Origin: Desulfovibrio sp. ZJ369 | Lineage (GTDB): Bacteria; Desulfobacterota; Desulfovibrionia; Desulfovibrionales; Desulfovibrionaceae | Direction: 5' to 3' | Assembly (NCBI RefSeq): GCF_011039085.1 | Contig: NZ_JAAKEI010000013.1 | Coordinates: 1 to 64,000, forward strand | Length of the DNA stretch: 64,000 nucleotides | Shown here: one piece after another, positions 1-64,000 of the stretch | Position numbering within the stretch: the first letter of the stretch is position 1 | Layout: each line of letters begins with the position of its first letter | Notes under the pieces: model-generated | Database searches by the model: none | What the model was told of the DNA's origin: nothing | What the model saw: only the letters and a program-made list of their open reading frames with translations | Made by a program: the position numbers and the translations under genes

Positions 1-126
1 AAAGCAAAAACATGTGATGAACTGTATAAATCCATTGGAAAAGCATTAAGTTGTATCACACAAAAAGACGCTGAAGGATGGTTTAAATCCTGTGGATATG
101 TAAAAAGTTAAAAGCAAAATGCTCTA
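1..126 (+). mobile_element. IS630-type transposase C-terminus and right end of the IS (partial)
   Basis: The last 36 codons of an open frame (stop TAA at 109-111) enter from the left edge. They end in a Trp-Phe-Lys-Ser-Cys-Gly-Tyr segment, typical of the C-terminus of IS630/Tc1-mariner transposases, which cut and paste at TA dinucleotides. The catalytic DDE residues lie outside the window. Fifteen bases after the stop comes GCTC followed by TA (125-126), which I read as the right terminal inverted repeat plus the TA target. The fragment is clearly more AT-rich than the rest of the window, consistent with transferred DNA. The outermost 17 bases recur at the ends of repeats at 28843 and 42988. 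The family call is by motif only. Confidence 0.75.
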
Positions 127-154
127 GTGGCAGCCCTCATTAGAGCATTTTGCT
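113..154. repeat. 14-bp inverted repeat at the IS right end
   Basis: Two perfect 14-base arms (113-126 and 141-154) face each other across a 14-base loop. The left arm is the IS right terminus. The right arm begins TAGAGCATTTTGCT, the same terminus pointing outward, so a second element or a remnant probably starts at 141. The hairpin may also terminate transposase transcription. Confidence 0.8.
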
Positions 155-301
155 AAGGTAACTGCTTGAGCGGCGCACAGCTGCTGGGGTCATGAGGAGT
201 CGCAGGCAAAGGCGCCAGATCCGTCTGCGTTTTTTGGGGGGCTTGAGGCCGATCACTCTACTGCGGGGCGGCTGGGTACAGCAATCCCGCAACGATTCGT
301 T

Positions 302-967
302 TCAAGGTCGGAAGCGCTCAACGCGCGCCGGGGGCAGGTTGCGGAGGACCATGACGCGTGTTTCCCGTGAACAACCGGCGCGGGCCAGCGTCGAGCGCCC
401 CCACAGCGCGTAGGTAAACTGAATTATGCAGCCCTGCCCGGCAGTCACCTTGCGCATTTGCTCCACAATGGCGTTTTGAGTGGGCGCGGGCAGGCTCAAC
501 AGCGGCAGGGAGGAGACGACCGCGGTCACCGGGCGATCCGGGGGCAGATAGTCGCAAAGGCGCGCGGCGTCGCCCTGGATGATGGCAAGCTCCGGGAAAC
601 GCGTGCGCAGCAAACGGCAGAAAGCGGGCAGACGTTCAATAATGATCAGCCGTTCAGGGGCGATGCGGGCTCGCAAAGCTCTGGTCACGGCGCCGGTGCC
701 CGCGCCCAGTTCCACCACCAGCCCATCGCCGGGCGGAACCATGTCCGCCATGCGCCGGGCAAGGCTGATGCCGCTCGGGCATACAGCTCCCACGGCGCGG
801 GGCGCGTGCGCCCATTGCGCCACAAACGCGCCCGCGCGTTCAAAACGGGCCAGGAAAGGGGCCTTGGACAAACAGGGGGTCACTGCGTGCAGGGCCTGTC
901 GGCTCAGAGCCTGGGTCAGAGCCAACAGGCGGCCCTGAGTCGCCTGCGCACGAGAGAGCATTTTCAT
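302..967 (-). CDS. class I SAM-dependent methyltransferase (phospholipid N-methyltransferase / rRNA dimethylase-like)
   Basis: A 221-residue protein with the SAM-binding glycine motif VVELGAGTGAVTRAL near residue 90, followed by an acidic strand end (IIIERL) and a GDAARL segment, the usual motif I-III order of Rossmann methyltransferases. The overall pattern resembles the PmtA/KsgA-like methyltransferases, which methylate phosphatidylethanolamine or rRNA adenine. The substrate cannot be told from sequence. The start at 967 is preferred over an upstream ATG at 1099 because a purine-rich GGAACGG lies directly before it and because 968-1099 contains a palindromic repeat (1061-1089). It is transcribed alone, with no partner gene beside it. 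Confidence 0.75.
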   Translation of the reverse strand: MKMLSRAQATQGRLLALTQALSRQALHAVTPCLSKAPFLARFERAGAFVAQWAHAPRAVGAVCPSGISLARRMADMVPPGDGLVVELGAGTGAVTRALRARIAPERLIIIERLPAFCRLLRTRFPELAIIQGDAARLCDYLPPDRPVTAVVSSLPLLSLPAPTQNAIVEQMRKVTAGQGCIIQFTYALWGRSTLARAGCSRETRVMVLRNLPPARVERFRP

Positions 968-1060
968 CCGTTCCCCTTCCGCTGTTTTACAACATGAGAA
1001 TGTTACAGAGCGTATGGGCTGGCGCGGCGTCAGCAATGCGTCAACCGGCTGCCGGCGGTA

Positions 1061-1089
1061 TAGAGCATTTTCTCTTTGAAAATGCTCTA
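1061..1089. repeat. GAGC/GCTC palindromic element (short)
   Basis: Eleven-base arms (TAGAGCATTTT and its complement) separated by 7 bases, with TA at both outer ends. This is the minimal form of the dispersed family described at 19000-19269. Confidence 0.8.
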
Positions 1090-1254
1090 ATACTGTCACT
1101 GTTGCTGTACTACGCTACCATTGTTCTTGTCGAAAGCCCAATACTTATTCGTGGATATTTTCAGACCGGATAGCGGAGCAGGCCCGGAGGAGGGCAAAAC
1201 CGTCAGCCGAGTGTTGCGCGTCCAGCCTGAATCTTTTGAGATAGAAGAGAGCGG

Positions 1255-1299
1255 CGCGTTCATAGAGCAATTTCATTTTGAAATTGCTCTATGAACGCG
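1255..1299. repeat. perfect 21-bp inverted repeat with 3-base loop
   Basis: Positions 1255-1275 and 1279-1299 are exact reverse complements. The inner part has the TAGAGC/GCTCTA core of the dispersed family. The outer part (CGCGTTCA) extends the symmetry beyond the usual element boundary. No gene ends here. Confidence 0.9.
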
Positions 1300-1501
1300 G
1301 GAGCATCGACAGCCTGTCTGCGAAGCAATTTCAGACTGTGACGTATGAAGTGGATGACGCCGGCAGAGAGAGGCAGAAGCGCAGTTTATGGCGCGCTTGC
1401 CTTGCCCGTCAGCGAGCCTTCGAGCTGTACGGACAAGACTGGCAGAGCTGCATGCCGGACGTCTTCAAAACTTTGAGAGTATCAACGCTCAAAGTTGCAA
1501 T

Positions 1502-1550
1502 GCTCTAACGACAACGACGCGACAAAAGAGCCTGCCGTTGTCGTTAGAGC
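1502..1550. repeat. 15-bp inverted repeat of the GCTCTA family, inverted orientation
   Basis: Perfect arms 1502-1516 and 1536-1550 (GCTCTAACGACAACG and complement) with a 19-base loop. The TA dinucleotides are inside the arms, so this pairs two outward-facing termini, as at 113-154. Confidence 0.8.
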
Positions 1551-1729
1551 GCAACACGCTGCAGTGTAACGTCCGCACAATGCATCACGATGTTTTTTGC
1601 GCAAGGCTGCCGCCTCGACACGCGCGCGTATCGGGCATGTCTCGACCGCGGGCGGCGGGCGCCTGTTCAGGCACGCCCTGGCGTCTGTTGCATGGGCACG
1701 CAAACACGAGAAGCGTAAAGCCGTCCGGT

Positions 1730-2137
1730 TCAGGGTTGGGACGCTTTGGCCCGGGTTCTGTTTTCAAATTTTTCCTTGTCGACCACCACGCGTTCATGGA
1801 TGCCTTTGCCGATAAGACCCGCCTCGTCATGGGCTTCCACCCTGAAAGTCAGGCCTTTGCCGTTGGAAGACACGGCAATCAGCTCGGCAAAGAAGCGAAC
1901 TTTCATGCCGCTGGGCGTTGCCGCCAGATGGGAAACGTCAACGCGCGTGCCCACCGTGGTCTGGCCTTGCTCAAGGGCGTCCTGCACGGTGGCCACGGCC
2001 GTGCCTTCCATGCCCGCGATCATCATGGCCGTGGAATACACGGACACCAGGCCGCTGCCGATCCTGTCGGCCAGCAAGGCCTCCGTGACAATTGCCTCCG
2101 AGTTGCCTTGCAGCCCGGTTTGCAGAGTCGTCTTCAT
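1730..2137 (-). CDS. thioesterase family protein, FlK-like hot-dog fold
   Basis: A 135-residue protein, the usual length for a single hot-dog domain. The central region (STAMMIAGMEGTAVATVQ, then GTRVDVSHLAATPSGMKV) matches the fluoroacetyl-CoA thioesterase-like (FlK) group, acyl-CoA hydrolases of mostly unknown substrate. It is probably cytoplasmic, with no signal peptide. The start at 2137 has an AGGTGTG Shine-Dalgarno 5 bases upstream. The longer open frame to 2356 adds an arginine-rich, non-conserved stretch and was rejected. It stands alone between repeat-rich intervals. Confidence 0.8.
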   Translation of the reverse strand: MKTTLQTGLQGNSEAIVTEALLADRIGSGLVSVYSTAMMIAGMEGTAVATVQDALEQGQTTVGTRVDVSHLAATPSGMKVRFFAELIAVSSNGKGLTFRVEAHDEAGLIGKGIHERVVVDKEKFENRTRAKASQP

Positions 2138-2459
2138 GCGCACACCTCGTTTGCGGCACAGAGTTTGGCGCGCCGCTTTGCGCGGCGTCGCACCAGGGTC
2201 AGTCCTCATTACAACACCTGCTGCAGCGCTGCATTTTTCCGTGCGTCGGCGTTGCAAAACGAAAATTGACCTTGCGGCAGTTCCATACAGCTTGCCCACT
2301 TTCCGCTTTGCGCCTTGCCGCCCGAAAAAATGCAACTTTCGCGGACGGCATTGCAATGAGAGCCGACCCTAAGCTTTCCTTGTAAGCCGGGCAGTTGTCA
2401 AGAGTAAACCGCTTGCGCGCAGGGCTGATGCATCTTATGCGGCAGCCCTGGAACGGGTT
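2138..2459. other. intergenic interval with one family-2 hairpin
   Basis: No gene is supported. The only structured element is the 31-base hairpin at 2420-2450. The left part is upstream of the thioesterase gene and should contain its promoter, but I could not place one. Confidence 0.5.
2420..2450 (-). repeat. 31-base hairpin repeat, family 2
   Basis: Begins CAGGGCTG and ends CAGCCCTG (8-base perfect arms), with further partial pairing inside. In reverse orientation it matches copies at 45121-45151 and 53804-53834 at about 27 of 31 positions or better. It lies just downstream of the small minus-strand open frame ending at 2460. Confidence 0.75.
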
Positions 2460-2729
2460 TTACCAGGTTGCGTTCCGTCGGAACCTGTAGAATTCTCTGG
2501 ACGAGCTGCAAACAGACCTGGATGCCTGGCTGAATGAGGACAACACGGAGCAAACCCACTCTCCGATCACGGCGCGTTTGCTTTCCTGTACAACCAACGC
2601 CACTGACGGTTTGCCGCAGCAACTGTCGGCCTTGTTGATCTCCTGACGTCGCGAGAGCGTCAAGCCTTCAAACATTTCTTTCAGTTCCTCATGTATTCGT
2701 TCCCTTTCGTCGTCAGCAACAGACGTCAT
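2460..2729 (-). CDS. hypothetical small protein, possibly a gene remnant
   Basis: An 89-residue open frame whose ATG at 2729 has an excellent AGGAGG Shine-Dalgarno 9 bases upstream, so initiation here is likely. The N-terminal 30 residues are acidic and helical (DDERERIHEELKEMFEGL). The rest is serine- and cysteine-rich and looks much less protein-like, which suggests a frameshift near residue 32 and decay. Not recognised. Confidence 0.35.
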   Translation of the reverse strand: MTSVADDERERIHEELKEMFEGLTLSRRQEINKADSCCGKPSVALVVQESKRAVIGEWVCSVLSSFSQASRSVCSSSREFYRFRRNATW

Positions 2730-2953
2730 CGTGTCTGACCTCCTGCCTGTCTGCTGGAATACAATCTCTGTTTGGGAAAACCCTGCCACAGCTTTTTTCT
2801 TCGGGAAGCCCTTTGGGAATTTTGGGCAATAAATTGCGAGAAACATATCTGTCATCCATGACGTGCCCGGCTTATTCTGCATTCATGCGACGTGGCCGTT
2901 TTCCATTTCCAAACCGGAATAAAAGGAATTCCCCGCGATCCGGGAGGTGTTTC

Positions 2954-3100
2954 ATGGCGAAGGGTGATCACATGGTACGTTTTCAGGTTTTTTTCCTTGC
3001 GGCCCTGACGGCGCTTTCTTTTCTGGGGAACGCGCCTTCGGCGTGGGCCGCCCAATCCCTTGCCAGGAAAGACTTTTTGGACTGTACCGAACCAGGATGA
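2954..3100 (+). CDS. short exported protein, probably truncated
   Basis: A 48-residue frame with a GGGAGGTG Shine-Dalgarno before its ATG and a textbook signal peptide: basic start, hydrophobic core VFFLAALTALSFLG, and an Ala-Trp-Ala cleavage site near residue 32. Only about 16 residues would remain after cleavage before a stop at 3098. It reads like the 5' end of an exported protein cut short, just upstream of the convergent tRNA-Ser. It could also be a genuine short periplasmic peptide. Confidence 0.35.
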   Translation: MAKGDHMVRFQVFFLAALTALSFLGNAPSAWAAQSLARKDFLDCTEPG

Positions 3101-3109
3101 AATGAAATC

Positions 3110-3199
3110 TGGCGGAAGGGGAGGGATTTGAACCCCCGGATGCCTCACGGCATCAACGGTTTTCAAGACCGCCGCATTAAACCGCTCTGCCACCCTTCC
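3110..3199 (-). tRNA. tRNA-Ser (anticodon UGA)
   Basis: Read on the minus strand, a 90-base tRNA begins GGAAGGG, pairs with CCCTTCC and ends in an encoded CCA. The anticodon loop CTTGAAA gives UGA, which reads UCA serine codons. The long variable arm (GATGCC...GGCATC) confirms a class II tRNA. The T-loop GGTTCAAATCC is intact. Confidence 0.95.
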
Positions 3200-3269
3200 A
3201 CACGGAAAAACCGCAAATCTTCACGCGCCACAGCATGAGGCGCTTCCTGCCCGACAGTCGCAAAAGGAA

Positions 3270-3303
3270 GACGGCGCCTTTCCCCAAAGGCAAAGACGCC
3301 GTC
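3270..3303 (-). terminator. Rho-independent terminator downstream of HU
   Basis: On the minus strand a GACGGCG stem pairs with CGCCGTC, with extra pairing inside (TTTGCC/GGCAAA-like), followed by TTCCTTTT. It sits 27 bases past the HU stop and points the right way. Confidence 0.7.
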
Positions 3304-3329
3304 GAAAATAAACATGGCTGCCGCCGTGC

Positions 3330-3605
3330 TTACTTGATGGCGTCTTTGAGGCCCTTGCCGGGGGTGAACTTGGCAACTTTGCTGGCCGGAATGGTAATTT
3401 CTTTGCCGGTGCGGGGATTGCGGCCTTTACGGGCGGCGCGGGCCACAACCTTGAAACTGCCGAAACCGGTGAACGTAACGGATTCGCCGTCGGCGAGGGC
3501 TTCGCGCAGCGAGGCCACAACGGCGTCAAGGGCCTCTTCCGCCTTGGCTTTGGTGGGCAAACCGGCTTTGGCATGAATTTTTTCTACAAGCTCAGCTTTC
3601 GTCAT
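3330..3605 (-). CDS. hup: HU family DNA-binding protein
   Basis: A 91-residue histone-like protein, full length for HU. It bends and compacts DNA as a dimer. Visible marks are the N-terminal MTKAELVEKI helix, the GFGSFKVVARAARKGRNPRTG signature at about residues 47-67, and the arm residues RNPRTGKEI-TIPASK around the DNA-intercalating proline. The ATG at 3605 follows a GGAGAA Shine-Dalgarno. The open frame upstream of it is not protein-like. It is monocistronic, with its own promoter candidate at 3784-3812 and terminator at 3270-3303. Confidence 0.95.
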   Translation of the reverse strand: MTKAELVEKIHAKAGLPTKAKAEEALDAVVASLREALADGESVTFTGFGSFKVVARAARKGRNPRTGKEITIPASKVAKFTPGKGLKDAIK

Positions 3606-3929
3606 GATACTTCTCCGTAGAGGATTTTCGGGTTTCCCCGTTTTGTGCCGAGCCTGACTGAGCCGGGTCCGGTCGGCATCGTGTGCGGTTCGGATTCGTT
3701 GCTCGGCAAGCTCAGCCACGGTTCGCGCCATTGAGTATATGCAGCGTGGCCGCGGGCAGGGCCCAGCGACCGTAACATTGCTTTCTCTAAGGAATGCGGC
3801 CTGCCGTGTCAATATAAAAAGCGCGGATTTGCCCGCCCGCTCTGGTTTTCTCGGCAAAAACCCGCATGTGCCCGTGTCCGCGGCAAGGCTTGGGGAAAGC
3901 GTGCGGTGGTGTTGCAAGATTCTGTATTG
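3606..3929. other. leader region between murI and HU
   Basis: No gene is seen in these 324 bases between two minus-strand genes. They hold the HU promoter candidate at 3784-3812 and a long HU leader of about 170 bases. An ATAC-rich stretch near 3735 could be an alternative -10. Confidence 0.5.
3784..3812 (-). promoter_or_regulatory. candidate sigma-70 promoter for HU
   Basis: On the minus strand a perfect TTGACA (3812-3807) is followed after 17 bases by TAGAGA (3789-3784). The -35 and spacing are ideal and the -10 is weak. The start of transcription would lie about 170 bases before the HU ATG. Confidence 0.4.
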
Positions 3930-4757
3930 TTAAATGTCAACAAGCTCAACTTCCGCTGTTTTCAGCGGCCGCTCCAGAAAGAGGCTGCCGGTGCGCGCAA
4001 AGCGACTCTGATTATCTGTGGTCAAAAAACGGCAGTGCCCGACGCCGCCGCGGCGCAGCAGGTTCAGGCGGGTGAGCTCGGCCTCCACACTTTCCGCGGT
4101 GGTGGCCGCGGAGTCGACAATGCGCACCTGGGGGCCGACTACCTGCTGGAGGGCCGTTTGCAGCAGGGGAAAGTGCGTGCAGCCCAGCAGCAGGGTGTCG
4201 GGACGCGCAGCCGTGACCGCCGGGGAAAAGATGTCCGCCAGGTAACGCCGGGCTATGCCCTCAACCAGGGGGCCGTCCATCCAGCCCTCTTCGGCCAGAG
4301 GCACAAACAGGGTGCAGGCCCTGCCCAGGACATGCGCCTCAGGCCGGATACGGGCAATAGCCCGCTGGTATGCGCCGCCGGAGATTGTCGCTTCAGTGCC
4401 GATGACCACAATTTCCCCGTTGCGGCTGGCTCTGGCCGCGGCCAGCGCGCCGGGCTCCACCACGCCCAGCACGGGCAGGGGCCAGAACCGTTCGCGCAAC
4501 TGGGGCAGGGCGGCGGCCGTGGCCGTATTGCAGGCCACCACCAGCATCTTCACGCCGCTGTCCACAAGTTTTTGCGCGGCTTTCAGCGTGTAGCGGACGA
4601 TAGTTGCAGCGCCCTTGGTGCCGTAGGGCAGGCGAGCCGTATCGCCCAGGTAGAGCAGATCTTCGGCCGGAAGACGGCGGGACAGGGCCTTGAGTACAGT
4701 AAGGCCGCCCATGCCCGAATCAAAAAGGGCCACAGGCAGCGTGGAAACGTCTTTCAT
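3930..4757 (-). CDS. murI: glutamate racemase
   Basis: A 275-residue cytoplasmic enzyme that interconverts L- and D-glutamate, supplying D-Glu for peptidoglycan. The two catalytic cysteines are visible in VVACNTATA (about C76) and LLGCTHFPLL (about C193). The substrate-binding motif FDSGMGG is near residue 12, and YLGDTARLPYG follows. An AAGGA precedes the ATG at 4757 by 5 bases. The in-frame ATG at 4763 sits too close to that site. It follows the TauE/SafE permease gene on the same strand with a 78-base gap. Confidence 0.95.
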   Translation of the reverse strand: MKDVSTLPVALFDSGMGGLTVLKALSRRLPAEDLLYLGDTARLPYGTKGAATIVRYTLKAAQKLVDSGVKMLVVACNTATAAALPQLRERFWPLPVLGVVEPGALAAARASRNGEIVVIGTEATISGGAYQRAIARIRPEAHVLGRACTLFVPLAEEGWMDGPLVEGIARRYLADIFSPAVTAARPDTLLLGCTHFPLLQTALQQVVGPQVRIVDSAATTAESVEAELTRLNLLRRGGVGHCRFLTTDNQSRFARTGSLFLERPLKTAEVELVDI

Positions 4758-4835
4758 GAGCATCCTTCAGGGCAGCCGTAAAAGGCATCCGTTTTTCAAC
4801 GGCCTGATTTTCTGTGCGCCGTTGCGCCGCAGGAT

Positions 4836-5783
4836 TCAGAAAGTTTGGCCCAAATAGCGGATGGCTGTAAAGAGCAAAATAGCCGCCAGAAGATATTTCA
4901 AGGCTGCGGCAGGCACGAATTTTTGACAGCGCGCGCCCACATACATGCCCGCCATGCCGCCCAGGCCCAGCAAAAGCCCCAGCCGCCAGTCCGGCGCAAT
5001 CGTCAGGCCGGGATAGAAAGGAGCCAGCAGGGCGTAAAAGCCGACGCCCGCCACGGAGGTCAGAAAGGTGGCGAAAAGCGAGGCCCCGGCCACGGCATAG
5101 ACCGGCAGGCCGAAGAAGGAGACCAGAAAGGGAGCCATTATCGCGCCGCCGCCGATGCCGTAGATGCCGCCCACCAGACCCACGATCAGGCTGAGCAGGG
5201 CAATGCCCCGGCTGGAGACCGCAAATGTTTGCTCCTGGAAGCTGAAGATCAGTTCCCGGCTGTTCCAGACCTGTACCCGGCAGGAGCTCTCCAGGCCAGT
5301 GCTGCGATCCTTGCCGTCGCGGGCGGCGTGGAAGGCCCGCTCGGCCCTTGCGGCATTGTCCCGGCCCGGAGAAAGCGCGCCCCGCCGCTTGAGCCGCAAA
5401 TCCCAAAGCATTCTGCCGCCCACATAAAGCAGCACGAGACCCGCAAAGATTTTAAAGTGACGCGGGTCAGGCAAGCAGTTGATCCGGATCAGAGCCCCGG
5501 CAAAAACGCCGGGCAGGGTGCCCAGGGCCACGGTCAGGGTCAGCGGCCAGAGCAGGCGGCCTTCGCGCCAGTAGCGCCATACCCCGGCGGGGCAGGCCAG
5601 CACGTTGAAAAACTGGTTGGTGGCGCTGACGCTGGGGTTGACGTAGCCGAGAACGCTCATCTGAAAGGGCAGAAGCAAAAACGCGCCGGAAACGCCGCCC
5701 ATGGAAGTCACGAACGAAACGCCCAGGGCCACGGCAAAGGGCAGAAAAGGCGAGCAGTCAATGCCTGCGGTGGGAAAATACAT
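4836..5783 (-). CDS. TauE/SafE family sulfite/sulfonate-type permease
   Basis: A 315-residue polytopic membrane protein. Two homologous halves each carry the glycine-rich motif of the family (GVSFVTSMGGVSGAFLLLP near residue 20 and GLVGGIYGIGGGAIMAPFLV near residue 195), flanked by hydrophobic helices and separated by a polar cytoplasmic loop of about 60 residues. Members export or import small sulfur-containing or organic anions. In a sulfate reducer a sulfur oxyanion substrate is attractive but unproven. A GGGAGGAG Shine-Dalgarno fixes the ATG at 5783. The longer frame to 6092 would overlap the divergent hisH promoter region. Confidence 0.85.
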   Translation of the reverse strand: MYFPTAGIDCSPFLPFAVALGVSFVTSMGGVSGAFLLLPFQMSVLGYVNPSVSATNQFFNVLACPAGVWRYWREGRLLWPLTLTVALGTLPGVFAGALIRINCLPDPRHFKIFAGLVLLYVGGRMLWDLRLKRRGALSPGRDNAARAERAFHAARDGKDRSTGLESSCRVQVWNSRELIFSFQEQTFAVSSRGIALLSLIVGLVGGIYGIGGGAIMAPFLVSFFGLPVYAVAGASLFATFLTSVAGVGFYALLAPFYPGLTIAPDWRLGLLLGLGGMAGMYVGARCQKFVPAAALKYLLAAILLFTAIRYLGQTF

Positions 5784-5858
5784 GGCTCCTCCCGCGAGTC
5801 GCGCCGGAAGCCCGGCCGAGCTGCGCCCGTTGATGCCGCAACGGCGGCACGCAGAGTT

Positions 5859-5890
5859 ATAATCACGATTGTCAGCATAACCGTGATTAT
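5859..5890. promoter_or_regulatory. 9-bp inverted repeat between divergent permease and hisH
   Basis: ATAATCACG (5859-5867) and CGTGATTAT (5882-5890) are perfect reverse complements 14 bases apart. A TATAAT hexamer (5858-5863) overlaps the left arm. The position midway between the divergent permease and his genes suits an operator, although the arms could also form an RNA hairpin. Confidence 0.4.
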
Positions 5891-6052
5891 TGTTTTTGTC
5901 ATCCGGCCGCACGCACAGGGAATGCGCCAGGCCGCTTTGGCAAAACGGAGCGCGCCCGTCTCCTCCCGCATTGCCTGCCGGGCCCGAAATCGTTATATTC
6001 CTGGCGCACGGCCCGTGTTGGCGCAGGCCGCGCTGCAAACCGAGGGAGGACC

Positions 6053-6694
6053 ATGCTGGCCATTTTGGATTACAAGGCAGGCAACCAGACAAGCGTGCGC
6101 CGCGCCCTGGATCATCTGGAAATACCCTGCGCCATTACGGCGGATGCCGCAATTCTGGAAAGCGCCCGGGGCATCATCTTTCCGGGCGTGGGCGCGGCGG
6201 GGCAGGCCATGCGGGCGCTGCGCGCCGCCGGGCTGGACACTGTCCTGCGCCGGGCTGTGGCCGCCGGGCAACCGCTTTTGGGCATCTGCCTGGGCTGCCA
6301 GATACTGCTGGAGCACAGCGAGGAAAACGCCACGCCCTGCCTGGGCGTCGTGCCCGGCATCTGCCGCCGCTTTGAGGATGATCTCCGGCAGGAGGACGGT
6401 TCCCCGGCCCCTGTGCCGCACATGGGCTGGAACAGCCTGCGCGCGCGCGCTTCCTGCCGTCTGCTGGCGGGCATAGAACCCGCAGCCGAGTTTTATTTTG
6501 TGCACAGCTATTATGCGCAGCCCGATCCCGCCTTTGTGATCGCCACCACGCGCTATGGCCGCGAATTCTGCTCCCTCTACGGCCGCGACGGGCTCTGGGC
6601 CGCGCAATTCCACCCGGAAAAGAGCGGACGGCCGGGGCTGGCCCTGTTGCGCAATTTTTATGACTATTGTCTGGAGGCGCGCCATGCTCAGTAA
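6053..6694 (+). CDS. hisH: imidazole glycerol phosphate synthase, glutaminase subunit HisH
   Basis: A 213-residue class I glutamine amidotransferase that hydrolyses glutamine and channels ammonia to HisF in histidine biosynthesis. The nucleophile lies in LLGICLGCQ (C79). The partner His187 and Glu189 are in QFHPEKSG. The oxyanion segment [10 protein letters not shown] is at residues 41-50. It overlaps hisF by 11 bases, so the two subunits are translationally coupled. No other his genes are in the window, so histidine synthesis is dispersed in this genome. Confidence 0.95.
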
Positions 6695-7463
6695 ACGGGT
6701 CATCCCCTGCCTGGACGTGCGCGCCGGGCGGCTGACCAAGGGCATCAGATTCTCCGGCAACGAGGACATCGGCGATCCTGTGGAAAGCGCCCGGCGCTAT
6801 TATGAGCAAGGCGCGGACGAGATAGTCTTTTACGACATTACCGCCTCGGCCGAGGCGCGCGGCATTTTTCTGGACGTGGTGGAGCGCGTGGCCGCGCAGA
6901 TTTTCATCCCCTTTTGCGTGGGCGGCGGCATCGGCACAGTGGAGGATATGCGCGCCGTGCTTCTGGCCGGCGCTGAAAAAATCTCGGTCAATTCCGCGGC
7001 TGTGCAAAATCCCCGCATTATCGCCGAGGGCGCGGATGCCTTTGGCTCCCAGGCCATTGTGGTGGGCATGGACGTGCTGGCCGTGCCTGCCGGCGAGAAC
7101 GTCCCCTCAGGATATGAAATCGTGATCCACGGCGGGCGCAAGCGCATGGGCCTGGATGCCGTGGCCTGGGCGCGCCGCTGCGAAGAGCTGGGCGCGGGCG
7201 AGCTTTGCGTCAACTCCATTGACGCGGACGGCACCAAAAACGGGTACGAGCTTACGCTGACCAGGGCCATAGCCGATGCCGTGTCCATCCCGGTGATCGC
7301 CTCCGGCGGCGCGGGCGAGCCCAGGCACATGCTTGAGGCCGTGCGCGAAGGCGGGGCCTCGGCCGCGCTGATCGCCTCCATTGTGCATTACGGCGAGTAC
7401 AGCATCCGGGATTGCAAGGAATACATGGCCGCGGCCGGGGCCAAGGTGCGGCTGACATGGTAG
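6684..7463 (+). CDS. hisF: imidazole glycerol phosphate synthase, cyclase subunit HisF
   Basis: A 259-residue (beta/alpha)8 barrel that makes IGP and AICAR from PRFAR. The catalytic aspartates are D11 (PCLDV) and D130 (VVGMDV). Phosphate-binding glycine motifs are CVGGGIGT (about 78-85) and [11 protein letters not shown] in the C-terminal half. Its ATG lies inside the end of hisH, and the start of the LarE-like gene overlaps its own stop by 7 bases, making a tightly packed three-gene operon. Confidence 0.96.
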
Positions 7464-8350
7464 ACGCCCGGCAGGCGCAAGCGCTGGCGGCAAAGCTGCC
7501 CGCGGCATTGACGCGATTGTTGCGCGGCGCGCAAAATGCCGACGCAGGCGGCGGGTTGGGCCAAAAGCGCAACAACGGTCCGCGTCTGGCCGTGGCTTTT
7601 TCCGGCGGTCTGGACAGCCGTTTTCTCTGCCACGCGGCGCGGCTCTGTGGCGCCGACGTGCTGGCTCTGCACGCGACCGGGCCGCATATCCCGCAGGAGG
7701 AAAGCCGCGCGGCAATCCAATGGGCGCACGAGAACGGCCTGCCCCTGGCGCTTCTGCATTTCAATCCGCTGCTTTTGCCGGAGGCGGCGGCCAACAGCCG
7801 CGAACGCTGCTATGTCTGCAAGCAGGGCCTGATCGCGGCCATGCGGGCCGTCCTGGCCGCCCGGGGCGAAACGGCCCGCCTGCTCTGCGACGGCAGCAAT
7901 GCCGGCGATGTCAAAGCCTTCCGGCCCGGACTGCGGGCTCTGGCCGAGGCCGGGGTGCGCTCGCCCCTGGCTGAAGCGGGGCTTTGCAAAGCCGCAATCC
8001 GCGCGCTGGCCGCGAGCACCGGCCTGGACAATCCCGGCCAGCGGGCCCGGCCCTGCCTGCTGACCCGGTTGCAGTACGGCCTTGCGCCCGATTCCGCGCT
8101 GCTGGCGCGTCTGGCCGCGGCCGAGGCGGCCCTGGCAAGGCTGCCCTCGCAGGACAAAGAGCCCGCGCTGGGGGATTTTCGCCTGCGCCTGACCCCGGCC
8201 CCTGTTTTGCAGGTCACCCGCTTGCCCGCAAGCGCGCGGCACTTGCTGGACGCAATTCTGGCGCGCTACGGTTTCACTCCGTACACGCTGCGGGAAAGCA
8301 GCGCCGTGAGCGGCTTTTTCGACTTCAGAACGGGATCTGGACTTTATTGA
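7457..8350 (+). CDS. LarE-like ATP-dependent sulfur transferase (PP-loop family)
   Basis: A 297-residue protein of the PP-loop ATP pyrophosphatase superfamily. The PP-loop is [10 protein letters not shown] (S49-S54). A RCYVCK pair (C118, C121) and a late cysteine in [13 protein letters not shown] (C200) follow the LarE plan, in which that late cysteine gives up its sulfur to build the nickel-pincer cofactor of lactate racemase. No larA, larB or larC is nearby, so its actual product is open. It could serve another thiolation. The gene overlaps hisF by 7 bases with no separate promoter, so it should follow histidine gene expression. Confidence 0.75.
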
Positions 8351-8425
8351 AAAAACGGCATAGGAATAATTGCTTATATCGTTTGCGTAAAAGAGCCGGG
8401 GGAGCACCCCGCCAGGAGGAAAATC

Positions 8426-8533
8426 ATGGCCCACAAGAAAGTCGAACGGAAAAAAGAACTGGATCGCCGCCGCAAGCGCCGCGCCGAGCGCCTGAAGCAG
8501 CGCGTGCGTGAAGCCAGGGCCGCCAAGGCGTAG
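8426..8533 (+). CDS. very basic 35-residue protein
   Basis: An ideal AGGAGG lies 6 bases before an ATG that opens 35 codons. The product is almost wholly Lys, Arg, Glu and Ala (KKVERKKELDRRRKRRAERL), predicted as one long charged helix. The strong ribosome site and clean stop argue for a real gene. Such a protein could bind RNA or the ribosome, but no family is recognised. It is 75 bases downstream of the LarE-like gene. Confidence 0.6.
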   Translation: MAHKKVERKKELDRRRKRRAERLKQRVREARAAKA

Positions 8534-8872
8534 GCGCGTTGCAGCGCCGCGCGGCCGTGGCCTGAGGGGAGCTGCCCTGCGGGCTTGCGCTATGCTTTCC
8601 CGCGCCTTTGCCTGTTCCGTCAGGGTACTGTGTGATCTTGCCCGGAAACCGGCATCTCTCCGGGGAGCTGTCGTTCGTGCGGGTTTGCAGGCAACATCCG
8701 CCTGGCTTTCCGGTTCAAGGCTTGTCAGGAATGCTCTGGCTTCCTTGCGGAAAGCGCGTTCGCTTGCCGCGAAAGATCCCCGTACGTCCCGGCGTCCGCG
8801 GCAACGGGCGCTTCATCTTCAGCATGACGGACCTGCGGCTCCTGCGAGTCAGGCCCGTTGTTGACGTCAATC
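8534..8872. other. intergenic interval with no recognised feature
   Basis: About 340 bases lie between the 35-residue gene and the FmdB-type gene. Several short plus-strand frames exist but lack ribosome sites and protein-like composition. No clear promoter, terminator or repeat was found. Confidence 0.5.
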
Positions 8873-9256
8873 ATGCCTATCTATGAGTATCAATGCCCGC
8901 AATGTGGGCATCTGTTTGAGGAATGGGTCAAGGCTTCGGACGCGCATGGGCAGGAACCCTGCCCCCAATGCGGCACGCCTTCGCCCCGGCTTATTTCCCA
9001 CACGTCCTTTGTGCTCAAGGGCGGCGGCTGGTATGTGAGCGATTACGGCTACCGCAAGGGCATCAAGGAAGAGGGCGAGGCTCCGGCTCCGGGCACGAGC
9101 GACAAGCCCCAGGCGGCTGACGCGCCATCGGCCGCGGCTCCGGCCGCAAGCCCCGCAAGTCCTGCCGCAGCGCCCAAAAACGACGTATCCGCAGCCCCGC
9201 CCAAAGCCCCGGCCGCCCCCGCGGGCGGCACAACCGGCGCCAATGCGGCTTCATGA
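8873..9256 (+). CDS. FmdB-type zinc-ribbon protein with Ala/Pro-rich tail
   Basis: A 127-residue protein. Residues 1-60 are the FmdB/CxxC regulatory-type zinc ribbon: MPIYEYQCPQCG and PCPQCG give C8, C11, C30 and C33, a four-cysteine metal site. Residues 70-127 are a low-complexity Ala-Pro-Ser tail of unknown role. The family is named for an amide/formamide-degradation gene, but most members have no known function. The ATG at 8873 is set by the conserved MPIYEY start, and its ribosome site is poor. purB follows after 7 bases, so the two are cotranscribed. Confidence 0.85.
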   Translation: MPIYEYQCPQCGHLFEEWVKASDAHGQEPCPQCGTPSPRLISHTSFVLKGGGWYVSDYGYRKGIKEEGEAPAPGTSDKPQAADAPSAAAPAASPASPAAAPKNDVSAAPPKAPAAPAGGTTGANAAS

Positions 9257-9263
9257 GGGAATC

Positions 9264-10574
9264 ATGATCGAACGCTACACCCGCCCGGAAATGGGCCGGA
9301 TCTGGACTCTGGAAAACCGCTATCGCGCCTGGCTCGCCGTGGAGCTGGCCGTCTGCGAGGCATGGTGCGAGATGGGCCGCATTCCGGCCGAGGCCATGCA
9401 AACCATCCGGGCCAGGGCCGACATTGACGTGGAACGCATTCTGGCCATTGAGGAAACCACGCGCCACGACGTGATTGCCTTTCTGACCGCGCTGGAGGAA
9501 AAGGTAGGGCCTGAGGCCCGCTTCATCCACCTGGGCTGCACCTCGTCGGACATTGTGGATACGGCCAACGCCCTGTTGCTGGTTCAGGCCGGGGAAGTGA
9601 TTCTCACGGATCTGAGCGCCCTTCTGGACGTGCTGAAAGATCTGGCTTTCCGCCACAAGGGCGTGCTCTGCATGGGGCGCACGCACGGCATCCATGCCGA
9701 GCCCACCAGCTTCGGTTTGAAAATGGCCGGTTTTTATGCGGAATTTTCGCGCCACCGTGTCCGGATCCAGGCTGCGCTTGAAAGCGTGCGGGTGGGCAAG
9801 ATTTCCGGGGCCGTGGGCACCTACGCCTTTCTTTCCCCGGAGCTTGAGAGCAAGGCCCTGGCCCGGCTGGGGCTCAGGGTTGATCCGCATTCCACCCAGA
9901 TCATCCAGCGCGATCGCTACGCGCACTTTTTCACCTCGCTGGCGATCATGGCCGGGGGCGTGGAACGGCTCTGCGTGGAGCTGCGCCATCTCCAGCGCAC
10001 AGAAGTGCTGGAAGCGGAAGAGGGCTTCGCCAGGGGGCAGAAGGGTTCTTCCGCCATGCCCCACAAAAAGAATCCCATTTCCGCTGAAAACATGAGCGGC
10101 CTGTCGCGGCTGATCCGCTCCAACGCGCTGGCCTCCCTGGAGAATCAGGCCCTCTGGCACGAGCGCGACATCAGCCACTCCTCGGTGGAGCGGGTGATCA
10201 TGCCCGATTCCACTATCCTGGCCGACTATGTTCTGGCCCGTCTTGCGCGCCTGCTCCGCGGGCTGACGGTCAAGCCTGAACGGATGCGCGAGAATATGGA
10301 GCGTTCCTTTGGCCTTTATTTTTCGCAACGCGTGCTCACGGCCCTGATTGCCGCCGGGCTTCCCCGGCAGCAGGCCTATGAGGCCGTACAGCGCCTGGCC
10401 ATGCAAAGTTGGGAAAGCCGCCGCCCCTTTCCGGAACTGGTGCAGGAGAATGCGGACATGCGCGCCCGGCTGGGCGAGGCGCGCCTGGCGGAGCTTTTTG
10501 ACCCCGCCTTTTATCTGCAGCATGAGGACGCCATTTTCGAGCGTGTCTTCAACTCCGGCGCGGCGGCACACTGA
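9264..10574 (+). CDS. purB: adenylosuccinate lyase
   Basis: A 436-residue enzyme of the fumarase/aspartase superfamily that acts twice in purine synthesis (SAICAR to AICAR, adenylosuccinate to AMP). The superfamily signature GSSAMPHKKNPISAEN lies near residue 262, with the catalytic serine in its flexible loop. TSSDIVDTANAL and GRTHGIHAEP supply the other active-site segments. Length matches the short bacterial form. GAGGGAATC precedes the ATG. pyrE follows after 108 bases, giving a small nucleotide-synthesis group. Confidence 0.95.
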   Translation: MIERYTRPEMGRIWTLENRYRAWLAVELAVCEAWCEMGRIPAEAMQTIRARADIDVERILAIEETTRHDVIAFLTALEEKVGPEARFIHLGCTSSDIVDTANALLLVQAGEVILTDLSALLDVLKDLAFRHKGVLCMGRTHGIHAEPTSFGLKMAGFYAEFSRHRVRIQAALESVRVGKISGAVGTYAFLSPELESKALARLGLRVDPHSTQIIQRDRYAHFFTSLAIMAGGVERLCVELRHLQRTEVLEAEEGFARGQKGSSAMPHKKNPISAENMSGLSRLIRSNALASLENQALWHERDISHSSVERVIMPDSTILADYVLARLARLLRGLTVKPERMRENMERSFGLYFSQRVLTALIAAGLPRQQAYEAVQRLAMQSWESRRPFPELVQENADMRARLGEARLAELFDPAFYLQHEDAIFERVFNSGAAAH

Positions 10575-10682
10575 GTCAGACAAAAATGTCCACCCCCGCG
10601 CCGGGCAGACGCGGATGCAGACGGCCTGCCCCGATCAGGCCGGAGCCGCGCGGGCGCATACCGGCTACCCCGAGGAATCGAC

Positions 10683-11240
10683 ATGCAGGAGATCAAGCGA
10701 CGTCTGGCCCGCCTCTTGGTGGAAAAATCCTACCGCGAAGGCGACTTCGTTCTGGCCTCAGGCCGCAGGAGCGACTATTATTTCGACTGCCGGGTCACCG
10801 CGCTGCAGGCCGAAGGGGCCTGGCTCATCGGCACGCTGTTCAATGATCTGCTCAAGGATCTCGACATCCGGGGCGTTGGCGGCATGACCATGGGCGCGGA
10901 CCCTCTGGTCTCGGCCACCACGGTCATCTCCTATGAGCAGGGCCGCCCGCTGCACGGGCTGCTGGTGCGCAAGGAGGCCAAGGGGCACGGCACCGGCCAG
11001 TTTGTGGAGGGGCTCGGCAATTTCAGCGCCGGCGATTCCGTGGCCATGCTTGAGGATGTGGTCACCACGGGCGGATCGCTGCTCAAGGCCTGCGACAGGG
11101 TAAAGGACGCCGGGCTTTCCATTGCGGCGGTCTGCGCTATTTTGGACAGAGAGGAGGGGGGGCGTGAAAAGCTTCAGGACGCAGGCTACAACCTGTTGGC
11201 GCTTTTCACTCGCAGGGAATTGGTGGAACTGGCCCGCTGA
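10683..11240 (+). CDS. pyrE: orotate phosphoribosyltransferase
   Basis: A 185-residue enzyme that joins orotate and PRPP to make OMP. The PRPP-binding motif MLEDVVTTGGSLLKA is at about residues 121-135, and the YEQGRPLHGLLVRKEAKGHG flexible loop region lies before it. The ATG follows a GAGGAATC-type site. The next gene appears to start inside this one. Confidence 0.93.
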   Translation: MQEIKRRLARLLVEKSYREGDFVLASGRRSDYYFDCRVTALQAEGAWLIGTLFNDLLKDLDIRGVGGMTMGADPLVSATTVISYEQGRPLHGLLVRKEAKGHGTGQFVEGLGNFSAGDSVAMLEDVVTTGGSLLKACDRVKDAGLSIAAVCAILDREEGGREKLQDAGYNLLALFTRRELVELAR

Positions 11241-13446
11241 GGCCCGGCCGCCGCTTTCCGGCCGCGCCGCCGCATTCAGGCCGGCGGCTGCCTTCGGGCC
11301 CGCGCTGCTCCTGGCGCTGGCGCTGTTCTTCTGTTTCGCCCCCATGTCCGCCCGGCGCGCGCTGGCCGAGAACTGGCAGGCATCGTTGTACAACGAGGGC
11401 CTGCCTTCTCATCTGGTGGCTGTGGATAAAAATCGCCAGACCTTCCTTTTTTTCGAGAAAAAAAGCCCCCTCAAGCTCAAATACGCCTTCCCCTGCGTGA
11501 CCGGGCAATTGGCGGGCGACAAGCAGACGCTCAATGATCTGCGCACGCCCGAAGGCATCTATTTTGTGGAATATAAAATCGCCAGCGGCCTGGATTTCAA
11601 GGAATACGGCGGCATTGCCTATACTCTCAACTATCCGAACCCGGTGGACCGCCTGCGCGGCAAAACCGGCCACGGCATCTGGATTCACAGCAAGGGCTTC
11701 GGCCTTGTGCCCACGCGCGGCTGCGTGGCCATCGGTCTCAAAGAAATCGAGACGGTGGGGCCGCAGCTTCTTCCCGGCACGGCCGTGGTGCTGGCGGAAA
11801 AAGTGGATGAGCGCAACGTGCCCCGGCCGGACAACGGCACGGCCCGCGAGTTGCGCCGCCTGATGCAGCACTGGAGCAATGCCTGGGCCGCCCGCTCGCG
11901 CCGGATGTTTGAATATTACGATGCCGAGGCCTATTCCAGAGCCATGCCCGAAACCTTCGCGGCGTTCCGCGGGAATAAGGAACGCCTGTTCAAGATGCTT
12001 ACCTTCATCAAAATTTACAATCGTGAAATTCATGTGCTGGAAGGGCCCGGCTACTGGGTGACCTGGTCCGAGCAGTTTTATACCGCTTCCAACCTTTCCA
12101 CGGAAGGGGTGCGCCGCCTGTACTGGCAGCGCGGCAAAGACAAAAAGTTTCGCATTGTGGGCATGGAATGGACGCCGCGTGACGTGGGCATGCTGGCGGA
12201 CTTTAAAAAAGGCAGGCTTGTGGCTGAAGCCCTGCCCGTGGCTACCGACGCCTCCTCGGAAGCGCCCCTGCCCCCGCGTCTGGACATGCCCGAGACGGCG
12301 TCCGAGAGCGGCGCGGCCGGTGCGCCCGCTGCCCGGCCCGCCAAAAAATTGCCGACCGTCAGCGAGCCGCTGGTTCCCCGGCGAACGCCTGCGCCGCCGC
12401 CGGCCGAGGTCAACTGGGGCGGCAAGCCCCGGCTGGAGGGCCGGGAAGAGCGCGCGGAGCAGGCGCCGGCGCAGACCGCCCCTCAGCCGCCAGAGCTGTT
12501 TGCCGAGCCCACTGCCCCGGCCGCTGCGCAGCCCATGCCGGACACGCCGCGCGGGCAAGATCCTGAAGCGCCGGATACCCCGGCAGTGACGCGTCAGGAT
12601 CAGGCAGCTCCCGAAGTGGCGGCCAATCCCCCGGCAGAGGCCGGGCAGCCGCAAGCCCTGGAGCTGACTGCGGCACTGCGGGCGGATCTGGAACAGGCCG
12701 TGCAGACCTGGAATACGGCCTTTGCCGCGCGTTCCGCCTCCATTGCCCGGCTTTACGATCCGGCCCTGTACAACCGTGTCCCCGGCGTGCCGCGCGGCGC
12801 TGGATACGCAACGGCACGGCGTGAGCTTGAGCGCCTCTTCCGCGGAGCCTGGCTGACCGCCATCAATCGCCCGCCCAGGTTTGAAGTCCACGGGCAGGCG
12901 GTTGCGAGCCGCTGGGAGCAGTTGATCGCCGGGCCGGGGGGCGTGACGCAGGGTTTGCGCACGCTTTGGTGGCACCGGGGCGAGGACGGCAGCCTGCGCA
13001 TTGTGGCTTCGGACTTCAGGGCCGCGGAACTGGAGCTGGATGCCGACTATCTGGAAGACGTCAGCGCCGCGGTCAGCGCCACGCTGGAATCTTGGCGAAA
13101 GGCCTGGGAAGCGGGGCGGCTGGACGACTACATGGCCTTTTACGCTGCCGACGCGGTGCAGCAGGGACGCCGCGGAGCCCAAAACATCCGCCGTCAGAAG
13201 CAAAACCTCTGGGCGCGGGTCAGGCCCACATTGGTGCAGCTTTCCGGGCTGCGGCTGGTCATGGACAGGCGCGGCATCCGCGCGGACATGAATCAGATCT
13301 ATGCCGACAGCGCCGGACACGGCGATCGGGGCGTCAAGACCATGCTGTTGCGCTTTGACGGCACGCAATGGCGTATCCAGCGCGAGGATTGGGCCGCCCG
13401 GCCTGCCGCGCCCGGCGCGTCGCCCGCGCAGGAGATGGGCCGTTGA
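11164..13446 (+). CDS. L,D-transpeptidase (YkuD) with three NTF2-like repeats
   Basis: About 760 residues. The order is a hydrophobic export segment (about 45-65, LLLALALFFCF), a YkuD domain (about 75-225) with HGIWIHSKG and the catalytic TRGCVAIG (C about 187), one NTF2/SnoaL-like domain (about 228-342), a 150-residue Pro/Ala/Glu-rich linker, then two more NTF2-like domains (about 500-617 and 630-742). YkuD enzymes form 3-3 peptidoglycan crosslinks or attach proteins to the wall in the periplasm. The export segment has no start codon between it and the pyrE stop, so translation must begin within pyrE. GTG 11164, after a GGAGGGGG run, is the best choice, overlapping pyrE by 77 bases. An ATG at 11344 would remove the signal. 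Confidence 0.75.
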   Translation: MKSFRTQATTCWRFSLAGNWWNWPAEARPPLSGRAAAFRPAAAFGPALLLALALFFCFAPMSARRALAENWQASLYNEGLPSHLVAVDKNRQTFLFFEKKSPLKLKYAFPCVTGQLAGDKQTLNDLRTPEGIYFVEYKIASGLDFKEYGGIAYTLNYPNPVDRLRGKTGHGIWIHSKGFGLVPTRGCVAIGLKEIETVGPQLLPGTAVVLAEKVDERNVPRPDNGTARELRRLMQHWSNAWAARSRRMFEYYDAEAYSRAMPETFAAFRGNKERLFKMLTFIKIYNREIHVLEGPGYWVTWSEQFYTASNLSTEGVRRLYWQRGKDKKFRIVGMEWTPRDVGMLADFKKGRLVAEALPVATDASSEAPLPPRLDMPETASESGAAGAPAARPAKKLPTVSEPLVPRRTPAPPPAEVNWGGKPRLEGREERAEQAPAQTAPQPPELFAEPTAPAAAQPMPDTPRGQDPEAPDTPAVTRQDQAAPEVAANPPAEAGQPQALELTAALRADLEQAVQTWNTAFAARSASIARLYDPALYNRVPGVPRGAGYATARRELERLFRGAWLTAINRPPRFEVHGQAVASRWEQLIAGPGGVTQGLRTLWWHRGEDGSLRIVASDFRAAELELDADYLEDVSAAVSATLESWRKAWEAGRLDDYMAFYAADAVQQGRRGAQNIRRQKQNLWARVRPTLVQLSGLRLVMDRRGIRADMNQIYADSAGHGDRGVKTMLLRFDGTQWRIQREDWAARPAAPGASPAQEMGR

Positions 13447-14204
13447 AATATAAAGAGCGGCTGTGCATCATCCTCATGCGCGATAACGGCCCCCGGCGCA
13501 GCTTTCGCGTGCATCGGGGCGGGTTTTACGCGGCCCTGGCTTTTTTTGCCTGCCTGCCTTTGCTCGCTCTGGCGCTGGGCTGGCAGACTTGGCGGCTCTG
13601 GCAGGAAAATGCCCTGCTGCGGGACAATGTTCTGCGTTTTGAAAGTGATTATCAGGAGGCGCAGGCCACTGCCGAACGTCTGCAAAATCTGGAGGAGCTG
13701 TTGCGCGAGGACGGCGTGCCGGGTCGTGAGCTGGTGCTGCGCAAGCTGGCCGGCGCGGACGAGGCCCAACGCCTGCCCGCCGCCCCGGCGCAGGGCGCTC
13801 CGGCGGACAATGCGGAAGACGGCGCGCGCCCGCTCATGGGCGAAGGGCCCGGCCATGAAGAATTTCCGGCCATTGACGCCGGCTATGTGAAGGTCGGCAA
13901 TGTGCAGGCCAGAGCCCTGCACGACAGAAAGCTGCGCATTGCCTTGGATTTGCGCAATACGGACAATCAGAAGATCGCCTCCGGCACGGTGCTGGGCACG
14001 CTGATCTCCGCTGACGGGAGAAAGAGCGAGCTCGGATTCGAGCAGGAAGATGTGGGCAATTTCCGTATCAGCCGGTTCAAACGCACGGTAATGGTCGCGC
14101 GTTTGCCTGAGCAGGTGAGCCTCGTCAATGCCCAGGTCATCCTGGAAGTCCGCACCCAGGACAACAAGGTGGTCTACCGGAATATCTTTGCCGTGGAACG
14201 TTGA
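13443..14204 (+). CDS. single-pass membrane protein with coiled-coil stalk, unknown function
   Basis: About 253 residues: a short basic cytoplasmic start, one transmembrane helix near residues 30-50 (ALAFFACLPLLALALGW), a coiled-coil stretch (QENALLRDNVLRFESDYQEAQATAERLQNLEELL) and a periplasmic beta-rich C-terminal domain from about 140. The start is inferred to be TTG 13443, which overlaps the stop of the L,D-transpeptidase gene (TTGA), with GGAGATGG upstream. An internal ATG at 13482 is possible. Tight coupling suggests the two proteins act together at the cell wall. Family not recognised. Confidence 0.7.
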   Translation: MKYKERLCIILMRDNGPRRSFRVHRGGFYAALAFFACLPLLALALGWQTWRLWQENALLRDNVLRFESDYQEAQATAERLQNLEELLREDGVPGRELVLRKLAGADEAQRLPAAPAQGAPADNAEDGARPLMGEGPGHEEFPAIDAGYVKVGNVQARALHDRKLRIALDLRNTDNQKIASGTVLGTLISADGRKSELGFEQEDVGNFRISRFKRTVMVARLPEQVSLVNAQVILEVRTQDNKVVYRNIFAVER

Positions 14205-14218
14205 GCCGGGCGCGCGAG

Positions 14219-14249
14219 CTTCATCATCATCTTCTTCATCTTCTTCTTC
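14219..14249 (+). repeat. trinucleotide microsatellite (TCA/TTC)n
   Basis: About 31 bases made only of ATC and TTC triplets, directly after the stop of the coiled-coil membrane protein. It is noncoding as annotated. The homopyrimidine-rich strand is prone to slippage. Confidence 0.8.
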
Positions 14250-14258
14250 CGGACGCTG

Positions 14259-14332
14259 GAGCAGATTCACTTTGAAAATGCTCTAACGCTGTCGCCAGAG
14301 CGTTTAGCTCATTTCATGAGCAAAACGCTCTC
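14259..14332. repeat. GAGC/GCTC palindromic element (two hairpins)
   Basis: A degenerate left unit (GAGCAGATTCAC...AAAATGCTCTAA) is joined by CGCTGTCGC to a well-formed AGAGCGTTT...AAACGCTCT hairpin containing TTCATGAGCAAAACGC. It is the same family as 19000-19269. Confidence 0.75.
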
Positions 14333-14628
14333 TGCCGCTGTGCACGACACGGGGGAGGAATCCGTATTGCATATCGCGCTTCATTGAACGCTCAAACAAT
14401 TCAGCGGGCAACCAAGCGCGCTCTTTTTCTTTCACGGCAGGCGGCTCGTGAAAAATAGAGCAGCAAAAAAAGATTCTAACGTGCCTTCCCAAAAGGAAAA
14501 CTATTTGATAAGAAGGCTGAGAAGTCTCAACAAAGTGCGTCCAATGCACGGCACGATCTGCATCATGCCGTATACGTTGTGCGGGCGTGAGGCATGTTTG
14601 GGGGGGCTTAGCGAAGGAGTGCAAGACG

Positions 14629-15429
14629 TTGCAAAAGCGGTATCTGCCCATTGCGGTGTTGACTGTGGTTCTGGCGGCGGTGGCTGCTGCGGGCTATCTG
14701 CTGCCGGAACCGCGCGAGGCGGCGCCCCGGCGCGTGCTGCTGGATAATGCCGGCGGCCCGGTGGTCTTTCAGCATGCGGATCACGCCTTCCAACTGAAGA
14801 TCCCCTGTCAGAAATGCCACCATGAAAGTCCGGTGCAACGTGAAAACGTCCAACGCTGTGAATCCTGCCACGGAATCGCCGTGAACGCGGCTTTCAAAAA
14901 AAATCATATTGTCGCCTTCAATGACAATGCCGCCTGCGCCACCTGTCACCATTATGAGCTTGGCTCCAAAAAGTGGGGGCACAAAAAGCATCAGGAAGAC
15001 TACGGCCTGGATTGTCGCGAATGCCACCACAAAAATACCGAAATTGAGCCTGATCCGCAAAATTGCGCCGACTGCCATGAGTCCGGCGCGCCCACCAGCA
15101 AGAAAGCCGAGGAAGGCACGCCGCCCAATCTGGCCGATGCCGTGCATGCTCGCTGCCTGACCTGCCACGAAGAGATGTTCGCGGCCAAGGCCAGGGGCTG
15201 CGCCCAATGCCACAGTCAGAAAGCCGTGCGCGACATCCTGCCCGAAGAGGGGCTCGTCAGGCTCAATCCCATGTTCACCAACTGCGCCGTCTGCCACGGC
15301 CTGCCCGCGGAAAAGCTGATCCCCGGGCGTATGGACGCCTACCACACCTTGTGCATGGGCTGCCATGAAAAGGAGAAAAAGGGGCCCTACGGCAAGGAAC
15401 AGTGCGCGCAATGCCATACCAGCAAGTGA
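14629..15429 (+). CDS. decaheme cytochrome c of the Rnf cluster
   Basis: About 266 residues with ten CxxCH heme-attachment motifs (CQKCH, CESCH, CATCH, CRECH, CADCH, CLTCH, CAQCH, CAVCH, CMGCH, CAQCH). A single N-terminal hydrophobic segment (about 6-22, signal or anchor) places the hemes in the periplasm. Several His-rich stretches (KCHHES, TCHHYE, ECHHKN) supply axial ligands. Multiheme cytochromes next to rnfC are known in Desulfovibrio and are thought to link Rnf to the periplasmic cytochrome pool. The TTG at 14629 is chosen for its AAGGAG 9 bases upstream. A GTG at 14587 lacks one. It is the first gene of the cluster, 7 bases before rnfC. Confidence 0.88.
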   Translation: MQKRYLPIAVLTVVLAAVAAAGYLLPEPREAAPRRVLLDNAGGPVVFQHADHAFQLKIPCQKCHHESPVQRENVQRCESCHGIAVNAAFKKNHIVAFNDNAACATCHHYELGSKKWGHKKHQEDYGLDCRECHHKNTEIEPDPQNCADCHESGAPTSKKAEEGTPPNLADAVHARCLTCHEEMFAAKARGCAQCHSQKAVRDILPEEGLVRLNPMFTNCAVCHGLPAEKLIPGRMDAYHTLCMGCHEKEKKGPYGKEQCAQCHTSK

Positions 15430-15436
15430 GGCGGGG

Positions 15437-16729
15437 ATGAAAGAGTTATTCCAGATGTTGAACGACCCCCGTTTCCATTTGCTCTACGGGGTGACGCAGC
15501 GTTTCAGCACAGGGCCAGAGCCCCGGCTTGTGCGGCTCAACCGCGAAGGCTTCAAGCTGGTGGAAGGCGTCAAGAAAAAGACCCTGGTCTATCCCCGCAT
15601 GCGTCTGGCCGTGCACCCCTCGCCGCAAAAGGGCGATGCCTTTTCCCCCATTTTCGGGCAGATCACGGAAATCAGCGAGCGCAGTATTTTCGTGGAGGCC
15701 GTGGAGCCCGATGAGAAACTGCGACAGGCCGCCGACGCCGTGGAAAAAGTGGATCTTGCGGCTCTGCCCGATCGCGGCGCGGATCTGGCCAAAATTCTCA
15801 AAGGATTGGGCCTGAACACCCGCTCTCTGGGCCAGGACTGCAAGACATTGATCATCAACGGTCTGAATCCCGATCCCGGCGTGGCCTGGGCCGAGCCCAT
15901 GCTGCTCACCCATCTGGACAATCTCAAGGCCGGGCTGGACGTGCTGCGCCGTCTGTCTCCGGCGGAAAAGATTTTACTGGCCGTGCCCAAGGAAATGCGC
16001 CTGCACTATCACGATATTGAGGTGGTCCATGTGCCGGCCTGGTATCCGGCCAGCGTCAACGCGCTGGTGATCAAGGCCGTCACCGGCAAGGAGCATCCCG
16101 ATGGCGTGGGCATCGTGGGCCTGCACAATGTCTGGAGCCTTGGGCGCGTGGCGCGCACCGGCCTGCCGCTGATCGAAACCGTGCTGACCCTGGGCAGCTA
16201 CACGCATTCGGGCAATTATATCGTCAAAGAGGGCAGCACGCTCGGCGAGCTGCTGCACTTTGCCAACATTGAATTGCGCAACGGCGATACTCTGGTGCGC
16301 GGCGGCCCGTTGCGCGGAGAAAGCCTGGACAGGCTCGATCGCAGCGTCACCAAGGGCTCCACTGGCGTCTTTGTGGTGGAGGCGGGGACCATTCCGCCCA
16401 TGGAGGGCCACAGCCCCTGCATCAATTGCGGCGCCTGCGTACTGATCTGCCCGGCCCGTCTGAGCCCCAGTTTTCTGAGCCGCAATGCCGAGTTCGCCCT
16501 GCACGAGCGCAACCGCGCCGAGCATATCGACTGCTGCCTTGAATGCGGGCTGTGCGGCTATGTCTGCATTGCCCGGCGACCGGTGCTGCAATATATCCGC
16601 CTTTCCAAATACAAACTGGCCCAGGCCGACGCAGCGGCCAGACTCCGGGAACTTCAGATCGCCGCGCCGCAGAGCCCGATGGCGAGCGCGGCCGCGTCCC
16701 CGGCCGCCGCCGCGCAGGGAGGTGAATGA
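15437..16729 (+). CDS. rnfC: Rnf complex subunit RnfC
   Basis: A 430-residue peripheral subunit that takes electrons from or gives them to NAD(H) at the cytoplasmic face of the Rnf ferredoxin:NAD oxidoreductase. Two [4Fe-4S] motifs are visible: C328-INC-GAC-VLICP, and C367-LEC-GLC-GYVCIA, whose final proline is missing. The flavin/NADH region (VGIVGLHNVWSLGRVARTGLPL...TLGSYTHSGNY) lies at about 210-260. The N-terminus lacks the usual GGxHP opening. The C-terminal tail is Ala-rich and lacks the long repeats of proteobacterial RsxC. It ends overlapping rnfD (ATGA). Confidence 0.9.
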   Translation: MKELFQMLNDPRFHLLYGVTQRFSTGPEPRLVRLNREGFKLVEGVKKKTLVYPRMRLAVHPSPQKGDAFSPIFGQITEISERSIFVEAVEPDEKLRQAADAVEKVDLAALPDRGADLAKILKGLGLNTRSLGQDCKTLIINGLNPDPGVAWAEPMLLTHLDNLKAGLDVLRRLSPAEKILLAVPKEMRLHYHDIEVVHVPAWYPASVNALVIKAVTGKEHPDGVGIVGLHNVWSLGRVARTGLPLIETVLTLGSYTHSGNYIVKEGSTLGELLHFANIELRNGDTLVRGGPLRGESLDRLDRSVTKGSTGVFVVEAGTIPPMEGHSPCINCGACVLICPARLSPSFLSRNAEFALHERNRAEHIDCCLECGLCGYVCIARRPVLQYIRLSKYKLAQADAAARLRELQIAAPQSPMASAAASPAAAAQGGE

Positions 16730-17688
16730 TGTCCGCCGCAACGCCGTCCGTGCTTCTGGCCATGAGCGCCCCGCCCTACTGGCATTGCGGGAGGACCATC
16801 CGCAAGACCAGTTTGTACATGCTGGCGGGCCTTGCCCCGGCCGTGCTCTCGGCCCTCTGGAACTGGGGTTTGCCCGCGGCGCGGGTTATGGCGCTGTGCG
16901 TGACAGCGGCCGTGCTCACTGAGGCCCTCTGCCAGAAAGTCATGGGCCGCGAGCTTTCCATAGACGATTTCACGGCCGTCAACTCCGGCCTGTTGCTGGC
17001 CTTTCTGCTGCCTGCCGCCGCGCCCTGGTGGCTGGTCATGCTCGGCGCGTTCGTGGCCGTGACCCTCGGCAAAATGGCCTTCGGCGGCCTGGGGGCCAAC
17101 CCGGTGAACACGCCTTTGACGGGCTGGGCCGTGCTCTTCCTCTCCTTCCCTCTGCTCATGGATCCCAACGCCATGCAACTGGCCACGGATTTTGTCGATC
17201 CTCTGGCACGGCTCAAATATTTTGGCGCGTCTGCCGCGGCCGCCGTTCCTTTTCAGGATCTGCTGCCGGGCAGGCAAATCGGGGGCCTGGGCGCGAGCCA
17301 GGCAGGCGCGCTCTTTGTGGGCGGCTCCTTTCTGGCCGCGCGGGGGATTGTCCGCTGGCAGATCTCCCTGGGCTTCTTTCTGGGCGTGGCCGGTCTGGGG
17401 GCTCTCTACCATATGATGGATCCGACGCTCAATGCCTCGCCCTTTTTTCATCTCTGCACCGGCTCGGTGATGCTGGGCGGCTTCTTTCTGGCCACGGAAC
17501 CGGCCAATGCTCCCTCCAGGCCGCTGCCCATGTTCATTTACGGGCTGCTCGGCGGGGCGCTGGTGATCATCATCCGCAAATACGGGAGCTATGTGGACGG
17601 CACGCCCTTCGCCATCCTGCTGATCAATCTGCTGACCCCTTATCTGGATATGATCCGTCCCAAACCTTTTGGAGCGCGCTCGTCATGA
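16726..17688 (+). CDS. rnfD: Rnf complex subunit RnfD
   Basis: A 320-residue integral membrane subunit of the NqrB/RnfD family with about nine hydrophobic helices. Recognisable blocks include VNSGLLLAFLLP, GGLGANPVNTPLTGWAVL and the C-terminal GGFFLATEPANAPS. In most homologues a covalent FMN sits on the threonine of an SGAT-like motif between these blocks. Here the aligned region reads DFVDPLARLKYF, without a threonine in that position (see findings). The start is ATG 16726 or, better spaced from GGAGG, ATG 16729. It overlaps both neighbours, so the operon is tightly coupled. Confidence 0.9.
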   Translation: MMSAATPSVLLAMSAPPYWHCGRTIRKTSLYMLAGLAPAVLSALWNWGLPAARVMALCVTAAVLTEALCQKVMGRELSIDDFTAVNSGLLLAFLLPAAAPWWLVMLGAFVAVTLGKMAFGGLGANPVNTPLTGWAVLFLSFPLLMDPNAMQLATDFVDPLARLKYFGASAAAAVPFQDLLPGRQIGGLGASQAGALFVGGSFLAARGIVRWQISLGFFLGVAGLGALYHMMDPTLNASPFFHLCTGSVMLGGFFLATEPANAPSRPLPMFIYGLLGGALVIIIRKYGSYVDGTPFAILLINLLTPYLDMIRPKPFGARSS

Positions 17689-18260
17689 TCGGTATGCTGC
17701 GAATGGTGGTGGTGCTCTCGGTCCTTTGCGGGCTGTCCGGCTTCGCCCTGTCGTATTTGAAAATGGTCACTGCGCCGCGCATTGAGGAGCAGGTGCTCAC
17801 CTATGTGCAGGGTCCGGCCCTGGCGCGGGTTTTCAGCCATATCCAGAATTCCCCCATAGCCGACCGGCGCGCCTTTGACTCGCCAGACGGCAAGGTCATG
17901 GTCTTTCCGGCCTTGCGCGACGGCACTCTGGTGGGCGTGGCCCTGGAAGAAAAAGGAAAGGGCTATGGCGGCGAGATCGGGGTCATGGTGGGCTTTGATG
18001 TGGGCAGCGATGCTCTGGCCGGCATCGGCATCACAACCCTGAAGGAGACGCCGGGCCTGGGCATGCGTGTCACGGAAGCGGCCTTTGCCGGGCAGTTCTC
18101 TGGCGCGGGCCTGCCCGTGGCGCTTGCGTCGCAGGGGGGCAGCATTGATGGCGTTTCCGGCGCGACCATTTCCTCAGGCGGCGTTGTGGCTGCCGTGAAC
18201 AAGGCCGCCAGGGTGTACAGCCAGCTCAAGCCGGAGATTCTCAAAGCCTGGGGCAAGTAA
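17685..18260 (+). CDS. rnfG: Rnf complex subunit RnfG
   Basis: A 191-residue protein with one N-terminal membrane anchor (about 5-25) and a periplasmic FMN-binding domain. The flavinylation motif DGVSGATISSGGV is intact, with T161 the expected site of covalent FMN attachment by ApbE. The conserved TLKETPGLG block is at about 118-126. It passes electrons across the membrane within Rnf. Its ATG overlaps the rnfD stop by 4 bases. Confidence 0.93.
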   Translation: MIGMLRMVVVLSVLCGLSGFALSYLKMVTAPRIEEQVLTYVQGPALARVFSHIQNSPIADRRAFDSPDGKVMVFPALRDGTLVGVALEEKGKGYGGEIGVMVGFDVGSDALAGIGITTLKETPGLGMRVTEAAFAGQFSGAGLPVALASQGGSIDGVSGATISSGGVVAAVNKAARVYSQLKPEILKAWGK

Positions 18261-18324
18261 GCGGGCCGCGCGGGCAGGCCCCGCTCGCCGCCGTGTGCGC
18301 CGCCCTTGCCAGATGGAGGCAGTC

Positions 18325-19002
18325 ATGACCGTGATGAAGGAATTTACCAAGGGGCTCTGGAAAGAGCTGCCCCCGTTCCGCCTGGTGCTGGGCCTCTGCC
18401 CCACCCTGGCCGTGACCAATTCGGCCGACAACGGCCTGGGCATGGGCCTTGCGGTTATTTTTGTGCTGGTGCTCTCCAATATGCTGATCTCTATGGTGCG
18501 CGGCATTATTCCGAAAAAAGTGCGCATCGCCTGCTTTATCGTCATTGCGGCCTCTCTGGTGGTGGCCGTGGAGCTGCTCATGCAGGCCTATGCGTATCCA
18601 CTGTATCAGCAATTGGGCATCTTTGTGCCTTTGATCGTGGTCAACTGCATCATCCTTGGCCGGGCCGAAGCCTTTGCCGCCAAAAACGGCGTGGCCGGGT
18701 CCGTGGCCGACGGCCTGGGCATGGGCCTGGGTTTTACGCTCTCCCTGACTTTTCTGGGCTCGTTGCGCGAAATTCTGGGCAATGGCACCTGGTTCGGCCA
18801 CAGCGTCATGTGGGAAAACTTTGAGCCGTTCCGTATCATGGTTCAGGCTCCGGGCGCCTTCATCTGCCTGGGCCTGATCCTCGCGGGCATGAATGTGATC
18901 AATGTCTGGCAGGCCCGACGCAAGGGCGCGCAGGCTCAGGCCATGAACCAGGGTTGCGGCGGCTGCCGGGCCTGCGGCCTGGGCGCGCGCGAGGAGCAGT
19001 AG
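18325..19002 (+). CDS. rnfE: Rnf complex subunit RnfE
   Basis: A 225-residue integral membrane subunit with six hydrophobic helices and the family blocks LGLCPTLAVTNSADNGLGMG and VPLIVVNCIILGRAEAFA. RnfA and RnfE pack as pseudosymmetric partners holding an iron-sulfur centre in the membrane. The start at 18325 is set by GGAGG. The last 20 residues form an unusual cysteine-rich tail (CGGCRACGLG). The TAG stop is the first three bases of the repeat element that follows, which separates rnfE from rnfA by 400 bases. Confidence 0.92.
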   Translation: MTVMKEFTKGLWKELPPFRLVLGLCPTLAVTNSADNGLGMGLAVIFVLVLSNMLISMVRGIIPKKVRIACFIVIAASLVVAVELLMQAYAYPLYQQLGIFVPLIVVNCIILGRAEAFAAKNGVAGSVADGLGMGLGFTLSLTFLGSLREILGNGTWFGHSVMWENFEPFRIMVQAPGAFICLGLILAGMNVINVWQARRKGAQAQAMNQGCGGCRACGLGAREEQ

Positions 19003-19269
19003 AGCGTTTTGCTAATGGAATTAGCTAAACGCTCTGGCGACAGCGTTAGCTGGCGCCCGCGCCGAATGAGCGTCCAGACCGCGTTGCGGTAGCCGTTAGC
19101 AAGCTTTGCTTGCTTACGGATAGCGACAGCGGTTGCGTTGGCTGGCTGCCGCAGTAACCAGTTGCTGTCTTCATCCGTAGCTTCCTTCGTCGCAACGGCT
19201 GAAGCCTGGACGCGAAATGATGGCAGCGAAGTGATTGAAAATGAATATTTTCAATCAGAAAATGCTCTA
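19000..19269 (+). repeat. long GAGC/GCTC palindromic element with 120-bp internal module
   Basis: A 270-base element lies between rnfE and rnfA. It opens with a hairpin (AGAGCGTTTTGCTAATG paired with AATTAGCTAAACGCTCT), continues with a GC-rich scaffold, a central GCGTCCAG/CTGGACGC hairpin and a closing hairpin (GATTGAAAA/TTTTCAATC), and ends GCTCTA. A 120-base fold-back module (19086-19205) is inserted at the tip of the central hairpin. The element at 34802-34951 is the same scaffold without the module. TA flanks both ends. Its first three bases are the rnfE stop codon. Confidence 0.9.
19086..19205 (+). repeat. 120-bp fold-back module, copy 1
   Basis: Begins GCGGTAGCCGTT and ends AACGGCTGAAGC. 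It differs from copy 2 (28946-29065, minus orientation) at one base of 120. Nested complementary segments pair in order (AGCCGTT/AACGGCT, TACGGAT/ATCCGTA, GACAGC/GCTGTC, GGTTGCG/CGCagtAACC), with a side hairpin AGCAAGC-TTT-GCTTGCT. It is noncoding by inspection. Confidence 0.85.
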
Positions 19270-19402
19270 AGCATGGCGGCGCGGGATCCGATCCGCAGTG
19301 CCTGTTTCCGGGTACGGCCGCGCCTGCGGCACGCGCGCTCTGAACAACGGCATCACGGCTATCTGCCCCGGGCTTGTACTCCATAGCGGCAAGGAGCGGC
19401 AC

Positions 19403-19978
19403 ATGGAAGTTTTTGCGATTTTTATTTCCGCCATTTTTGTCAATAACATCGTCCTGGCGCAGTATCTGGGCAACTGCCCGTATCTTGGCTGTTCCAGGGA
19501 AAAAGGCGTGGCTCTGGGCATGGGCGGCGCGGTGATTTTCGTGACCCTCGTCGCCACGCTGTGCACCTGGCTCATGCAGCGCCATGTGCTTGATCCGTAT
19601 AATCTGGACTATTTGCAGACCATTGTCTTTATTGTGGTTATCGCCTCTCTGGTGCAGTTTGTGGAAATGTTTCTGAAAAAAGCCGTGCCCCCGCTGTATT
19701 CGGCGCTGGGCATTTTTCTGCCGCTGATCACCACCAACTGCGCGGTGATGGGTGTGGCCATTCTGGTGCAGCGCGAGGGTTTTGATCTGGTTGATTCCCT
19801 GCTCTGGGCAGCGGCCTACAGCGTGGGCTTCACTCTGGCCCTGCTGCTGATGGCCGGCATCCGCGAGCGCCTGGACACCTGTCGCCTGCCCAAAGTCATG
19901 GCCGGAACGCCCATTGCCCTGATCATGGCCGGGCTCATGTCGCTGGCCTTCATGGGCTTCAAGGGCATGGGCCAGTGA
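19403..19978 (+). CDS. rnfA: Rnf complex subunit RnfA
   Basis: A 191-residue integral membrane subunit with six helices. The family blocks SAIFVNNIVLAQYLGNCPYLGCS (about 9-30) and LPLITTNCAVMGVAIL (about 103-118) carry the paired cysteines that hold the intramembrane iron-sulfur site with RnfE. A GCAAGGAGCGGCAC site precedes the ATG. Unlike the tight C-D-G part of the operon it follows a 400-base spacer dominated by a repeat element, so it may need readthrough or its own promoter. Confidence 0.94.
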   Translation: MEVFAIFISAIFVNNIVLAQYLGNCPYLGCSREKGVALGMGGAVIFVTLVATLCTWLMQRHVLDPYNLDYLQTIVFIVVIASLVQFVEMFLKKAVPPLYSALGIFLPLITTNCAVMGVAILVQREGFDLVDSLLWAAAYSVGFTLALLLMAGIRERLDTCRLPKVMAGTPIALIMAGLMSLAFMGFKGMGQ

Positions 19979-20030
19979 CGCCCCCCGCGCGCCGTTTTTT
20001 TGTTCCGCCCGGCGGCGGGCGCGAGCCACG

Positions 20031-20068
20031 GCCTGAAGTTTTGGCCTGAAGCTTCGCCTGAAGTTTCG
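20031..20068 (+). repeat. three short direct repeats between rnfA and rnfB
   Basis: GCCTGAAG starts at 20031, 20044 and 20056, each followed by TTT or CTT. The 12-13 base periodicity is slightly over one helical turn. It lies in the 260-base rnfA-rnfB gap, where no gene is seen. A repeated protein site or simple slippage are both possible. Confidence 0.55.
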
Positions 20069-20238
20069 AAAGACGCTTGCGGAGAAGGAAAAGAGGACTA
20101 TCTGACAAGTACGCATTGTCACGTTGCAATGAACGTCCAATGGCGTTTGCGCCCACTGAAGCAATGCGCAACGCGCTTTCGCCGATCTGGCCGGGAGCGG
20201 CGTTTTTCCGGTAATCTGTTCCAGCCGAGGATGCCGTT

Positions 20239-21165
20239 ATGGTTGTTGTCTCCATTCTGACCCTGTTGGTCCTGGGGCTTGCGGCCTCGATCATTCTGGC
20301 CGTGGCCTCGCGGATTTTTTACGTCAGGGAGGATCCCAGGGTGGAAGCCGTGGTGGAGGCCTTGCCCGGAGCCAACTGCGGAGGCTGCGGTTTTGCCGGG
20401 TGTGAAGGGTACGCCACTGCGGTTGTGAACGATCCGGCGATTCCGGCCAATAAATGCTGCGCCGGCGGCGCGGAAACGAGCATTGCCGTGGGCGAGCTCA
20501 CGGGCAAGACCGTGGCCGAGGCCGAGCCTCTCTATGCGCTGCGGCGTTGCGACAAGCTGAGCGGCAAGGTGGCCCCGCGCTATGAATATCAGGGCATGCC
20601 TTCCTGCGCGGCCGCGGCCTTGATGCGCGGCGGCACGGACGTTTGCGTGTATTCCTGTCTGGGCTTCGGCGACTGTGTGCAGGCCTGCCCCTTTGGGGCT
20701 ATGCAAGTGCGCGACGGCCTGGTGCGCGTGGATCCGGGCAAATGCACGGGCTGCGGCGTCTGCGTCTCCGTCTGCCCGCGCGGGGTGCTGGAGCTTACGC
20801 CGCAACGGGCCAGAGTCGCCGTGTACTGCAATACCAGAGACAAATTGCGCGCGGTCATGGATGTCTGCAACGTGGGCTGCATCAAATGCGGCAAATGTAT
20901 CAAGGCCTGCCCGGCCAGGGCCGTGCGCCTGGAAGACGACCGCATTGTCATTGATCAGCTCCAATGTCTTTCTTACGGACCCATCTGCGAACAGGCCTGC
21001 GTGAGCGCCTGCCCGCGCCACATTTTCCGGGACACCCGCGCGGCCGGCGCGTTTGAGACCGCCTCCGGCACGGGCCAGGACGCCGGAAGCGCGGTTCGCG
21101 TCGCGGCTCCCGAAACGGCGCGGGCGCCTGAGCAAAATGCGGCCCGGCCCCAGATCTATGGGTAG
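20239..21165 (+). CDS. rnfB: Rnf complex subunit RnfB (polyferredoxin)
   Basis: A 308-residue ferredoxin-reacting subunit: one N-terminal membrane helix (about 4-24), then the RnfB-type cluster motif GANCGGCGFAGCEGYA (C47, C50, C55 and a cysteine near 73), followed by ferredoxin motifs including CTGCGVCVSVCP and CIKCGKCIKACP and a divergent CSYGPICEQACVSACP segment. It receives electrons from reduced ferredoxin. The C-terminal 45 residues are low-complexity. A 12-base gap and AGGAGG lead into the next, unknown gene. Confidence 0.94.
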   Translation: MVVVSILTLLVLGLAASIILAVASRIFYVREDPRVEAVVEALPGANCGGCGFAGCEGYATAVVNDPAIPANKCCAGGAETSIAVGELTGKTVAEAEPLYALRRCDKLSGKVAPRYEYQGMPSCAAAALMRGGTDVCVYSCLGFGDCVQACPFGAMQVRDGLVRVDPGKCTGCGVCVSVCPRGVLELTPQRARVAVYCNTRDKLRAVMDVCNVGCIKCGKCIKACPARAVRLEDDRIVIDQLQCLSYGPICEQACVSACPRHIFRDTRAAGAFETASGTGQDAGSAVRVAAPETARAPEQNAARPQIYG

Positions 21166-21177
21166 GAGGATTTTATT

Positions 21178-21687
21178 ATGGCGCGTCAGAACACCACCAC
21201 GGCTACGTCCACCCCGGTATACGATCCCACGACCGGCCGGCTGAATCTGCATCCGGCCGCCAATTTGGAGGAGCTGCAGGCACAGATTCAGCAGGCGCTG
21301 GACGCGGGATTTGGCGTCATTGACGCGAAGATCGCGTACGCCATTTTGCCGCAGAACCAGCGTAATGAGCCGGATTCCGTCCAGATTGCGTGCGACAATT
21401 TACAGAATGCTATCGTCGCCGTACAGGGCACGCTCGCGAACATGAAAAAACGCACCGGGGTGTCCTGTATCTATAATGTGCTGGACGGGCGCGACTGCCA
21501 CCATGTGAAGTGCGAAAGGATCGCAAGGCGTCTGGAGAATTCCAAAAAATTGTCGGAGTTTATCGACACGACGATGGGGCAATGCATGACCCGTACCGGG
21601 GATGCGGGATTGGGTATCCGCGAGAGCCGCAACGGTAAGGAATACACCTGCGACCGCCGCCAATACGTCGCTGTTTCTCAGACGTAG
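21178..21687 (+). CDS. unknown protein encoded inside the rnf cluster
   Basis: A 169-residue soluble-looking protein with a strong AGGAGG site 8 bases before its ATG, between rnfB and apbE. The first 25 residues are Thr/Pro-rich and probably disordered. Residues 28-90 look helical (LEELQAQIQQALDAGFG, CDNLQNAIVAVQGTL). The C-terminal half holds six scattered cysteines, including DCHHVKCERIARRLE, suggestive of metal binding. Codon use is less GC-rich than in the rnf genes, hinting at a later arrival. No family recognised. Confidence 0.75.
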   Translation: MARQNTTTATSTPVYDPTTGRLNLHPAANLEELQAQIQQALDAGFGVIDAKIAYAILPQNQRNEPDSVQIACDNLQNAIVAVQGTLANMKKRTGVSCIYNVLDGRDCHHVKCERIARRLENSKKLSEFIDTTMGQCMTRTGDAGLGIRESRNGKEYTCDRRQYVAVSQT

Positions 21688-21691
21688 CAGC

Positions 21692-21763
21692 ATGATAATT
21701 GCATTGGTGTGGCTGGCACTTGTTATAACAGGAGGCATGATTTTTGCGCGATACAGAGTCTGA
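21692..21763 (+). CDS. possible 23-residue single-pass membrane peptide
   Basis: Four bases after the previous stop, an ATG opens 23 codons ending in TGA. The product has about 17 hydrophobic residues (MIIALVWLALVITGGMIF) then ARYRV, a plausible one-helix peptide with its basic end in the cytoplasm. There is no strong Shine-Dalgarno, so translation would rely on coupling to the upstream stop. It could equally be fortuitous sequence ahead of apbE. Confidence 0.35.
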   Translation: MIIALVWLALVITGGMIFARYRV

Positions 21764-21788
21764 AATCATGTCGCAAGCCGGAGGCAGC

Positions 21789-22841
21789 ATGTCGAAGCAG
21801 TATAGCCGTCGTTCTTTTTTGCGCGCCGCGTTTTTGGGAGGCGGCGTTCTTGCGGCCGCATCTCTGGCGCCTGCGCTGCTGCCCATGACCGCCCGCGCCG
21901 GCGCAGGCGCGGCGGACACGGGGCATGTTCCCCTGACCCGGACAAGCCTGTTCATGGGCGCCATTGTCAGCCTCAGCGTGGCCAATGCCCCGGCGGCGCA
22001 GGCTGAAGAGGGCATGGGCCGCGCCTTTGCCGTGGGCCGCGGACTGGCGGACGTGTTCAGCCGCTTTGCCGCGGGCTCGGCCCTGAGCGCGCTCAATGCC
22101 GCGGGATCTCTGGCGGATGCGCCGCCGGCGCTCATGGCCCTGCTGGAGCGCGCCCGGCGCATGGGCGTGGTGACCAACGGCGCTTTTGACGTGACCGTGC
22201 TGCCCGTGCTGCGTCTTCTGGAGGCCGGGCGTAATCCTCAAGGCGTCATGCGCCTGGACGCCGCCGAAATGCGCCAGGCCCTGGAACTGGTGGGCGCGGA
22301 TCATCTGCGTTGCGGCGCGGGCCGGATCGACTTTGCCCGCGCAGGCATGGGCGTCACCCTGGACGGCATTGCCAAGGGGCATATTGCCGAGGCCATGTCC
22401 CGGGAGCTTGCGGCCGCGGGCTGCCCGGATCATCTGGTCAATGCCGGAGGGGACATTGTGGCGCGCGGCCGCAAAGCGCTGGATACGCCCTGGCGCGTGG
22501 CCGTGGAAGATCCTCAGAAGCGCGGGCGTTTTCCGCAGATCGTGGATCTTGCATCGGGCGGCGCTATGGCCACTTCCGGCGGCTATGAAGTTTTTTACGA
22601 CGCCGCGCAAAGGCACAATCATCTGGTCAGCCCGGCCACGGGCCAAAGCCCGGCGCTGGCCGGAGTGACCGTGACCGCGCCCGACGGCCTCACGGCCGAC
22701 GCGCTGGCCACGGCCCTGGCGGTCATGCCTGCGCGCGAAGCCCTGCAACTGGCGGATGCCCTGCCGGGCTGCGCCTGTTGCCTGTTGCGCAAGGACGGCC
22801 TCATGCACGTTTCAACGCGCTGGCCGGGCCGGGCAGCCTAG
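21789..22841 (+). CDS. apbE: FAD:protein FMN transferase ApbE
   Basis: About 350 residues. It covalently attaches FMN from FAD to threonine in the SGAT motifs of Rnf/Nqr subunits. It starts with a Tat signal (SKQYSRRSFLRAAFLGGG) and an Ala-x-Ala cleavage zone near residue 37, so it acts in the periplasm. Family blocks are FDVTVLPVLRL, DFARAGMGVTLDGIAKGHIAEAM, NAGGDIVARG, and the C-terminal HLVSPATG and LTADALATAL. GGAGG 4 bases upstream fixes the ATG at 21789 over a TTG at 21744. The RnfG flavinylation site in the same cluster is its likely target. Its stop TAG is the start of the following repeat. Confidence 0.93.
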   Translation: MSKQYSRRSFLRAAFLGGGVLAAASLAPALLPMTARAGAGAADTGHVPLTRTSLFMGAIVSLSVANAPAAQAEEGMGRAFAVGRGLADVFSRFAAGSALSALNAAGSLADAPPALMALLERARRMGVVTNGAFDVTVLPVLRLLEAGRNPQGVMRLDAAEMRQALELVGADHLRCGAGRIDFARAGMGVTLDGIAKGHIAEAMSRELAAAGCPDHLVNAGGDIVARGRKALDTPWRVAVEDPQKRGRFPQIVDLASGGAMATSGGYEVFYDAAQRHNHLVSPATGQSPALAGVTVTAPDGLTADALATALAVMPAREALQLADALPGCACCLLRKDGLMHVSTRWPGRAA

Positions 22842-22910
22842 AGCGTTTTTTGATTGAAAATGGATATTTTTAATCAAAAAATGCTCTAATTTCATTAGCA
22901 AGCCGCTCTA
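22839..22910. repeat. GAGC/GCTC element filling the apbE/sugar-transferase gap
   Basis: A hairpin (AGAGC...TTTTTTGATTGAAAA with its complement ending AAAATGCTCTA) is followed by a short tail ending GCTCTA. The left TAG is the apbE stop and, on the other strand, the right TAG is the stop of the sugar transferase gene, so the entire convergent gap is one element. It probably acts as a bidirectional terminator. Confidence 0.85.
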
Positions 22911-24257
22911 GCGCGCGCCCTTGGGAAAGAGCACCACGCCCATTGTTTTAAAAATAATATGAATATCCAAGAGGATAGACATGTTTTTGATGTAATAGAG
23001 ATCGTATTCCAGCTTGCGGCGGGCGTCCTCTTCTGACGCGCCGTAGGGGTAGCAGACCTGAGCCCAGCCCGTGAGACCCGGCTTCACGGTATGGCGCAGG
23101 CTGTAATAAGGGATATCCTGCTTGAGTTTTTCCACAAATTCCATGCGTTCGGGCCTCGGACCGATGAAGCTCATGTCGCCCTTGAGGATATTCCAGATCT
23201 GAGGCAGCTCGTCGATGCGCACTTTGCGGATGAACCTGCCGAAGCGCGTGACCCGGCTGTCATGCGCGCTGGCCCAGACCGCGCCGTTTTTCTCCGCATC
23301 TTCGCGCATGGAGCGGAATTTATAGACCGTGAATTCCTTTTCATACAGGCCCACGCGTTTTTGGCGGTAGATCACCGGCCCGGGCGATTCCAGGCGCACG
23401 ATCAGGGCCGTGAGCAGCATGATCGGCGTGGCCGGGATCAGCAGCACCAGAGAGATCAGCACGTCCAAAGCCCGCTTCAGCCGCCGCAGCGAGCCGCGCG
23501 TGTTCAGCGAAAAGCCCTCGGTCTGCAACAGCCATTCGTCGTTGATCTGCGAAAGGGGCAGACGCTGCACCACATGTTCGTAAAAGGTGCGGATGTCCAC
23601 CACCATGCGGCCGCACAGCTTGGCTTCCAGCAGCTCATGGGCGATGTCGTCGTCAATGGGCGCGTCGGGCAGCAGCAGAATCATGGTGGCTTTCTTTTCC
23701 CCGGCAATCTCCAGCGCCAGGAAGGGCGGCCCCAGGCAGGGCCCCGCGTCCGCGTCCTGGCCCGGTTCGCCCACATAGCCGAGGATCCTGGCCTGGGGCA
23801 GGCCTTCGGCCAGCAACTGCCGCACCTTGCCCGCGCGGTCCACGCCCACCAGAAGGATGCGCAGGGGATGGGTCAGCCGGTCCGCATTGCGGTAATACAG
23901 CCAGCGCCAGCCCAGGCTGAAGCAGAACGAGAGCGCAAAGAGCAGCAGCAGGGTTTCGCGGTCAAAGCGCCAGTGATCAAAGGCATAGGAGGCCGTGGCC
24001 GAGGAAATGATGCCCAGCACGCAGGCCACCAGCACCCTGCCCGTGGTTTCCTTGAAATCTTCCAGGCCCACGCTGTACGCGTCAAGGATGTAGAAAAAGA
24101 GCATGTAAAAAAAGATGGTGAACAGCGAGGCGCCCGTATAATCCTGAAACACGCTCAAATCCGGCGCAATGGTGGTCACGCCGGTGATGGTCAGGGCCAG
24201 CAGCAGGCAAAAAATATCCAGGGCCTGCAAAAGCCCCCTGCGATATGTGCTGATCAT
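22908..24257 (-). CDS. undecaprenyl-phosphate sugar phosphotransferase (polyprenyl glycosylphosphotransferase)
   Basis: A 449-residue membrane enzyme that starts a repeat unit by transferring a sugar-1-phosphate to undecaprenyl phosphate. Four to five N-terminal helices (about 10-130) and a Rossmann-like middle (LRILLVGVDRAG) precede one more helix and the catalytic bacterial sugar transferase domain (about 260-449): KRALDVLISLVLLIPATP, VIYRQKRVGLYEKEFTVYKFRSM, RVTRFGRFIRKVRIDELPQ, GDMSFIGPRPE and KPGLTGWAQVCYPYG. It overlaps the upstream glycosyltransferase gene by 4 bases. It resembles the EpsB/TIGR03013 subgroup for exopolysaccharide. Confidence 0.9.
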   Translation of the reverse strand: MISTYRRGLLQALDIFCLLLALTITGVTTIAPDLSVFQDYTGASLFTIFFYMLFFYILDAYSVGLEDFKETTGRVLVACVLGIISSATASYAFDHWRFDRETLLLLFALSFCFSLGWRWLYYRNADRLTHPLRILLVGVDRAGKVRQLLAEGLPQARILGYVGEPGQDADAGPCLGPPFLALEIAGEKKATMILLLPDAPIDDDIAHELLEAKLCGRMVVDIRTFYEHVVQRLPLSQINDEWLLQTEGFSLNTRGSLRRLKRALDVLISLVLLIPATPIMLLTALIVRLESPGPVIYRQKRVGLYEKEFTVYKFRSMREDAEKNGAVWASAHDSRVTRFGRFIRKVRIDELPQIWNILKGDMSFIGPRPERMEFVEKLKQDIPYYSLRHTVKPGLTGWAQVCYPYGASEEDARRKLEYDLYYIKNMSILLDIHIIFKTMGVVLFPKGAR

Positions 24258-25405
24258 GGTCTGTCCTCTTGTTCGGGAGCGGGCACATGCATGTCCCGCA
24301 AGATCCGCGCCGCCACTTTTTCGGCGTCGAATTCGGCCAACGCCAGTTTGCGCCCGGCCGCGCCCATGCGGAGAATAGCCGCGGGCGTTTCTATGAATGT
24401 CCGCATGGCAGCGGCCAGGGCTTCGGGATCGCGCGGCCGCACCAGGCGGCCGTTGACGCCATCGCGCACCACTTCCCGGCAGCCCGGCACGTCCGTGACC
24501 ACAGCCGCGCGGCCCATGCTCATGCCCTCCATGATCGCGGTGGGCGTGCCCTCGCGCCAGGACGGCAGCACCAGCACATGCGCGGCGGCCACAAAAGGCC
24601 GCACGTCGCGCGTTTCGCCCAGGTATTCGATGCTGCCCTCATCCTGCCAGGCTTTGACCTGCGCAAGGCTCACGCTGCCCAGGCCCTGCTCCGGCGGCCC
24701 CAGCACCTGAAAACGGGCTTCAGGATGGCGGGTTTTCAGCAGGCGCGCGGCCGCGGCGTATTCCGGCAGGCCCTTGGCCTCCAACAGGCGCCCCACCAGG
24801 AGAAAGACGGCCGGCCCGGCCGGCGGCAGCTTGGGAAAGGGCATCTCGGCAAAACGCCGGACATCCACGCCGGTGCCGCGCGCCGTGAGCACGCGCGCGC
24901 CAGACTGCAAAATGCCCGCCTCGCGGAAGGTGCGGATGTCGTCCTGATTCTGAAAGAAAACGCCTTCCGCCTTGCGGAGCGCCAGGCGGTACAGGAGCAC
25001 GCTGATCCGGTTGACGCATTTTTTGAAAAGGCTGCCGCCTTCAAAGGCATAGCCCAGGCCCGTAATGGTGGCGTAAATGTGCGGCACGCCTGCCCGGCGC
25101 GCGGCCATGCAGCCGTAAATGACCGGTTTTATGGTGGAGGCAAAGAGCAGATCCGGTTTTTCCCGCTGGAAAAGCAGCCTGAGCGTCGCAAAGGTGTGCA
25201 AATCCCGCAAGGGATTAAGGCCCTTGCGATCCAGCTCATAGTGCAGCAGGCTCGCGCCCAGCGTTTCCAGATCGGCATCCGCCTGCGGATCGCCGGGCGG
25301 CGCGCAGCAGATGACCGTATGCCCGGCCCCGATCATGCGGCGGATCAGCACGCTCCAGAAGTTGGCCAGAGCGCGGGCCTGGTTGCCCAGGACAATGATT
25401 TTCAT
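24254..25405 (-). CDS. glycosyltransferase family 4
   Basis: A 383-residue GT-B enzyme. The N-terminal half carries an acceptor-binding Rossmann fold (MKIIVLGNQARALANFWSVLIRRM). The C-terminal half has LLVGRLLEAKGLPEYAAAARLL and the donor-binding SWREGTPTAIMEGMSMGRAAVVTDVPG motif with the conserved Glu pair. It is close in style to PglA/WbpT-like enzymes that add an N-acetylhexosamine to the lipid-linked first sugar. Transcribed first, it overlaps the sugar transferase by 4 bases (ATGA), so the two probably act in sequence on one glycan. Confidence 0.88.
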   Translation of the reverse strand: MKIIVLGNQARALANFWSVLIRRMIGAGHTVICCAPPGDPQADADLETLGASLLHYELDRKGLNPLRDLHTFATLRLLFQREKPDLLFASTIKPVIYGCMAARRAGVPHIYATITGLGYAFEGGSLFKKCVNRISVLLYRLALRKAEGVFFQNQDDIRTFREAGILQSGARVLTARGTGVDVRRFAEMPFPKLPPAGPAVFLLVGRLLEAKGLPEYAAAARLLKTRHPEARFQVLGPPEQGLGSVSLAQVKAWQDEGSIEYLGETRDVRPFVAAAHVLVLPSWREGTPTAIMEGMSMGRAAVVTDVPGCREVVRDGVNGRLVRPRDPEALAAAMRTFIETPAAILRMGAAGRKLALAEFDAEKVAARILRDMHVPAPEQEDRP

Positions 25406-25742
25406 GCCTCTCTTTCTCCCTTGGGCCGGTTTTGGTTTCCGGCAAACGCAACGTACGCGCTCAAGCTATAGCACCAGAGACCGGGCCTGAAAAGAGGCGC
25501 GCCGCCTCCCCACGCGGCAGAGGGAGGGATTCGCCTTTGAGATGATTTTCGTAAAAAATTCATTGTAATTTTATATGGTTGAGAAAATAATTTTACTCTG
25601 AAAGTGAAACCTTCCGCGCCGCTCCCGACTTTACAGGCCGCGCCTTGCGGGGTACAAAAACAGGATTCGCGCCTCGCCCTGAAACATCAGGGCCCGGCCG
25701 CGTCTCCATCAACATGCAGCACACAATGAACAGGACGCAATC
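25406..25742. other. divergent intergenic region with AT-rich core
   Basis: The region lies between the minus-strand glycosyltransferase and the plus-strand epimerase. Around 25545-25610 it is conspicuously AT-rich for this genome (TAATTTTATATGG, AATAATTTTACT) and likely carries promoters for both directions. I cannot assign a specific -35/-10 pair with confidence. No repeat or gene is seen. Confidence 0.45.
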
Positions 25743-26765
25743 ATGAGCGCGTATGCAGCCTTGTGCAAAACCATGGCCGCTTCCCCCAGCCGCTGGCTGG
25801 TGACGGGCGTGGCCGGTTTTATCGGTTCCAATTTGCTGGAGCATTTGCTGAATCTGGGCCAGACCGTCGTCGGGCTGGATAATTTTCTCACCGGCTACCA
25901 GAAAAATCTGGACATGGTGCGGGATCTGACGGGGCCTGAGGCCTGGAGCCGGTTCACCTTCATTGAGGGAGATATCCGGGATCCGCAAACCTGCGCCAGA
26001 GCCTGCGAGGGCGTGCAGCATGTGCTGCACGAGGCGGCCCTGGGCTCTGTGCCGCGCTCCATTGACGATCCGCTGCTGTCCAACAGTTGCAACATAGACG
26101 GCTTTTTGAACATGCTGATGGCCGCGCGCGACGCCAGGGTCGAAAGTTTCGTCTACGCGGCCTCTTCCTCCACCTACGGGGACTCGCCCGAACTGCCCAA
26201 AGTGGAGGACAATATCGGCCGCCCGCTTTCGCCGTACGCGGTGACCAAGTATGTGGATGAGCTGTACGCCGACGTCTTTGCCCGCTGTTATGGCTTCAAC
26301 AGCGTGGGCCTGCGCTATTTCAACGTCTTCGGCCAACGCCAGGATCCGTACGGCGCGTATGCGGCGGTCATTCCGCAGTGGTTCGCCAGTCTGCTCAAGG
26401 CTGAAACCGTGTATGTCAACGGCGACGGCGAGACCAGCCGCGACTTCTGTTATATCGACAACGTGGTGCAGGCCAATCTGCTGGCCAGCTTTGCCGGCGA
26501 AGAAGCCCGCGGCAAAATCTATAACGTGGCTTTCGGCCGGCGCACCAGCCTCAATGAGCTTTTCGCGCTGATCCGCGAGGAGGTGGCCCGCCATCTGCCC
26601 GCCGCGGCCACGGCTCAGGCCGTGCACCGTGATTTCCGCGCCGGAGACGTGCGCCATTCTCTGGCCGACATCAGCCGGGCCCGCACGCTGCTGGGCTATG
26701 AGCCGCGCTTTGACGTGCGCCAGGGCCTGCGCCTTGCCGGGGACTGGTACGCGGCCAACTTGTAG
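25743..26765 (+). CDS. wbpP: UDP-N-acetylglucosamine 4-epimerase, WbpP/TviC type
   Basis: A 340-residue extended SDR. The NAD-binding motif is [10 protein letters not shown] (about 21-30). The catalytic triad is S141-S143 in ASSSTYGD and Y165/K169 in YAVTK. Long stretches match the WbpP/TviC group: [46 protein letters not shown] and [14 protein letters not shown]. These enzymes interconvert UDP-GlcNAc and UDP-GalNAc for surface polysaccharides. It is divergent from the GT4/sugar-transferase pair and plausibly supplies their donor. AGGA lies before the ATG. Confidence 0.9.
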
Positions 26766-26874
26766 CTGACGGATCCCGCAGGCCCGGATCATGACGCGGA
26801 GCCTGAAGTTGCTCTGGCAAACCGGCCTGCCGGCCGGATTCGCCGGGCGGCGGCTTCACGAGCCCTCCGGCCTC

Positions 26875-26945
26875 AGAGCATTTTTTGATTGAAAATGAAT
26901 ATGTTCAATCAAAAAATGCTCTACTTTCATGAGCAAAATGCTCTA
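26875..26945. repeat. GAGC/GCTC palindromic element at the rlpA 3' end
   Basis: AGAGCATTTTTTGATTGAAAA pairs with TTCAATCAAAAAATGCTCT, followed by a CTTTCATGAGCAAAATGCTCTA tail. The right-hand CTA is the complement of the rlpA stop TAG. The left boundary has CA instead of TA. Confidence 0.85.
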
Positions 26946-27656
26946 GCTTCCCCCTACCACAAAGGCGCTGGGATAGAGGGCCTTGAACAGGCGCAGCATC
27001 TTTTGCGCGCCGAAAGAGTCGGTCCAGGGGCCGACCTGCACGTTCCACATGTTGTTGCTGCCGAACTGCAAGCGGCCCTTGTGCCCGGCCTGCGTCAGGA
27101 TGCGGACCAGCCTGTGGGCGTTCTGCTTGTCGGCAAAGGCTCCCACCTGCACATAGAAAGGACCGCGCATGTCGCCGTCGGCGCGCAATTGCGGGATGCC
27201 GCCCAGGCTTTGCACGCGCACTCTGGCCGTGCCCGCGCCCATCATGTTCAGGCGCGTGGCCGCCCCGCGCGAGAGATCAATGACGCGATCCTCCACAAAC
27301 GGGCCGCGATCATTGATCCGCACGATCACTGAGCGGCCGTTGCCCAAATGGGTGACGCGCACCTTGGTGCCCAGGGGCAAGAGCTTGTGCGCCGCGGTCA
27401 TGGCATACTGATTGTAGCGCTCGCCGTTGGCGGTTTTTTTGCCGTGAAAGCCCGGCCCGTACCAGGAAGCCACGCCCACTTCCACAAAGCCGTGCGCGGA
27501 TTTAAGCGGATAATAGGTTTTGCCGCGCACGGTATAGGGCTTGCTGCCCGGCACGCCGCCCTTGCGCCAGGAGCCGCGCGAGCCGCAGCCGCTCACAAGC
27601 GCCGCGCACAGCAGAAGCGACACACAGACCCAGAGCGCGCGGGCCGCTTTTTTCAT
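26943..27656 (-). CDS. rlpA: RlpA-like septal lytic transglycosylase (lipoprotein)
   Basis: A 237-residue lipoprotein with a lipobox at ALVSGC24. A double-psi beta-barrel domain (about 58-150) contains GVASWYGPGFHGKKTANGE with the catalytic Glu, then TNLGNGRSV-like and IVRINDRGPFVEDRVIDLS. A SPOR domain (about 165-235, FYVQVGAFADKQNAHRL...NVQVGPW) binds denuded septal glycan. It cleaves peptidoglycan strands lacking stem peptides during division. Its ATG overlaps the upstream unknown gene by 4 bases. Confidence 0.93.
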   Translation of the reverse strand: MKKAARALWVCVSLLLCAALVSGCGSRGSWRKGGVPGSKPYTVRGKTYYPLKSAHGFVEVGVASWYGPGFHGKKTANGERYNQYAMTAAHKLLPLGTKVRVTHLGNGRSVIVRINDRGPFVEDRVIDLSRGAATRLNMMGAGTARVRVQSLGGIPQLRADGDMRGPFYVQVGAFADKQNAHRLVRILTQAGHKGRLQFGSNNMWNVQVGPWTDSFGAQKMLRLFKALYPSAFVVGGS

Positions 27657-28558
27657 GCCGCGGGTCCGGGTTTGCTGCGGGAAGCGTCAGCAGGCGCGAC
27701 ACAGGCCGCACAGGCCGCATCCGCCGCATCAGGCGCAAGGCTGAGGGCGTGAAGCTGAGCCAGGCCCTCGTGGTCCAGCCGCCCGAGCTTGCGCGCGCGG
27801 GAAAGCAAATCCAGCGCGGGCCGCCGCCGCCCGGCCTCCAGCAGATCCTCTGCAGCCAGCACATAGAGCCTGCCGGGCCGATCCCCGTACAGCGCATGCA
27901 GAAGGGCCGGATACTGCGCGCCGAAAACCTCGCGCGCCATATCCTCCTCGCTGGCCAGCCAGCGCGCCAGATGGCTGTTGTCTCCCTCATCGGCCAGATA
28001 GCGGGTCAGCAGAAAAAGCCCGTGCGAGAGCACATGCAGGATGCGTGAAAGCTCGCGCGCCGAGCTCTCCGCGGTTTGGGCCGCCAATTCGCGCAGGGGA
28101 TCGTACAACTCGCCGCTCACTGCCGCATGACGCCCCAACTGGAGCAGGCGGCTGGCGTAATGCTGGCCCTGGAAAGCGTCTTCCTTGAGTTTGGCGCATT
28201 CGTGAAAAGCGTAACCGATGCACCAGTCGATCAGGGCTTCCACCGGTTTCTGCTCGACCATGCCGTCGGGGCAGGCGCTGCCCGCATACTGCCAAAGCCG
28301 GATGACCGGCTGCTCCCCGGCAGCCGGAGAGCCCAGGGAACTGTTGCGGAAGAGGTGGTGGGCAGTATCCTTGAGCCGCCAGAAGACGCCCTTGCGCATG
28401 GCCTCGCCCAACAGATCGCGCAGGGCCGAGTAAGAAACCGCGCCGTCCCGCTCAAAGCGGCGGCGCTGCGCCGCCAGCAACTGAAAGACCGTGCAGTAGT
28501 CGCGCACCAGATCGCGCACGAAAAAAGCCCTGTTGGCCAGCAACCAGCGGTCGCTCAT
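27653..28558 (-). CDS. unknown helical protein upstream of rlpA
   Basis: 301 residues, with no signal peptide and no membrane helices. It is rich in Leu, Ala and Arg and appears all-helical, with possible TPR-like segments (LYVLAAEDLLEAGRRRPALDLLSRARKLGRLDHEGLAQL). The last 35 residues are Ala/Pro/Cys-rich. It overlaps both neighbours by 4 bases, so the three genes form one transcript with rlpA. No family recognised. Confidence 0.7.
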   Translation of the reverse strand: MSDRWLLANRAFFVRDLVRDYCTVFQLLAAQRRRFERDGAVSYSALRDLLGEAMRKGVFWRLKDTAHHLFRNSSLGSPAAGEQPVIRLWQYAGSACPDGMVEQKPVEALIDWCIGYAFHECAKLKEDAFQGQHYASRLLQLGRHAAVSGELYDPLRELAAQTAESSARELSRILHVLSHGLFLLTRYLADEGDNSHLARWLASEEDMAREVFGAQYPALLHALYGDRPGRLYVLAAEDLLEAGRRRPALDLLSRARKLGRLDHEGLAQLHALSLAPDAADAACAACVAPADASRSKPGPAA

Positions 28559-28824
28559 GCCTCGTCCTCGGCAAGCAGGGCCCTGGCCACGGCCAGATCA
28601 TAGAGCTTGAGCGGATCCGCATTGCGGTTGCGTTCCTCTTTATAGAAACGGGCCGCGTTCTGCACCACGCTCAGGTTGAGCCAGGGGTGGCGCTCCCAGA
28701 CTTCAGGATGATCCGCGCGCCAGAGGCGGAATTCCACCTCGCCGTCCGGGCCGCGCCGCACATACACGCGGGAGAGGCTGTCGCCCGCATGGGGGTGGTA
28801 GTACAAGCCGCGTTCGTCTTTCAT
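28555..28824 (-). CDS. unknown 89-residue protein
   Basis: A compact acidic protein (GLYYHPHAGDSLSRVYVRRGPDGEVEFRL; HPEVWERHPWLNL) with an N-terminal beta-like half and a C-terminal helix. It is translationally coupled to the 301-residue protein (4-base overlap) and is the first gene of the rlpA operon. The repeat element at 28843-29122 lies directly upstream, so any promoter is inside or beyond it. Not recognised. Confidence 0.7.
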   Translation of the reverse strand: MKDERGLYYHPHAGDSLSRVYVRRGPDGEVEFRLWRADHPEVWERHPWLNLSVVQNAARFYKEERNRNADPLKLYDLAVARALLAEDEA

Positions 28825-28842
28825 GGCATCCCTTTTTGCTGT

Positions 28843-29122
28843 TAGAGCATTTTGCTTTTGAAATTATTCAATTTCAAAAGCGGCGCTGCCATCATTTCCC
28901 CGCAAGCGGGACAAGCGCCTGAAAAGCGTGGTTTTCAGGCTCATTGCTTCAGCCGTTGCGACGAAGGAAGCTACGGATGAAGACAGCAACTGGTTACTGC
29001 GACAGCCAGCCAACGCAACCGCTGTCGCTATCCGTAAGCAAGCAAAGCTTGCTAACGGCTACCGCCGGCGCGGGCGTCCGCTCCCGCGGCCGCCAGAGCA
29101 ATTTCAAAGTGAAATTGCTCTA
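28843..29122 (-). repeat. long GAGC/GCTC element, inverted, with 120-bp module copy 2
   Basis: Read on the minus strand it has the same architecture as 42840-42988: opening hairpin, GC-rich scaffold (GCGGCCGCGGGAGCGGACGC), a CCTGAAAA/TTTTCAGG central hairpin and a closing hairpin ending in 17 bases identical to the IS630 right end at 113-126 and inward. It differs by carrying the 120-base module and an 18-base CCCGC/GCGGG insert. TA flanks both ends. Confidence 0.88.
28946..29065 (-). repeat. 120-bp fold-back module, copy 2
   Basis: Identical to 19086-19205 except for one C-to-T difference in the GGCTG-CGCAG loop region. Here it interrupts the scaffold between GCCCGCGCCG and AATGAGCC, a different site from copy 1, which interrupts the neighbouring central hairpin. 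Confidence 0.85.
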
Positions 29123-29612
29123 AAATCGCTTGTCGGGCGAAAGCATTCTATGCGTAAAGCCGCCTCTTTGCCAAGACCGCGGGCCCGTGGAAGTATTCAC
29201 ATTTTCAATGAAAGCGATACACTAATAAGGCGAAATCACAGCAAAAAAGTTCAAAAATCATCAAAAAGGCGAATGTCTCGCCTCGTGTCCACAGCCCTGC
29301 CGTGTCCGGGGCGCTGTGAAAACGCGATCAATGTTCAGGCGCACCGGTTGTCATCAGCACGAAAATGAGATATGCAACTGAGAGACTGCGTTGCGGCCTG
29401 GGGGCGAGGCTTCGGCCCGTGCGCCCGTTCGCAATCCCTTGCGCGGGCCGCCTGCGGCAAGGCGGCCGTTGCGTTGGCGGGGCGCGTTCCGGATTCGGCA
29501 AATCCACGATCCTGGTTCGCGATATTCCGGGAACGGCGCGCTGGAACATGAAGCGCCGGAACGGCATGTCACGTTACTGCGTGATACAACCAAACCATGT
29601 GGAGGTATGGCA
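29123..29612 (+). promoter_or_regulatory. dsrA upstream region with candidate promoter and dyad
   Basis: 490 bases without a gene. TTCACA (29196-29201), 16 bases, then TACACT (29218-29223) form a reasonable promoter, followed by an A-rich stretch typical of strongly expressed genes. It implies a leader of about 380 bases. A second landmark is the dyad TGTCACG-N6-CGTGATACA (29567-29588), 25 bases before the dsrA ATG, possibly a regulator site or part of a leader hairpin. Both assignments are by eye only. Confidence 0.35.
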
Positions 29613-30926
29613 ATGGCGAAATATGCAACCCCCAAGTTGGACGAGCTTGAAAGCGGCCCCTGGCCGAGCTTTGTGTCCGACATCAAACAGGAAGCGGCCG
29701 CGAGGGCCAAAAATCCCAAGGGCCTGGATTACCAGATCCCCGTGGACTGCCCCGAAGATTTGCTGGGCGTGCTGGAGCTTTCCTACAATGAGAAGGAAAC
29801 CCACTGGAAGCACGGCGGCATTGTGGGCGTGTTCGGCTACGGCGGCGGCGTCATCGGCCGCTACTGCGACCAGCCCGAAATGTTCCCCGGCGTGGCGCAC
29901 TTCCATACCATGCGCGTGGCCCAGCCTTCCGGCAAATACTACAGCAGCAAATTTTTGCGCGATTTGTGCGACATCTGGGATCTGCGCGGTTCCGGCCTGA
30001 CCAATATGCACGGTTCCACCGGCGACATCGTGCTTTTGGGCACGCAGACCGTCCAGCTCGAAGAGGTCTTTCACGAGCTGACGCATAAGCTGAACGTGGA
30101 CCTCGGCGGCTCCGGCTCCAACCTGCGCACGCCCGAAGCCTGCCTCGGCCAGTCCCGCTGCGAGTATGCATGCTACAACACGCAGGATATGTGCTATCAG
30201 TTGACCATGGACTATCAGGACGAGCTGCACCGCCCGGCCTTCCCCTACAAGTTCAAGTTCAAATTCGACGGCTGCCCCAACGGCTGCGTCTGCGCCATGG
30301 CCCGTTCCGACTTTGCCGTGGTGGGCACCTGGAAGGACGACATCAAGATCGACCAGGAAAAGGTCAAGGCCTATGTGGCCGGTGAAATCCAACCTAACGC
30401 GGGCGCGCACGCCGGACGCGACTGGGGCAAGTTCGACATCCAGAAAGAAGTCGTGGATCGCTGCCCCACGCACTGCATGAACTGGGACGGCGCCAGGCTC
30501 TCCGTGAAAACCGCGGACTGCGTGCGCTGCATGCACTGCATCAACACCATGCCCCAGGCCCTGCACATCGGCGACGAGCGGGGCGCGAGCATCCTGGTGG
30601 GCGCCAAGGCTCCGGTCGTGGACGGCGCGCAGATGGGTTCGCTGCTGATTCCCTTCATCTCCTGTGAATCCCCCTACGATGAAGTCAAGGAAGTCATCGA
30701 AAAAATCTGGGATTGGTGGATGGAAGAAGGCAAGAACCGCGAACGCGTGGGCGAGACCATGAAGCGTCTGTCCTTCCAGAAGCTCCTGGAAGTCACGGAC
30801 ACCCCGGCCGGCCCCTACCATGTGAAGGAACCGCGCTCCAACCCGTACATCTTCTTCAAGGAAGAAGAAGTGCCCGGCGGCTGGAACCGCGATCTCGCCG
30901 CTTACCGCAAACGCCATCAACGCTAG
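29613..30926 (+). CDS. dsrA: dissimilatory sulfite reductase, alpha subunit
   Basis: 437 residues, the exact length of the Desulfovibrio DsrA. With DsrB it reduces sulfite by six electrons in the cytoplasm, yielding a DsrC trisulfide and finally sulfide. Siroheme-coupled [4Fe-4S] ligands are C177, C183, C221 and C225. The ferredoxin domain ligands are C284 (in DRCPTHC), C303, C306 and C309. GGAGG at 29601 is 1 base from an ATG at 29607 but 7 from the ATG at 29613, which is therefore used and matches the conserved MAK start. Confidence 0.98.
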
Positions 30927-30945
30927 TCATAAGGGGGATACGAAC

Positions 30946-32091
30946 ATGGCTTTTATTTCTACCGGGTACAATCCCCAGAAACCGATGGAAAACCGGATTA
31001 CCGACATCGGTCCTCACAAGTACGACGACTATTTCCCGCCGGTGATCAAAAAGAATTTCGGCAAGTGGCTGTATCATGAAATTCTGGAGCCCGGCGTGCT
31101 GCTGCATGTGGCCGAAAGCGGCGACAAAGTGTACACCGTGCGCGTGGGCGGGGCCCGCACCATGTCGATCACGCACATCCGCGAGGCCTGCGACATCGCC
31201 GATAAATACTGCGGCGGCTATCTGCGCTGGACCACCCGCAACAACATCGAATTCATGGTCACTGACGAAGAGACCATGAAGGCCCTGCGCGACGACCTGA
31301 ATTCCCGCAAGTTCGATGGCGGCTCCCACAAGTTCCCCGTGGGCGGCACGGGCGCGAGCGTCAGCAACATGGTTCACACCCAGGGCTGGGTGCACTGCCA
31401 TACGCCGGCCACCGACGCCTCCGGCCCGGTGAAATGCGTGATGGACACGCTCTTTGACGAATTCAGCCACATGAAAATGCCCGCGCCGGTGCGCATGGCC
31501 CTGGCCTGCTGCATCAACATGTGCGGCGCCGTGCACTGCTCGGACATCGGCCTGGTGGGCATCCACCGCAAACCGCCGATGATCGACCACCAGTGGGCCG
31601 ACCAGCTCTGCGAAATCCCCCTTGCCGTTGCGGCCTGCCCCACGGCCGCCGTGCGCCCCACCAAGGTGGAGTACAACGGCGAGAAGGTGAATTCCATCGC
31701 CATCAAGGAAGATCGCTGCATGTACTGCGGCAACTGCTACACCATGTGCCCGGCCCTGCCCATTGCCGACGGCGAGGGCGACGGCATTGCGATCATGGTG
31801 GGCGGCAAGGTTTCCAACCGCCTCTCCGTGCCCAAGTTCTCCAAGGTGGTTGTGGCCTACATTCCCAATGAGCCGCCGCGCTGGCCCACCCTGACCAAGA
31901 CCGTGAAGCACATTGTGGAAGTGTACGCGGCCAATGCCCAGAAATACGAGCGCCTGGGCGACTGGGCCGAACGCATCGGCTGGGAGAGCTTCTTCAAGCT
32001 TACGGGCCTGAAGTTCACCCAGCATCTGATTGACGACTTCCGTGATCACGCCTACTACACATGGCGGCAGAGCACGCAGTTCAAGTTCTAG
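30946..32091 (+). CDS. dsrB: dissimilatory sulfite reductase, beta subunit
   Basis: 381 residues, full length. Cluster ligands are C151, C188, C189 and C193 ([13 protein letters not shown]), binding the [4Fe-4S] next to the catalytic siroheme. A ferredoxin domain is formed by C231, C258, C261 and C264 ([12 protein letters not shown]). In the A2B2 enzyme the DsrB siroheme sites are the active ones. An AAGGGGGAT site precedes the ATG, 19 bases after dsrA. Two hairpins separate it from dsrD. Confidence 0.98.
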
Positions 32092-32098
32092 GCCAGAT

Positions 32099-32153
32099 AT
32101 GCGCCGCGTCCGGAAAGCGGGCGCGGCGCATTACCGCCGGAGAGCATCCGGCG
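32099..32153 (+). terminator. tandem hairpins between dsrB and dsrD (attenuator or processing site)
   Basis: Starting 8 bases after the dsrB stop, ATGCGCCGCG (32099-32108) pairs perfectly with CGCGGCGCAT (32122-32131). A second hairpin, CGCCGGA-5-TCCGGCG (32135-32153), follows directly. There is no U-tract, so full termination is unlikely. They may stabilise the dsrAB message or reduce dsrD transcription. Confidence 0.6.
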
Positions 32154-32237
32154 CGCAGAACCAGGGGACGCCTGTTTTCTCCTGGAGGCGTTTAAACCCG
32201 GCAACGCGACATGCGCCGCCGCAAGAGGAGACAGCTC

Positions 32238-32474
32238 ATGGCAGACGATAAAGACGTTGTTGTTGATTTTCTGAAAAGCAAATCCGCGGCCAAGTCGAAA
32301 TTTTATTTCAAGGATTTTGTGGATCTTTTTCCGGACAAGGGGCCCCGCGAGGTGAAGAAAATCCTCACCAAACTGGTCAATGAGGAAGTGCTGGAATTCT
32401 GGTCTTCCGGCTCCACCACCATGTACGGCCTCAAGGGCGCCGGCAAGCAGTCGCACGCCGAAGGCGAAGACTAG
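32238..32474 (+). CDS. dsrD: DsrD, small winged-helix activator of sulfite reductase
   Basis: 78 residues, the standard length. The winged-helix fold is seen in VVDFLKSKSAAKSKFYFKDFVDLFP and EVKKILTKLVNEEVLEFWSSG. DsrD does not regulate transcription but has been shown to enhance DsrAB activity allosterically in sulfate reducers. AGAGGAGACAGCTC before the ATG provides the ribosome site. The gene ends TAGAGCC, resembling the repeat boundary, but no palindrome follows. Confidence 0.96.
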   Translation: MADDKDVVVDFLKSKSAAKSKFYFKDFVDLFPDKGPREVKKILTKLVNEEVLEFWSSGSTTMYGLKGAGKQSHAEGED

Positions 32475-32833
32475 AGCCGTGAACCTTTAACATTGCACGG
32501 TACTCGCCGCCGGAGCAAAGGCCGGTGCGCCTGCTTTTGCAGGAGAGTTTTTACAAGTCATGCCGCAACTGTGTTGTGGCATTTCTTGTTCCGAGTCTTT
32601 CTCTTTGCGTGTACCTTCATTGTGAAATGCTCCGGCGGCTGCGGGAGCATTTCTTTCCTGAGCGCCGGGCGGCGTCGGGCTGCGACTTCCGGAATGCTCG
32701 CCGGCCACGGCAGGGGACAAAGATATCTCTTGTGCTGTCGGTTGCGTCACTGCTGCCTGGAGCCTGTTGCGAATGGATTTCCCGATATCGGCAGAACCCG
32801 CAAGGAGGCCGTTGAGCCCGACAAGGAGGGGAG
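32475..32833 (+). other. dsr 3' region with two terminator-like hairpins
   Basis: No gene is seen. ATGCCGCAAC-TGT-GTTGTGGCAT (32560-32582, one mismatched pair) is followed by TTCTTGTT. GAAATGCTCC (32624-32633) pairs perfectly with GGAGCATTTC (32644-32653), followed by TTTCCT. Either may end the dsrABD transcript. The second has the AAATGCTC core of the dispersed repeats. Confidence 0.5.
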
Positions 32834-33424
32834 ATGGCGCTTTCCTTTCGCTTGAGCGATGCTGAGCAGGCATATCTGGCCCGGCTGGCCCGCCTCTCCA
32901 TTGAAAGCGGGTTGGCGGGCCGGTGGGCAACGCTGCCGCCGGAGCCGGAATGCCAAGAAGCCACAGCCGGAAGCGAAGCAACGCCCGGCACGTTGCGGCG
33001 CACGCTGGGTTCTTTTGTAACGCTTGCCTTGCAGGGGCAGTTGCGCGGCTGCATCGGTACCGTTCAAGGCCGGGAGCCCCTGTATCAGAATGTGTGGCGC
33101 ATGGCGCGGGCCGCCGCTTTTGAGGACCCGCGCTTTCCCCCGCTCACGCTGCATGAATGGGGCCGCGCGGCTCTGCAAATCTCCGTGCTGGATGAGCTCG
33201 CGCCCTGCCCTGATCCAACAGCGATTGAAGTAGGGAGGCACGGCCTGGCGTTGCAGTATAGGGGGCGCGGCGGCGTCTTCCTGCCCCAGGTTCCGGTGGA
33301 GCAGGGCTGGGATCAAAGCGCGTATCTGGACAATCTCTGCCGTAAGGCGGGCGTGCCGCGCGGGAGCTGGAGCGCGCCGGACGCGCGGCTTTTCTGGTTT
33401 GAGGCCCTGGTTCTTCCGACATAG
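32834..33424 (+). CDS. amrA: AMMECR1-domain protein (AmrA-like)
   Basis: 196 residues, one AMMECR1 domain with the family hallmark LRGCIGTVQGREPLYQNVWRMARAAAFEDPRFPPLT (about 70-105, with the LRGCIG core) and the later VEQGWDQSAYLDNLCRKAGVP. In bacteria it is usually the A component of the AmmeMemoRadiSam system, beside a Memo-like protein and a radical SAM enzyme, with unknown biochemical role. Neither partner is in this window next to it. AAGGAGGGGAG immediately precedes the ATG. Confidence 0.85.
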   Translation: MALSFRLSDAEQAYLARLARLSIESGLAGRWATLPPEPECQEATAGSEATPGTLRRTLGSFVTLALQGQLRGCIGTVQGREPLYQNVWRMARAAAFEDPRFPPLTLHEWGRAALQISVLDELAPCPDPTAIEVGRHGLALQYRGRGGVFLPQVPVEQGWDQSAYLDNLCRKAGVPRGSWSAPDARLFWFEALVLPT

Positions 33425-33465
33425 CGGGCCGCCGCCCGCGTATTCTTCGGCGAAGCCCGCATCTT

Positions 33466-33632
33466 TAGAGCAGATTACCTTTGACTTTTTATGAAAGTCA
33501 AAGGTGGCATTCAGGCGAAAAACGCGGTTTTCGCCTGAATGTACGCCGCGTTGCGGCGGCTGCCGCTTTCGCGTCAGCAGAGCATTTTCAAAGTGAAAAT
33601 GCTCTAAATAAAATAAAAGTGAAAATGCTCTA
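33466..33632. repeat. GAGC/GCTC element, three hairpins
   Basis: It starts TAGAGCAGATTACC with a CCTTTGACTTT/AAAGTCAAAGG hairpin, then a perfect 13-base ATTCAGGCGAAAA/TTTTCGCCTGAAT hairpin, then AGAGCATTTTCA-AAG-TGAAAATGCTCT, and a final AAAATGCTCTA copy. It lies between the convergent amrA and lysO genes and may terminate both. Confidence 0.85.
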
Positions 33633-33727
33633 ATGCTGGCCGCGAAAAACCCGCGTCCGGGCAGTGGCTGCGCAGGCAATCCGCGCCCTGCAGAAAAGGC
33701 GGGAAGATGAACGCCGGCGTCACAGGA

Positions 33728-34441
33728 TCAGAGAGTGCAGAAAAAAACCACCCAGAAGGGCACGCTGAAATCCAGAATCAGGGCGTGCACAATGGAGACG
33801 AAAATCCATTGCCGACCCGCGTAGCGGGTGATGATCGGCAAGGTTGTATCCATGGTCGAGGCGCCGCCGCAGGAGATGGCGGCCAGCGGCCCAAGAAAGC
33901 GGACCAGCAACGGCGTGAGCAAAAGGGTCAGAATTTCGCGCATGATGTTGCTGATCAGCGCCACGGTGCCCAGTTCCGCGCCCTTGTACTGGGTGATGAC
34001 GATGGACGAGAGCGAATAATAGGCGAAACCCGCGCCCACGGCCAGACAGTCCGCAAGACTGTATGCCAGAAAAATGCCGGCCAGGGTCACGCCCGCAAAC
34101 GTGCCCACAGTGGTGGCAAGCGGGGCAAGCAGCACGCGCGGGCGCAAGGTGCGCAGGATTTCGCCCAGCCGCCGATCCGAGCCGATGGACAGACCTACCA
34201 GAAACATCAGCAGCCAGAGTACATACAGCGTGGCGTCATGCTCCACAAAATACCGTGGAATCAGGCCCAGCCAGGCCAGGGCCATGCCCGCCCCGAAAAA
34301 AGCCAGAATCAGCAGGCTGCCGGACATACGGAACTTCGCCCCCAATACGGTAGTGCGCCCCAGGGGCGCGGTTGCCCTGCCCTGGCTGCAGGCCGCGCGC
34401 ACGCGGCAAAGTTGTTGCGGCAGACGCGGGCGGCGCGTCAT
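33728..34441 (-). CDS. lysO: lysine exporter LysO family protein, larger part
   Basis: 237 residues with about six helices. It matches the C-terminal two thirds of LysO (YbjE), the L-lysine exporter: LWLLMFLVGLSIGSDRRLGEILR, GFAYYSLSSIVITQYKGAELGTVALISNIMREI and GGASTMDTTLPIITRYAG, which holds the conserved acidic transport residue. The N-terminal third is encoded separately by the overlapping upstream gene, a split arrangement also known in other bacteria. The first 35 residues are basic and non-conserved, so translation may start later, near residue 38. Confidence 0.85.
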   Translation of the reverse strand: MTRRPRLPQQLCRVRAACSQGRATAPLGRTTVLGAKFRMSGSLLILAFFGAGMALAWLGLIPRYFVEHDATLYVLWLLMFLVGLSIGSDRRLGEILRTLRPRVLLAPLATTVGTFAGVTLAGIFLAYSLADCLAVGAGFAYYSLSSIVITQYKGAELGTVALISNIMREILTLLLTPLLVRFLGPLAAISCGGASTMDTTLPIITRYAGRQWIFVSIVHALILDFSVPFWVVFFCTL

Positions 34442-34773
34442 TGGCCGCGCTGCGGCCGGGGTTTTTTGCCGTCGCTTTTCCGCCCTGCCCGCGGGCAGGG
34501 CGTTGCCGGCAAATCGCAGAACCAGCGGCGGATCACGGCCACGCAGACCAGAGATCCGGCAACGCCCGCCAAGGTCAGAAGCAGAGCCTTGCCGCCCAGC
34601 AGAGGCAGATTGCGCATCAGGGTCTCATTGCCGCCCACGGCCACGCCCAGGGAAAAAAGCAAAAGCATGATCGCGGGCGTGACGCAGCGCGTGAGCGCGG
34701 TGAGAAGGCGTTGGCCGCGCAACAGAAAACCGAGCAAAAGGCCCAGGAACATGATGCCGATGGCGATGAACAC
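34438..34773 (-). CDS. LysO family protein, small N-terminal part (DUF340-like)
   Basis: 111 residues with three hydrophobic helices (FIAIGIMFLGLLLGFLLRG, AIMLLLFSLGVAVGG, ALLLTLAGVAGSLVCVAVI), corresponding to the N-terminal third of single-chain LysO. It overlaps the larger part by 4 bases (ATGA), indicating production of the two chains together. The basic C-terminal tail (GRKSDGKKPRPQRGQ) would be cytoplasmic. Confidence 0.83.
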   Translation of the reverse strand: MFIAIGIMFLGLLLGFLLRGQRLLTALTRCVTPAIMLLLFSLGVAVGGNETLMRNLPLLGGKALLLTLAGVAGSLVCVAVIRRWFCDLPATPCPRAGRKSDGKKPRPQRGQ

Positions 34774-34801
34774 GTTTTGTCCACTCCCCCGCGTCGGCGT
34801 T

Positions 34802-34951
34802 TAGAGCGTTTTGCTAATGAAATTAGCTAAACGCTCTGGCGACAGCATTAGCTGGCGCCCGCGCCGAATGAGCGTCCAGACCGCGTTCTGGACGCGAAAT
34901 GATGGCAGCGAAGTGATTGAAAATGGATATTTTCAATCAAAAAATGTTCTA
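34802..34951 (+). repeat. GAGC/GCTC element lacking the 120-bp module
   Basis: 150 bases with the same scaffold as 19000-19269, near-identical over its length except that the central GCGTCCAG/CTGGACGC hairpin is uninterrupted. It ends ATGTTCTA (a one-base change from GCTCTA). The terminal TAG on the minus strand is the stop of the adjacent gene. It is the empty-site comparison for the module insertion. Confidence 0.9.
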
Positions 34952-35905
34952 GCCGCGCGTCACCTGCCGCAAGGCCCGGCGCAAAAAGGCCAGCATGGCC
35001 GCATAACGCTGCTCCTCATGCAGAAGATAATCCACGTCCCAGAGCACCCAGACCAGATGCCCGCGGTGGCGGGTCTGCTGCAAGGGGCGCAGCGTGCCGG
35101 GCAAGGCCAGGGCCTTGACCGCCGCCGAACCCATGACCACCACGCCGCGCGCGCCGAGCCTGCTCACGCCGGACCAGAAGACGTCGGGGTTGGCCGCGGC
35201 GTCGTCGCAGGGGGCCGAACCTTCCATGTCGTGAGGGGCCGCCGCCCCACTGCTTGCGGGGGATGCCGCAAGCGCATCCCGCGCGGCTGTGGGAGGCCCT
35301 GGGCGCAATGCGGATGCCGTGGGCAGGCAGGCGGGCCAGAATGTGTGCGTGCCGCCGGGATGGCCCAGGTCGGCCAGCAAACGCTGCAAAAAAGCGCGCC
35401 GCGCGGCCTGGCCTTCGTCCCGCAGGCCTTCAAGATCCTGGCCCAGCTTCCAATAGGTCCAGAGCACCAGACCCGGCCGCGTGGCCGCCAGGCGCTGCTG
35501 CCAGGGCGCGGGCCAGGCATGAGGCGGCAAAGGCCGCCAGGCGTCTTCGTTTCGGGCAGGGGCAGATCTGTCCAACGCAGGCTGAACAGCGCCGGTGATC
35601 CGCTCCGCGCGTTCTTTCTGTTCGCTCCGTTCCCCGCGCGCCCGCTGGCGCGCCTCATTTTCTGCCGCCCGGGCGGCGTAGCTCTGGGCTGTCCGCATGC
35701 CGCGCGGCGGCGCGGCGCCGGCAGGGGGCAGACGGACATGGGGCGCAGCCGCCGGGGCCGGTTTTTTTTTCGGCGCAGGCGGCGCGCCCGGCGTGGGCTC
35801 CCGGCAAAGGGAGCAGGACGCGGGCGCGTCCTGGGGCAGCAACAGACAGTGCAGGCCGCGGCCTTGCCAGAGTGCGCCCAGCGGGTTCAGATCCGCAAAA
35901 GCCAT
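34949..35905 (-). CDS. uncharacterised protein, possibly uracil-DNA-glycosylase-like fold
   Basis: 318 residues. An early Cys pair (CSLC) is followed by a Pro/Ala/Arg-rich linker (about 45-115). A C-terminal globular part (about 125-318) contains LVLWTYWKLGQDL, GGTHTFWPACLP and GARGVVVMGSAAVKALAL. The last block resembles a strand-helix of the UDG superfamily, but the catalytic motifs are not evident, so this is only a suggestion. GGGAG lies 8 bases before the ATG at 35905, within the 3' end of coaBC (19-base overlap). Confidence 0.6.
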   Translation of the reverse strand: MAFADLNPLGALWQGRGLHCLLLPQDAPASCSLCREPTPGAPPAPKKKPAPAAAPHVRLPPAGAAPPRGMRTAQSYAARAAENEARQRARGERSEQKERAERITGAVQPALDRSAPARNEDAWRPLPPHAWPAPWQQRLAATRPGLVLWTYWKLGQDLEGLRDEGQAARRAFLQRLLADLGHPGGTHTFWPACLPTASALRPGPPTAARDALAASPASSGAAAPHDMEGSAPCDDAAANPDVFWSGVSRLGARGVVVMGSAAVKALALPGTLRPLQQTRHRGHLVWVLWDVDYLLHEEQRYAAMLAFLRRALRQVTRG

Positions 35906-37125
35906 GAGCACAACTCCCAGGCCACGTCAGCCTTGCTTTGCGAGGGCCAGATTTCCTCGCGGCCGTGAGCGTCCACCACCGCCATGCTGTTGGTAGGGGA
36001 ACAAAAACCGCAGGCGGGCGCGTTGATTTGATTGGCGGCCAGCAGATCCGCCTTTTTGCGGGCCAGTTTGGCGCGTGCCAAAGGCAGGAGCGCCTCTGTG
36101 CTGGGCGCGCATTCCGCGGCGAAGCCGAGAATTTTTTGCGCGTCCGGGCCGTTGCGGCGCGCGGCGGCCAGGGTCTGCAAAATATCGGGGTTGGGCGTAA
36201 ACGCTATGCTGAAGCCCTCCGGCGCCTCGGATTTTTTGAATTTGCGCGCGCCCAGCGGGATGGGTGAAAAATCCGCCACAGCCGCGGCGAACATGCCCAT
36301 GTTCATGCCCGGCCAGAGGTCGCGCGCGGCCTCGAACATGTCCCGCGCGCCGCAAACCTCGCAGCGATGCACGCCTTGCGGCAAAAGCGCCGCGCCGCCA
36401 GGGCCGCAGACGGCCGTCACCTCGGCCCCGCGCAGCCAGGCGCAGATCGCCAGCGCCGCGCCCATCAGGCCGCTGGAGGGATTGGACCAGAAACGCACGC
36501 CGTCCCAGGCTTCACGGGTTGGCCCCAAGGTGACCAGCACCTTTTTTCCGGCCATATCCTGCGGGGCCAGGGCCTGCAAGACCGCGAGAAAAATTTCCGG
36601 CAGCTCGGCCAGCCTGCCCTCGCCCTGGTCGCCGCAGGCCGTGCCGCCGCAAGCGGGCGCCACCAGCCGCGCGCCGCGCTCCCGCAGCAAGGCCGTATTG
36701 GCCCGTGTGGCCGGGTGGGCCCACATGCGCGGATTCATGGCCGGAGCCAGGATCAGGGGGCCGTCAAAAGCCAGGGCCTGCGCCGAGAGCAGATCCGAAG
36801 CCGCGCCGGCCGCCAGACGCGAGAGCGCGTCGGCCGAGGCCGGAGCCAGCACCAGAGCCTGGGCGTGCTGACCCGGCTCCAGATGCGCGAATACTTCCTG
36901 GCCGGGCGCGAACATGTCCGTGTAGACCGGGGCCGCGCCCAGGGATTCAAAGAGCAGCGGCGTCACAAAACGCCGCGCCCCGGCGGTGAGCGTCACCGAA
37001 ACATGGATGCCGAGCGCGCGCCAGGCCCGCAACAGTTCCGGGGCCTTGCAGCAGGCCACGGAGCCGCAGACGCCCAAATGCAGGCGGCTGTTGGCAAAAT
37101 GCGTGCTTTGCCCGAAAGGGGTCAC
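35887..37125 (-). CDS. coaBC: bifunctional phosphopantothenoylcysteine decarboxylase/synthetase
   Basis: 412 residues, cytoplasmic, catalysing two consecutive steps of coenzyme A synthesis. The FMN-dependent CoaC domain (about 15-185) has GVCGSVACCKAPELLRAW, LAPASADALSRLAAG and the substrate-binding PAMNPRMWAHPATRAN, with the later Cys motif CGGTACGDQGEGRL. The CoaB synthetase domain (about 195-412) has VLVTLGPTREAWDGVRFWSNPSSGLMG, AAAVADFSP and the conserved lysine in KFKKSE. A GTG start at 37125 overlaps the stop of the lipoprotein gene (GTGA), with GGAG upstream. Confidence 0.93.
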   Translation of the reverse strand: MTPFGQSTHFANSRLHLGVCGSVACCKAPELLRAWRALGIHVSVTLTAGARRFVTPLLFESLGAAPVYTDMFAPGQEVFAHLEPGQHAQALVLAPASADALSRLAAGAASDLLSAQALAFDGPLILAPAMNPRMWAHPATRANTALLRERGARLVAPACGGTACGDQGEGRLAELPEIFLAVLQALAPQDMAGKKVLVTLGPTREAWDGVRFWSNPSSGLMGAALAICAWLRGAEVTAVCGPGGAALLPQGVHRCEVCGARDMFEAARDLWPGMNMGMFAAAVADFSPIPLGARKFKKSEAPEGFSIAFTPNPDILQTLAAARRNGPDAQKILGFAAECAPSTEALLPLARAKLARKKADLLAANQINAPACGFCSPTNSMAVVDAHGREEIWPSQSKADVAWELCSWLLRI

Positions 37126-37742
37126 AGGTTGCGCTCCTGCAGGCCGCCGGAACCCGTGGCGCCGTCGCCCCAATGCTCGGTGGCGCCGGGCGCGGGCTGC
37201 GGGCTTGCGGCAGGCTCTGCCGCGCCGGCAGTGTCCAGCGGGGGATACGCCTCGCCGGGCAGTTCCGCCGTGGGGCTTTCCGAACCGGGCAGGCTCAGGC
37301 TCGCGCCGTCGGGCAGGCGGCTGCCGGACCAGATTTCCAGGATGGTCAGGACCGTCTGGCGGCGAAAGGCCAGGACTGCCAGCGTCGTGCCTTTTTCATA
37401 GACGTACACGGCGCGATCCCCTTTGCGCAGGGAAAGACGCAACTGCCAGCCCTGGCTCTGCAAGGTTGTGAACAGGCTTTGCGCCGCCCGTGAGGCGTCC
37501 ACATTGCCGCGCAGGGTTTCCAGGCCTTCGCGGCCGCCGTCCACGCCGTGGGTCAGATAGCCGTGCGAGGCATAGCGTTCCATGCCCATGGGCAGGGGCA
37601 CGTCCAGCAATTGACTGACCCCGGCCGCCGTGCCGCCGGTCAGCGGGTCATTGCTGAAGGGGTTGCCGACCCCAAGGGAGGCGCAGCCCGTGGCCGCGGC
37701 AAAAAGCAGCCCCAGAGCGAGGGTGACAAGCGTGCGTCGCAT
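37122..37742 (-). CDS. predicted lipoprotein of unknown function
   Basis: 206 residues with an N-terminal signal and lipobox LFAAATGC (C about 20). The central part (about 40-145) looks like a small alpha/beta domain (SLFTTLQSQGWQLRLSLRKGDRAVYVYEKGTTLAVLAFRRQ). The C-terminal 60 residues are Pro/Ala/Gly-rich and probably disordered. It is coupled to coaBC by a 4-base overlap but unlikely to be functionally related. Divergent from queA. Confidence 0.75.
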   Translation of the reverse strand: MRRTLVTLALGLLFAAATGCASLGVGNPFSNDPLTGGTAAGVSQLLDVPLPMGMERYASHGYLTHGVDGGREGLETLRGNVDASRAAQSLFTTLQSQGWQLRLSLRKGDRAVYVYEKGTTLAVLAFRRQTVLTILEIWSGSRLPDGASLSLPGSESPTAELPGEAYPPLDTAGAAEPAASPQPAPGATEHWGDGATGSGGLQERNL

Positions 37743-37917
37743 GGCTATACTCCTTCCTCCCCGGACAGCGCGGATCGTTCAGGCCGGGGGGCCGGGGGCC
37801 GGGGGTTATGGCCGCCGGGTTTGGGCCGCCCGGATTATCGAACCCATCCTAGCCGCTCCGCGGCGTGCTGACAAGCCCGGTCGCGCGCCGGACATATTGA
37901 TGGGGCTTAGGACTGTC

Positions 37918-39027
37918 ATGATCACCGAAGAAGCGGATTTTTTTCTGAGCAGCTATGATTTCGAGCTGCCGCCGGAGCAGATTGCCCAGTTCCCGCCGGA
38001 AGAGCGGGGAGCGTCCCGGCTGCTGGTCATGCCCCGGACGGGCGATCTCGATCTGCGCCATGCGCGCTTTAGCGATCTGCCCGGCCTGTTGCCGGAAAAG
38101 GCGCTGATCGTGGTCAACAATTCGCGCGTGCTTCAGGCCCGCCTGTTGGGCTCGCGGGCCACGGGCGGCAAGGTGGAATTTCTGCTGCTCACGCCCCTGC
38201 CGCTGGTGCTGGCGCAGGCCGGGCCTGATGCGCCGGCCGGAGCGGAGGGCGCTTTCAGCGCCGAGGCTGAAGGCCTGGTGCGCGCGGGCGGCCGCGTGCG
38301 CGAAGGCGAAACCTTTGACTTTGGCGCGGGCATCAGGGTGACCGTATTGCAGTCCGGCCCCTTTGGCCGTCGCCGGGTGCGCCTGCGCTGGCAGGGAGAT
38401 CTGGCCAAAGCCTTTGCCGCCACCGGGCACATTCCCCTGCCGCCCTATATCAAACGGGCCGACGGCGAGGAGGATCTCAACCGCTATCAGACAGTCTACG
38501 CCAGGGACGACAAGACCGGCTCCGTGGCCGCGCCCACGGCCGGGCTGCATTTCACGCCTGAGCTGCGCCGGGAGCTGAGGCAGGCGGGCTTTCAGTGGGC
38601 CGAAGTAACGCTGTATGTGGGGTACGGCACGTTCAGCCCGGTGCGCAGCGAGGATATCCGCGGCCACCGTATGCACCGGGAATATGTGGAAATTCCCGAG
38701 GCAACCGCCGAGGCTGTGGCCAGAGCCAGGGCCGAGAAGCGCCCGGTGGTCGCGGTGGGCACCACCAGCGTGCGCGCCCTGGAAGGCGTGGCCGAGTTGT
38801 GCGGCCGGGTGCAGCCCTATACGGGCTGGACCGACATCTTCCTGTATCCCGGCCGGGGCTTCCGCGTGGTGGATGCCGTGCTGACCAACTTCCATCTGCC
38901 CGAATCATCCCTGCTCATGCTGATCTCGGCCTTTGCCGGGCGCAAGCGCGTGCTGGCCGCCTATGCCGAGGCCGTGGCGCGGGGCTACAGATTTTTTTCT
39001 TATGGGGACGCCATGTTGATCCGCTGA
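37918..39027 (+). CDS. queA: S-adenosylmethionine:tRNA ribosyltransferase-isomerase
   Basis: 369 residues. It transfers and isomerises the ribosyl group of SAM onto 7-aminomethyl-7-deazaguanine in tRNA, the penultimate step to queuosine. Family blocks are FELPPEQIAQFPPEERGASRLLV near the start, VVNNSRVLQARLLG, HIPLPPYIKRADGEEDLNRYQTVYA, AAPTAGLHFTPEL and TNFHLPESSLLMLISAFAGR. The ATG at 37918 is set by that conserved start. An ATG 18 bases upstream is also possible. The ferredoxin gene of the oxidoreductase follows 32 bases later. Confidence 0.95.
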   Translation: MITEEADFFLSSYDFELPPEQIAQFPPEERGASRLLVMPRTGDLDLRHARFSDLPGLLPEKALIVVNNSRVLQARLLGSRATGGKVEFLLLTPLPLVLAQAGPDAPAGAEGAFSAEAEGLVRAGGRVREGETFDFGAGIRVTVLQSGPFGRRRVRLRWQGDLAKAFAATGHIPLPPYIKRADGEEDLNRYQTVYARDDKTGSVAAPTAGLHFTPELRRELRQAGFQWAEVTLYVGYGTFSPVRSEDIRGHRMHREYVEIPEATAEAVARARAEKRPVVAVGTTSVRALEGVAELCGRVQPYTGWTDIFLYPGRGFRVVDAVLTNFHLPESSLLMLISAFAGRKRVLAAYAEAVARGYRFFSYGDAMLIR

Positions 39028-39059
39028 TGCGGACGGCTGGCGCTTCCCAGGGAGCGCAC

Positions 39060-39284
39060 ATGTCACGAGTCGTTTTTCTGGAGGAGCGCTGCAAAGGCTG
39101 CAAGCTCTGCGTGGAGGTCTGCCCTGTGGGCATCCTGCGCCCGTCGGGCCGCTACAACCGGCAGGGGTACGAAGTCATGGAGATGGCCGGCGTATGCACC
39201 GGCTGCGCTTCCTGCGCGATTATCTGTCCGGACGTGGCCATCCGCGTGTTTAAAAGCGGCAAACACAAGGGAGGCGCGGCATGA
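39060..39284 (+). CDS. 2-oxoacid:ferredoxin oxidoreductase, ferredoxin-like delta subunit
   Basis: 74 residues with two [4Fe-4S] motifs, CKGCKLCVEVCP and CTGCASCAIICP, each with the fourth-Cys-Pro arrangement that binds the partner cluster. In four-subunit KGOR/VOR enzymes this chain relays electrons from the TPP subunit to external ferredoxin. It overlaps the alpha-subunit gene by 4 bases (ATGA) and opens the oxidoreductase operon. Confidence 0.92.
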   Translation: MSRVVFLEERCKGCKLCVEVCPVGILRPSGRYNRQGYEVMEMAGVCTGCASCAIICPDVAIRVFKSGKHKGGAA

Positions 39285-40387
39285 GCGCGGCGCACGCCGA
39301 AAACGCGCCCGGGCGCGTGCTGATCAAGGGCAATGAGGCTGTGGCCTTCGGCGCGGTGGATGCGGGTTGCCGCTGCTATTTCGGCTATCCGATCACGCCG
39401 CAGAACGAAATCCCCGAGACGCTTTCCTGGTTGCTGCCGGAAAACGGGGGGCAGTTCGTGCAGGCCGAAAGTGAGGTGGCCGCCTCCAACATGCTTCTGG
39501 GCGCGGCGGCCTGCGGCATCCCGGCCATGACCTCCTCATCGGGCTGCGGCATCTCACTGATGCAGGAAGCCATTTCCTATATGGCGGGCAGCCGGATCCC
39601 CGGCGTGATCGTCAATATGCAGCGCGGCGGCCCGGGTCTCGGAGATATCGGCCCTTCCCAGGGGGATTATTTCCAGGCGGTCAAGGGCGGCGGCCACGGC
39701 GATCACCGCAACCTGGCGCTGGCTCCGGCCACGGCGCAGGAGTGCTATGACTTCATGTTCCGGGCCTTTGCCCTGGCCTTCAGGTACGCCAATCCGGTCA
39801 TGGTGCTGGGCGACGCCATGGTTGGCCAGATCAAGGAGCCGGTGCGCCGCGTGCCACCCGCGGGCGCGCTGCGCCCCGATCAGATCCGGGCCCTGGCCGC
39901 TGACTGGCGGCTGGAGGGCTATGGCGCGCGCGGCAGGGACGCGGCGCCGCGTCTGCTCAAATCCGTGTATCTGGCCGAAGGCGCGCTGGCCGAGCGCAAT
40001 CGTATGCTGATGCGCTCCTATGAGGCCATGCGCGCGGAAACCGTCTGGGAGCAATCGGACGTGGACGACGCGCAACTGGTTGTGGTGGCATTCGGCTCCA
40101 TGGCCCGCATCGCGCGCAGCGCCATCCGGCATTTGCGCGGCCAGGGGCACAAGCTGGGGCTGTTCAGACCCGTGACGCTCTACCCCTTCCCGGATGAGGC
40201 GCTGCGCGCCCTGGCGCCGGGGCGGCGTTTTCTGGTCATTGAGCAGAACATTGGCCAGATGGTCGAGGATGTGCGCCTGGCCCTGAACGGCACGGCCGAA
40301 ACGCGCTGGCACGGGGTGATGCCCGGCCTGTTTATCGGCGCGGAAGAGCTTGTGGACCCCATGCTCCAGGCCCTCAAGGAGAAGTGA
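39281..40387 (+). CDS. vorB: 2-oxoacid:ferredoxin oxidoreductase, alpha subunit (VorB/KorA type)
   Basis: 368 residues, with the pyrimidine-binding and transketolase C-terminal domains. Blocks are GNEAVAFGAVDAGCRCYFGYPITPQNEIPE, the QAESEVAASNMLLGAAACGIPAMTSSSG segment with the catalytic Glu that activates TPP, and NMQRGGPGLGDIGPSQGDYFQA. This type oxidises branched-chain 2-oxoacids (VOR) or 2-oxoglutarate (KGOR) with CoA and reduces ferredoxin. Sequence by eye does not separate the two. It is coupled to the neighbouring subunits. Confidence 0.9.
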   Translation: MSAAHAENAPGRVLIKGNEAVAFGAVDAGCRCYFGYPITPQNEIPETLSWLLPENGGQFVQAESEVAASNMLLGAAACGIPAMTSSSGCGISLMQEAISYMAGSRIPGVIVNMQRGGPGLGDIGPSQGDYFQAVKGGGHGDHRNLALAPATAQECYDFMFRAFALAFRYANPVMVLGDAMVGQIKEPVRRVPPAGALRPDQIRALAADWRLEGYGARGRDAAPRLLKSVYLAEGALAERNRMLMRSYEAMRAETVWEQSDVDDAQLVVVAFGSMARIARSAIRHLRGQGHKLGLFRPVTLYPFPDEALRALAPGRRFLVIEQNIGQMVEDVRLALNGTAETRWHGVMPGLFIGAEELVDPMLQALKEK

Positions 40388-40389
40388 TC

Positions 40390-41211
40390 ATGCAAGACCC
40401 GCAAACGGCAGCGCTCCTGCGCCCGCGCGAGGGCGAACGCCTTGTTTTCGACGGCAATCCCGTGCTCAACGAGCGCGTCACGCATTACTGCCCCGGCTGC
40501 CATCACGGCATTGCGCACCGTCTGGTCAGCGAGGCGCTGCACGAGCTGGGTGTGGCCGGGAGGACCATCCTGGTGGCCTCGGTGGGCTGCGCCACCTTCA
40601 CCTATGATTATTTCAACGTGGACGGTCTGGAAGCCCCGCACGGCCGGGCCTGCGCCGTGGCCACGGGCGTGCGTCGCGCGCGGCCCGATGCCGTGGTCTT
40701 CACCTATCAGGGCGACGGCGACATGGCGGCCATCGGTCTGGCCGAATCCCTGCACGCGGCCAACCGGGGCGAAAAGATCACCACGATCTTCATCAACAAT
40801 ACGGTGTACGGCATGACCGGCGGCCAGATGGCCCCCACCACCCTGGTGGGGCAGAAAACCACCACCACCCGCCAGGGCCGCTCCCTGAGCAACGAGGGCG
40901 GGCCGGTGCGCCTCACGGAAATCATGGCCCAGTTGCAGGGCGTGGCCTATGCCGAGCGCTGCGCTCTGGATTCGGTCAAACATGTGCTGGCGGCCAAAAG
41001 GGCGGTGCGCAAAGCCTTTGAGGTACAGATCGCGGGCCTGGGCTTCGGCTTTGTGGAACTGCTCGCCGGCTGCCCGACCAACTGGCATCTGGACCCGGTG
41101 GCGGCCAACAGGCGCATTGCCGAAGTCATGATCCCGGTCTTTCCCCTGGGCGTGTTCAAGGATGCGAGCGGCACGGACGGCGCAAAAGCCAGGGAGGTTC
41201 CCCGTGACTGA
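40390..41211 (+). CDS. 2-oxoacid:ferredoxin oxidoreductase, beta subunit (TPP-binding)
   Basis: 273 residues. The thiamine diphosphate/Mg motif is YQGDGDMAAIGLAESLHAANRGEKITTIFINNTVYGMTGGQMAPTT (GDGD near residue 108). N-terminal CPGCHHGIAHR contributes cysteines of the internal [4Fe-4S] cluster. AAGGAGAAG precedes the ATG. It overlaps the gamma-subunit gene by 8 bases. Confidence 0.92.
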   Translation: MQDPQTAALLRPREGERLVFDGNPVLNERVTHYCPGCHHGIAHRLVSEALHELGVAGRTILVASVGCATFTYDYFNVDGLEAPHGRACAVATGVRRARPDAVVFTYQGDGDMAAIGLAESLHAANRGEKITTIFINNTVYGMTGGQMAPTTLVGQKTTTTRQGRSLSNEGGPVRLTEIMAQLQGVAYAERCALDSVKHVLAAKRAVRKAFEVQIAGLGFGFVELLAGCPTNWHLDPVAANRRIAEVMIPVFPLGVFKDASGTDGAKAREVPRD

Positions 41212-41743
41212 GTACCGGGACGTGATTATTGCCGGTTTCGGCGGCCAGGGCGTGATGCTGATCGGCAATCTGCTGGCGCAGGCGGGCATGGAGCAGGGCC
41301 TGGAAGTGAGCTTCATTCCGGTCTACGGCGCGGAAATGCGCGGGGGCACGGCCAACTGCACTGTTGTGCTGGATACGCATCCCATCGGCTCCCCTCTGGT
41401 GCGGGAGCCGCTTTCCACCATTATGCTCAACGAGCCCTCGCTGCGCAAATTCCAGGCGCGCCTTCGCCCCGAAGGCGTGCAGATCGTCAATGCCTCGCTG
41501 ATCGACAAAACCCTGCTGGACGCCGGGCTGCGCAGCGTTTACATTCCGCTCAACGACATGGCGCACGCGCTGGGCAATGTGAAGCTGGCCAATATGGTGG
41601 CCCTGGGAGCCTGGCTCAAGGCCACGGGCGCGTTGCCGCTCGCGGCCGTGCAGGACGCGCTCAGGCGCGTGATCAGCGCGCATTACGCCGCGTTGCTCCC
41701 GATCAATGCCAGGGCTCTGGAAGAAGGCTATCATTTCGTGTGA
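41204..41743 (+). CDS. 2-oxoacid:ferredoxin oxidoreductase, gamma subunit
   Basis: 179 residues. The gamma-subunit signature is DVIIAGFGGQGVMLIGNLLAQAG near the start, followed by VYGAEMRGGTANCTVVL. This chain completes the CoA-binding part of the enzyme. The GTG at 41204, with GGGAGG upstream, overlaps the beta stop. It is the last gene of the delta-alpha-beta-gamma operon, which together with Rnf connects 2-oxoacid oxidation to ferredoxin and NAD. Confidence 0.92.
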   Translation: MTEYRDVIIAGFGGQGVMLIGNLLAQAGMEQGLEVSFIPVYGAEMRGGTANCTVVLDTHPIGSPLVREPLSTIMLNEPSLRKFQARLRPEGVQIVNASLIDKTLLDAGLRSVYIPLNDMAHALGNVKLANMVALGAWLKATGALPLAAVQDALRRVISAHYAALLPINARALEEGYHFV

Positions 41744-41921
41744 CTGGAAAGCGCAGTGTGCGGACATTCCAGAGCAGATCGGCTTTGAAAAGCCGTATGT
41801 GCCAAGATGAGAGTTTTTTTCAGCCCTGCCCCTTCCGCCGGGCCGATACGTTCCTATTATAAGTCGATGCCGTTCAGCCGGAACGGCGCAGCTCACCGTC
41901 TCTCAAGCGAGGATTTTTTTC

Positions 41922-42842
41922 ATGAAACTGCCTGAACTTCCCCCGGTGTTGAAAATGCGCGTTGTGCTGAAAACCCTGGCCGTGCAGGCCAGCCTTCTGG
42001 TGGGCATTCTGGTTGTGATCTGGGGCCTGCAACGCGTTTATGGCATAGTGGACGCCACCACCTTTCCGGATCCCGTAGCCGTGCCCGAAAATGCCGACCA
42101 GCTTGCCGACAATGAAAAAGGCAAAATCCTGCTGGACGCCATTACCCATCAACTGCGCTATGAGCTGGATTCCCCCTTCGGCTGGAGCTTCAACGACATC
42201 ATCTTCAACCGTTTCGCGCTGGATAACCGCGCCTACCGCCAATATGGCGTCTACCACGCCACAAAATTCCTGCTGGATCTCTATTCCAGCCAGATCGCCA
42301 AACTGGGCTCCAGCGACCGCGAAAGCGAATTTCTCTATAAAGCGCGCATCAACAGCTTTGCCCTGGATCCGCGCAGCTTCATGTTCCCTTCGGCCGAGGG
42401 CTCTTACAAAAAGGGCCTCAAGCTGCTGGAGCAGTATAAAGACTCTCTGGACAAGGGCACGGGCGTCTATAATTGCCGCACCGATGATCTGTACGCCTCC
42501 TTTGTCACTGTCACCGGCGAAAACCTGCTGGGCTACGCCCTGGGCCTGTTGGAAAATGCCCAGGACATGTCTTTCCATGAGCTGGATAATCGCATCTACG
42601 AAGTGCAGGGCATCGTGCTGGTGCTGCGGGACTTCATCAATACCCTGTATGTTCTGTATCCTGAGATCCGGGCCAAAAACAATGAGGACAACATGGCCGC
42701 GGTCATGGAGTACCTGAACCGCATCTGCACCTATGACCCGCTTTACATCACCTCGTCTTTTAACTCCGGGGAGCTGGTTCTGTCCTATCTGATGTTCGCC
42801 AAGGCCCGTTTGGAAGACATCCGCGACAGCATCCGCATTTAG
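41922..42842 (+). CDS. DUF2333 family membrane-anchored protein
   Basis: 306 residues. One transmembrane helix at about 20-40 (TLAVQASLLVGILVVIWGL) and a large extracytoplasmic helical domain carrying the family block ITHQLRYELDSPFGWSFNDIIFNRFALDNRAYRQYGVYHAT (about 73-114) and the closing YDPLYITSSFNSGELVLSYLMFAKARLEDIRDSI. Function unknown. It is monocistronic. The TAG stop is the first three bases of a repeat element. Confidence 0.85.
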   Translation: MKLPELPPVLKMRVVLKTLAVQASLLVGILVVIWGLQRVYGIVDATTFPDPVAVPENADQLADNEKGKILLDAITHQLRYELDSPFGWSFNDIIFNRFALDNRAYRQYGVYHATKFLLDLYSSQIAKLGSSDRESEFLYKARINSFALDPRSFMFPSAEGSYKKGLKLLEQYKDSLDKGTGVYNCRTDDLYASFVTVTGENLLGYALGLLENAQDMSFHELDNRIYEVQGIVLVLRDFINTLYVLYPEIRAKNNEDNMAAVMEYLNRICTYDPLYITSSFNSGELVLSYLMFAKARLEDIRDSIRI

Positions 42843-42988
42843 AGCGGTTTGCTGTTGAAAGCGGCAACCGCTCTGGCGGCCGCGGGAGCGGACGCCCGCG
42901 CCGAATGAGCCTGAAAACCACGCTTTTCAGGCGAAATGATGGCAGCGCCGCTTTTGAAATTGAATAATTTCAAAAGCAAAATGCTCTA
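42840..42988 (+). repeat. GAGC/GCTC element without module (second scaffold type)
   Basis: 149 bases: AGAGCGGTTTGC/GCAACCGCTCT hairpin, GC-rich scaffold, GCCTGAAAA/TTTTCAGGC hairpin and CTTTTGAAATT/AATTTCAAAAG closing hairpin. The last 17 bases equal the IS630 right end (113-126 and inward). It is the module-free counterpart of the element at 28843-29122. TA at both ends; the left TAG is the DUF2333 stop. Confidence 0.9.
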
Positions 42989-43012
42989 GGGCCTGCCCCT
43001 GCCTGACGCGCA

Positions 43013-43050
43013 AGGGCGCGCCCCTCATCGTGAAGACGGGGGCGCGCCCT
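43013..43050 (-). terminator. strong GC hairpin downstream of gap
   Basis: AGGGCGCGCCCC (43013-43024) pairs with GGGGCGCGCCCT (43039-43050) over 12 bases. It lies 53 bases past the gap stop, in the convergent DUF2333/gap gap. There is no clear T-run on either strand, so efficiency is uncertain. Confidence 0.5.
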
Positions 43051-43080
43051 GCGCGTTTGTGGCGCTGTGCAGCGCCGGAC

Positions 43081-43105
43081 GAGCGTTTCAAAAAAATATG
43101 CTCTA
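43081..43105. repeat. short degenerate GAGC/GCTC element at the gap stop codon
   Basis: GAGCGTTTC...ATATGCTCTA, weakly palindromic. The right-hand CTA is the complement of the gap stop TAG. Confidence 0.6.
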
Positions 43106-44119
43106 AAGACCTTTGTCCTGCATCAGGCAGACCAGATCGCAGACCCGGTTGGAATAGCCCCATTCATTGTCGTACCAGGCCACGGCCTTGATCAAATGCC
43201 CGTCCTGCACCGTGGTGTAGGAAGCCTCCAGGATGGAGGAAGCCGGATTGCCCTTGAAATCCATGGAAACCAGGGCCTTGTCATTGTATTCCAGAATGCC
43301 CTTGAGGTAGGTTTCCGAGGCCTGTTTGAGCTTGCCCAGCACGGTTTCGGTATCGGTCTGCTTTTCCAGCATGCCGGAAAAATCCACCACCGAGACCGTG
43401 GGCGTGGGCACGCGCAGCGAGTAGCCGCTGAACTTGCCCTTGAGTTCGGGAATGACTTTGGCCACGGCCTGGGCCGCGCCCGTGGATGTGGGGATGATGT
43501 TGCAGGCCGCGGCGCGCGCCCGGCGCAGATCCTTATGCGCCATGTCCAGAATGCGCTGATCGTTGGTGTAGGAGTGGATGGTGACCATATTGCCGATCTG
43601 GATGCCGAACTCGCGTTGCAGCACCAGGGCCACCGGGGCCAGACAGTTGGTGGTGCAGGAGGCGTTGGACACGATATGGTGTTTGTCCGGATCGTACTGC
43701 TCCTGATTCACGCCCATGACAATGGTGAGGTCTTCCTCTTTGGCGGGCGCGGTGATGATCACCTTTTTCGCGCCGTTGTCCCGGTGCACGGCGGCCTGCG
43801 GCGCAGTGCGGAAAATGCCCGTGCTTTCAATGACCACATCCACGCCGTACTCGCCCCAGGTCAGTTGCTTGGGGTCGCGCTCGGCAAAGCAGTGGATGTT
43901 CCAGTCGCCCACAGTCACGTTCTGGCCGTCGACCCTGGCGTCCAAAAAAGCCCGGCCGTAGACCGAGTCATATTCGGCCAGATGGAAGTTGGTCTCCGCG
44001 TCGAAGAGATCGTTGACGGCCACCACTTCCACGCGCTCCCTGTAACTTTTGTGCAGGGCGCGGAAAACCTGGCGGCCGATGCGGCCGAAGCCGTTGATGC
44101 CCACTTTGACTTTTTTCAT
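43103..44119 (-). CDS. gap: type I glyceraldehyde-3-phosphate dehydrogenase
   Basis: 338 residues, cytoplasmic glycolytic/gluconeogenic enzyme. It has the NAD-binding [15 protein letters not shown] and AVNDLFD (acidic end, so NAD rather than NADP is expected). The catalytic cysteine is C155 in [10 protein letters not shown]. Phosphate-site blocks are [21 protein letters not shown] and [18 protein letters not shown] site precedes the ATG. Monocistronic. Enolase is encoded 11 kb away. Confidence 0.96.
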
Positions 44120-44356
44120 ATTGCTATCCTCAGCATAAAAAAGGGAAAATTCGGGATTGCCGCGCCGTATGCGCGATGTTTTGCCGGCAGCACGGCAAAC
44201 GGGTTTTTCAGGCAGGAGGGATTCTTTGCGTCCATGCCCGAAAAAAAACCAGGTTCCACGCCGCCGGCGGCGAAAAAGGCCACATGCGATTCAGGCATAC
44301 ATGACCGGCGCGCGCGGCGAGGCCTGACGCTCCGGCGGGCAAGGGGCCGGGCCTGT

Positions 44357-44911
44357 TCAGTCTTCGTAGACCGAATAGGCATGTTTGGCCATCAGCTCGT
44401 AATTGTTGCGCAGGGCCTCATGCAGACGCGCGTTTTCAATGGCCAGGGCCGAAACGGCGGCCACGGCTTCCATGAAGGTCTCCTCATCCGGGGTGAACTC
44501 GCGCTCCACAGCGGAATAGACGCGGATCAGGCCGATGGCCTTGCCGTCAACCATCAGCGGCGCGGAAAGCACGGAAACCAGGCCTTCGGCCTTGGCCGAA
44601 GCCGGGTACTGAAAGCGGCCGTCGGCCGCTGCATCCTTGAGATGGATGGTCTTGCCGGCCAGGACCTCGCCGTCCATGCCGCTGCGTTTGATCTCCACCG
44701 GGCCTTTGCGCAGGTACGAATCCGAAAGGCCGTAGGCCGCGCTGGGCAGGAGAAAACGCCCGGTGCTGTCCAGCAGCCGGATGGTGCTGGCCTTGCAGCC
44801 CATGGTGGCTGCGGTTTGCTCGGTGATTTTATGCAGGACATCCCTGGGTTCCAGGCTGGAATTGATCACCAGCGCCACGTCCCTGAGCGCGCGGAAATAA
44901 TCTTGTGCCAT
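44357..44911 (-). CDS. GAF domain protein
   Basis: 184 residues, almost entirely one GAF domain (about 20-160) between two helices: KITEQTAATMGCKASTIRLLD, SAAYGLSDSYLRKGPV, GLVSVLSAPLMVDGKAIGLIRVYSA and FTPDEETFMEAVAAVSALAIENARL. GAF domains bind small ligands or heme. No output domain is attached, so it may act as a separate sensor subunit. No Cys ladder typical of fRMsr was seen. A 237-base gap separates it from gap, so they may or may not share a transcript. Confidence 0.85.
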   Translation of the reverse strand: MAQDYFRALRDVALVINSSLEPRDVLHKITEQTAATMGCKASTIRLLDSTGRFLLPSAAYGLSDSYLRKGPVEIKRSGMDGEVLAGKTIHLKDAAADGRFQYPASAKAEGLVSVLSAPLMVDGKAIGLIRVYSAVEREFTPDEETFMEAVAAVSALAIENARLHEALRNNYELMAKHAYSVYED

Positions 44912-45120
44912 AAATGTCTCCTTGGGAAAGAGCTGTATGCCGCGCCCGACGCCGACGCCGGACGCGCAGTGTTGTCAGCGGGGCAGGGCGGTTACCCGGC
45001 CGCCTGCGCCGTGGGCGCGAAGCTCAATCGGCAAGGGAGGCGTCAGGGCCGCAGTCGCTGTATCCAAGAATACATATACGCTATTTTTTCCAGCCCGGCA
45101 ATCCGGGGCCAGGCGGACTC

Positions 45121-45151
45121 CAGGGCTGCCGCACAAGCTGCGTCAGCTCTG
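45121..45151 (+). repeat. 31-base hairpin repeat, family 2
   Basis: Starts CAGGGCTGCCGCA and ends TGCGTCAGCTCTG. It overlaps the last three codons and the stop of the bactofilin gene, so the repeat contributes coding sequence. It is related to 2420-2450 and 53804-53834. Confidence 0.75.
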
Positions 45152-45505
45152 TTTCATCCCGGCCGGGCTCTTGGCCTTGCCGGGGTTTTTCATAGTGATT
45201 TGCCCGTCAATGACGCCGCCTTCCTCGGTGAGCAGATTGGGCGTCTGCAGGATGCCTTCCAGCACGCCGGAAGAATAGACAACCACCCGGCGCTTGGCCG
45301 TGATTTCGCCGGAAAAATGGCCGGAAAGCAGCAGCTCGCCTACTTCGAGCGTCCCATCCACCTGGGCGTCCTTGCCCACGTTCAGGGTGCCGTCGCTCTG
45401 AATTTCACCGCTGTATTTGCCTTCAATGCGCACCGTGCCCTTGAAGGTGAGTTTGCCCTCATACACGGTATCGGAACCGAGATATGCGATTTCATCCTTG
45501 CCCAC
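45143..45505 (-). CDS. bactofilin
   Basis: About 120 residues, the beta-helical polymer-forming cytoskeletal family. The core (about 10-100) shows regular GxLxVxGxVxG-like turns (YEGKLTFKGTVRIEGKYSGEIQSDGTLNVGKDAQVDGTLEVGELLLSGHFSGEI). Short disordered ends flank it. GTG 45505 with GGAGAAGC upstream is preferred. A TTG at 45538 overlaps the rodA stop but lacks a ribosome site. As the last gene of the mre/rod operon it probably localises cell-wall enzymes. Confidence 0.9.
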   Translation of the reverse strand: MGKDEIAYLGSDTVYEGKLTFKGTVRIEGKYSGEIQSDGTLNVGKDAQVDGTLEVGELLLSGHFSGEITAKRRVVVYSSGVLEGILQTPNLLTEEGGVIDGQITMKNPGKAKSPAGMKQS

Positions 45506-45534
45506 AATGCTTCTCCGTTGTACGCGTGTTTTTT

Positions 45535-46641
45535 TCAACTTTTAAACATGAAGCGCCGCATGGACACATTAAGCACAATGCCCAGCAGGGTAAAGTTGAC
45601 CACAGTGGCGCTGCCGCCATAGCTGATGAAGGGCAGCGGAATGCCCACCACCGGCATCAGCCCGATCACCATGCCCATATTGATGAAAATTTGCCAGAAA
45701 AAATAAAAGAAGACTCCCACCACCAGCATGCTGCCAAAGCGATCCTTGGCCTGCACGGCCGTGGAAAAAATGGAGAGCAGAAAAAGACAGAACAGGGTGA
45801 CCAGGGCCACGCAGCCCACAAAGCCCCATTCCTCGCCGAATACGGCCACCGCGAAGTCGGAATGGCGTTCGGGCAGAAAGCGCAGCTGGCTTTGGGTTCC
45901 TTCCCTGAAGCCCTTGCCCCAGAGCTGGCCCGAACCGATGGCAATGCGCGACTGAAGGATATGGTAGCCGGTTCCGCGCGGATCGTTGCCCGGATCCAGA
46001 AAGGTCAGGATGCGCTGGCGCTGGTAATCGTGCATGCCCACAAACCACATCACGGTCGCCGCGCAAGGCACGGCCAGCAGACAGGTTTTCAGCACATAGC
46101 CCCTGATCCCGTGAAAGAGGATCATGCCCCCCAGGATCAGCAGGATCATCAGCGTGGTGCCCAAATCCGGCTGTATAATGATCAAAGCGCAGGGGATCAG
46201 GCCCACGCAGAGCACGGCGCTGAAGTCCTTCCAGCCCAGGGGGCGGCCGTCGCGCGCCAGCAGACGCGCGGCCAGCACCAGCACGGCCAGCTTGGCCAGC
46301 TCCGAGGGCTGGATGCTCATAAAGCCCAGAGAGATCCAGCGCTTGGCTCCGTACACGGTTTTGCCCGCCAGGGGCACCAGCAGAAGCAGGGCCACGGCCA
46401 GCAGAAAAAAAGGCCAGGCCAGATTGCGCAACTGGCGGTAATCGAAACTCATGGCAAGCAGCATACAGCCCAGGCCGCAGACGCCCCAAATCAACTGACG
46501 CTGATAAAAGCCGGAAAAGGCCAGGCCGTCCTCCAGCCGCGTGCCGCTGGCCGAGTAAAGGTTGCCCACGCCCAGCAAATAGAGCAGCAGCATGCAGGCC
46601 AGCAAGCCCCAGTTGAGATAGCTGAAAAGACGTTTGTCCAT
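45535..46641 (-). CDS. rodA: rod-shape peptidoglycan glycosyltransferase RodA
   Basis: 368 residues with about ten helices, SEDS family. Family blocks are RWISLGFMSIQPSELAKLAVLVLAARLLA, IIQPDLGTTLMILLILGGMILFHGI, and the catalytic aspartate near the RFLPERHSDFAVAVFGEEWGFVG and PLPFISYGGSATVVNF segments. It polymerises glycan strands with PBP2 in the elongasome. The ATG at 46641 is chosen over 46668 because of GGAAGC and the conserved MDKRLF start. It lies 94 bases downstream of mrdA. Confidence 0.95.
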   Translation of the reverse strand: MDKRLFSYLNWGLLACMLLLYLLGVGNLYSASGTRLEDGLAFSGFYQRQLIWGVCGLGCMLLAMSFDYRQLRNLAWPFFLLAVALLLLVPLAGKTVYGAKRWISLGFMSIQPSELAKLAVLVLAARLLARDGRPLGWKDFSAVLCVGLIPCALIIIQPDLGTTLMILLILGGMILFHGIRGYVLKTCLLAVPCAATVMWFVGMHDYQRQRILTFLDPGNDPRGTGYHILQSRIAIGSGQLWGKGFREGTQSQLRFLPERHSDFAVAVFGEEWGFVGCVALVTLFCLFLLSIFSTAVQAKDRFGSMLVVGVFFYFFWQIFINMGMVIGLMPVVGIPLPFISYGGSATVVNFTLLGIVLNVSMRRFMFKS

Positions 46642-46735
46642 GAAGATGCTTCCGCGGCAGGGCCGCAAAGAATGTTCCCCGATGCTGTGCCGGTGTAGGT
46701 TGCCGTTGCAAACGCTCTTGCCCCGCGGCCGCCCG

Positions 46736-48664
46736 CTACCCGGTCGGGATCCGGTTTGCCCGGGCGGCCGGCGTGGCGGCAGGCTGCGCCACAGGCGGGC
46801 CGGCGTCCGGCCCGAACAGATGCTCGAAAATCTTTTTGGCTATGGGCCCGGCAACGCTTGAGCCGCCGCCGCCGTGCTCCACCATGACCACCACCACATA
46901 GGCTTTGCCGTTTTTTGATCCCCAGGTGGCGATCCAGGCATGGTCGCGCTGGTTGTATTCCATTTCAGAGGAGCGCAGGCGGCGGTCTCCGGCTGCCAGT
47001 TTCAGTTTGACCACCTGCGCCGTGCCGGTTTTGCCCCCCATGTCCGCATCCTTGCGGCCCACCACGCGCGCCGTGCCGATGCCGGCCGTTTTGCGCATGG
47101 CATTCACCACGAATTGCAAGGTCTCGGGCCTGGCCGGGACACGGCCCCTGACCTCGCGCGGGGCGTCGTTCAAAAGCTGGGGCTTGAGCAGGTCCCCGCC
47201 GTTGAGCAGGGCCGAAACATAGACCGCGATCTGCACCGGCGTGACTTGCGTGTAGCCCTGCCCGATAGAGACGTTATAGGTTTCGCCGCGCACCCAGTCC
47301 CTGCCGAAGCGTTGTTTTTTCCACCGGCGGGAAGGCACAAGGCCGGATCTCTCGTGCGGCAGATCAATGCCCGTGGGCTTGCCAAAGCCGGAAGCCCTGG
47401 CGAATTCTTCAAGCTTGTCGATGCCGAGCCGCTCGGCCATGAGATAAAAATAGACGTCGCACGAGTTGACCAGCGCGTTTTCGAGGTTCATGGCCCCGTG
47501 GCCGCCGCGCTTCCAGCAGCGGAAAATCTGGTTGCCCAATTTGATCTGGCCGGGGCAGAACACGGTTTCGCGGGAGCTGATGCCGCGTTCCAGGAACAAC
47601 GCGGCCATGACCAGTTTCCAGACCGAGCCCGGCGGATACGCGCTCTGGATCACCCGGTTCTGCATGGGAAAGCGGTTGCTGGTGCGCAGCGCGTCCCAGT
47701 CGCGCCGGGAAATGCCGGCCGCGAAAAGATTATTGTCATAGGCCGGGGACGTCACCAGGGCGCGCAGCTTGCCCGTATCCGGCTCCATGACCACCACGCA
47801 GGCCGCTTCGCCGCCCAGGGCGTCCCAGGCGGCCTGTTGCAGGTCGCGATCCAGCGAAAGATTCACTTCCCGGCCGCTGTGGGGCTCCTCGCGCAGCATT
47901 TTGCCGAGCACCCGGGCGTGCGCGTCCACTTCCACGTCATACAGACCCTTGCGGCCGCGCAGCGTTTTTTCCAGTTCCAGCTCCAGGCCCTGCTTGCCCA
48001 CCAGATCGCCCATGGCCAGGGCCTCGTCCCTGGCCATTTCCTGCTCGTTGACCTCGGCCACATAGCCCAGAACATGCGCGAAAAGATCTTTTTCCGGATA
48101 GCTGCGCTTGGTGCGCACCACGATTTCCAGGCCGGGCCAGGCGTAAATTTCCGATTCAATGCGGGCCACCAGATCAAAGTCGATGTCCGTGATCATCAGG
48201 AGCGGTTCAAAGGATTTTACCTTGAAGCGATCCTGCTGGTATTTCTCCCGGATTTGCGCGAGAGGAATGCCGGACCAGGCGCTGATCTGGGCCAGTGCGG
48301 CCGGGATGTCGCGGCAGTCCTCGCGTACCAGGGAGAGGCCGTAGGCGGTGCGGTTGTCGGCCAGAACCTTGTCGCGATCATCCAGAATACGGCCGCGCGG
48401 GGCGAAAATACGCTCCTGACGCAGGCGGTTTTCCTGAGCCTGCCGGGCGAATTCCTCGCCGCGGTGGACCTGAAGGTACCAGAAACGGACCACAAAGAGA
48501 AAGAAAAGCAGGCCCACCAGCACCTGCAGCAAAATCACGCCCCCGCGCGGGGGCTGGTAGCCCTCGCTTTCCACCTGGATTTTCAGCCAGGAGCGGATGC
48601 CCTGTTTGCGTTCGGGCGCAGCGTCGCCGGAATCGGGCGGGAGCGGTTGCTTATTGTTCCTCAT
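46736..48664 (-). CDS. mrdA: penicillin-binding protein 2
   Basis: 642 residues. One N-terminal membrane helix (about 43-62), a pedestal domain with the RIFAPRGRILDDRDKVLADNR block, and a transpeptidase domain with S347-x-x-K350 (PPGSVWKL), S401-x-D403 (SCD, here with Asp replacing the usual Asn, as in other PBP2s) and K545-T-G. It crosslinks new lateral wall with RodA. It overlaps mreD by 14 bases. The C-terminal 25 residues are Pro/Ala-rich. Confidence 0.95.
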   Translation of the reverse strand: MRNNKQPLPPDSGDAAPERKQGIRSWLKIQVESEGYQPPRGGVILLQVLVGLLFFLFVVRFWYLQVHRGEEFARQAQENRLRQERIFAPRGRILDDRDKVLADNRTAYGLSLVREDCRDIPAALAQISAWSGIPLAQIREKYQQDRFKVKSFEPLLMITDIDFDLVARIESEIYAWPGLEIVVRTKRSYPEKDLFAHVLGYVAEVNEQEMARDEALAMGDLVGKQGLELELEKTLRGRKGLYDVEVDAHARVLGKMLREEPHSGREVNLSLDRDLQQAAWDALGGEAACVVVMEPDTGKLRALVTSPAYDNNLFAAGISRRDWDALRTSNRFPMQNRVIQSAYPPGSVWKLVMAALFLERGISSRETVFCPGQIKLGNQIFRCWKRGGHGAMNLENALVNSCDVYFYLMAERLGIDKLEEFARASGFGKPTGIDLPHERSGLVPSRRWKKQRFGRDWVRGETYNVSIGQGYTQVTPVQIAVYVSALLNGGDLLKPQLLNDAPREVRGRVPARPETLQFVVNAMRKTAGIGTARVVGRKDADMGGKTGTAQVVKLKLAAGDRRLRSSEMEYNQRDHAWIATWGSKNGKAYVVVVMVEHGGGGSSVAGPIAKKIFEHLFGPDAGPPVAQPAATPAARANRIPTG

Positions 48665-49118
48665 TATTCGTCCACTGCCGGGTCAGGACCAGAAAACGCC
48701 AGGCAAAGGGCAGGAAAAGCGCCTGGATCAGGCTTTTGTCCAGGGTGTCCTGCACGTTGAAGGTCAGATTCTGCAAGGGAGCCATGAGCCAGGCCACGGC
48801 GTAACAGGCCGCGCCCAGACAGGCGGAAAGCAGAAAGACGAAGATGAAATTTTCCACTTCAAACAGCCAGCGCCCCAGTTTGAAAAGCGCGATCACGGCC
48901 GCGTACCAGACGATGGCCGCGCCGAAAACCCGCGTGCCCATGCCCTCCTGCAAGAGCACAAAGAGCGGCAGCAGCCAGAGCATGTTTTTATAGTCCCGCT
49001 CCTGCAGGAGGATGATCAGCCCGGCCGCCAGCACGTCCAGGCCGGGCGCCAGCGCCTGCAAGCCGATGGCCAGGACTATGAAGCCAAACCACCAGACGGT
49101 GTTGCGGAATTTGCTCAT
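48651..49118 (-). CDS. mreD: rod shape-determining protein MreD
   Basis: 155 residues with five hydrophobic helices (VWWFGFIVLAIGLQALAPGLDVLAAGLIILLQ at the start). Motifs are weak, as usual in this family. The identification rests on size, topology and position between mreC and mrdA. It overlaps both neighbours (4 and 14 bases). It is the integral membrane bridge of the Mre complex. Confidence 0.85.
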   Translation of the reverse strand: MSKFRNTVWWFGFIVLAIGLQALAPGLDVLAAGLIILLQERDYKNMLWLLPLFVLLQEGMGTRVFGAAIVWYAAVIALFKLGRWLFEVENFIFVFLLSACLGAACYAVAWLMAPLQNLTFNVQDTLDKSLIQALFLPFAWRFLVLTRQWTNNEEQ

Positions 49119-50011
49119 GGCGTCACGGCGGTTCGGGGCGCGGGCGGTCCCACAAAGGGAGGCGGCGGCCCGGAGGGCTCCGCAGCCGCGGGAACAATAC
49201 CTGTTGGCTCCAGCAGGAGCACTTCTTCAAGGTGCTGCAAATCCACCAGAGGCTCGGCATAGACGGCCATGAACTGGGTGTAGTCCGAGGGGGCCACGCT
49301 GAGCACGCGGGCCACGGGAATGCCCTTGGGATACTTGCCATCCAGGCCCGAGGTGATCAGCACCTCATTCTTTGTGACATCCGCGTCGCGCTGCACGAAA
49401 TTCACTTCCAGATTCCGTCCCGTGCCCCGGCCCGCCAGAATGCCGGGCGCGCGGCCATCCTGCGAGAAAACCGCAATGCGGCTGCCCGGATCCGTGAGCA
49501 GCAGGGCTGTGGCCGTATGGGCGCTGGCCCTGAGCACCCGCCCCACCAGCCCCAGGTGAGTGACCAGCGGCGTGCCCGGGCGCGCGCCCGTGGCATAGCC
49601 GCGGCTGATGGTGATGCTGTCCAGCACGGCGTTGGGGCCCATGCGCCCGGCCAGGACGCGCGCGCCCAGCGGCCGCCAGCTTTCGTCCACCGGCAGTTGG
49701 AGCAGGGCGCGCAGGCGCTTGAGTTCCGCCAGATCCTCGCCGTGCGCCAGAAGGCGGGATTCCAGCTCCGCCACCCGGACTTTGAGGCGCTGATTTTCCT
49801 CGCGCACGCCCACCAGGTCAAAATAGCGATCCCAGAAGCCCACGCTCACATCCTGAAGAGAGCGCATGGGCTTGAGCACCGCGCCGGTCAGTTCCAGACC
49901 GAGGCCGGCCGCGAGATCGTCAAGCGTGCGGGTGCGCTGGTTCCAGGAATACATGCCCAGAAAAAGAATCAGCAGAATGCCCGCAAAGATCAGAATGCGC
50001 CGCAATGTCAC
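49115..50011 (-). CDS. mreC: rod shape-determining protein MreC
   Basis: 298 residues: a membrane anchor (about 5-22), a coiled coil (about 60-95, REENQRLKVRVAELESRLLAHGEDLAELKRL) and the beta-barrel periplasmic domain (GARVLAGRMGPNAVLDSITISRGYATG, LGLVGRVLRAS, VLITSGLDGKYPKGIPVARV). The C-terminal 30 residues are Pro-rich. It scaffolds PBP2 in the periplasm. GTG start at 50011, about 100 bases after mreB. Confidence 0.93.
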   Translation of the reverse strand: MTLRRILIFAGILLILFLGMYSWNQRTRTLDDLAAGLGLELTGAVLKPMRSLQDVSVGFWDRYFDLVGVREENQRLKVRVAELESRLLAHGEDLAELKRLRALLQLPVDESWRPLGARVLAGRMGPNAVLDSITISRGYATGARPGTPLVTHLGLVGRVLRASAHTATALLLTDPGSRIAVFSQDGRAPGILAGRGTGRNLEVNFVQRDADVTKNEVLITSGLDGKYPKGIPVARVLSVAPSDYTQFMAVYAEPLVDLQHLEEVLLLEPTGIVPAAAEPSGPPPPFVGPPAPRTAVTP

Positions 50012-50111
50012 AGGCGTGTGCCCTCAGGGATCAAAAGCGCGGTATGCGGATAGGGACGACGCCGCGGCGGAATCGGCGCCAACGCAACGTCAGGGGTCGC
50101 TTGCAGCACAG

Positions 50112-51937
<1,826 letters not shown>

Positions 51938-53599
51938 ATGATTGACTTGCCCCCTTCCCCGGCAGCGCAGGAAAGAGCTGCGCGCTTGCGCCGCCTGGCG
52001 GATCTCCTGTTTCTGCTTCTTGTTGCCCTCTATGCCGGGGCTGTTTTGCGGGGCATTGTGCCCCTGTCCGCCGGGGGCGCTTTTCTGGACAGCGATCTGG
52101 CCACCTATGCCCAGGGCATGGCCGGGGAAGCGCATCCCGAGCTCTTTGCCCTGGATCCCGTGCTGCGCGAGGCGACGCCGGCCAACAGCATCTGGAACCT
52201 GGAACGCTTTGTCGCCACCCGGCTGGCCCCGGGGGACGACTATACCCTGGGTTTGTTCCGCGCCGGCGCAGCGTGCATCTTCGTTTTCTACGCGGGCTTT
52301 TACCTGCTGGGCCGCCGACTGTTCACAAGCCCGATCCTGGCCGCCATGCTGGCGCTGGTCTCGGGCGTGTTCGTTTGGATAGGCTGGGGCACATTCTGGG
52401 GCATTGCCCATTCCGATCCGGTGCCCCGCGTCTTTTTTGCCGCCGTATGGCCCTTTTTGCTGCTGGCGGCGCTTGCGGCCCTGACAAGGCCCTGGTTGCG
52501 GCCTCTGGCCATGCTGGCCACGGGTCTGTGCATGTGGGTGCACGGCATCAGCGCCCTGGCCACGGGCGCCATGTTCTTTATGGCCTTTGCCCTGCGCAGG
52601 CCGCCGGGCCTGAGCCCGGCCGGGCATCTGGGCAACCTCGTTCTCTGTCTGGCAGCCTATTTTATCCCGGTGCTGGCCTTTCTTTGGCCCTCGCTGACCC
52701 AGACGCAGGCCTTCAGCGCGGCTGAGCTCAATGTCTTTCAGGAGCTTTTCGCCCGGCGCTGGCGGAAGGATTACGGGCAGTTCTGGTCGCAGCTTGCCGG
52801 CCTGGCGCGGGTGGGCAACCCGGTGCTGCTGCTTTTCTGCGGCGGTCTGGCAGGCTGGCTGATCACCCTGCGCCGGGGCGGAGCCATGACCCGCAGGCTG
52901 GCCGGCATGTACCCGGCCTTTCTGCTGGCGCTGGTGCTGGTGGCGCTTTTTTCCTGGGTGGAATCGCTGCTTGCGCCGCATTTCGGGCGTCTGCCCCTGG
53001 GGCATGAGCTTGTGCGCGGTGTGCGCTTTTTGGCCCCGCTTTCCTGGCTGATGATCATTTCCGGCCTGGCCTGCTTCTGGCCCCGCTTCAGCAGGCCCGT
53101 CAAAGGGCTGTTGTTTGCCGTAACGCTGCTGGCGACCTTCAGCCTGAGCCGGGATCGGCAGCATATGGCCGCAATGTATGCCCTGACCCGGCAGATCCCC
53201 GTTCTGTCCCTGCCGCTGCAGGAGAGAGCGCGTGAGGAGATGCGCCGGGCCGCTGTGTACCGCGAGGCCCTTGAAGCCCTGCAACGGCTTGTCCCGGCCG
53301 GGCAGGCGGTGTTCAGCGATGGCGAGGACATGGCCGTGCGCTACCTGGCCCTGCGCGGGCTGGTGCATACGTTCAAGGACGGCTATGTCTTTTTTTACAA
53401 CAAGGATGTGCGGGGCTGCCGCGACTGGCTGCGCTATACGGCCATGAAAGAAAGCGGCCCCACAGGCTATGTGCAGGCCTGGCTGGCTTCGGGCGCGCCC
53501 TGGCTGTTCAGCGGACGCCGGCAGGACAGACCGGAGCTTGAACGCTACGGCGACGTGCTGTGGGAAAATGCGGGCTGGCTGATCGTGCGGCGGCGTTAG
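51938..53599 (+). CDS. polytopic membrane protein, GT-C-like, unknown function
   Basis: 553 residues with ten or more hydrophobic helices over residues 20-400 and a soluble C-terminal domain of about 140 residues. The region after the first helix (GGAFLDSDLATYAQGMAGEAHPELF) is acidic and extracytoplasmic, like the catalytic loop of GT-C glycosyltransferases, but I cannot confirm the family. The C-terminal part (FSDGEDMAVRYLALRGLVHTFKDG) resembles the periplasmic portion of such proteins. Monocistronic, starting ATG 51938 with a weak ribosome site. Confidence 0.65.
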   Translation: MIDLPPSPAAQERAARLRRLADLLFLLLVALYAGAVLRGIVPLSAGGAFLDSDLATYAQGMAGEAHPELFALDPVLREATPANSIWNLERFVATRLAPGDDYTLGLFRAGAACIFVFYAGFYLLGRRLFTSPILAAMLALVSGVFVWIGWGTFWGIAHSDPVPRVFFAAVWPFLLLAALAALTRPWLRPLAMLATGLCMWVHGISALATGAMFFMAFALRRPPGLSPAGHLGNLVLCLAAYFIPVLAFLWPSLTQTQAFSAAELNVFQELFARRWRKDYGQFWSQLAGLARVGNPVLLLFCGGLAGWLITLRRGGAMTRRLAGMYPAFLLALVLVALFSWVESLLAPHFGRLPLGHELVRGVRFLAPLSWLMIISGLACFWPRFSRPVKGLLFAVTLLATFSLSRDRQHMAAMYALTRQIPVLSLPLQERAREEMRRAAVYREALEALQRLVPAGQAVFSDGEDMAVRYLALRGLVHTFKDGYVFFYNKDVRGCRDWLRYTAMKESGPTGYVQAWLASGAPWLFSGRRQDRPELERYGDVLWENAGWLIVRRR

Positions 53600-53608
53600 C
53601 GCCTGCTG

Positions 53609-53644
53609 GAGCGGTTTAGCTAATTTCATGAGCAAAACGCTCTA
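53609..53644. repeat. GAGC/GCTC element (short)
   Basis: GAGCGGTTTAGC pairs imperfectly with GCAAAACGCTC around AATTTCATGA, ending in TA. A truncated repeat of the right half follows directly. Confidence 0.7.
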
Positions 53645-53803
53645 CTTTCATGAGCAAAACGCGCTGCTGTTATGCGTTACATGGAATCCGCCTGCGCAAA
53701 CGGCCGCTCCGATCCGGTCGGGACAGGAGAGCCGCTTCGGCGGCGGAGCCGCACTTCGCTCCCACGAAGCCTGCGGCTTCGGGCGATGCTGCAGCATCGC
53801 CGT

Positions 53804-53834
53804 CAGGGCTGCCGCACAAGATGCGTCAGCCCTG
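53804..53834 (+). repeat. 31-base hairpin repeat, family 2
   Basis: CAGGGCTGCCGCA and TGCGTCAGCCCTG are near-perfect arms (one mismatch) around CAAGA. It is the best-formed of the three copies. Confidence 0.8.
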
Positions 53835-53925
53835 ACGGTCGGGAAAGCCGCGCTTGCTTCCATGCCGCGAATCCGGCATACTTTTGCGGCGAGCCAAGAT
53901 CTTTCTGGCCATTGCGGAGCGTGGT

Positions 53926-54717
53926 ATGCAGCCGGAACTCCTGCTCTTCGATATAGGAAATACCTCCATCAAGATTGGCCTTGCCAATGAACGGCATGTG
54001 CTGACCTCATATACGTTGCGCACCGATCCCGGTCAGACAGCGGACGGTCTGGGGCTCATGCTGCTGTCCATATTGCGGCATGCCAGGGTGAAGCCTGCCT
54101 CTCTCAAGGCCTGCGTGGCCTCCTCCGTGGTGCCGGGTTTTGACCCCTTGTTGCGCGAGGCCGTGCCCCGCTATATGGATTGCCCCCTGTACTGCGTCGG
54201 GGAGGATCTTCCCATCCCCCTGGAGAATCGTTACGAGCGGCCCTCGGAAGTGGGGGCCGACCGCCTGGTGGGAGCCTTTGCCGCGCGCAGACTCTGCCCG
54301 GAGGCCGACTCGCTGATCGTGGTGGATTTCGGCACGGCCGTCACCTTTGACTGCGTGAGCGGCGAGGCCTACCTGGGGGGCCTGATTTTTCCCGGTCCTC
54401 TTACGGCTCTGGCCGCGCTTTCGCGCGAGGCGGCCAAGCTGCCCAGGGTCAACCTGGACATCCGCGCGCAGGAGCCGTCGCCGGGGCGCGACACGGTCAC
54501 CAGCATCCAGCACGGCCTGGTTTTCGGCTTTGTCTGCATGGTGGAGGGCCTGACGCAGCGCTTGCGGCGGCAGTTGCAGGGCCGGACCAAGGTGCTGGCC
54601 ACAGGCGGTTTCGCCCCGGCCATCGCCAGAGTGAGCTCTGTTTTTGATCAGGTGCTGCCCGCCCTGCTTCTGGAAGGGCTGCGTCGTCTGTACTACGAGA
54701 GACGTGACAGCCTTTGA
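53926..54717 (+). CDS. coaX: type III pantothenate kinase
   Basis: 263 residues, ASKHA fold. It phosphorylates pantothenate, the first step of CoA synthesis, complementing coaBC elsewhere in the window. Motifs are LLFDIGNTSIKIG with D9, RYERPSEVGADRLVGAFAA, IVVDFGTAVTFDCVSG and KVLATGGFAP. GGAGCGTGGT precedes the ATG. It is followed by half a repeat element and eno. Confidence 0.94.
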   Translation: MQPELLLFDIGNTSIKIGLANERHVLTSYTLRTDPGQTADGLGLMLLSILRHARVKPASLKACVASSVVPGFDPLLREAVPRYMDCPLYCVGEDLPIPLENRYERPSEVGADRLVGAFAARRLCPEADSLIVVDFGTAVTFDCVSGEAYLGGLIFPGPLTALAALSREAAKLPRVNLDIRAQEPSPGRDTVTSIQHGLVFGFVCMVEGLTQRLRRQLQGRTKVLATGGFAPAIARVSSVFDQVLPALLLEGLRRLYYERRDSL

Positions 54718-54742
54718 ATTTTTTGGGGCGGCACAGCCGCCG

Positions 54743-56149
<1,407 letters not shown>

Positions 56150-56498
56150 ACGACCCGGCCCCGCGATCGCTGCCCGGCGGCCCGGCGCTGCAATGGTCAG
56201 TGCCGTGCCTGATGCCGGGGCGAAGTATTTTCCGGATGAAGCCGTGCGGCATTTTTGCCTGTACACGGAACATTTCTCGTCTTCATGCACAACGTCCGAT
56301 ACCCCCGCGCCTTTTCCCGGGCGCGGGGTTTTGCGCAAGGAGGGCAGCGCGTCATGCGCTTCGGCGTTGCCGTCACAAGCTGTTTCGGAAAAGACGCGTA
56401 TTTCAGGGGCCGTCGTGTCTTTGCTTGAGTTCGCGGGCCGGGCGGCGTATAAGGAATAATTCCAGACAACGCTTGAAAATCCACGCTCGGAGAAAAGC
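56150..56498. other. eno-folD spacer
   Basis: No gene is seen. It contains the eno terminator (56303-56332), and after it the promoter region for folD, where no clear hexamers could be assigned. Confidence 0.5.
56303..56332 (+). terminator. Rho-independent terminator downstream of eno
   Basis: CCCCGCGCC pairs with GGCGCGGGG around TTTTCCC-type loop bases, followed by TTTTG. It sits 150 bases after the eno stop. Confidence 0.75.
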
Positions 56499-57356
56499 AT
56501 GCTTCTGATTGACGGCAAAGAAACAGCCCTTGCCATCCGCGCGGAGCTCGCGGACGAAGTGTCCGCCGCCTGCGGCCAGGGCCGCCGCGCGCCAGGACTG
56601 GCGGTCATCCTGGTGGGCGAGGACCCGGCTTCGCAGGTCTATGTGCGCAACAAGGAGCGGGCCTGCGCCGCGGCGGGCATCCTCTCCTTTCCTTTTCACC
56701 TGCCCGCGCAGACCAGCCAGCGCGATCTGCTGGCCCTGATCCGCCAGTGCAACGCCCGCCCGGACGTGGACGGGATTTTGCTGCAATTGCCTTTGCCGCA
56801 GGGCCTGGATGCCCAGGCCTGCCTGCTGGCCATTGATCCGGAGAAAGATGTGGACGGCTTTCACCCTGAGAATGTGGGGCGGCTTTCCCTGGGCCTGCCC
56901 GGTTTCGTTTCCTGCACGCCCGCCGGGGTCATGGAGCTGCTGCGCCGCTATGATCTTTCGCCCTCGGGCAAAAAGGCGGTGGTGGTGGGCCGTTCCGATA
57001 TTGTGGGCAAGCCCCTGGCCATGCTGCTGGCCCGGCCCGGCGCGTATGCCGACGCCACGGTGACCATCTGCCATTCGCGCACCGCGGATCTGGCAGGGGA
57101 GTGCCGAAGCGCGGACTTCCTTTTTCTGGCCGTGGGCAGACCCGGTTTTGTGACCGGCTCTATGGTGCGCGAGGGCGCAGTGGTCATTGACGTGGGCATC
57201 AGCCGCACGCCCCAGGGGCTGCGCGGCGATGCGGACTTCGCCACGGTGGCGCCCAGGGCGCGGGCCATCACGCCTGTGCCCGGCGGGGTCGGGCCCATGA
57301 CCATTGCCATGCTCCTGAAAAATACCGTTCAGTCCTGGCGCGGCCGCTCGGCCTGA
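56499..57356 (+). CDS. folD: bifunctional methylenetetrahydrofolate dehydrogenase/cyclohydrolase
   Basis: 285 residues. It converts 5,10-methylene-THF to 10-formyl-THF. The catalytic Tyr48 and Lys52 are in [44 protein letters not shown] and the NADP-binding [22 protein letters not shown] blocks are present, as is the C-terminal [32 protein letters not shown] precedes the ATG. It may also serve the C1 branch used by many sulfate reducers. Confidence 0.96.
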
Positions 57357-57474
57357 GGGCAGGCCCGGACCTGAGGCTGCGGCGGCGCGCCCATGCTCCC
57401 GGAGAGCCGGGCCGGGCCGTGTGCGGTGTGACGGGACTCGCATTGCCCCATAAAGCAACGCTGGAGAAAGCCAC

Positions 57475-57924
57475 ATGACCTTTGCCGAGGCCGTCCGCGT
57501 CTGTCTGAAAGACAAATACGCCTGTTTCCGGGGCCGCGCGTCCCGCTCGGAATTCTGGTGGTTCATGCTCTGCATCGGCCTGATCAATCTGTGCGCCGGG
57601 CTGGCGCTTTCGCCCTTTCCGCCCGGGACGGCCATGGGCCTGAATTTTCTGATTTCTCTGGCCTTATTGCTGCCCAATTTCGGGGTCACGGTACGCCGCC
57701 TGCACGATCGCAATCTTTCGGGCTGGTGGCTGCTGATCCCCCTGGGCAGCCTGCTGCTCTGGCTGCTGGGACGCGGCGCGCCCGGAGCGAACGCGGTCCC
57801 GGCCTCGGCTCTGCTTTCCCTGACCATGTGCGTCTGCTACCTGGCCATTCTCTCTTTGCCGGGCACGGCCGGGCCCAATCGCTTCGGGGCCGATCCCCTG
57901 GCGGCGGGGAACGAACGCCCTTGA
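57475..57924 (+). CDS. DUF805 family membrane protein
   Basis: 149 residues with four hydrophobic helices. The N-terminal cytoplasmic motif YACFRGRASRSEFWWFML and the central TVRRLHDRNLSGWWLLIPLG are diagnostic of DUF805. Function unknown. GGAGAAAGCCAC before the ATG. It lies 118 bases after folD. Confidence 0.9.
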   Translation: MTFAEAVRVCLKDKYACFRGRASRSEFWWFMLCIGLINLCAGLALSPFPPGTAMGLNFLISLALLLPNFGVTVRRLHDRNLSGWWLLIPLGSLLLWLLGRGAPGANAVPASALLSLTMCVCYLAILSLPGTAGPNRFGADPLAAGNERP

Positions 57925-58009
57925 GGCGGAACCCGGCGCGGGCCCGCTTGCCAGAAAGGCCTTGATGGCGTATGGCCCCGGAATCACCAGTTATAACAAG
58001 AGGGCAATC

Positions 58010-59092
58010 ATGTACCGCAACGCGAAAAATGTCGGCCATTATATGATTGGCAAGGGCGCGCTTTCCCAGCTCGGAGATATACTGAAGCCTCTGCGCGACG
58101 CAGGCCGGCCCGGCCCGGCGCTTTTCTTTCTCGATCACTGTTTCAGGGACGGAAAACTGGCGGCCCGGCTGCCCGTGGAAAGCGGGGATCTGCTGATGTA
58201 TGTGGACACCAGCCAGGAGCCCACCACAGAGAGCGTGGACGGCTATGCGGCCCAGGCCCGTGCGTTTCTGAGCGGCAAAACGCCCGGCGCCCTGCTGGCC
58301 TTTGGCGGCGGCTCCACTCTGGACACCTGCAAATGCGTGGGCAATCTGCTGACCAATCCCGGCAAGGCCGAGGACTATCAGGGCTGGGAGCTGGTCAAAC
58401 ATCCCGCGCCCTATAAAATCGCCGTGCCCACGCTTTCCGGCACTGGCTCTGAAACCTCGCGTACCGGGATTATCTGCAATGAGGCAAAAAATCTGAAGCT
58501 GGGCATGAACAGCGATTACACCATGTTCGATCAGGTGCTTCTGGATCCGGAACTGACCGCCGGGGTGCCGCGCAATCAATATTTCTACACCGGCATTGAC
58601 ACCTATATGCATTGCTTTGAGAGCCTGTCCGGCTCCTACCGCAATGTGGTGGTGGATTCCCTGGCGGAAAAAGCCATCGACATCTGCAAACGGGTCTTCC
58701 TCTCCGAAGATATGATGAGCGACGAGAACCGCGAACTGCTGATGATCGCCTCCTTCCTGGGCGGCATGGCCGCGGGTTTCGTGGGCACGGTGCATCCCAT
58801 TTCCGCGGGCCTGAGCATGGTATTGCACATGCGGCACGGTCTGGCCAATTGCTATGCCCTTTCCGTGCAGGAAGACATCTATCCGGACGAATACCGGGAC
58901 TTCATGCGCATGATCGAGCGTCAGGGCATCGATCTGCCCAAAGGCATCTGCCGGGGCCTGAGCGACCAGCAATATACGGCCCTCTATGAGGCCAGCATTG
59001 TGCATGAAAAACCCCTGGCCAACCGCCTGGGCCCGGATTTCAAAAAGATCCTGACTCAGGAAAACGTCATTGAGCGCTTCAAGCGCATGTGA
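58010..59092 (+). CDS. kdnB: iron-containing alcohol dehydrogenase, KdnB-like (Kdo 8-oxidase)
   Basis: 360 residues. The fold and the motifs GGGSTLDTCK (NAD site) and TLSGTGSETSRT identify the Fe-type alcohol dehydrogenases. The N-terminus KNVGHYMIGKGALSQL and the blocks LGMNSDYTMFDQVLLDPEL and QYFYTGIDTYMHCFESLSG match Shewanella KdnB, which oxidises the C8 hydroxyl of Kdo in the route to 8-amino-Kdo (Kdo8N). Metal-ligand histidines are in HPISAGLS and MRHGLANC. An aminotransferase follows after 95 bases, as needed for that pathway. Substrate is inferred. Confidence 0.75.
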   Translation: MYRNAKNVGHYMIGKGALSQLGDILKPLRDAGRPGPALFFLDHCFRDGKLAARLPVESGDLLMYVDTSQEPTTESVDGYAAQARAFLSGKTPGALLAFGGGSTLDTCKCVGNLLTNPGKAEDYQGWELVKHPAPYKIAVPTLSGTGSETSRTGIICNEAKNLKLGMNSDYTMFDQVLLDPELTAGVPRNQYFYTGIDTYMHCFESLSGSYRNVVVDSLAEKAIDICKRVFLSEDMMSDENRELLMIASFLGGMAAGFVGTVHPISAGLSMVLHMRHGLANCYALSVQEDIYPDEYRDFMRMIERQGIDLPKGICRGLSDQQYTALYEASIVHEKPLANRLGPDFKKILTQENVIERFKRM

Positions 59093-59187
59093 GGTCATGG
59101 GCAGGCTTTTTGCCCAACGCGTTTTTCCCGGATGCGCAGGCGCACAGCCCGCGGCCTTCCAATCACGAGTCATCAGGGAGTGCGGCT

Positions 59188-60375
59188 ATGGAGATCAAAG
59201 TCAACTTCAGCGGACGCGCCATCCGCTATACGGAAGAAGAAATCGCGGTGGTCGCGGAGGCCATGCGCAACGCCGATCCCCTGACCCAGGGGCGGTACAT
59301 GCTCGCCTTTGAAAGCAAGTTCGCGCAGTATCAGGGCGTGGCCCAGGGTTCCTGCTTCACCACCATGAACGGTTGCGCGGCGCTGGAAATGTCCGCCCAG
59401 CTTTGCCGCTTCAAGCCCGGCGACGAGCTGGTCATCCCCTCGCACACCTTCACGGCTTCGGCCTACCCCTATCTGAAAAAAGGCGCGAGCCTGGTCTGGG
59501 CGGACGTGGATCCGCGCACCCGCGTGGTCACGGCCCAAAGCATTGAGAAAGCCCTGACTCCCAGGACAAAAGCCGTGGTGGTGGTTCACCTCTACGGCTA
59601 TGTGGCCGACATGCCCGCCATTGCGGCTCTGTGCAGGGAGCGCGGCCTGATCCTGATCGAAGACGCCGCGCAGGCCATCGGCGCGGAAGTGGAGGGCAAA
59701 AAGGCCGGCAGCTTCGGGGACATGGCTGTGTTCTCCTTTCATTCGCACAAAAACCTGACCACCTTGGGCGAGGGCGGTATGCTCTATGTGCGCGATCCCG
59801 CCCTGGCCGCCGTGATCCCGGCCCTGCGGCACAACGGGCACTGCGCCTATGCTTTCGAGCGTCCGGATTACTGGAAGCCCGCCATGGGCAATGTGGACGT
59901 GCCCATGCTGGACGGCGACATGCTGCTGCCCGGCAATTACTGCCTGGGCGAGGTGGAATGCGCCCTGGGCGCGAAACTTCTGGATCGCATCGACCAAATC
60001 AACGACGAAAAGCGGGCCAGGGCGCTGGCGTTCATCGACGCGCTGGCCGATTGCCCGGAGCTGGAATTTCACCGCGTGGACAGCCGCCGCCACAACTATC
60101 ATCTGCTGGCCGCGCGCATGACCGCGGGCCCGCAGATGCGCGACCGCTTCATGCGCGCCATGGCTGAGGAAAAGGGCGTCAAATGCGTGGTGCAGTATAT
60201 TCCGCTTGACCGCTACGACTTTTACAGGCGCCTGGGCTGCGGCACGGCCCATTGCCCCAATGCGGACGCCTTTTTTGACAGCATGGTTTCCTTTCCTTTC
60301 CAGCACTGGCTGAGCGAGGAGGATTTTCAGTATATGCTGACGGCCACGCGCGAGGTGATTCAGGCTTTGCGCTGA
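59188..60375 (+). CDS. DegT/DnrJ/EryC1/StrS sugar aminotransferase
   Basis: 395 residues, PLP-dependent. Blocks are MNGCAALEMSAQL, VIPSHTFTASAYPYLKKGA, the PLP-stacking LIEDAAQAIGAEVEGKKAG (D159) and FSFHSHKNLTTLGEGGM with the Schiff-base K188. It transfers an amino group from glutamate to a keto- or aldo-sugar. Beside a KdnB-like oxidase the natural role is KdnA (8-oxo-Kdo to Kdo8N). It is not an obvious close copy of Shewanella KdnA, so another nucleotide or keto-sugar is possible. ATG 59188. Confidence 0.82.
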   Translation: MEIKVNFSGRAIRYTEEEIAVVAEAMRNADPLTQGRYMLAFESKFAQYQGVAQGSCFTTMNGCAALEMSAQLCRFKPGDELVIPSHTFTASAYPYLKKGASLVWADVDPRTRVVTAQSIEKALTPRTKAVVVVHLYGYVADMPAIAALCRERGLILIEDAAQAIGAEVEGKKAGSFGDMAVFSFHSHKNLTTLGEGGMLYVRDPALAAVIPALRHNGHCAYAFERPDYWKPAMGNVDVPMLDGDMLLPGNYCLGEVECALGAKLLDRIDQINDEKRARALAFIDALADCPELEFHRVDSRRHNYHLLAARMTAGPQMRDRFMRAMAEEKGVKCVVQYIPLDRYDFYRRLGCGTAHCPNADAFFDSMVSFPFQHWLSEEDFQYMLTATREVIQALR

Positions 60376-60430
60376 AGCGCAGCGCTGCCCGCACCCGGGG
60401 TCTGTTTCAAGCCCCGGAGCAAACCCGCCC

Positions 60431-62122
60431 GTGCAGGCGTCATGCAAGATTGTGAAAGCCGTGAAGGAACGCTGCATCGTCATCCCCGCGATCAAGAAAA
60501 ACGCGGTCATCCCCGACCAACTGGTCAAAAAGCTGGCCGGGGTCACGCTCATGGAGCGGGCCATCAACACGGCGCGCGGCGTGGTTCCGGGCAAGGACAT
60601 CGTGGTGCTCACGGACAGCCAGGAAATCTCGCTGATTTGCGAGAGGGCGGGCGTGGGCTTTCATCGGAACAAGGATCTGCGCTTCACAAGCCTGAACATT
60701 GTGGCCGAGATGCGCGATCTGCTGGGCGAACTGGCCGCCCGCTACCGGCACTGCATCATTCTGCGCGCCTCCTGCCCGCTGCTGACCTGGGTGGATGTGG
60801 AGGACGCCTGGAAAAAATATCTGGACGCCGGGGCCGACAGCCTGGTCACGGTCAAAAGCGTGCGCCAGCGGATCTGGAACGTGCGCGGCGGCAATCTGGA
60901 AAGCCTGCTGGACAGCGCAAGCGGCGCGGACGGGGAGGATTGCTTTCTGGTGGAAAGCCGGGCCCTGATCATCCTGCGCCTGGCTCTGCTGCGGGACAGG
61001 GAGCCCGCGTCGTTTGGGGGCCGCCTTTCCGGCCTGAGCCCAAGCAAAGTGATCCCCTATTTCCTCAACGAGCGGGCCATTGAGATCCAGAGCTATCAGG
61101 ACTGGTGGATCTGCGAGCATCTGCTGCGGCGGCGGCATGTGGTTTTTGTGGTGGCCGGGTATCCGGCCATTGGCATGGGCCATGTCTTCCGCGCGCTGAT
61201 GCTGGCCCACGAGATCACCAGCCACAAGATCACCTTTGTCTGCACGCGTGAGAGCGAGCTGGCCGTGGAAAGCATTGCCCAAAAGGATTACCCCATTGTG
61301 CGCCAGGGGGCTGAGGATCTGGCCGACACGGTGCTGGCCCTGCGGCCTGATCTGGTGGTCAACGATTTTTTGAACACCGACGCGCCCTACATGGAGCGAT
61401 TGCGCGCGGGCGGCGCGCGTTGCGTTAATTTTGAGGACGAGGGGCCGGGCGCGGAGCTGGCGCAGCTTGTGATCAATGCCCTGTACGAAAACGGCCAAAG
61501 CACGGAACGGCTGCGCTGCGGGCCGGGCTACTTCTGCCTGCGCGACGAGTTCGTGGGCGCCGCGCGCAATGAACTGCGGCCGCAGGTCAAAACAGTGCTG
61601 ATCACCTTTGGCGGCACGGATCAGCGCGACTGCTCGCGCCGGGTTCTGGAGATCATTGAGCCCATCTGCCGGGCTTACGGCATTGCCATCCGGCTGGTGG
61701 CCGGGCCCGGCTACGCCCACAAAGCGGCTATGGAGGCCCATCTGCGCAAGCTGGAAAATCCGCTGGTGGAATTCACCTGGGCCACCAACGTCATGAGCCG
61801 GATGATGGAAGGCGCGGATCTGGCCATCTGCTCGGCCGGGCGCACGGTCTACGAGCTGGCGCACATGCGCGTGCCCGGCATTGTTCTGGCCCATCACGAG
61901 CGCGAGGCCCGGCACAGCTTTGCCAGACCGCGCAACGGCTTTGCCTTTGCGGGCCTCATGGATCGCATCGGCGACGATAAAATCCGCAATGTTTTTCTGG
62001 CCATGCTCAAACAGAACAGGCGGGCGCGCTTCTGGGCCCGCCAGAACCGTCTGGACTTCACTGCCAATAAGGCCAGGGTTGTGGGTCTGATGCTGGATCT
62101 TCTGGACAGGGACGAAACATGA
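60431..62122 (+). CDS. fusion: NeuA/KdsB-type cytidylyltransferase + PseG-like glycosyl hydrolase/transferase
   Basis: 563 residues in two parts. Residues about 12-230 are a CMP-sugar synthetase-like domain (CIVIPAIKKNAVIPDQLVKKLAGVTLMERAIN, LRASCPLLTWVDVEDAW), activating a 3-deoxy-ulosonic acid with CTP. Its nucleotide loop IPAIKKNAVIP deviates from the usual IPARxGSKxxP. Residues about 234-563 are PseG/GT28-like (GYPAIGMGHVFRALMLAHEI with the catalytic-type His about 246, VLITFGGTDQRDCSRRV, CSAGRTVYELAHMRVPGIVLAHH), a UDP-sugar hydrolase fold used in nonulosonate pathways. The start is GTG 60431 with distant GGAG. GTG 60452 and 60461 are alternatives. Confidence 0.78.
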   Translation: MQASCKIVKAVKERCIVIPAIKKNAVIPDQLVKKLAGVTLMERAINTARGVVPGKDIVVLTDSQEISLICERAGVGFHRNKDLRFTSLNIVAEMRDLLGELAARYRHCIILRASCPLLTWVDVEDAWKKYLDAGADSLVTVKSVRQRIWNVRGGNLESLLDSASGADGEDCFLVESRALIILRLALLRDREPASFGGRLSGLSPSKVIPYFLNERAIEIQSYQDWWICEHLLRRRHVVFVVAGYPAIGMGHVFRALMLAHEITSHKITFVCTRESELAVESIAQKDYPIVRQGAEDLADTVLALRPDLVVNDFLNTDAPYMERLRAGGARCVNFEDEGPGAELAQLVINALYENGQSTERLRCGPGYFCLRDEFVGAARNELRPQVKTVLITFGGTDQRDCSRRVLEIIEPICRAYGIAIRLVAGPGYAHKAAMEAHLRKLENPLVEFTWATNVMSRMMEGADLAICSAGRTVYELAHMRVPGIVLAHHEREARHSFARPRNGFAFAGLMDRIGDDKIRNVFLAMLKQNRRARFWARQNRLDFTANKARVVGLMLDLLDRDET

Positions 62123-62206
62123 TCCGGGGCAAAGCGCCAGGCTGCCGACAGCGGCCTGCTGACCCGCGACAGCGCGCGCATGGGCAGCGCGAATAAGGAA
62201 AAAACC

Positions 62207-62947
62207 ATGATGAAAAACATCCGCCAGGGCAAAACCGTGGCTGTTGTGCAGGCCCGGCTGGGCTCCAGCCGCCTGCCCCTGAAATCCCTGCTCTGTCTGC
62301 GCGATCTGCCGGTCATCGACTGGGTGACGCGCCGTCTGGCGCAAGCGCGGCGGCTGGATCGGATCATGGTGGCCGTGCCGGACACGGAGCTGGATCGCGT
62401 GCTGCTGGAGCATCTGCGCCGCCGGGGCGTGCCCTGCCTGGCCGGGCCGGAAAACGACGTGCTGGCGCGTTTTTGCCTGGCGGCCGCGGCAACGGACGCC
62501 GCCCTGGTGGTGCGCGTCTGCGCGGACAATCCCCTGATCTGGGGCGAGGCCGTGGATCGTTTGCTGGCGCATTATGAGCGCACGGCCTGCGATTACGCCT
62601 ACAATCATATTCCGCGCCAGAATCTCTGGCCTGACGGCCTGGGGGCCGAGGTTCTCTCCCGCGAGCTGCTGGACGAGCTGGAGGCCAGGGCAAAACAGCC
62701 TTCCCAGCGCGAACATTGCCTGAACTACATCTGGGACAATGCCGCCGCCTTCCGCATTTCCACCTTTGACCCGGAAGAATCCTGGCTCCGCCGCCCGGAT
62801 CTCAGGCTGGATCTGGACCGGCCGGAGGATTTCCGGCGTCTGGCTCTGCTGCCGCTGCGCCCGGAGATGGATGCCCGGGCCATAGTGGATGCCGCGGATG
62901 CCGTGGATGGCGTGGATGCCGCGAAGGCTGCGGCCGCGGCGGACTGA
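62207..62947 (+). CDS. SpsF-like cytidylyltransferase family protein
   Basis: 246 residues, nucleotidyltransferase fold: VAVVQARLGSSRLPLKSLLCLRDLPVIDWV (nucleotide loop), RCADNPLIW-type metal site (VVRVCADNPLIWGEAVDRLL) and DGLGAEVLSRELLDELEARA. SpsF proteins sit in spore-coat and nonulosonate clusters and are predicted CTP-using sugar-activating enzymes. The C-terminal end is a low-complexity Asp/Ala run (VDAADAVDGVDAAKAAAAAD). ATG 62207 after AAGGAAAA. Confidence 0.8.
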   Translation: MMKNIRQGKTVAVVQARLGSSRLPLKSLLCLRDLPVIDWVTRRLAQARRLDRIMVAVPDTELDRVLLEHLRRRGVPCLAGPENDVLARFCLAAAATDAALVVRVCADNPLIWGEAVDRLLAHYERTACDYAYNHIPRQNLWPDGLGAEVLSRELLDELEARAKQPSQREHCLNYIWDNAAAFRISTFDPEESWLRRPDLRLDLDRPEDFRRLALLPLRPEMDARAIVDAADAVDGVDAAKAAAAAD

Positions 62948-63104
62948 ATGTGCCGGGGCAGGCGCATACTCCCGCAAAGCGGGCCTGCCTTTCGTGCAGG
63001 CGGACAGAAACTCTCTGGCGAGCCCCTTGGGCGCAGCGTTGACAAATCCCGCCCTTGAGGTAGCCTGCGGGCAAAAGATCCCTATTCCGGGAGGAGCACG
63101 CGCC

Positions 63105-64000
63105 GTGAAGATACTGGTCACCCCTCGCTCATTCGGCAAAAACAATCCGGAACTTTTCGACAGGCTGGCCGCGGCCGGGCTGGAGGTCATCCGCAATGAC
63201 ACGGGCGGCATCCTCTCCGCCGGGCAGATGCGGGAAAAGCTGGCGCCCTGTCACGGCCTGATCCTGGGGGTGGATCCCCTGGACGCGGCTGTGCTGGCCG
63301 CCGCGCCGCAGTTGCGCGCCGTAGCCAAATACGGCGTGGGCCTGGACAACATCGATCTTGCGGCCTGCGCGGCGCGGGGCGTCAAGGTTTCGCGTACCGT
63401 GGGCGCCAACAGCAATGCCGTGGCCGACTACGCCCTGGCCCTGATGCTGGCCGTGGCCCGCAAAGTGCCGCTCATTGACCGGCGCTGTCGCGAGCGGGAC
63501 TGGGGCAAGATCACCAGCATCGACCTCCACGGCAAGACCCTGGGCATCGTGGGCCTGGGGGCCATCGGCAAATGCGTGGCCCGACGGGCGCGCGGCTTTG
63601 AGATGAAGATTCTGGCTCACGACGTGGTCTGGGATGAGGCTTTCGCGCGCGAGGCGGGCATTGAGCGCGCGGATCCGGATCGCATCTGCCGCGAGGCCGA
63701 CTTCATCAGCCTGCATGTTGTGCTCACGGACGAAACCCGCGGGCTGATCAATGCCCGGCGCCTGGCCATGATGAAAAAAACAGCCGTGCTGATCAATACG
63801 GCGCGCGGCGGCCTCATCGACGAAGCCGCCCTGCTGGCCGCCTTGCGCGAGGGCCGCATTTACGGCGCGGGCCTGGATGTCTTTGAGCAGGAGCCCCCGG
63901 CGGATCCGGCCTGGTATGAGCTGGACAATCTGGTCATGGGCTCGCATTGCTCCTCGTCCACGGCAGGGGCCGTGGAGCAGATGGGCCGCATGGCCGTGGA
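63105..64000 (+). CDS. D-2-hydroxyacid dehydrogenase (phosphoglycerate dehydrogenase-like), cut by window end
   Basis: The first 298 residues are present. It is a NAD-binding D-isomer dehydrogenase: GVGLDNIDLAACAARGVKV, LGIVGLGAIGKCVARRARGFEMKILAHD (Rossmann motif about 143-170), MMKKTAVLINTARGGLIDEAAL with the catalytic Arg, and DVFEQEPP. The catalytic His should be in the GSHCSSST segment near the edge. GGGAGGAG before the GTG start. Its place at the end of the amino-sugar cluster suggests a role on a sugar acid or its precursor rather than serine synthesis. Confidence 0.85.
   Translation, partial: MKILVTPRSFGKNNPELFDRLAAAGLEVIRNDTGGILSAGQMREKLAPCHGLILGVDPLDAAVLAAAPQLRAVAKYGVGLDNIDLAACAARGVKVSRTVGANSNAVADYALALMLAVARKVPLIDRRCRERDWGKITSIDLHGKTLGIVGLGAIGKCVARRARGFEMKILAHDVVWDEAFAREAGIERADPDRICREADFISLHVVLTDETRGLINARRLAMMKKTAVLINTARGGLIDEAALLAALREGRIYGAGLDVFEQEPPADPAWYELDNLVMGSHCSSSTAGAVEQMGRMAV

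Follow-up and report, generated by a model that had tools for sequence, protein, structure and literature searches.

The closest described systems are small structured repeats of other bacteria. RUP, the repeat unit of pneumococcus, is described as a non-coding repeat of about 110 copies, found near IS elements, that has ends like those of a resident IS630 element and targets TA (PMC2229807, PMC3049150). BOX, in Streptococcus pneumoniae, is presented as a modular structured repeat with variable internal modules, terminal inverted repeats and a target duplication (PMC3049150). The ERIC/IRU, Correia/NEMIS, YPAL and CIR repeats are about 100-200 bp long and form stable stem-loops, most of them with TA termini and a target duplication (PMC2229807), and MITEPsy1 of Pseudomonas syringae is a MITE that inserts at CTAG or YTAA (PMC3189936). 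Among the titles and opening lines of abstracts listed from the open-licence literature, none was seen to describe, in Desulfovibrio, the repeats reported here from Desulfovibrio sp. ZJ369. We call the whole 64,000-nucleotide stretch that was analysed the window.

The contig begins inside an IS630-family insertion sequence, so that window positions 1-126 (+ strand) are a right-end remnant. The last 36 codons (36 amino acids) of the transposase frame occupy 1-111, and the right inverted repeat with its flanking TA lies at 110-126; read inward it is TAGAGCATTTTGCTTTT, that is TA-GAGCATTTTGCTTTT, also written TA-GAGCATTTTGCTTTTAAC. This right end is present in 19 exact copies in the 2.88-Mb draft genome. 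No more than 160 bp separate 17 of these from the end of a contig, which is where a repeat that broke the assembly should lie. A fuller copy, L005, carries a 243-residue frame with a DDE_3 match (PF13358, 1.3e-36) and a winged-helix match under the curated cut-off of that model; the D-34-E spacing, counted by hand on the translation, is that of the DD34E type. Both features expected of an IS630 member, a DDE_3 transposase and terminal inverted repeats beside TA, were thus found. With L005 as query and the best 40 candidates scored, at least 26 of the 41 matches listed extend to the IS right end. The left end could be read in two copies, TA-GAGCATTTTCACTTTTATTTTATTT (TA-GAGCATTTTCACTTTTATT) in L044 and TA-GAGCAATTTGACTTTTATTTTATTT in L049, one of the two giving TA-GAGCATTTT and the other TA-GAGCAATTT; the sequence-only reading had named this end in one of its two tests, and the result favours it. 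Isolated 21-28 bp pieces of the left end also lie near other elements, at L044:1083-1103 and in the window at 33605-33632 (- strand; TAGAGCATTTTCACTTTTATTTTATTTA), the latter identical to the L044 left end and abutting a 141-bp element; they are possibly deletion relics or one-ended events.

Two further observations concern these IS copies. Bases 1-121 of L005 are part of a second, abundant insertion sequence, IS1-like in type, which has inserted into the IS630 copy and has one end near TTAATACTCTC; its end pieces, 110-136 bp long, turn up repeatedly (L051, L052, L054, L055, L056), often close to the edge of a contig. Within the IS630 transposase gene, a run of A residues measures 7 (L005:209-215), 8 (L044:1588-1595) or 9 (L049:1588-1596), and the 7-A run keeps the frame whole while the other lengths break it, which could reflect slippage-based expression or decay.

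The ends of related insertion sequences in the family are mostly TA-GAGC. The nearest named relative, from Desulfovibrionaceae bacterium A70_62_DF_DSS, has a protein 88% identical, and the IS ends of four further records from Desulfovibrio or Desulfovibrionaceae, with proteins at 52-59% identity, read TA-GAGC followed by lineage-specific bases, the right end alone being readable in L109. In one relative, G137, the two left ends are GAGC and all four right ends deviate by one or two bases, GATC, GAGA or GGGT replacing GAGC in three of the four read and GATC standing in the fourth too. A terminal-repeat finder run on the IS loci recovered the ends of L164, L072 and L074, returned chance-like pairs alone in L165 and L166, and returned nothing in L171, L073 and L044.

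The same termini recur across the window. TAGAGCRTTTT occurs 17 times against a mean of 0.01 in shuffles, exact TAGAGCATTTTGCTTTT is found 92 times genome-wide (0 in the reversed control), a count that covers the IS right ends, and the 17-base IS right end also terminates the repeats at 28843-28859 (+) and 42972-42988 (-), so that the shared termini, and their recurrence at 28843 and 42988, were correctly read from the sequence. Palindromes of the form TAGAGC-N12..42-GCTCTA, with TA on both feet, number 84 in the genome against 4 for the reversed pattern. A window scan for GAGC...GCTC hairpins with at most one mismatch in 11-bp arms and unrestricted feet, which overlooks more diverged hairpins, gave 15 against 1 in the reversed sequence. 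Five of the 15 are 12-15 bp long and chance-like, one is composite and nine measure at least 25 bp; among these nine, TA stands on both feet in three, on one foot with CA/TG on the other in five, and on neither in one. The statement that all well-formed copies read TA-GAGC...GCTC-TA is therefore not borne out, and of the "some fifteen palindromes" first proposed the palindromes stand, their number being nearer eleven places. Four of the nine are the terminal hairpins of modular elements of 141-280 bp.

These places comprise solo hairpins, remnants and long elements, which we describe by their end types (F1-F6 and F8). A truncated end recognised by sequence (TAGAGCATTTTGCTAA; 141-156, +) lies 14 bp 3' of the IS end. 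Solo 29-bp hairpins with TA on both feet are found at 1061-1089 (F1) and 1263-1291 (F8), and a solo 50-bp F2 hairpin at 22839-22888 is followed by half an F4 hairpin; an F2 hairpin with half an F4 hairpin lies at 26876-26945 (-). The composite remnant at 14275-14330 (-) consists of an end GCTCTA and then an F4-type hairpin without TA feet, and degenerate F4-type copies were recognised by sequence at 53610-53650 (-). The long modular elements run from an F4 end to an F2 end at 19000-19269 (+, 270 bp); from an F3 end, which matches the IS right end, to an F8 end at 28843-29122 (-, 280 bp; a 100% copy at C36:11259-11538, the best 40 candidates being scored); from an F6 to an F1 end at 33466-33606 (-, 141 bp, a second body type, with a diverged copy of the same architecture in G202); across 34802-34951 (+, 150 bp); and from an F5 to an F3 end at 42840-42988 (+, 149 bp; 179.3 bits against R1, our covariance model of the ~149-bp form).

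The likeness of element ends to IS ends holds for some types and fails for others. After TAGAGC, the F3 end equals the right end of the genome's own IS in 11 of 12 bases, and the F1 end (CACTTT form) and the F8 end equal its left end in 11 and 10 of 12, respectively. The F2, F4, F5 and F6 ends reach at most 7-8 of 12 bases with any IS end read, a level that base shuffles attain in 42, 7, 2 and 6% of cases, and have little beyond GAGC in common with those ends. Elsewhere in the genus, two G249 elements have 5' ends that agree in 12 of 12 bases with the right end of the IS of L075, from another, named Desulfovibrio, and in L075 itself an element adjoins the IS left end with a TA in common. The palindrome scan gave reversed controls of 0-9 in the genus; in other genera the reversed control often reached or exceeded the count (27 in G043; 22 against 9 in G016), so that the pattern is no evidence there. 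The nine 29-bp palindromes of G016, from another genus of the family, include eight identical copies of TAGAGCATTTTGCTTTTGAAAATGCTCTA and remain below that reversed control (22); G016 has IS630 relatives at 46-52% identity. A different recurrent palindrome, TAGAGCCTTCCCCTWWAGGGGAAGGCTCTA, was seen in five genomes of genus g39 (G066, G100, G112, G124, G136).

The long elements are modular. In the loci analysed there are 122 distinct TA-to-TA spans, some of which lie inside others, and the long spans measure mainly 141, 142, 149-151, 167, 184-189 and 262-317 bp. At one end (F1, F4, F5 or F8) stands a complete hairpin, its outer foot TA and its inner foot CA or TG; at the other (F3, F2 or F6) about 10 bases separate the hairpin from the TA. 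F3 is paired with F5 in 25 spans and with F8 in 12, F1 with F6 in 6, and other pairings occur too. In the interior, hairpin modules are swapped whole, a unit of roughly 18 bp occurs once, twice or not at all, and some elements have a block of roughly 120 bp that others lack; five 149-bp copies are identical. Size and copy number (84 solo palindromes, at least 39 matches of about 149 bp, spans of up to 317 bp) fit a MITE. Solo copies and broken remnants are common, and we infer that the solo hairpins of 28-51 bp are end-derived relics or minimal elements.

Duplication of the TA could be read at one locus. At L208 a 149-bp element sits at the TA of an F4 hairpin whose uninterrupted paralogue, L005:960-1014, aligns over 55 bp at 96.4% identity without a gap; the single TA of the paralogue becomes two TAs around the element. 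This is the one case judged clean, giving one clean paralogous site with TA duplication, among 4 candidates from 24 elements and 16 from 122 spans; in the remaining candidates one flank was judged to have matched itself, a hairpin nearby or a repeat of unrelated sequence. Orthologous comparison agrees for the two longest window elements, since 19000-19269 and 28843-29122 are missing at the syntenic places of G202, G126 and G137 (six of six comparisons): the counterpart of window 18975-19391 (415 bp) measures 45-66 bp in the three relatives, and the element within 28842-29306 is missing in all of them. The empty sites proposed as a check thus exist as element-free places, at which the flanks are too diverged for a single TA to be read; for the other window elements the flanks were unusable in these relatives or other sequence stood at the place. 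In the reverse case, an element of G137 near C1:95332 is absent from the window and from G126.

The target is more specific than TA. Of 213 element ends, 176 have a purine after the distal TA, as do 22 of 23 IS right flanks; of the 1058 TAs of the window, 315 are followed by a purine and 72 are YTAR. Some of the purines at ends and flanks lie in a neighbouring element that has the TA in common. The IS and the elements have a common YTAR target.

Many of these targets are stop codons. Six reading frames of the window end in the TAG of one of five elements: a Rnf-Nqr subunit gene (18295-19002), whose stop is the first TAG of 19000-19269; an ApbE-family gene (21744-22841), stopped by the hairpin at 22839-22888; a DPBB/SPOR gene of the lytic transglycosylase type (26943-27656, -), stopped by the end TAG at 26945-26943; ORFs 33707-34804 and 34949-35911 (-), which stop at either end of the 150-bp element (TAG at 34802 and at 34951-34949); and a DUF2333-like gene (41922-42842), stopped by the element at 42840-42988. 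Pfam assigned families to four of the six (Rnf-Nqr, ApbE, DPBB with SPOR, DUF2333) and gave no match for the two ORFs. When three of the genes were compared with syntenic relatives, the stop was displaced by no more than two codons in eight of nine comparisons and by five codons in the ninth (the ApbE gene in G137). The relatives' own stops are TAG in five cases and TGA in four, including all three for the DPBB/SPOR gene, so the relatives give no support there for a TAA or TAG stop before insertion.

The association extends beyond the window. Of 213 element ends in the own-genome loci analysed, 104 are preceded by an open run of 80 codons or more, counted without requiring a start codon and with overlapping loci thinned by distinct upstream sequence alone, and the longest such run is in frame with the element TAG in 70 of the 104, against 21 and 13 in the other frames (p = 1.6e-12 versus one third). 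In-frame stops were likewise found at 31 of 46 ends in other species and at 10 of 13 G183/G196 loci, compared with 20 of 59 other YTAR sites and 31 of 250 other TAGs in the window; IS right flanks lie in frame as a stop in 8 of 13 cases. The other-species test used 58 of 67 matches, leaving out three own ones (L328), a cut-off one (L369) and the secondary matches L340, L330, L199, L194 and L337. Counted over the other-species matches and 13 more, the model-5' end is in frame in 34 of 88 and the model-3' end in 21 of 86, an orientation bias that is weak at most. A purine after the distal TA is as frequent at other ends (117/143) as at in-frame ends (59/70) and is therefore no marker of stop codons; at 11 in-frame ends with C or T there, the joined site would be a tyrosine codon, i.e. 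a cut gene. The simplest reading of stop-codon landing is target preference plus survival, since YTAR is rare in this GC-rich DNA, stop codons offer it, and an element that starts with TAG spares the protein.

According to the IS left end, the empty sites and the common YTAR target, IS630-type mobilisation in trans is the most likely explanation. We consider it probable, from the sequence comparisons, that the repeats are mobile but non-autonomous, and that IS630-family (DDE_3) transposases with ends starting in GAGC moved them in trans. The transposase would recognise TA-GAGC together with a lineage-specific stretch, excise the element and insert it at a YTAR site with duplication of the TA. 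Where the target TA is that of a TAA or TAG stop, the gene would keep its full length because the element itself begins with TAG; insertions inside genes would be lost, and stop-codon landings would survive. Each long element is a series of hairpins that change in sequence but stay paired, which may be due to selection or to hairpin-templated repair.

The initial idea of MITEs mobilised by an IS630-type transposase is therefore supported by the IS left end, the empty sites and the YTAR target and must be qualified in the rest, since many copies are modular multi-hairpin elements of 141-317 bp, the end types are dissimilar and some element-rich relatives (G183, G196, G162, G202) lack a DDE_3 match. 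A DDE_3 search gave no match in G183, G196, G162, G126 and G202, which have 34, 34, 30, 19 and 34 R1 matches, respectively, so that movement by this group of IS is inferred. Conversely, G137 has both IS and elements and only 4 exact solo palindromes, and across the genomes compared the number of palindromes did not track the presence of the IS. A solo hairpin common to G183 and G196 at an orthologous place also counts against mobility. Such a distribution would be explained if GAGC-ended IS630 copies were repeatedly gained and lost, with the small elements outliving them.

The fold of the long elements is preserved as their sequence changes. In an alignment, made by sequence, of 16 distinct long elements of the own genome and one of G137, a 53-pair structure has 99.3% of its cells paired, a figure favoured by the structure having been folded from the same 17 sequences. 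Double changes affect 15 of the 53 pairs, against 0-6 when partners are slid by 1-3 columns, and none of 500 shuffles reaches 15. Over 66 diverse rows they affect 48 of 53 pairs against 17-26 slid, to be read with caution since that alignment was fitted to the covariance model. Of the 79 genomes available for the genus, 48 have an R1 match at E <= 0.001; nine genomes have at least 39 matches and a few one weak match alone. Among 58 matches, 42 start with TAGAGC, 33 end with GCTCTA and 27 do both. The sequence comparison across species drew on 59 of 80 matches; some weak R1 matches (L354, L356 and, at their ends, L346-L348) do not resemble the element. An orthologous solo hairpin in L259 (G183) and L250 (G196), near 1501-1538, has changed arms that largely still pair.

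Covariation of this kind may also arise without function. Hairpin-templated repair, known as quasipalindrome correction, would keep the arms complementary even if the DNA served no purpose; this is possible if somewhat unlikely, and it is compatible with trans-mobilisation. Whole-arm replacements between copies of one genome (GCCTGAAAA/TTTTCAGGC versus GCGTCCAGA/TCTGGACGC) and the perfect solo palindromes fit template switching, but repair alone leaves unexplained the internal-loop strands GCCCGCGCCGAATGA and GCGAAATGA, which are invariant in the 17-row set (16 copies of one genome plus one) and diverge in other species. On the side of function, we regard as rather unlikely, and offer tentatively, a genus-wide mobile structured element that acts as a portable gene end: beginning with TAG, it would dock in the YTAR of stop codons and supply a stop and a folded 3' untranslated region, its fold kept by compensatory change while transposases come and go.

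A structured RNA or DNA signal under selection, for instance a mobile 3' untranslated region that gives a stop and a protective fold and was merely spread by transposition, would likewise be compatible with trans-mobilisation. The double changes, the persistence of elements where DDE_3 was not found and the excess of in-frame stops in all three samples favour such a signal; the weak orientation bias, similar folding energies on both strands and the abundance of solo copies and broken remnants speak against it, and we judge it unlikely. Rfam 15 offered no family matching the repeats at gathering score in the window, where a tRNA (3113-3199) alone was found, and a permissive search of 42800-43030 returned sub-threshold matches alone. 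Very improbable, finally, is the reading of the repeats as REP/BIME elements, with a REP-associated Y1 (HUH) transposase as the mover in place of IS630: hairpins and high copy number would suit it, and of 16 genomes tested 10 have Y1_Tnp proteins (4 in G000, 13 in G202), but no Y1_Tnp match was found in G183 (34 R1 matches) or G087 (29), so that repeat-carrying genomes do not regularly have the enzyme, the YTAR target is common with IS630, and TA was duplicated at one insertion, whereas HUH transposases are not known to make a target duplication.

If mobilisation in trans by IS630 is right, the genus holds a further IS630/MITE pair like RUP, in which dense insertion would be tolerated as the first three bases of the element are a stop and the target is often a stop codon. 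Its copies would form a large natural set for separating selection on folds from hairpin-templated mutation. RUP with IS630-Spn1 is the nearest precedent found, with its IS630-like ends and TA target. However, RUP is one simple 107-bp sequence, whereas here there are several end types, modular bodies of 141-317 bp and solo hairpins; a fold common to many species of the genus, a YTAR target and stop-codon landing also set the present elements apart. MITEPsy1, as described, differs in its 4-bp duplication and in ends like those of ISPsy2, of the IS5 family. The ends of BOX have been likened to ISSpn2, and its boxB modules are in tandem, whereas here hairpin modules are nested, swapped or inserted. 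In shape, CIR, described with two arms and a linker, comes nearest.
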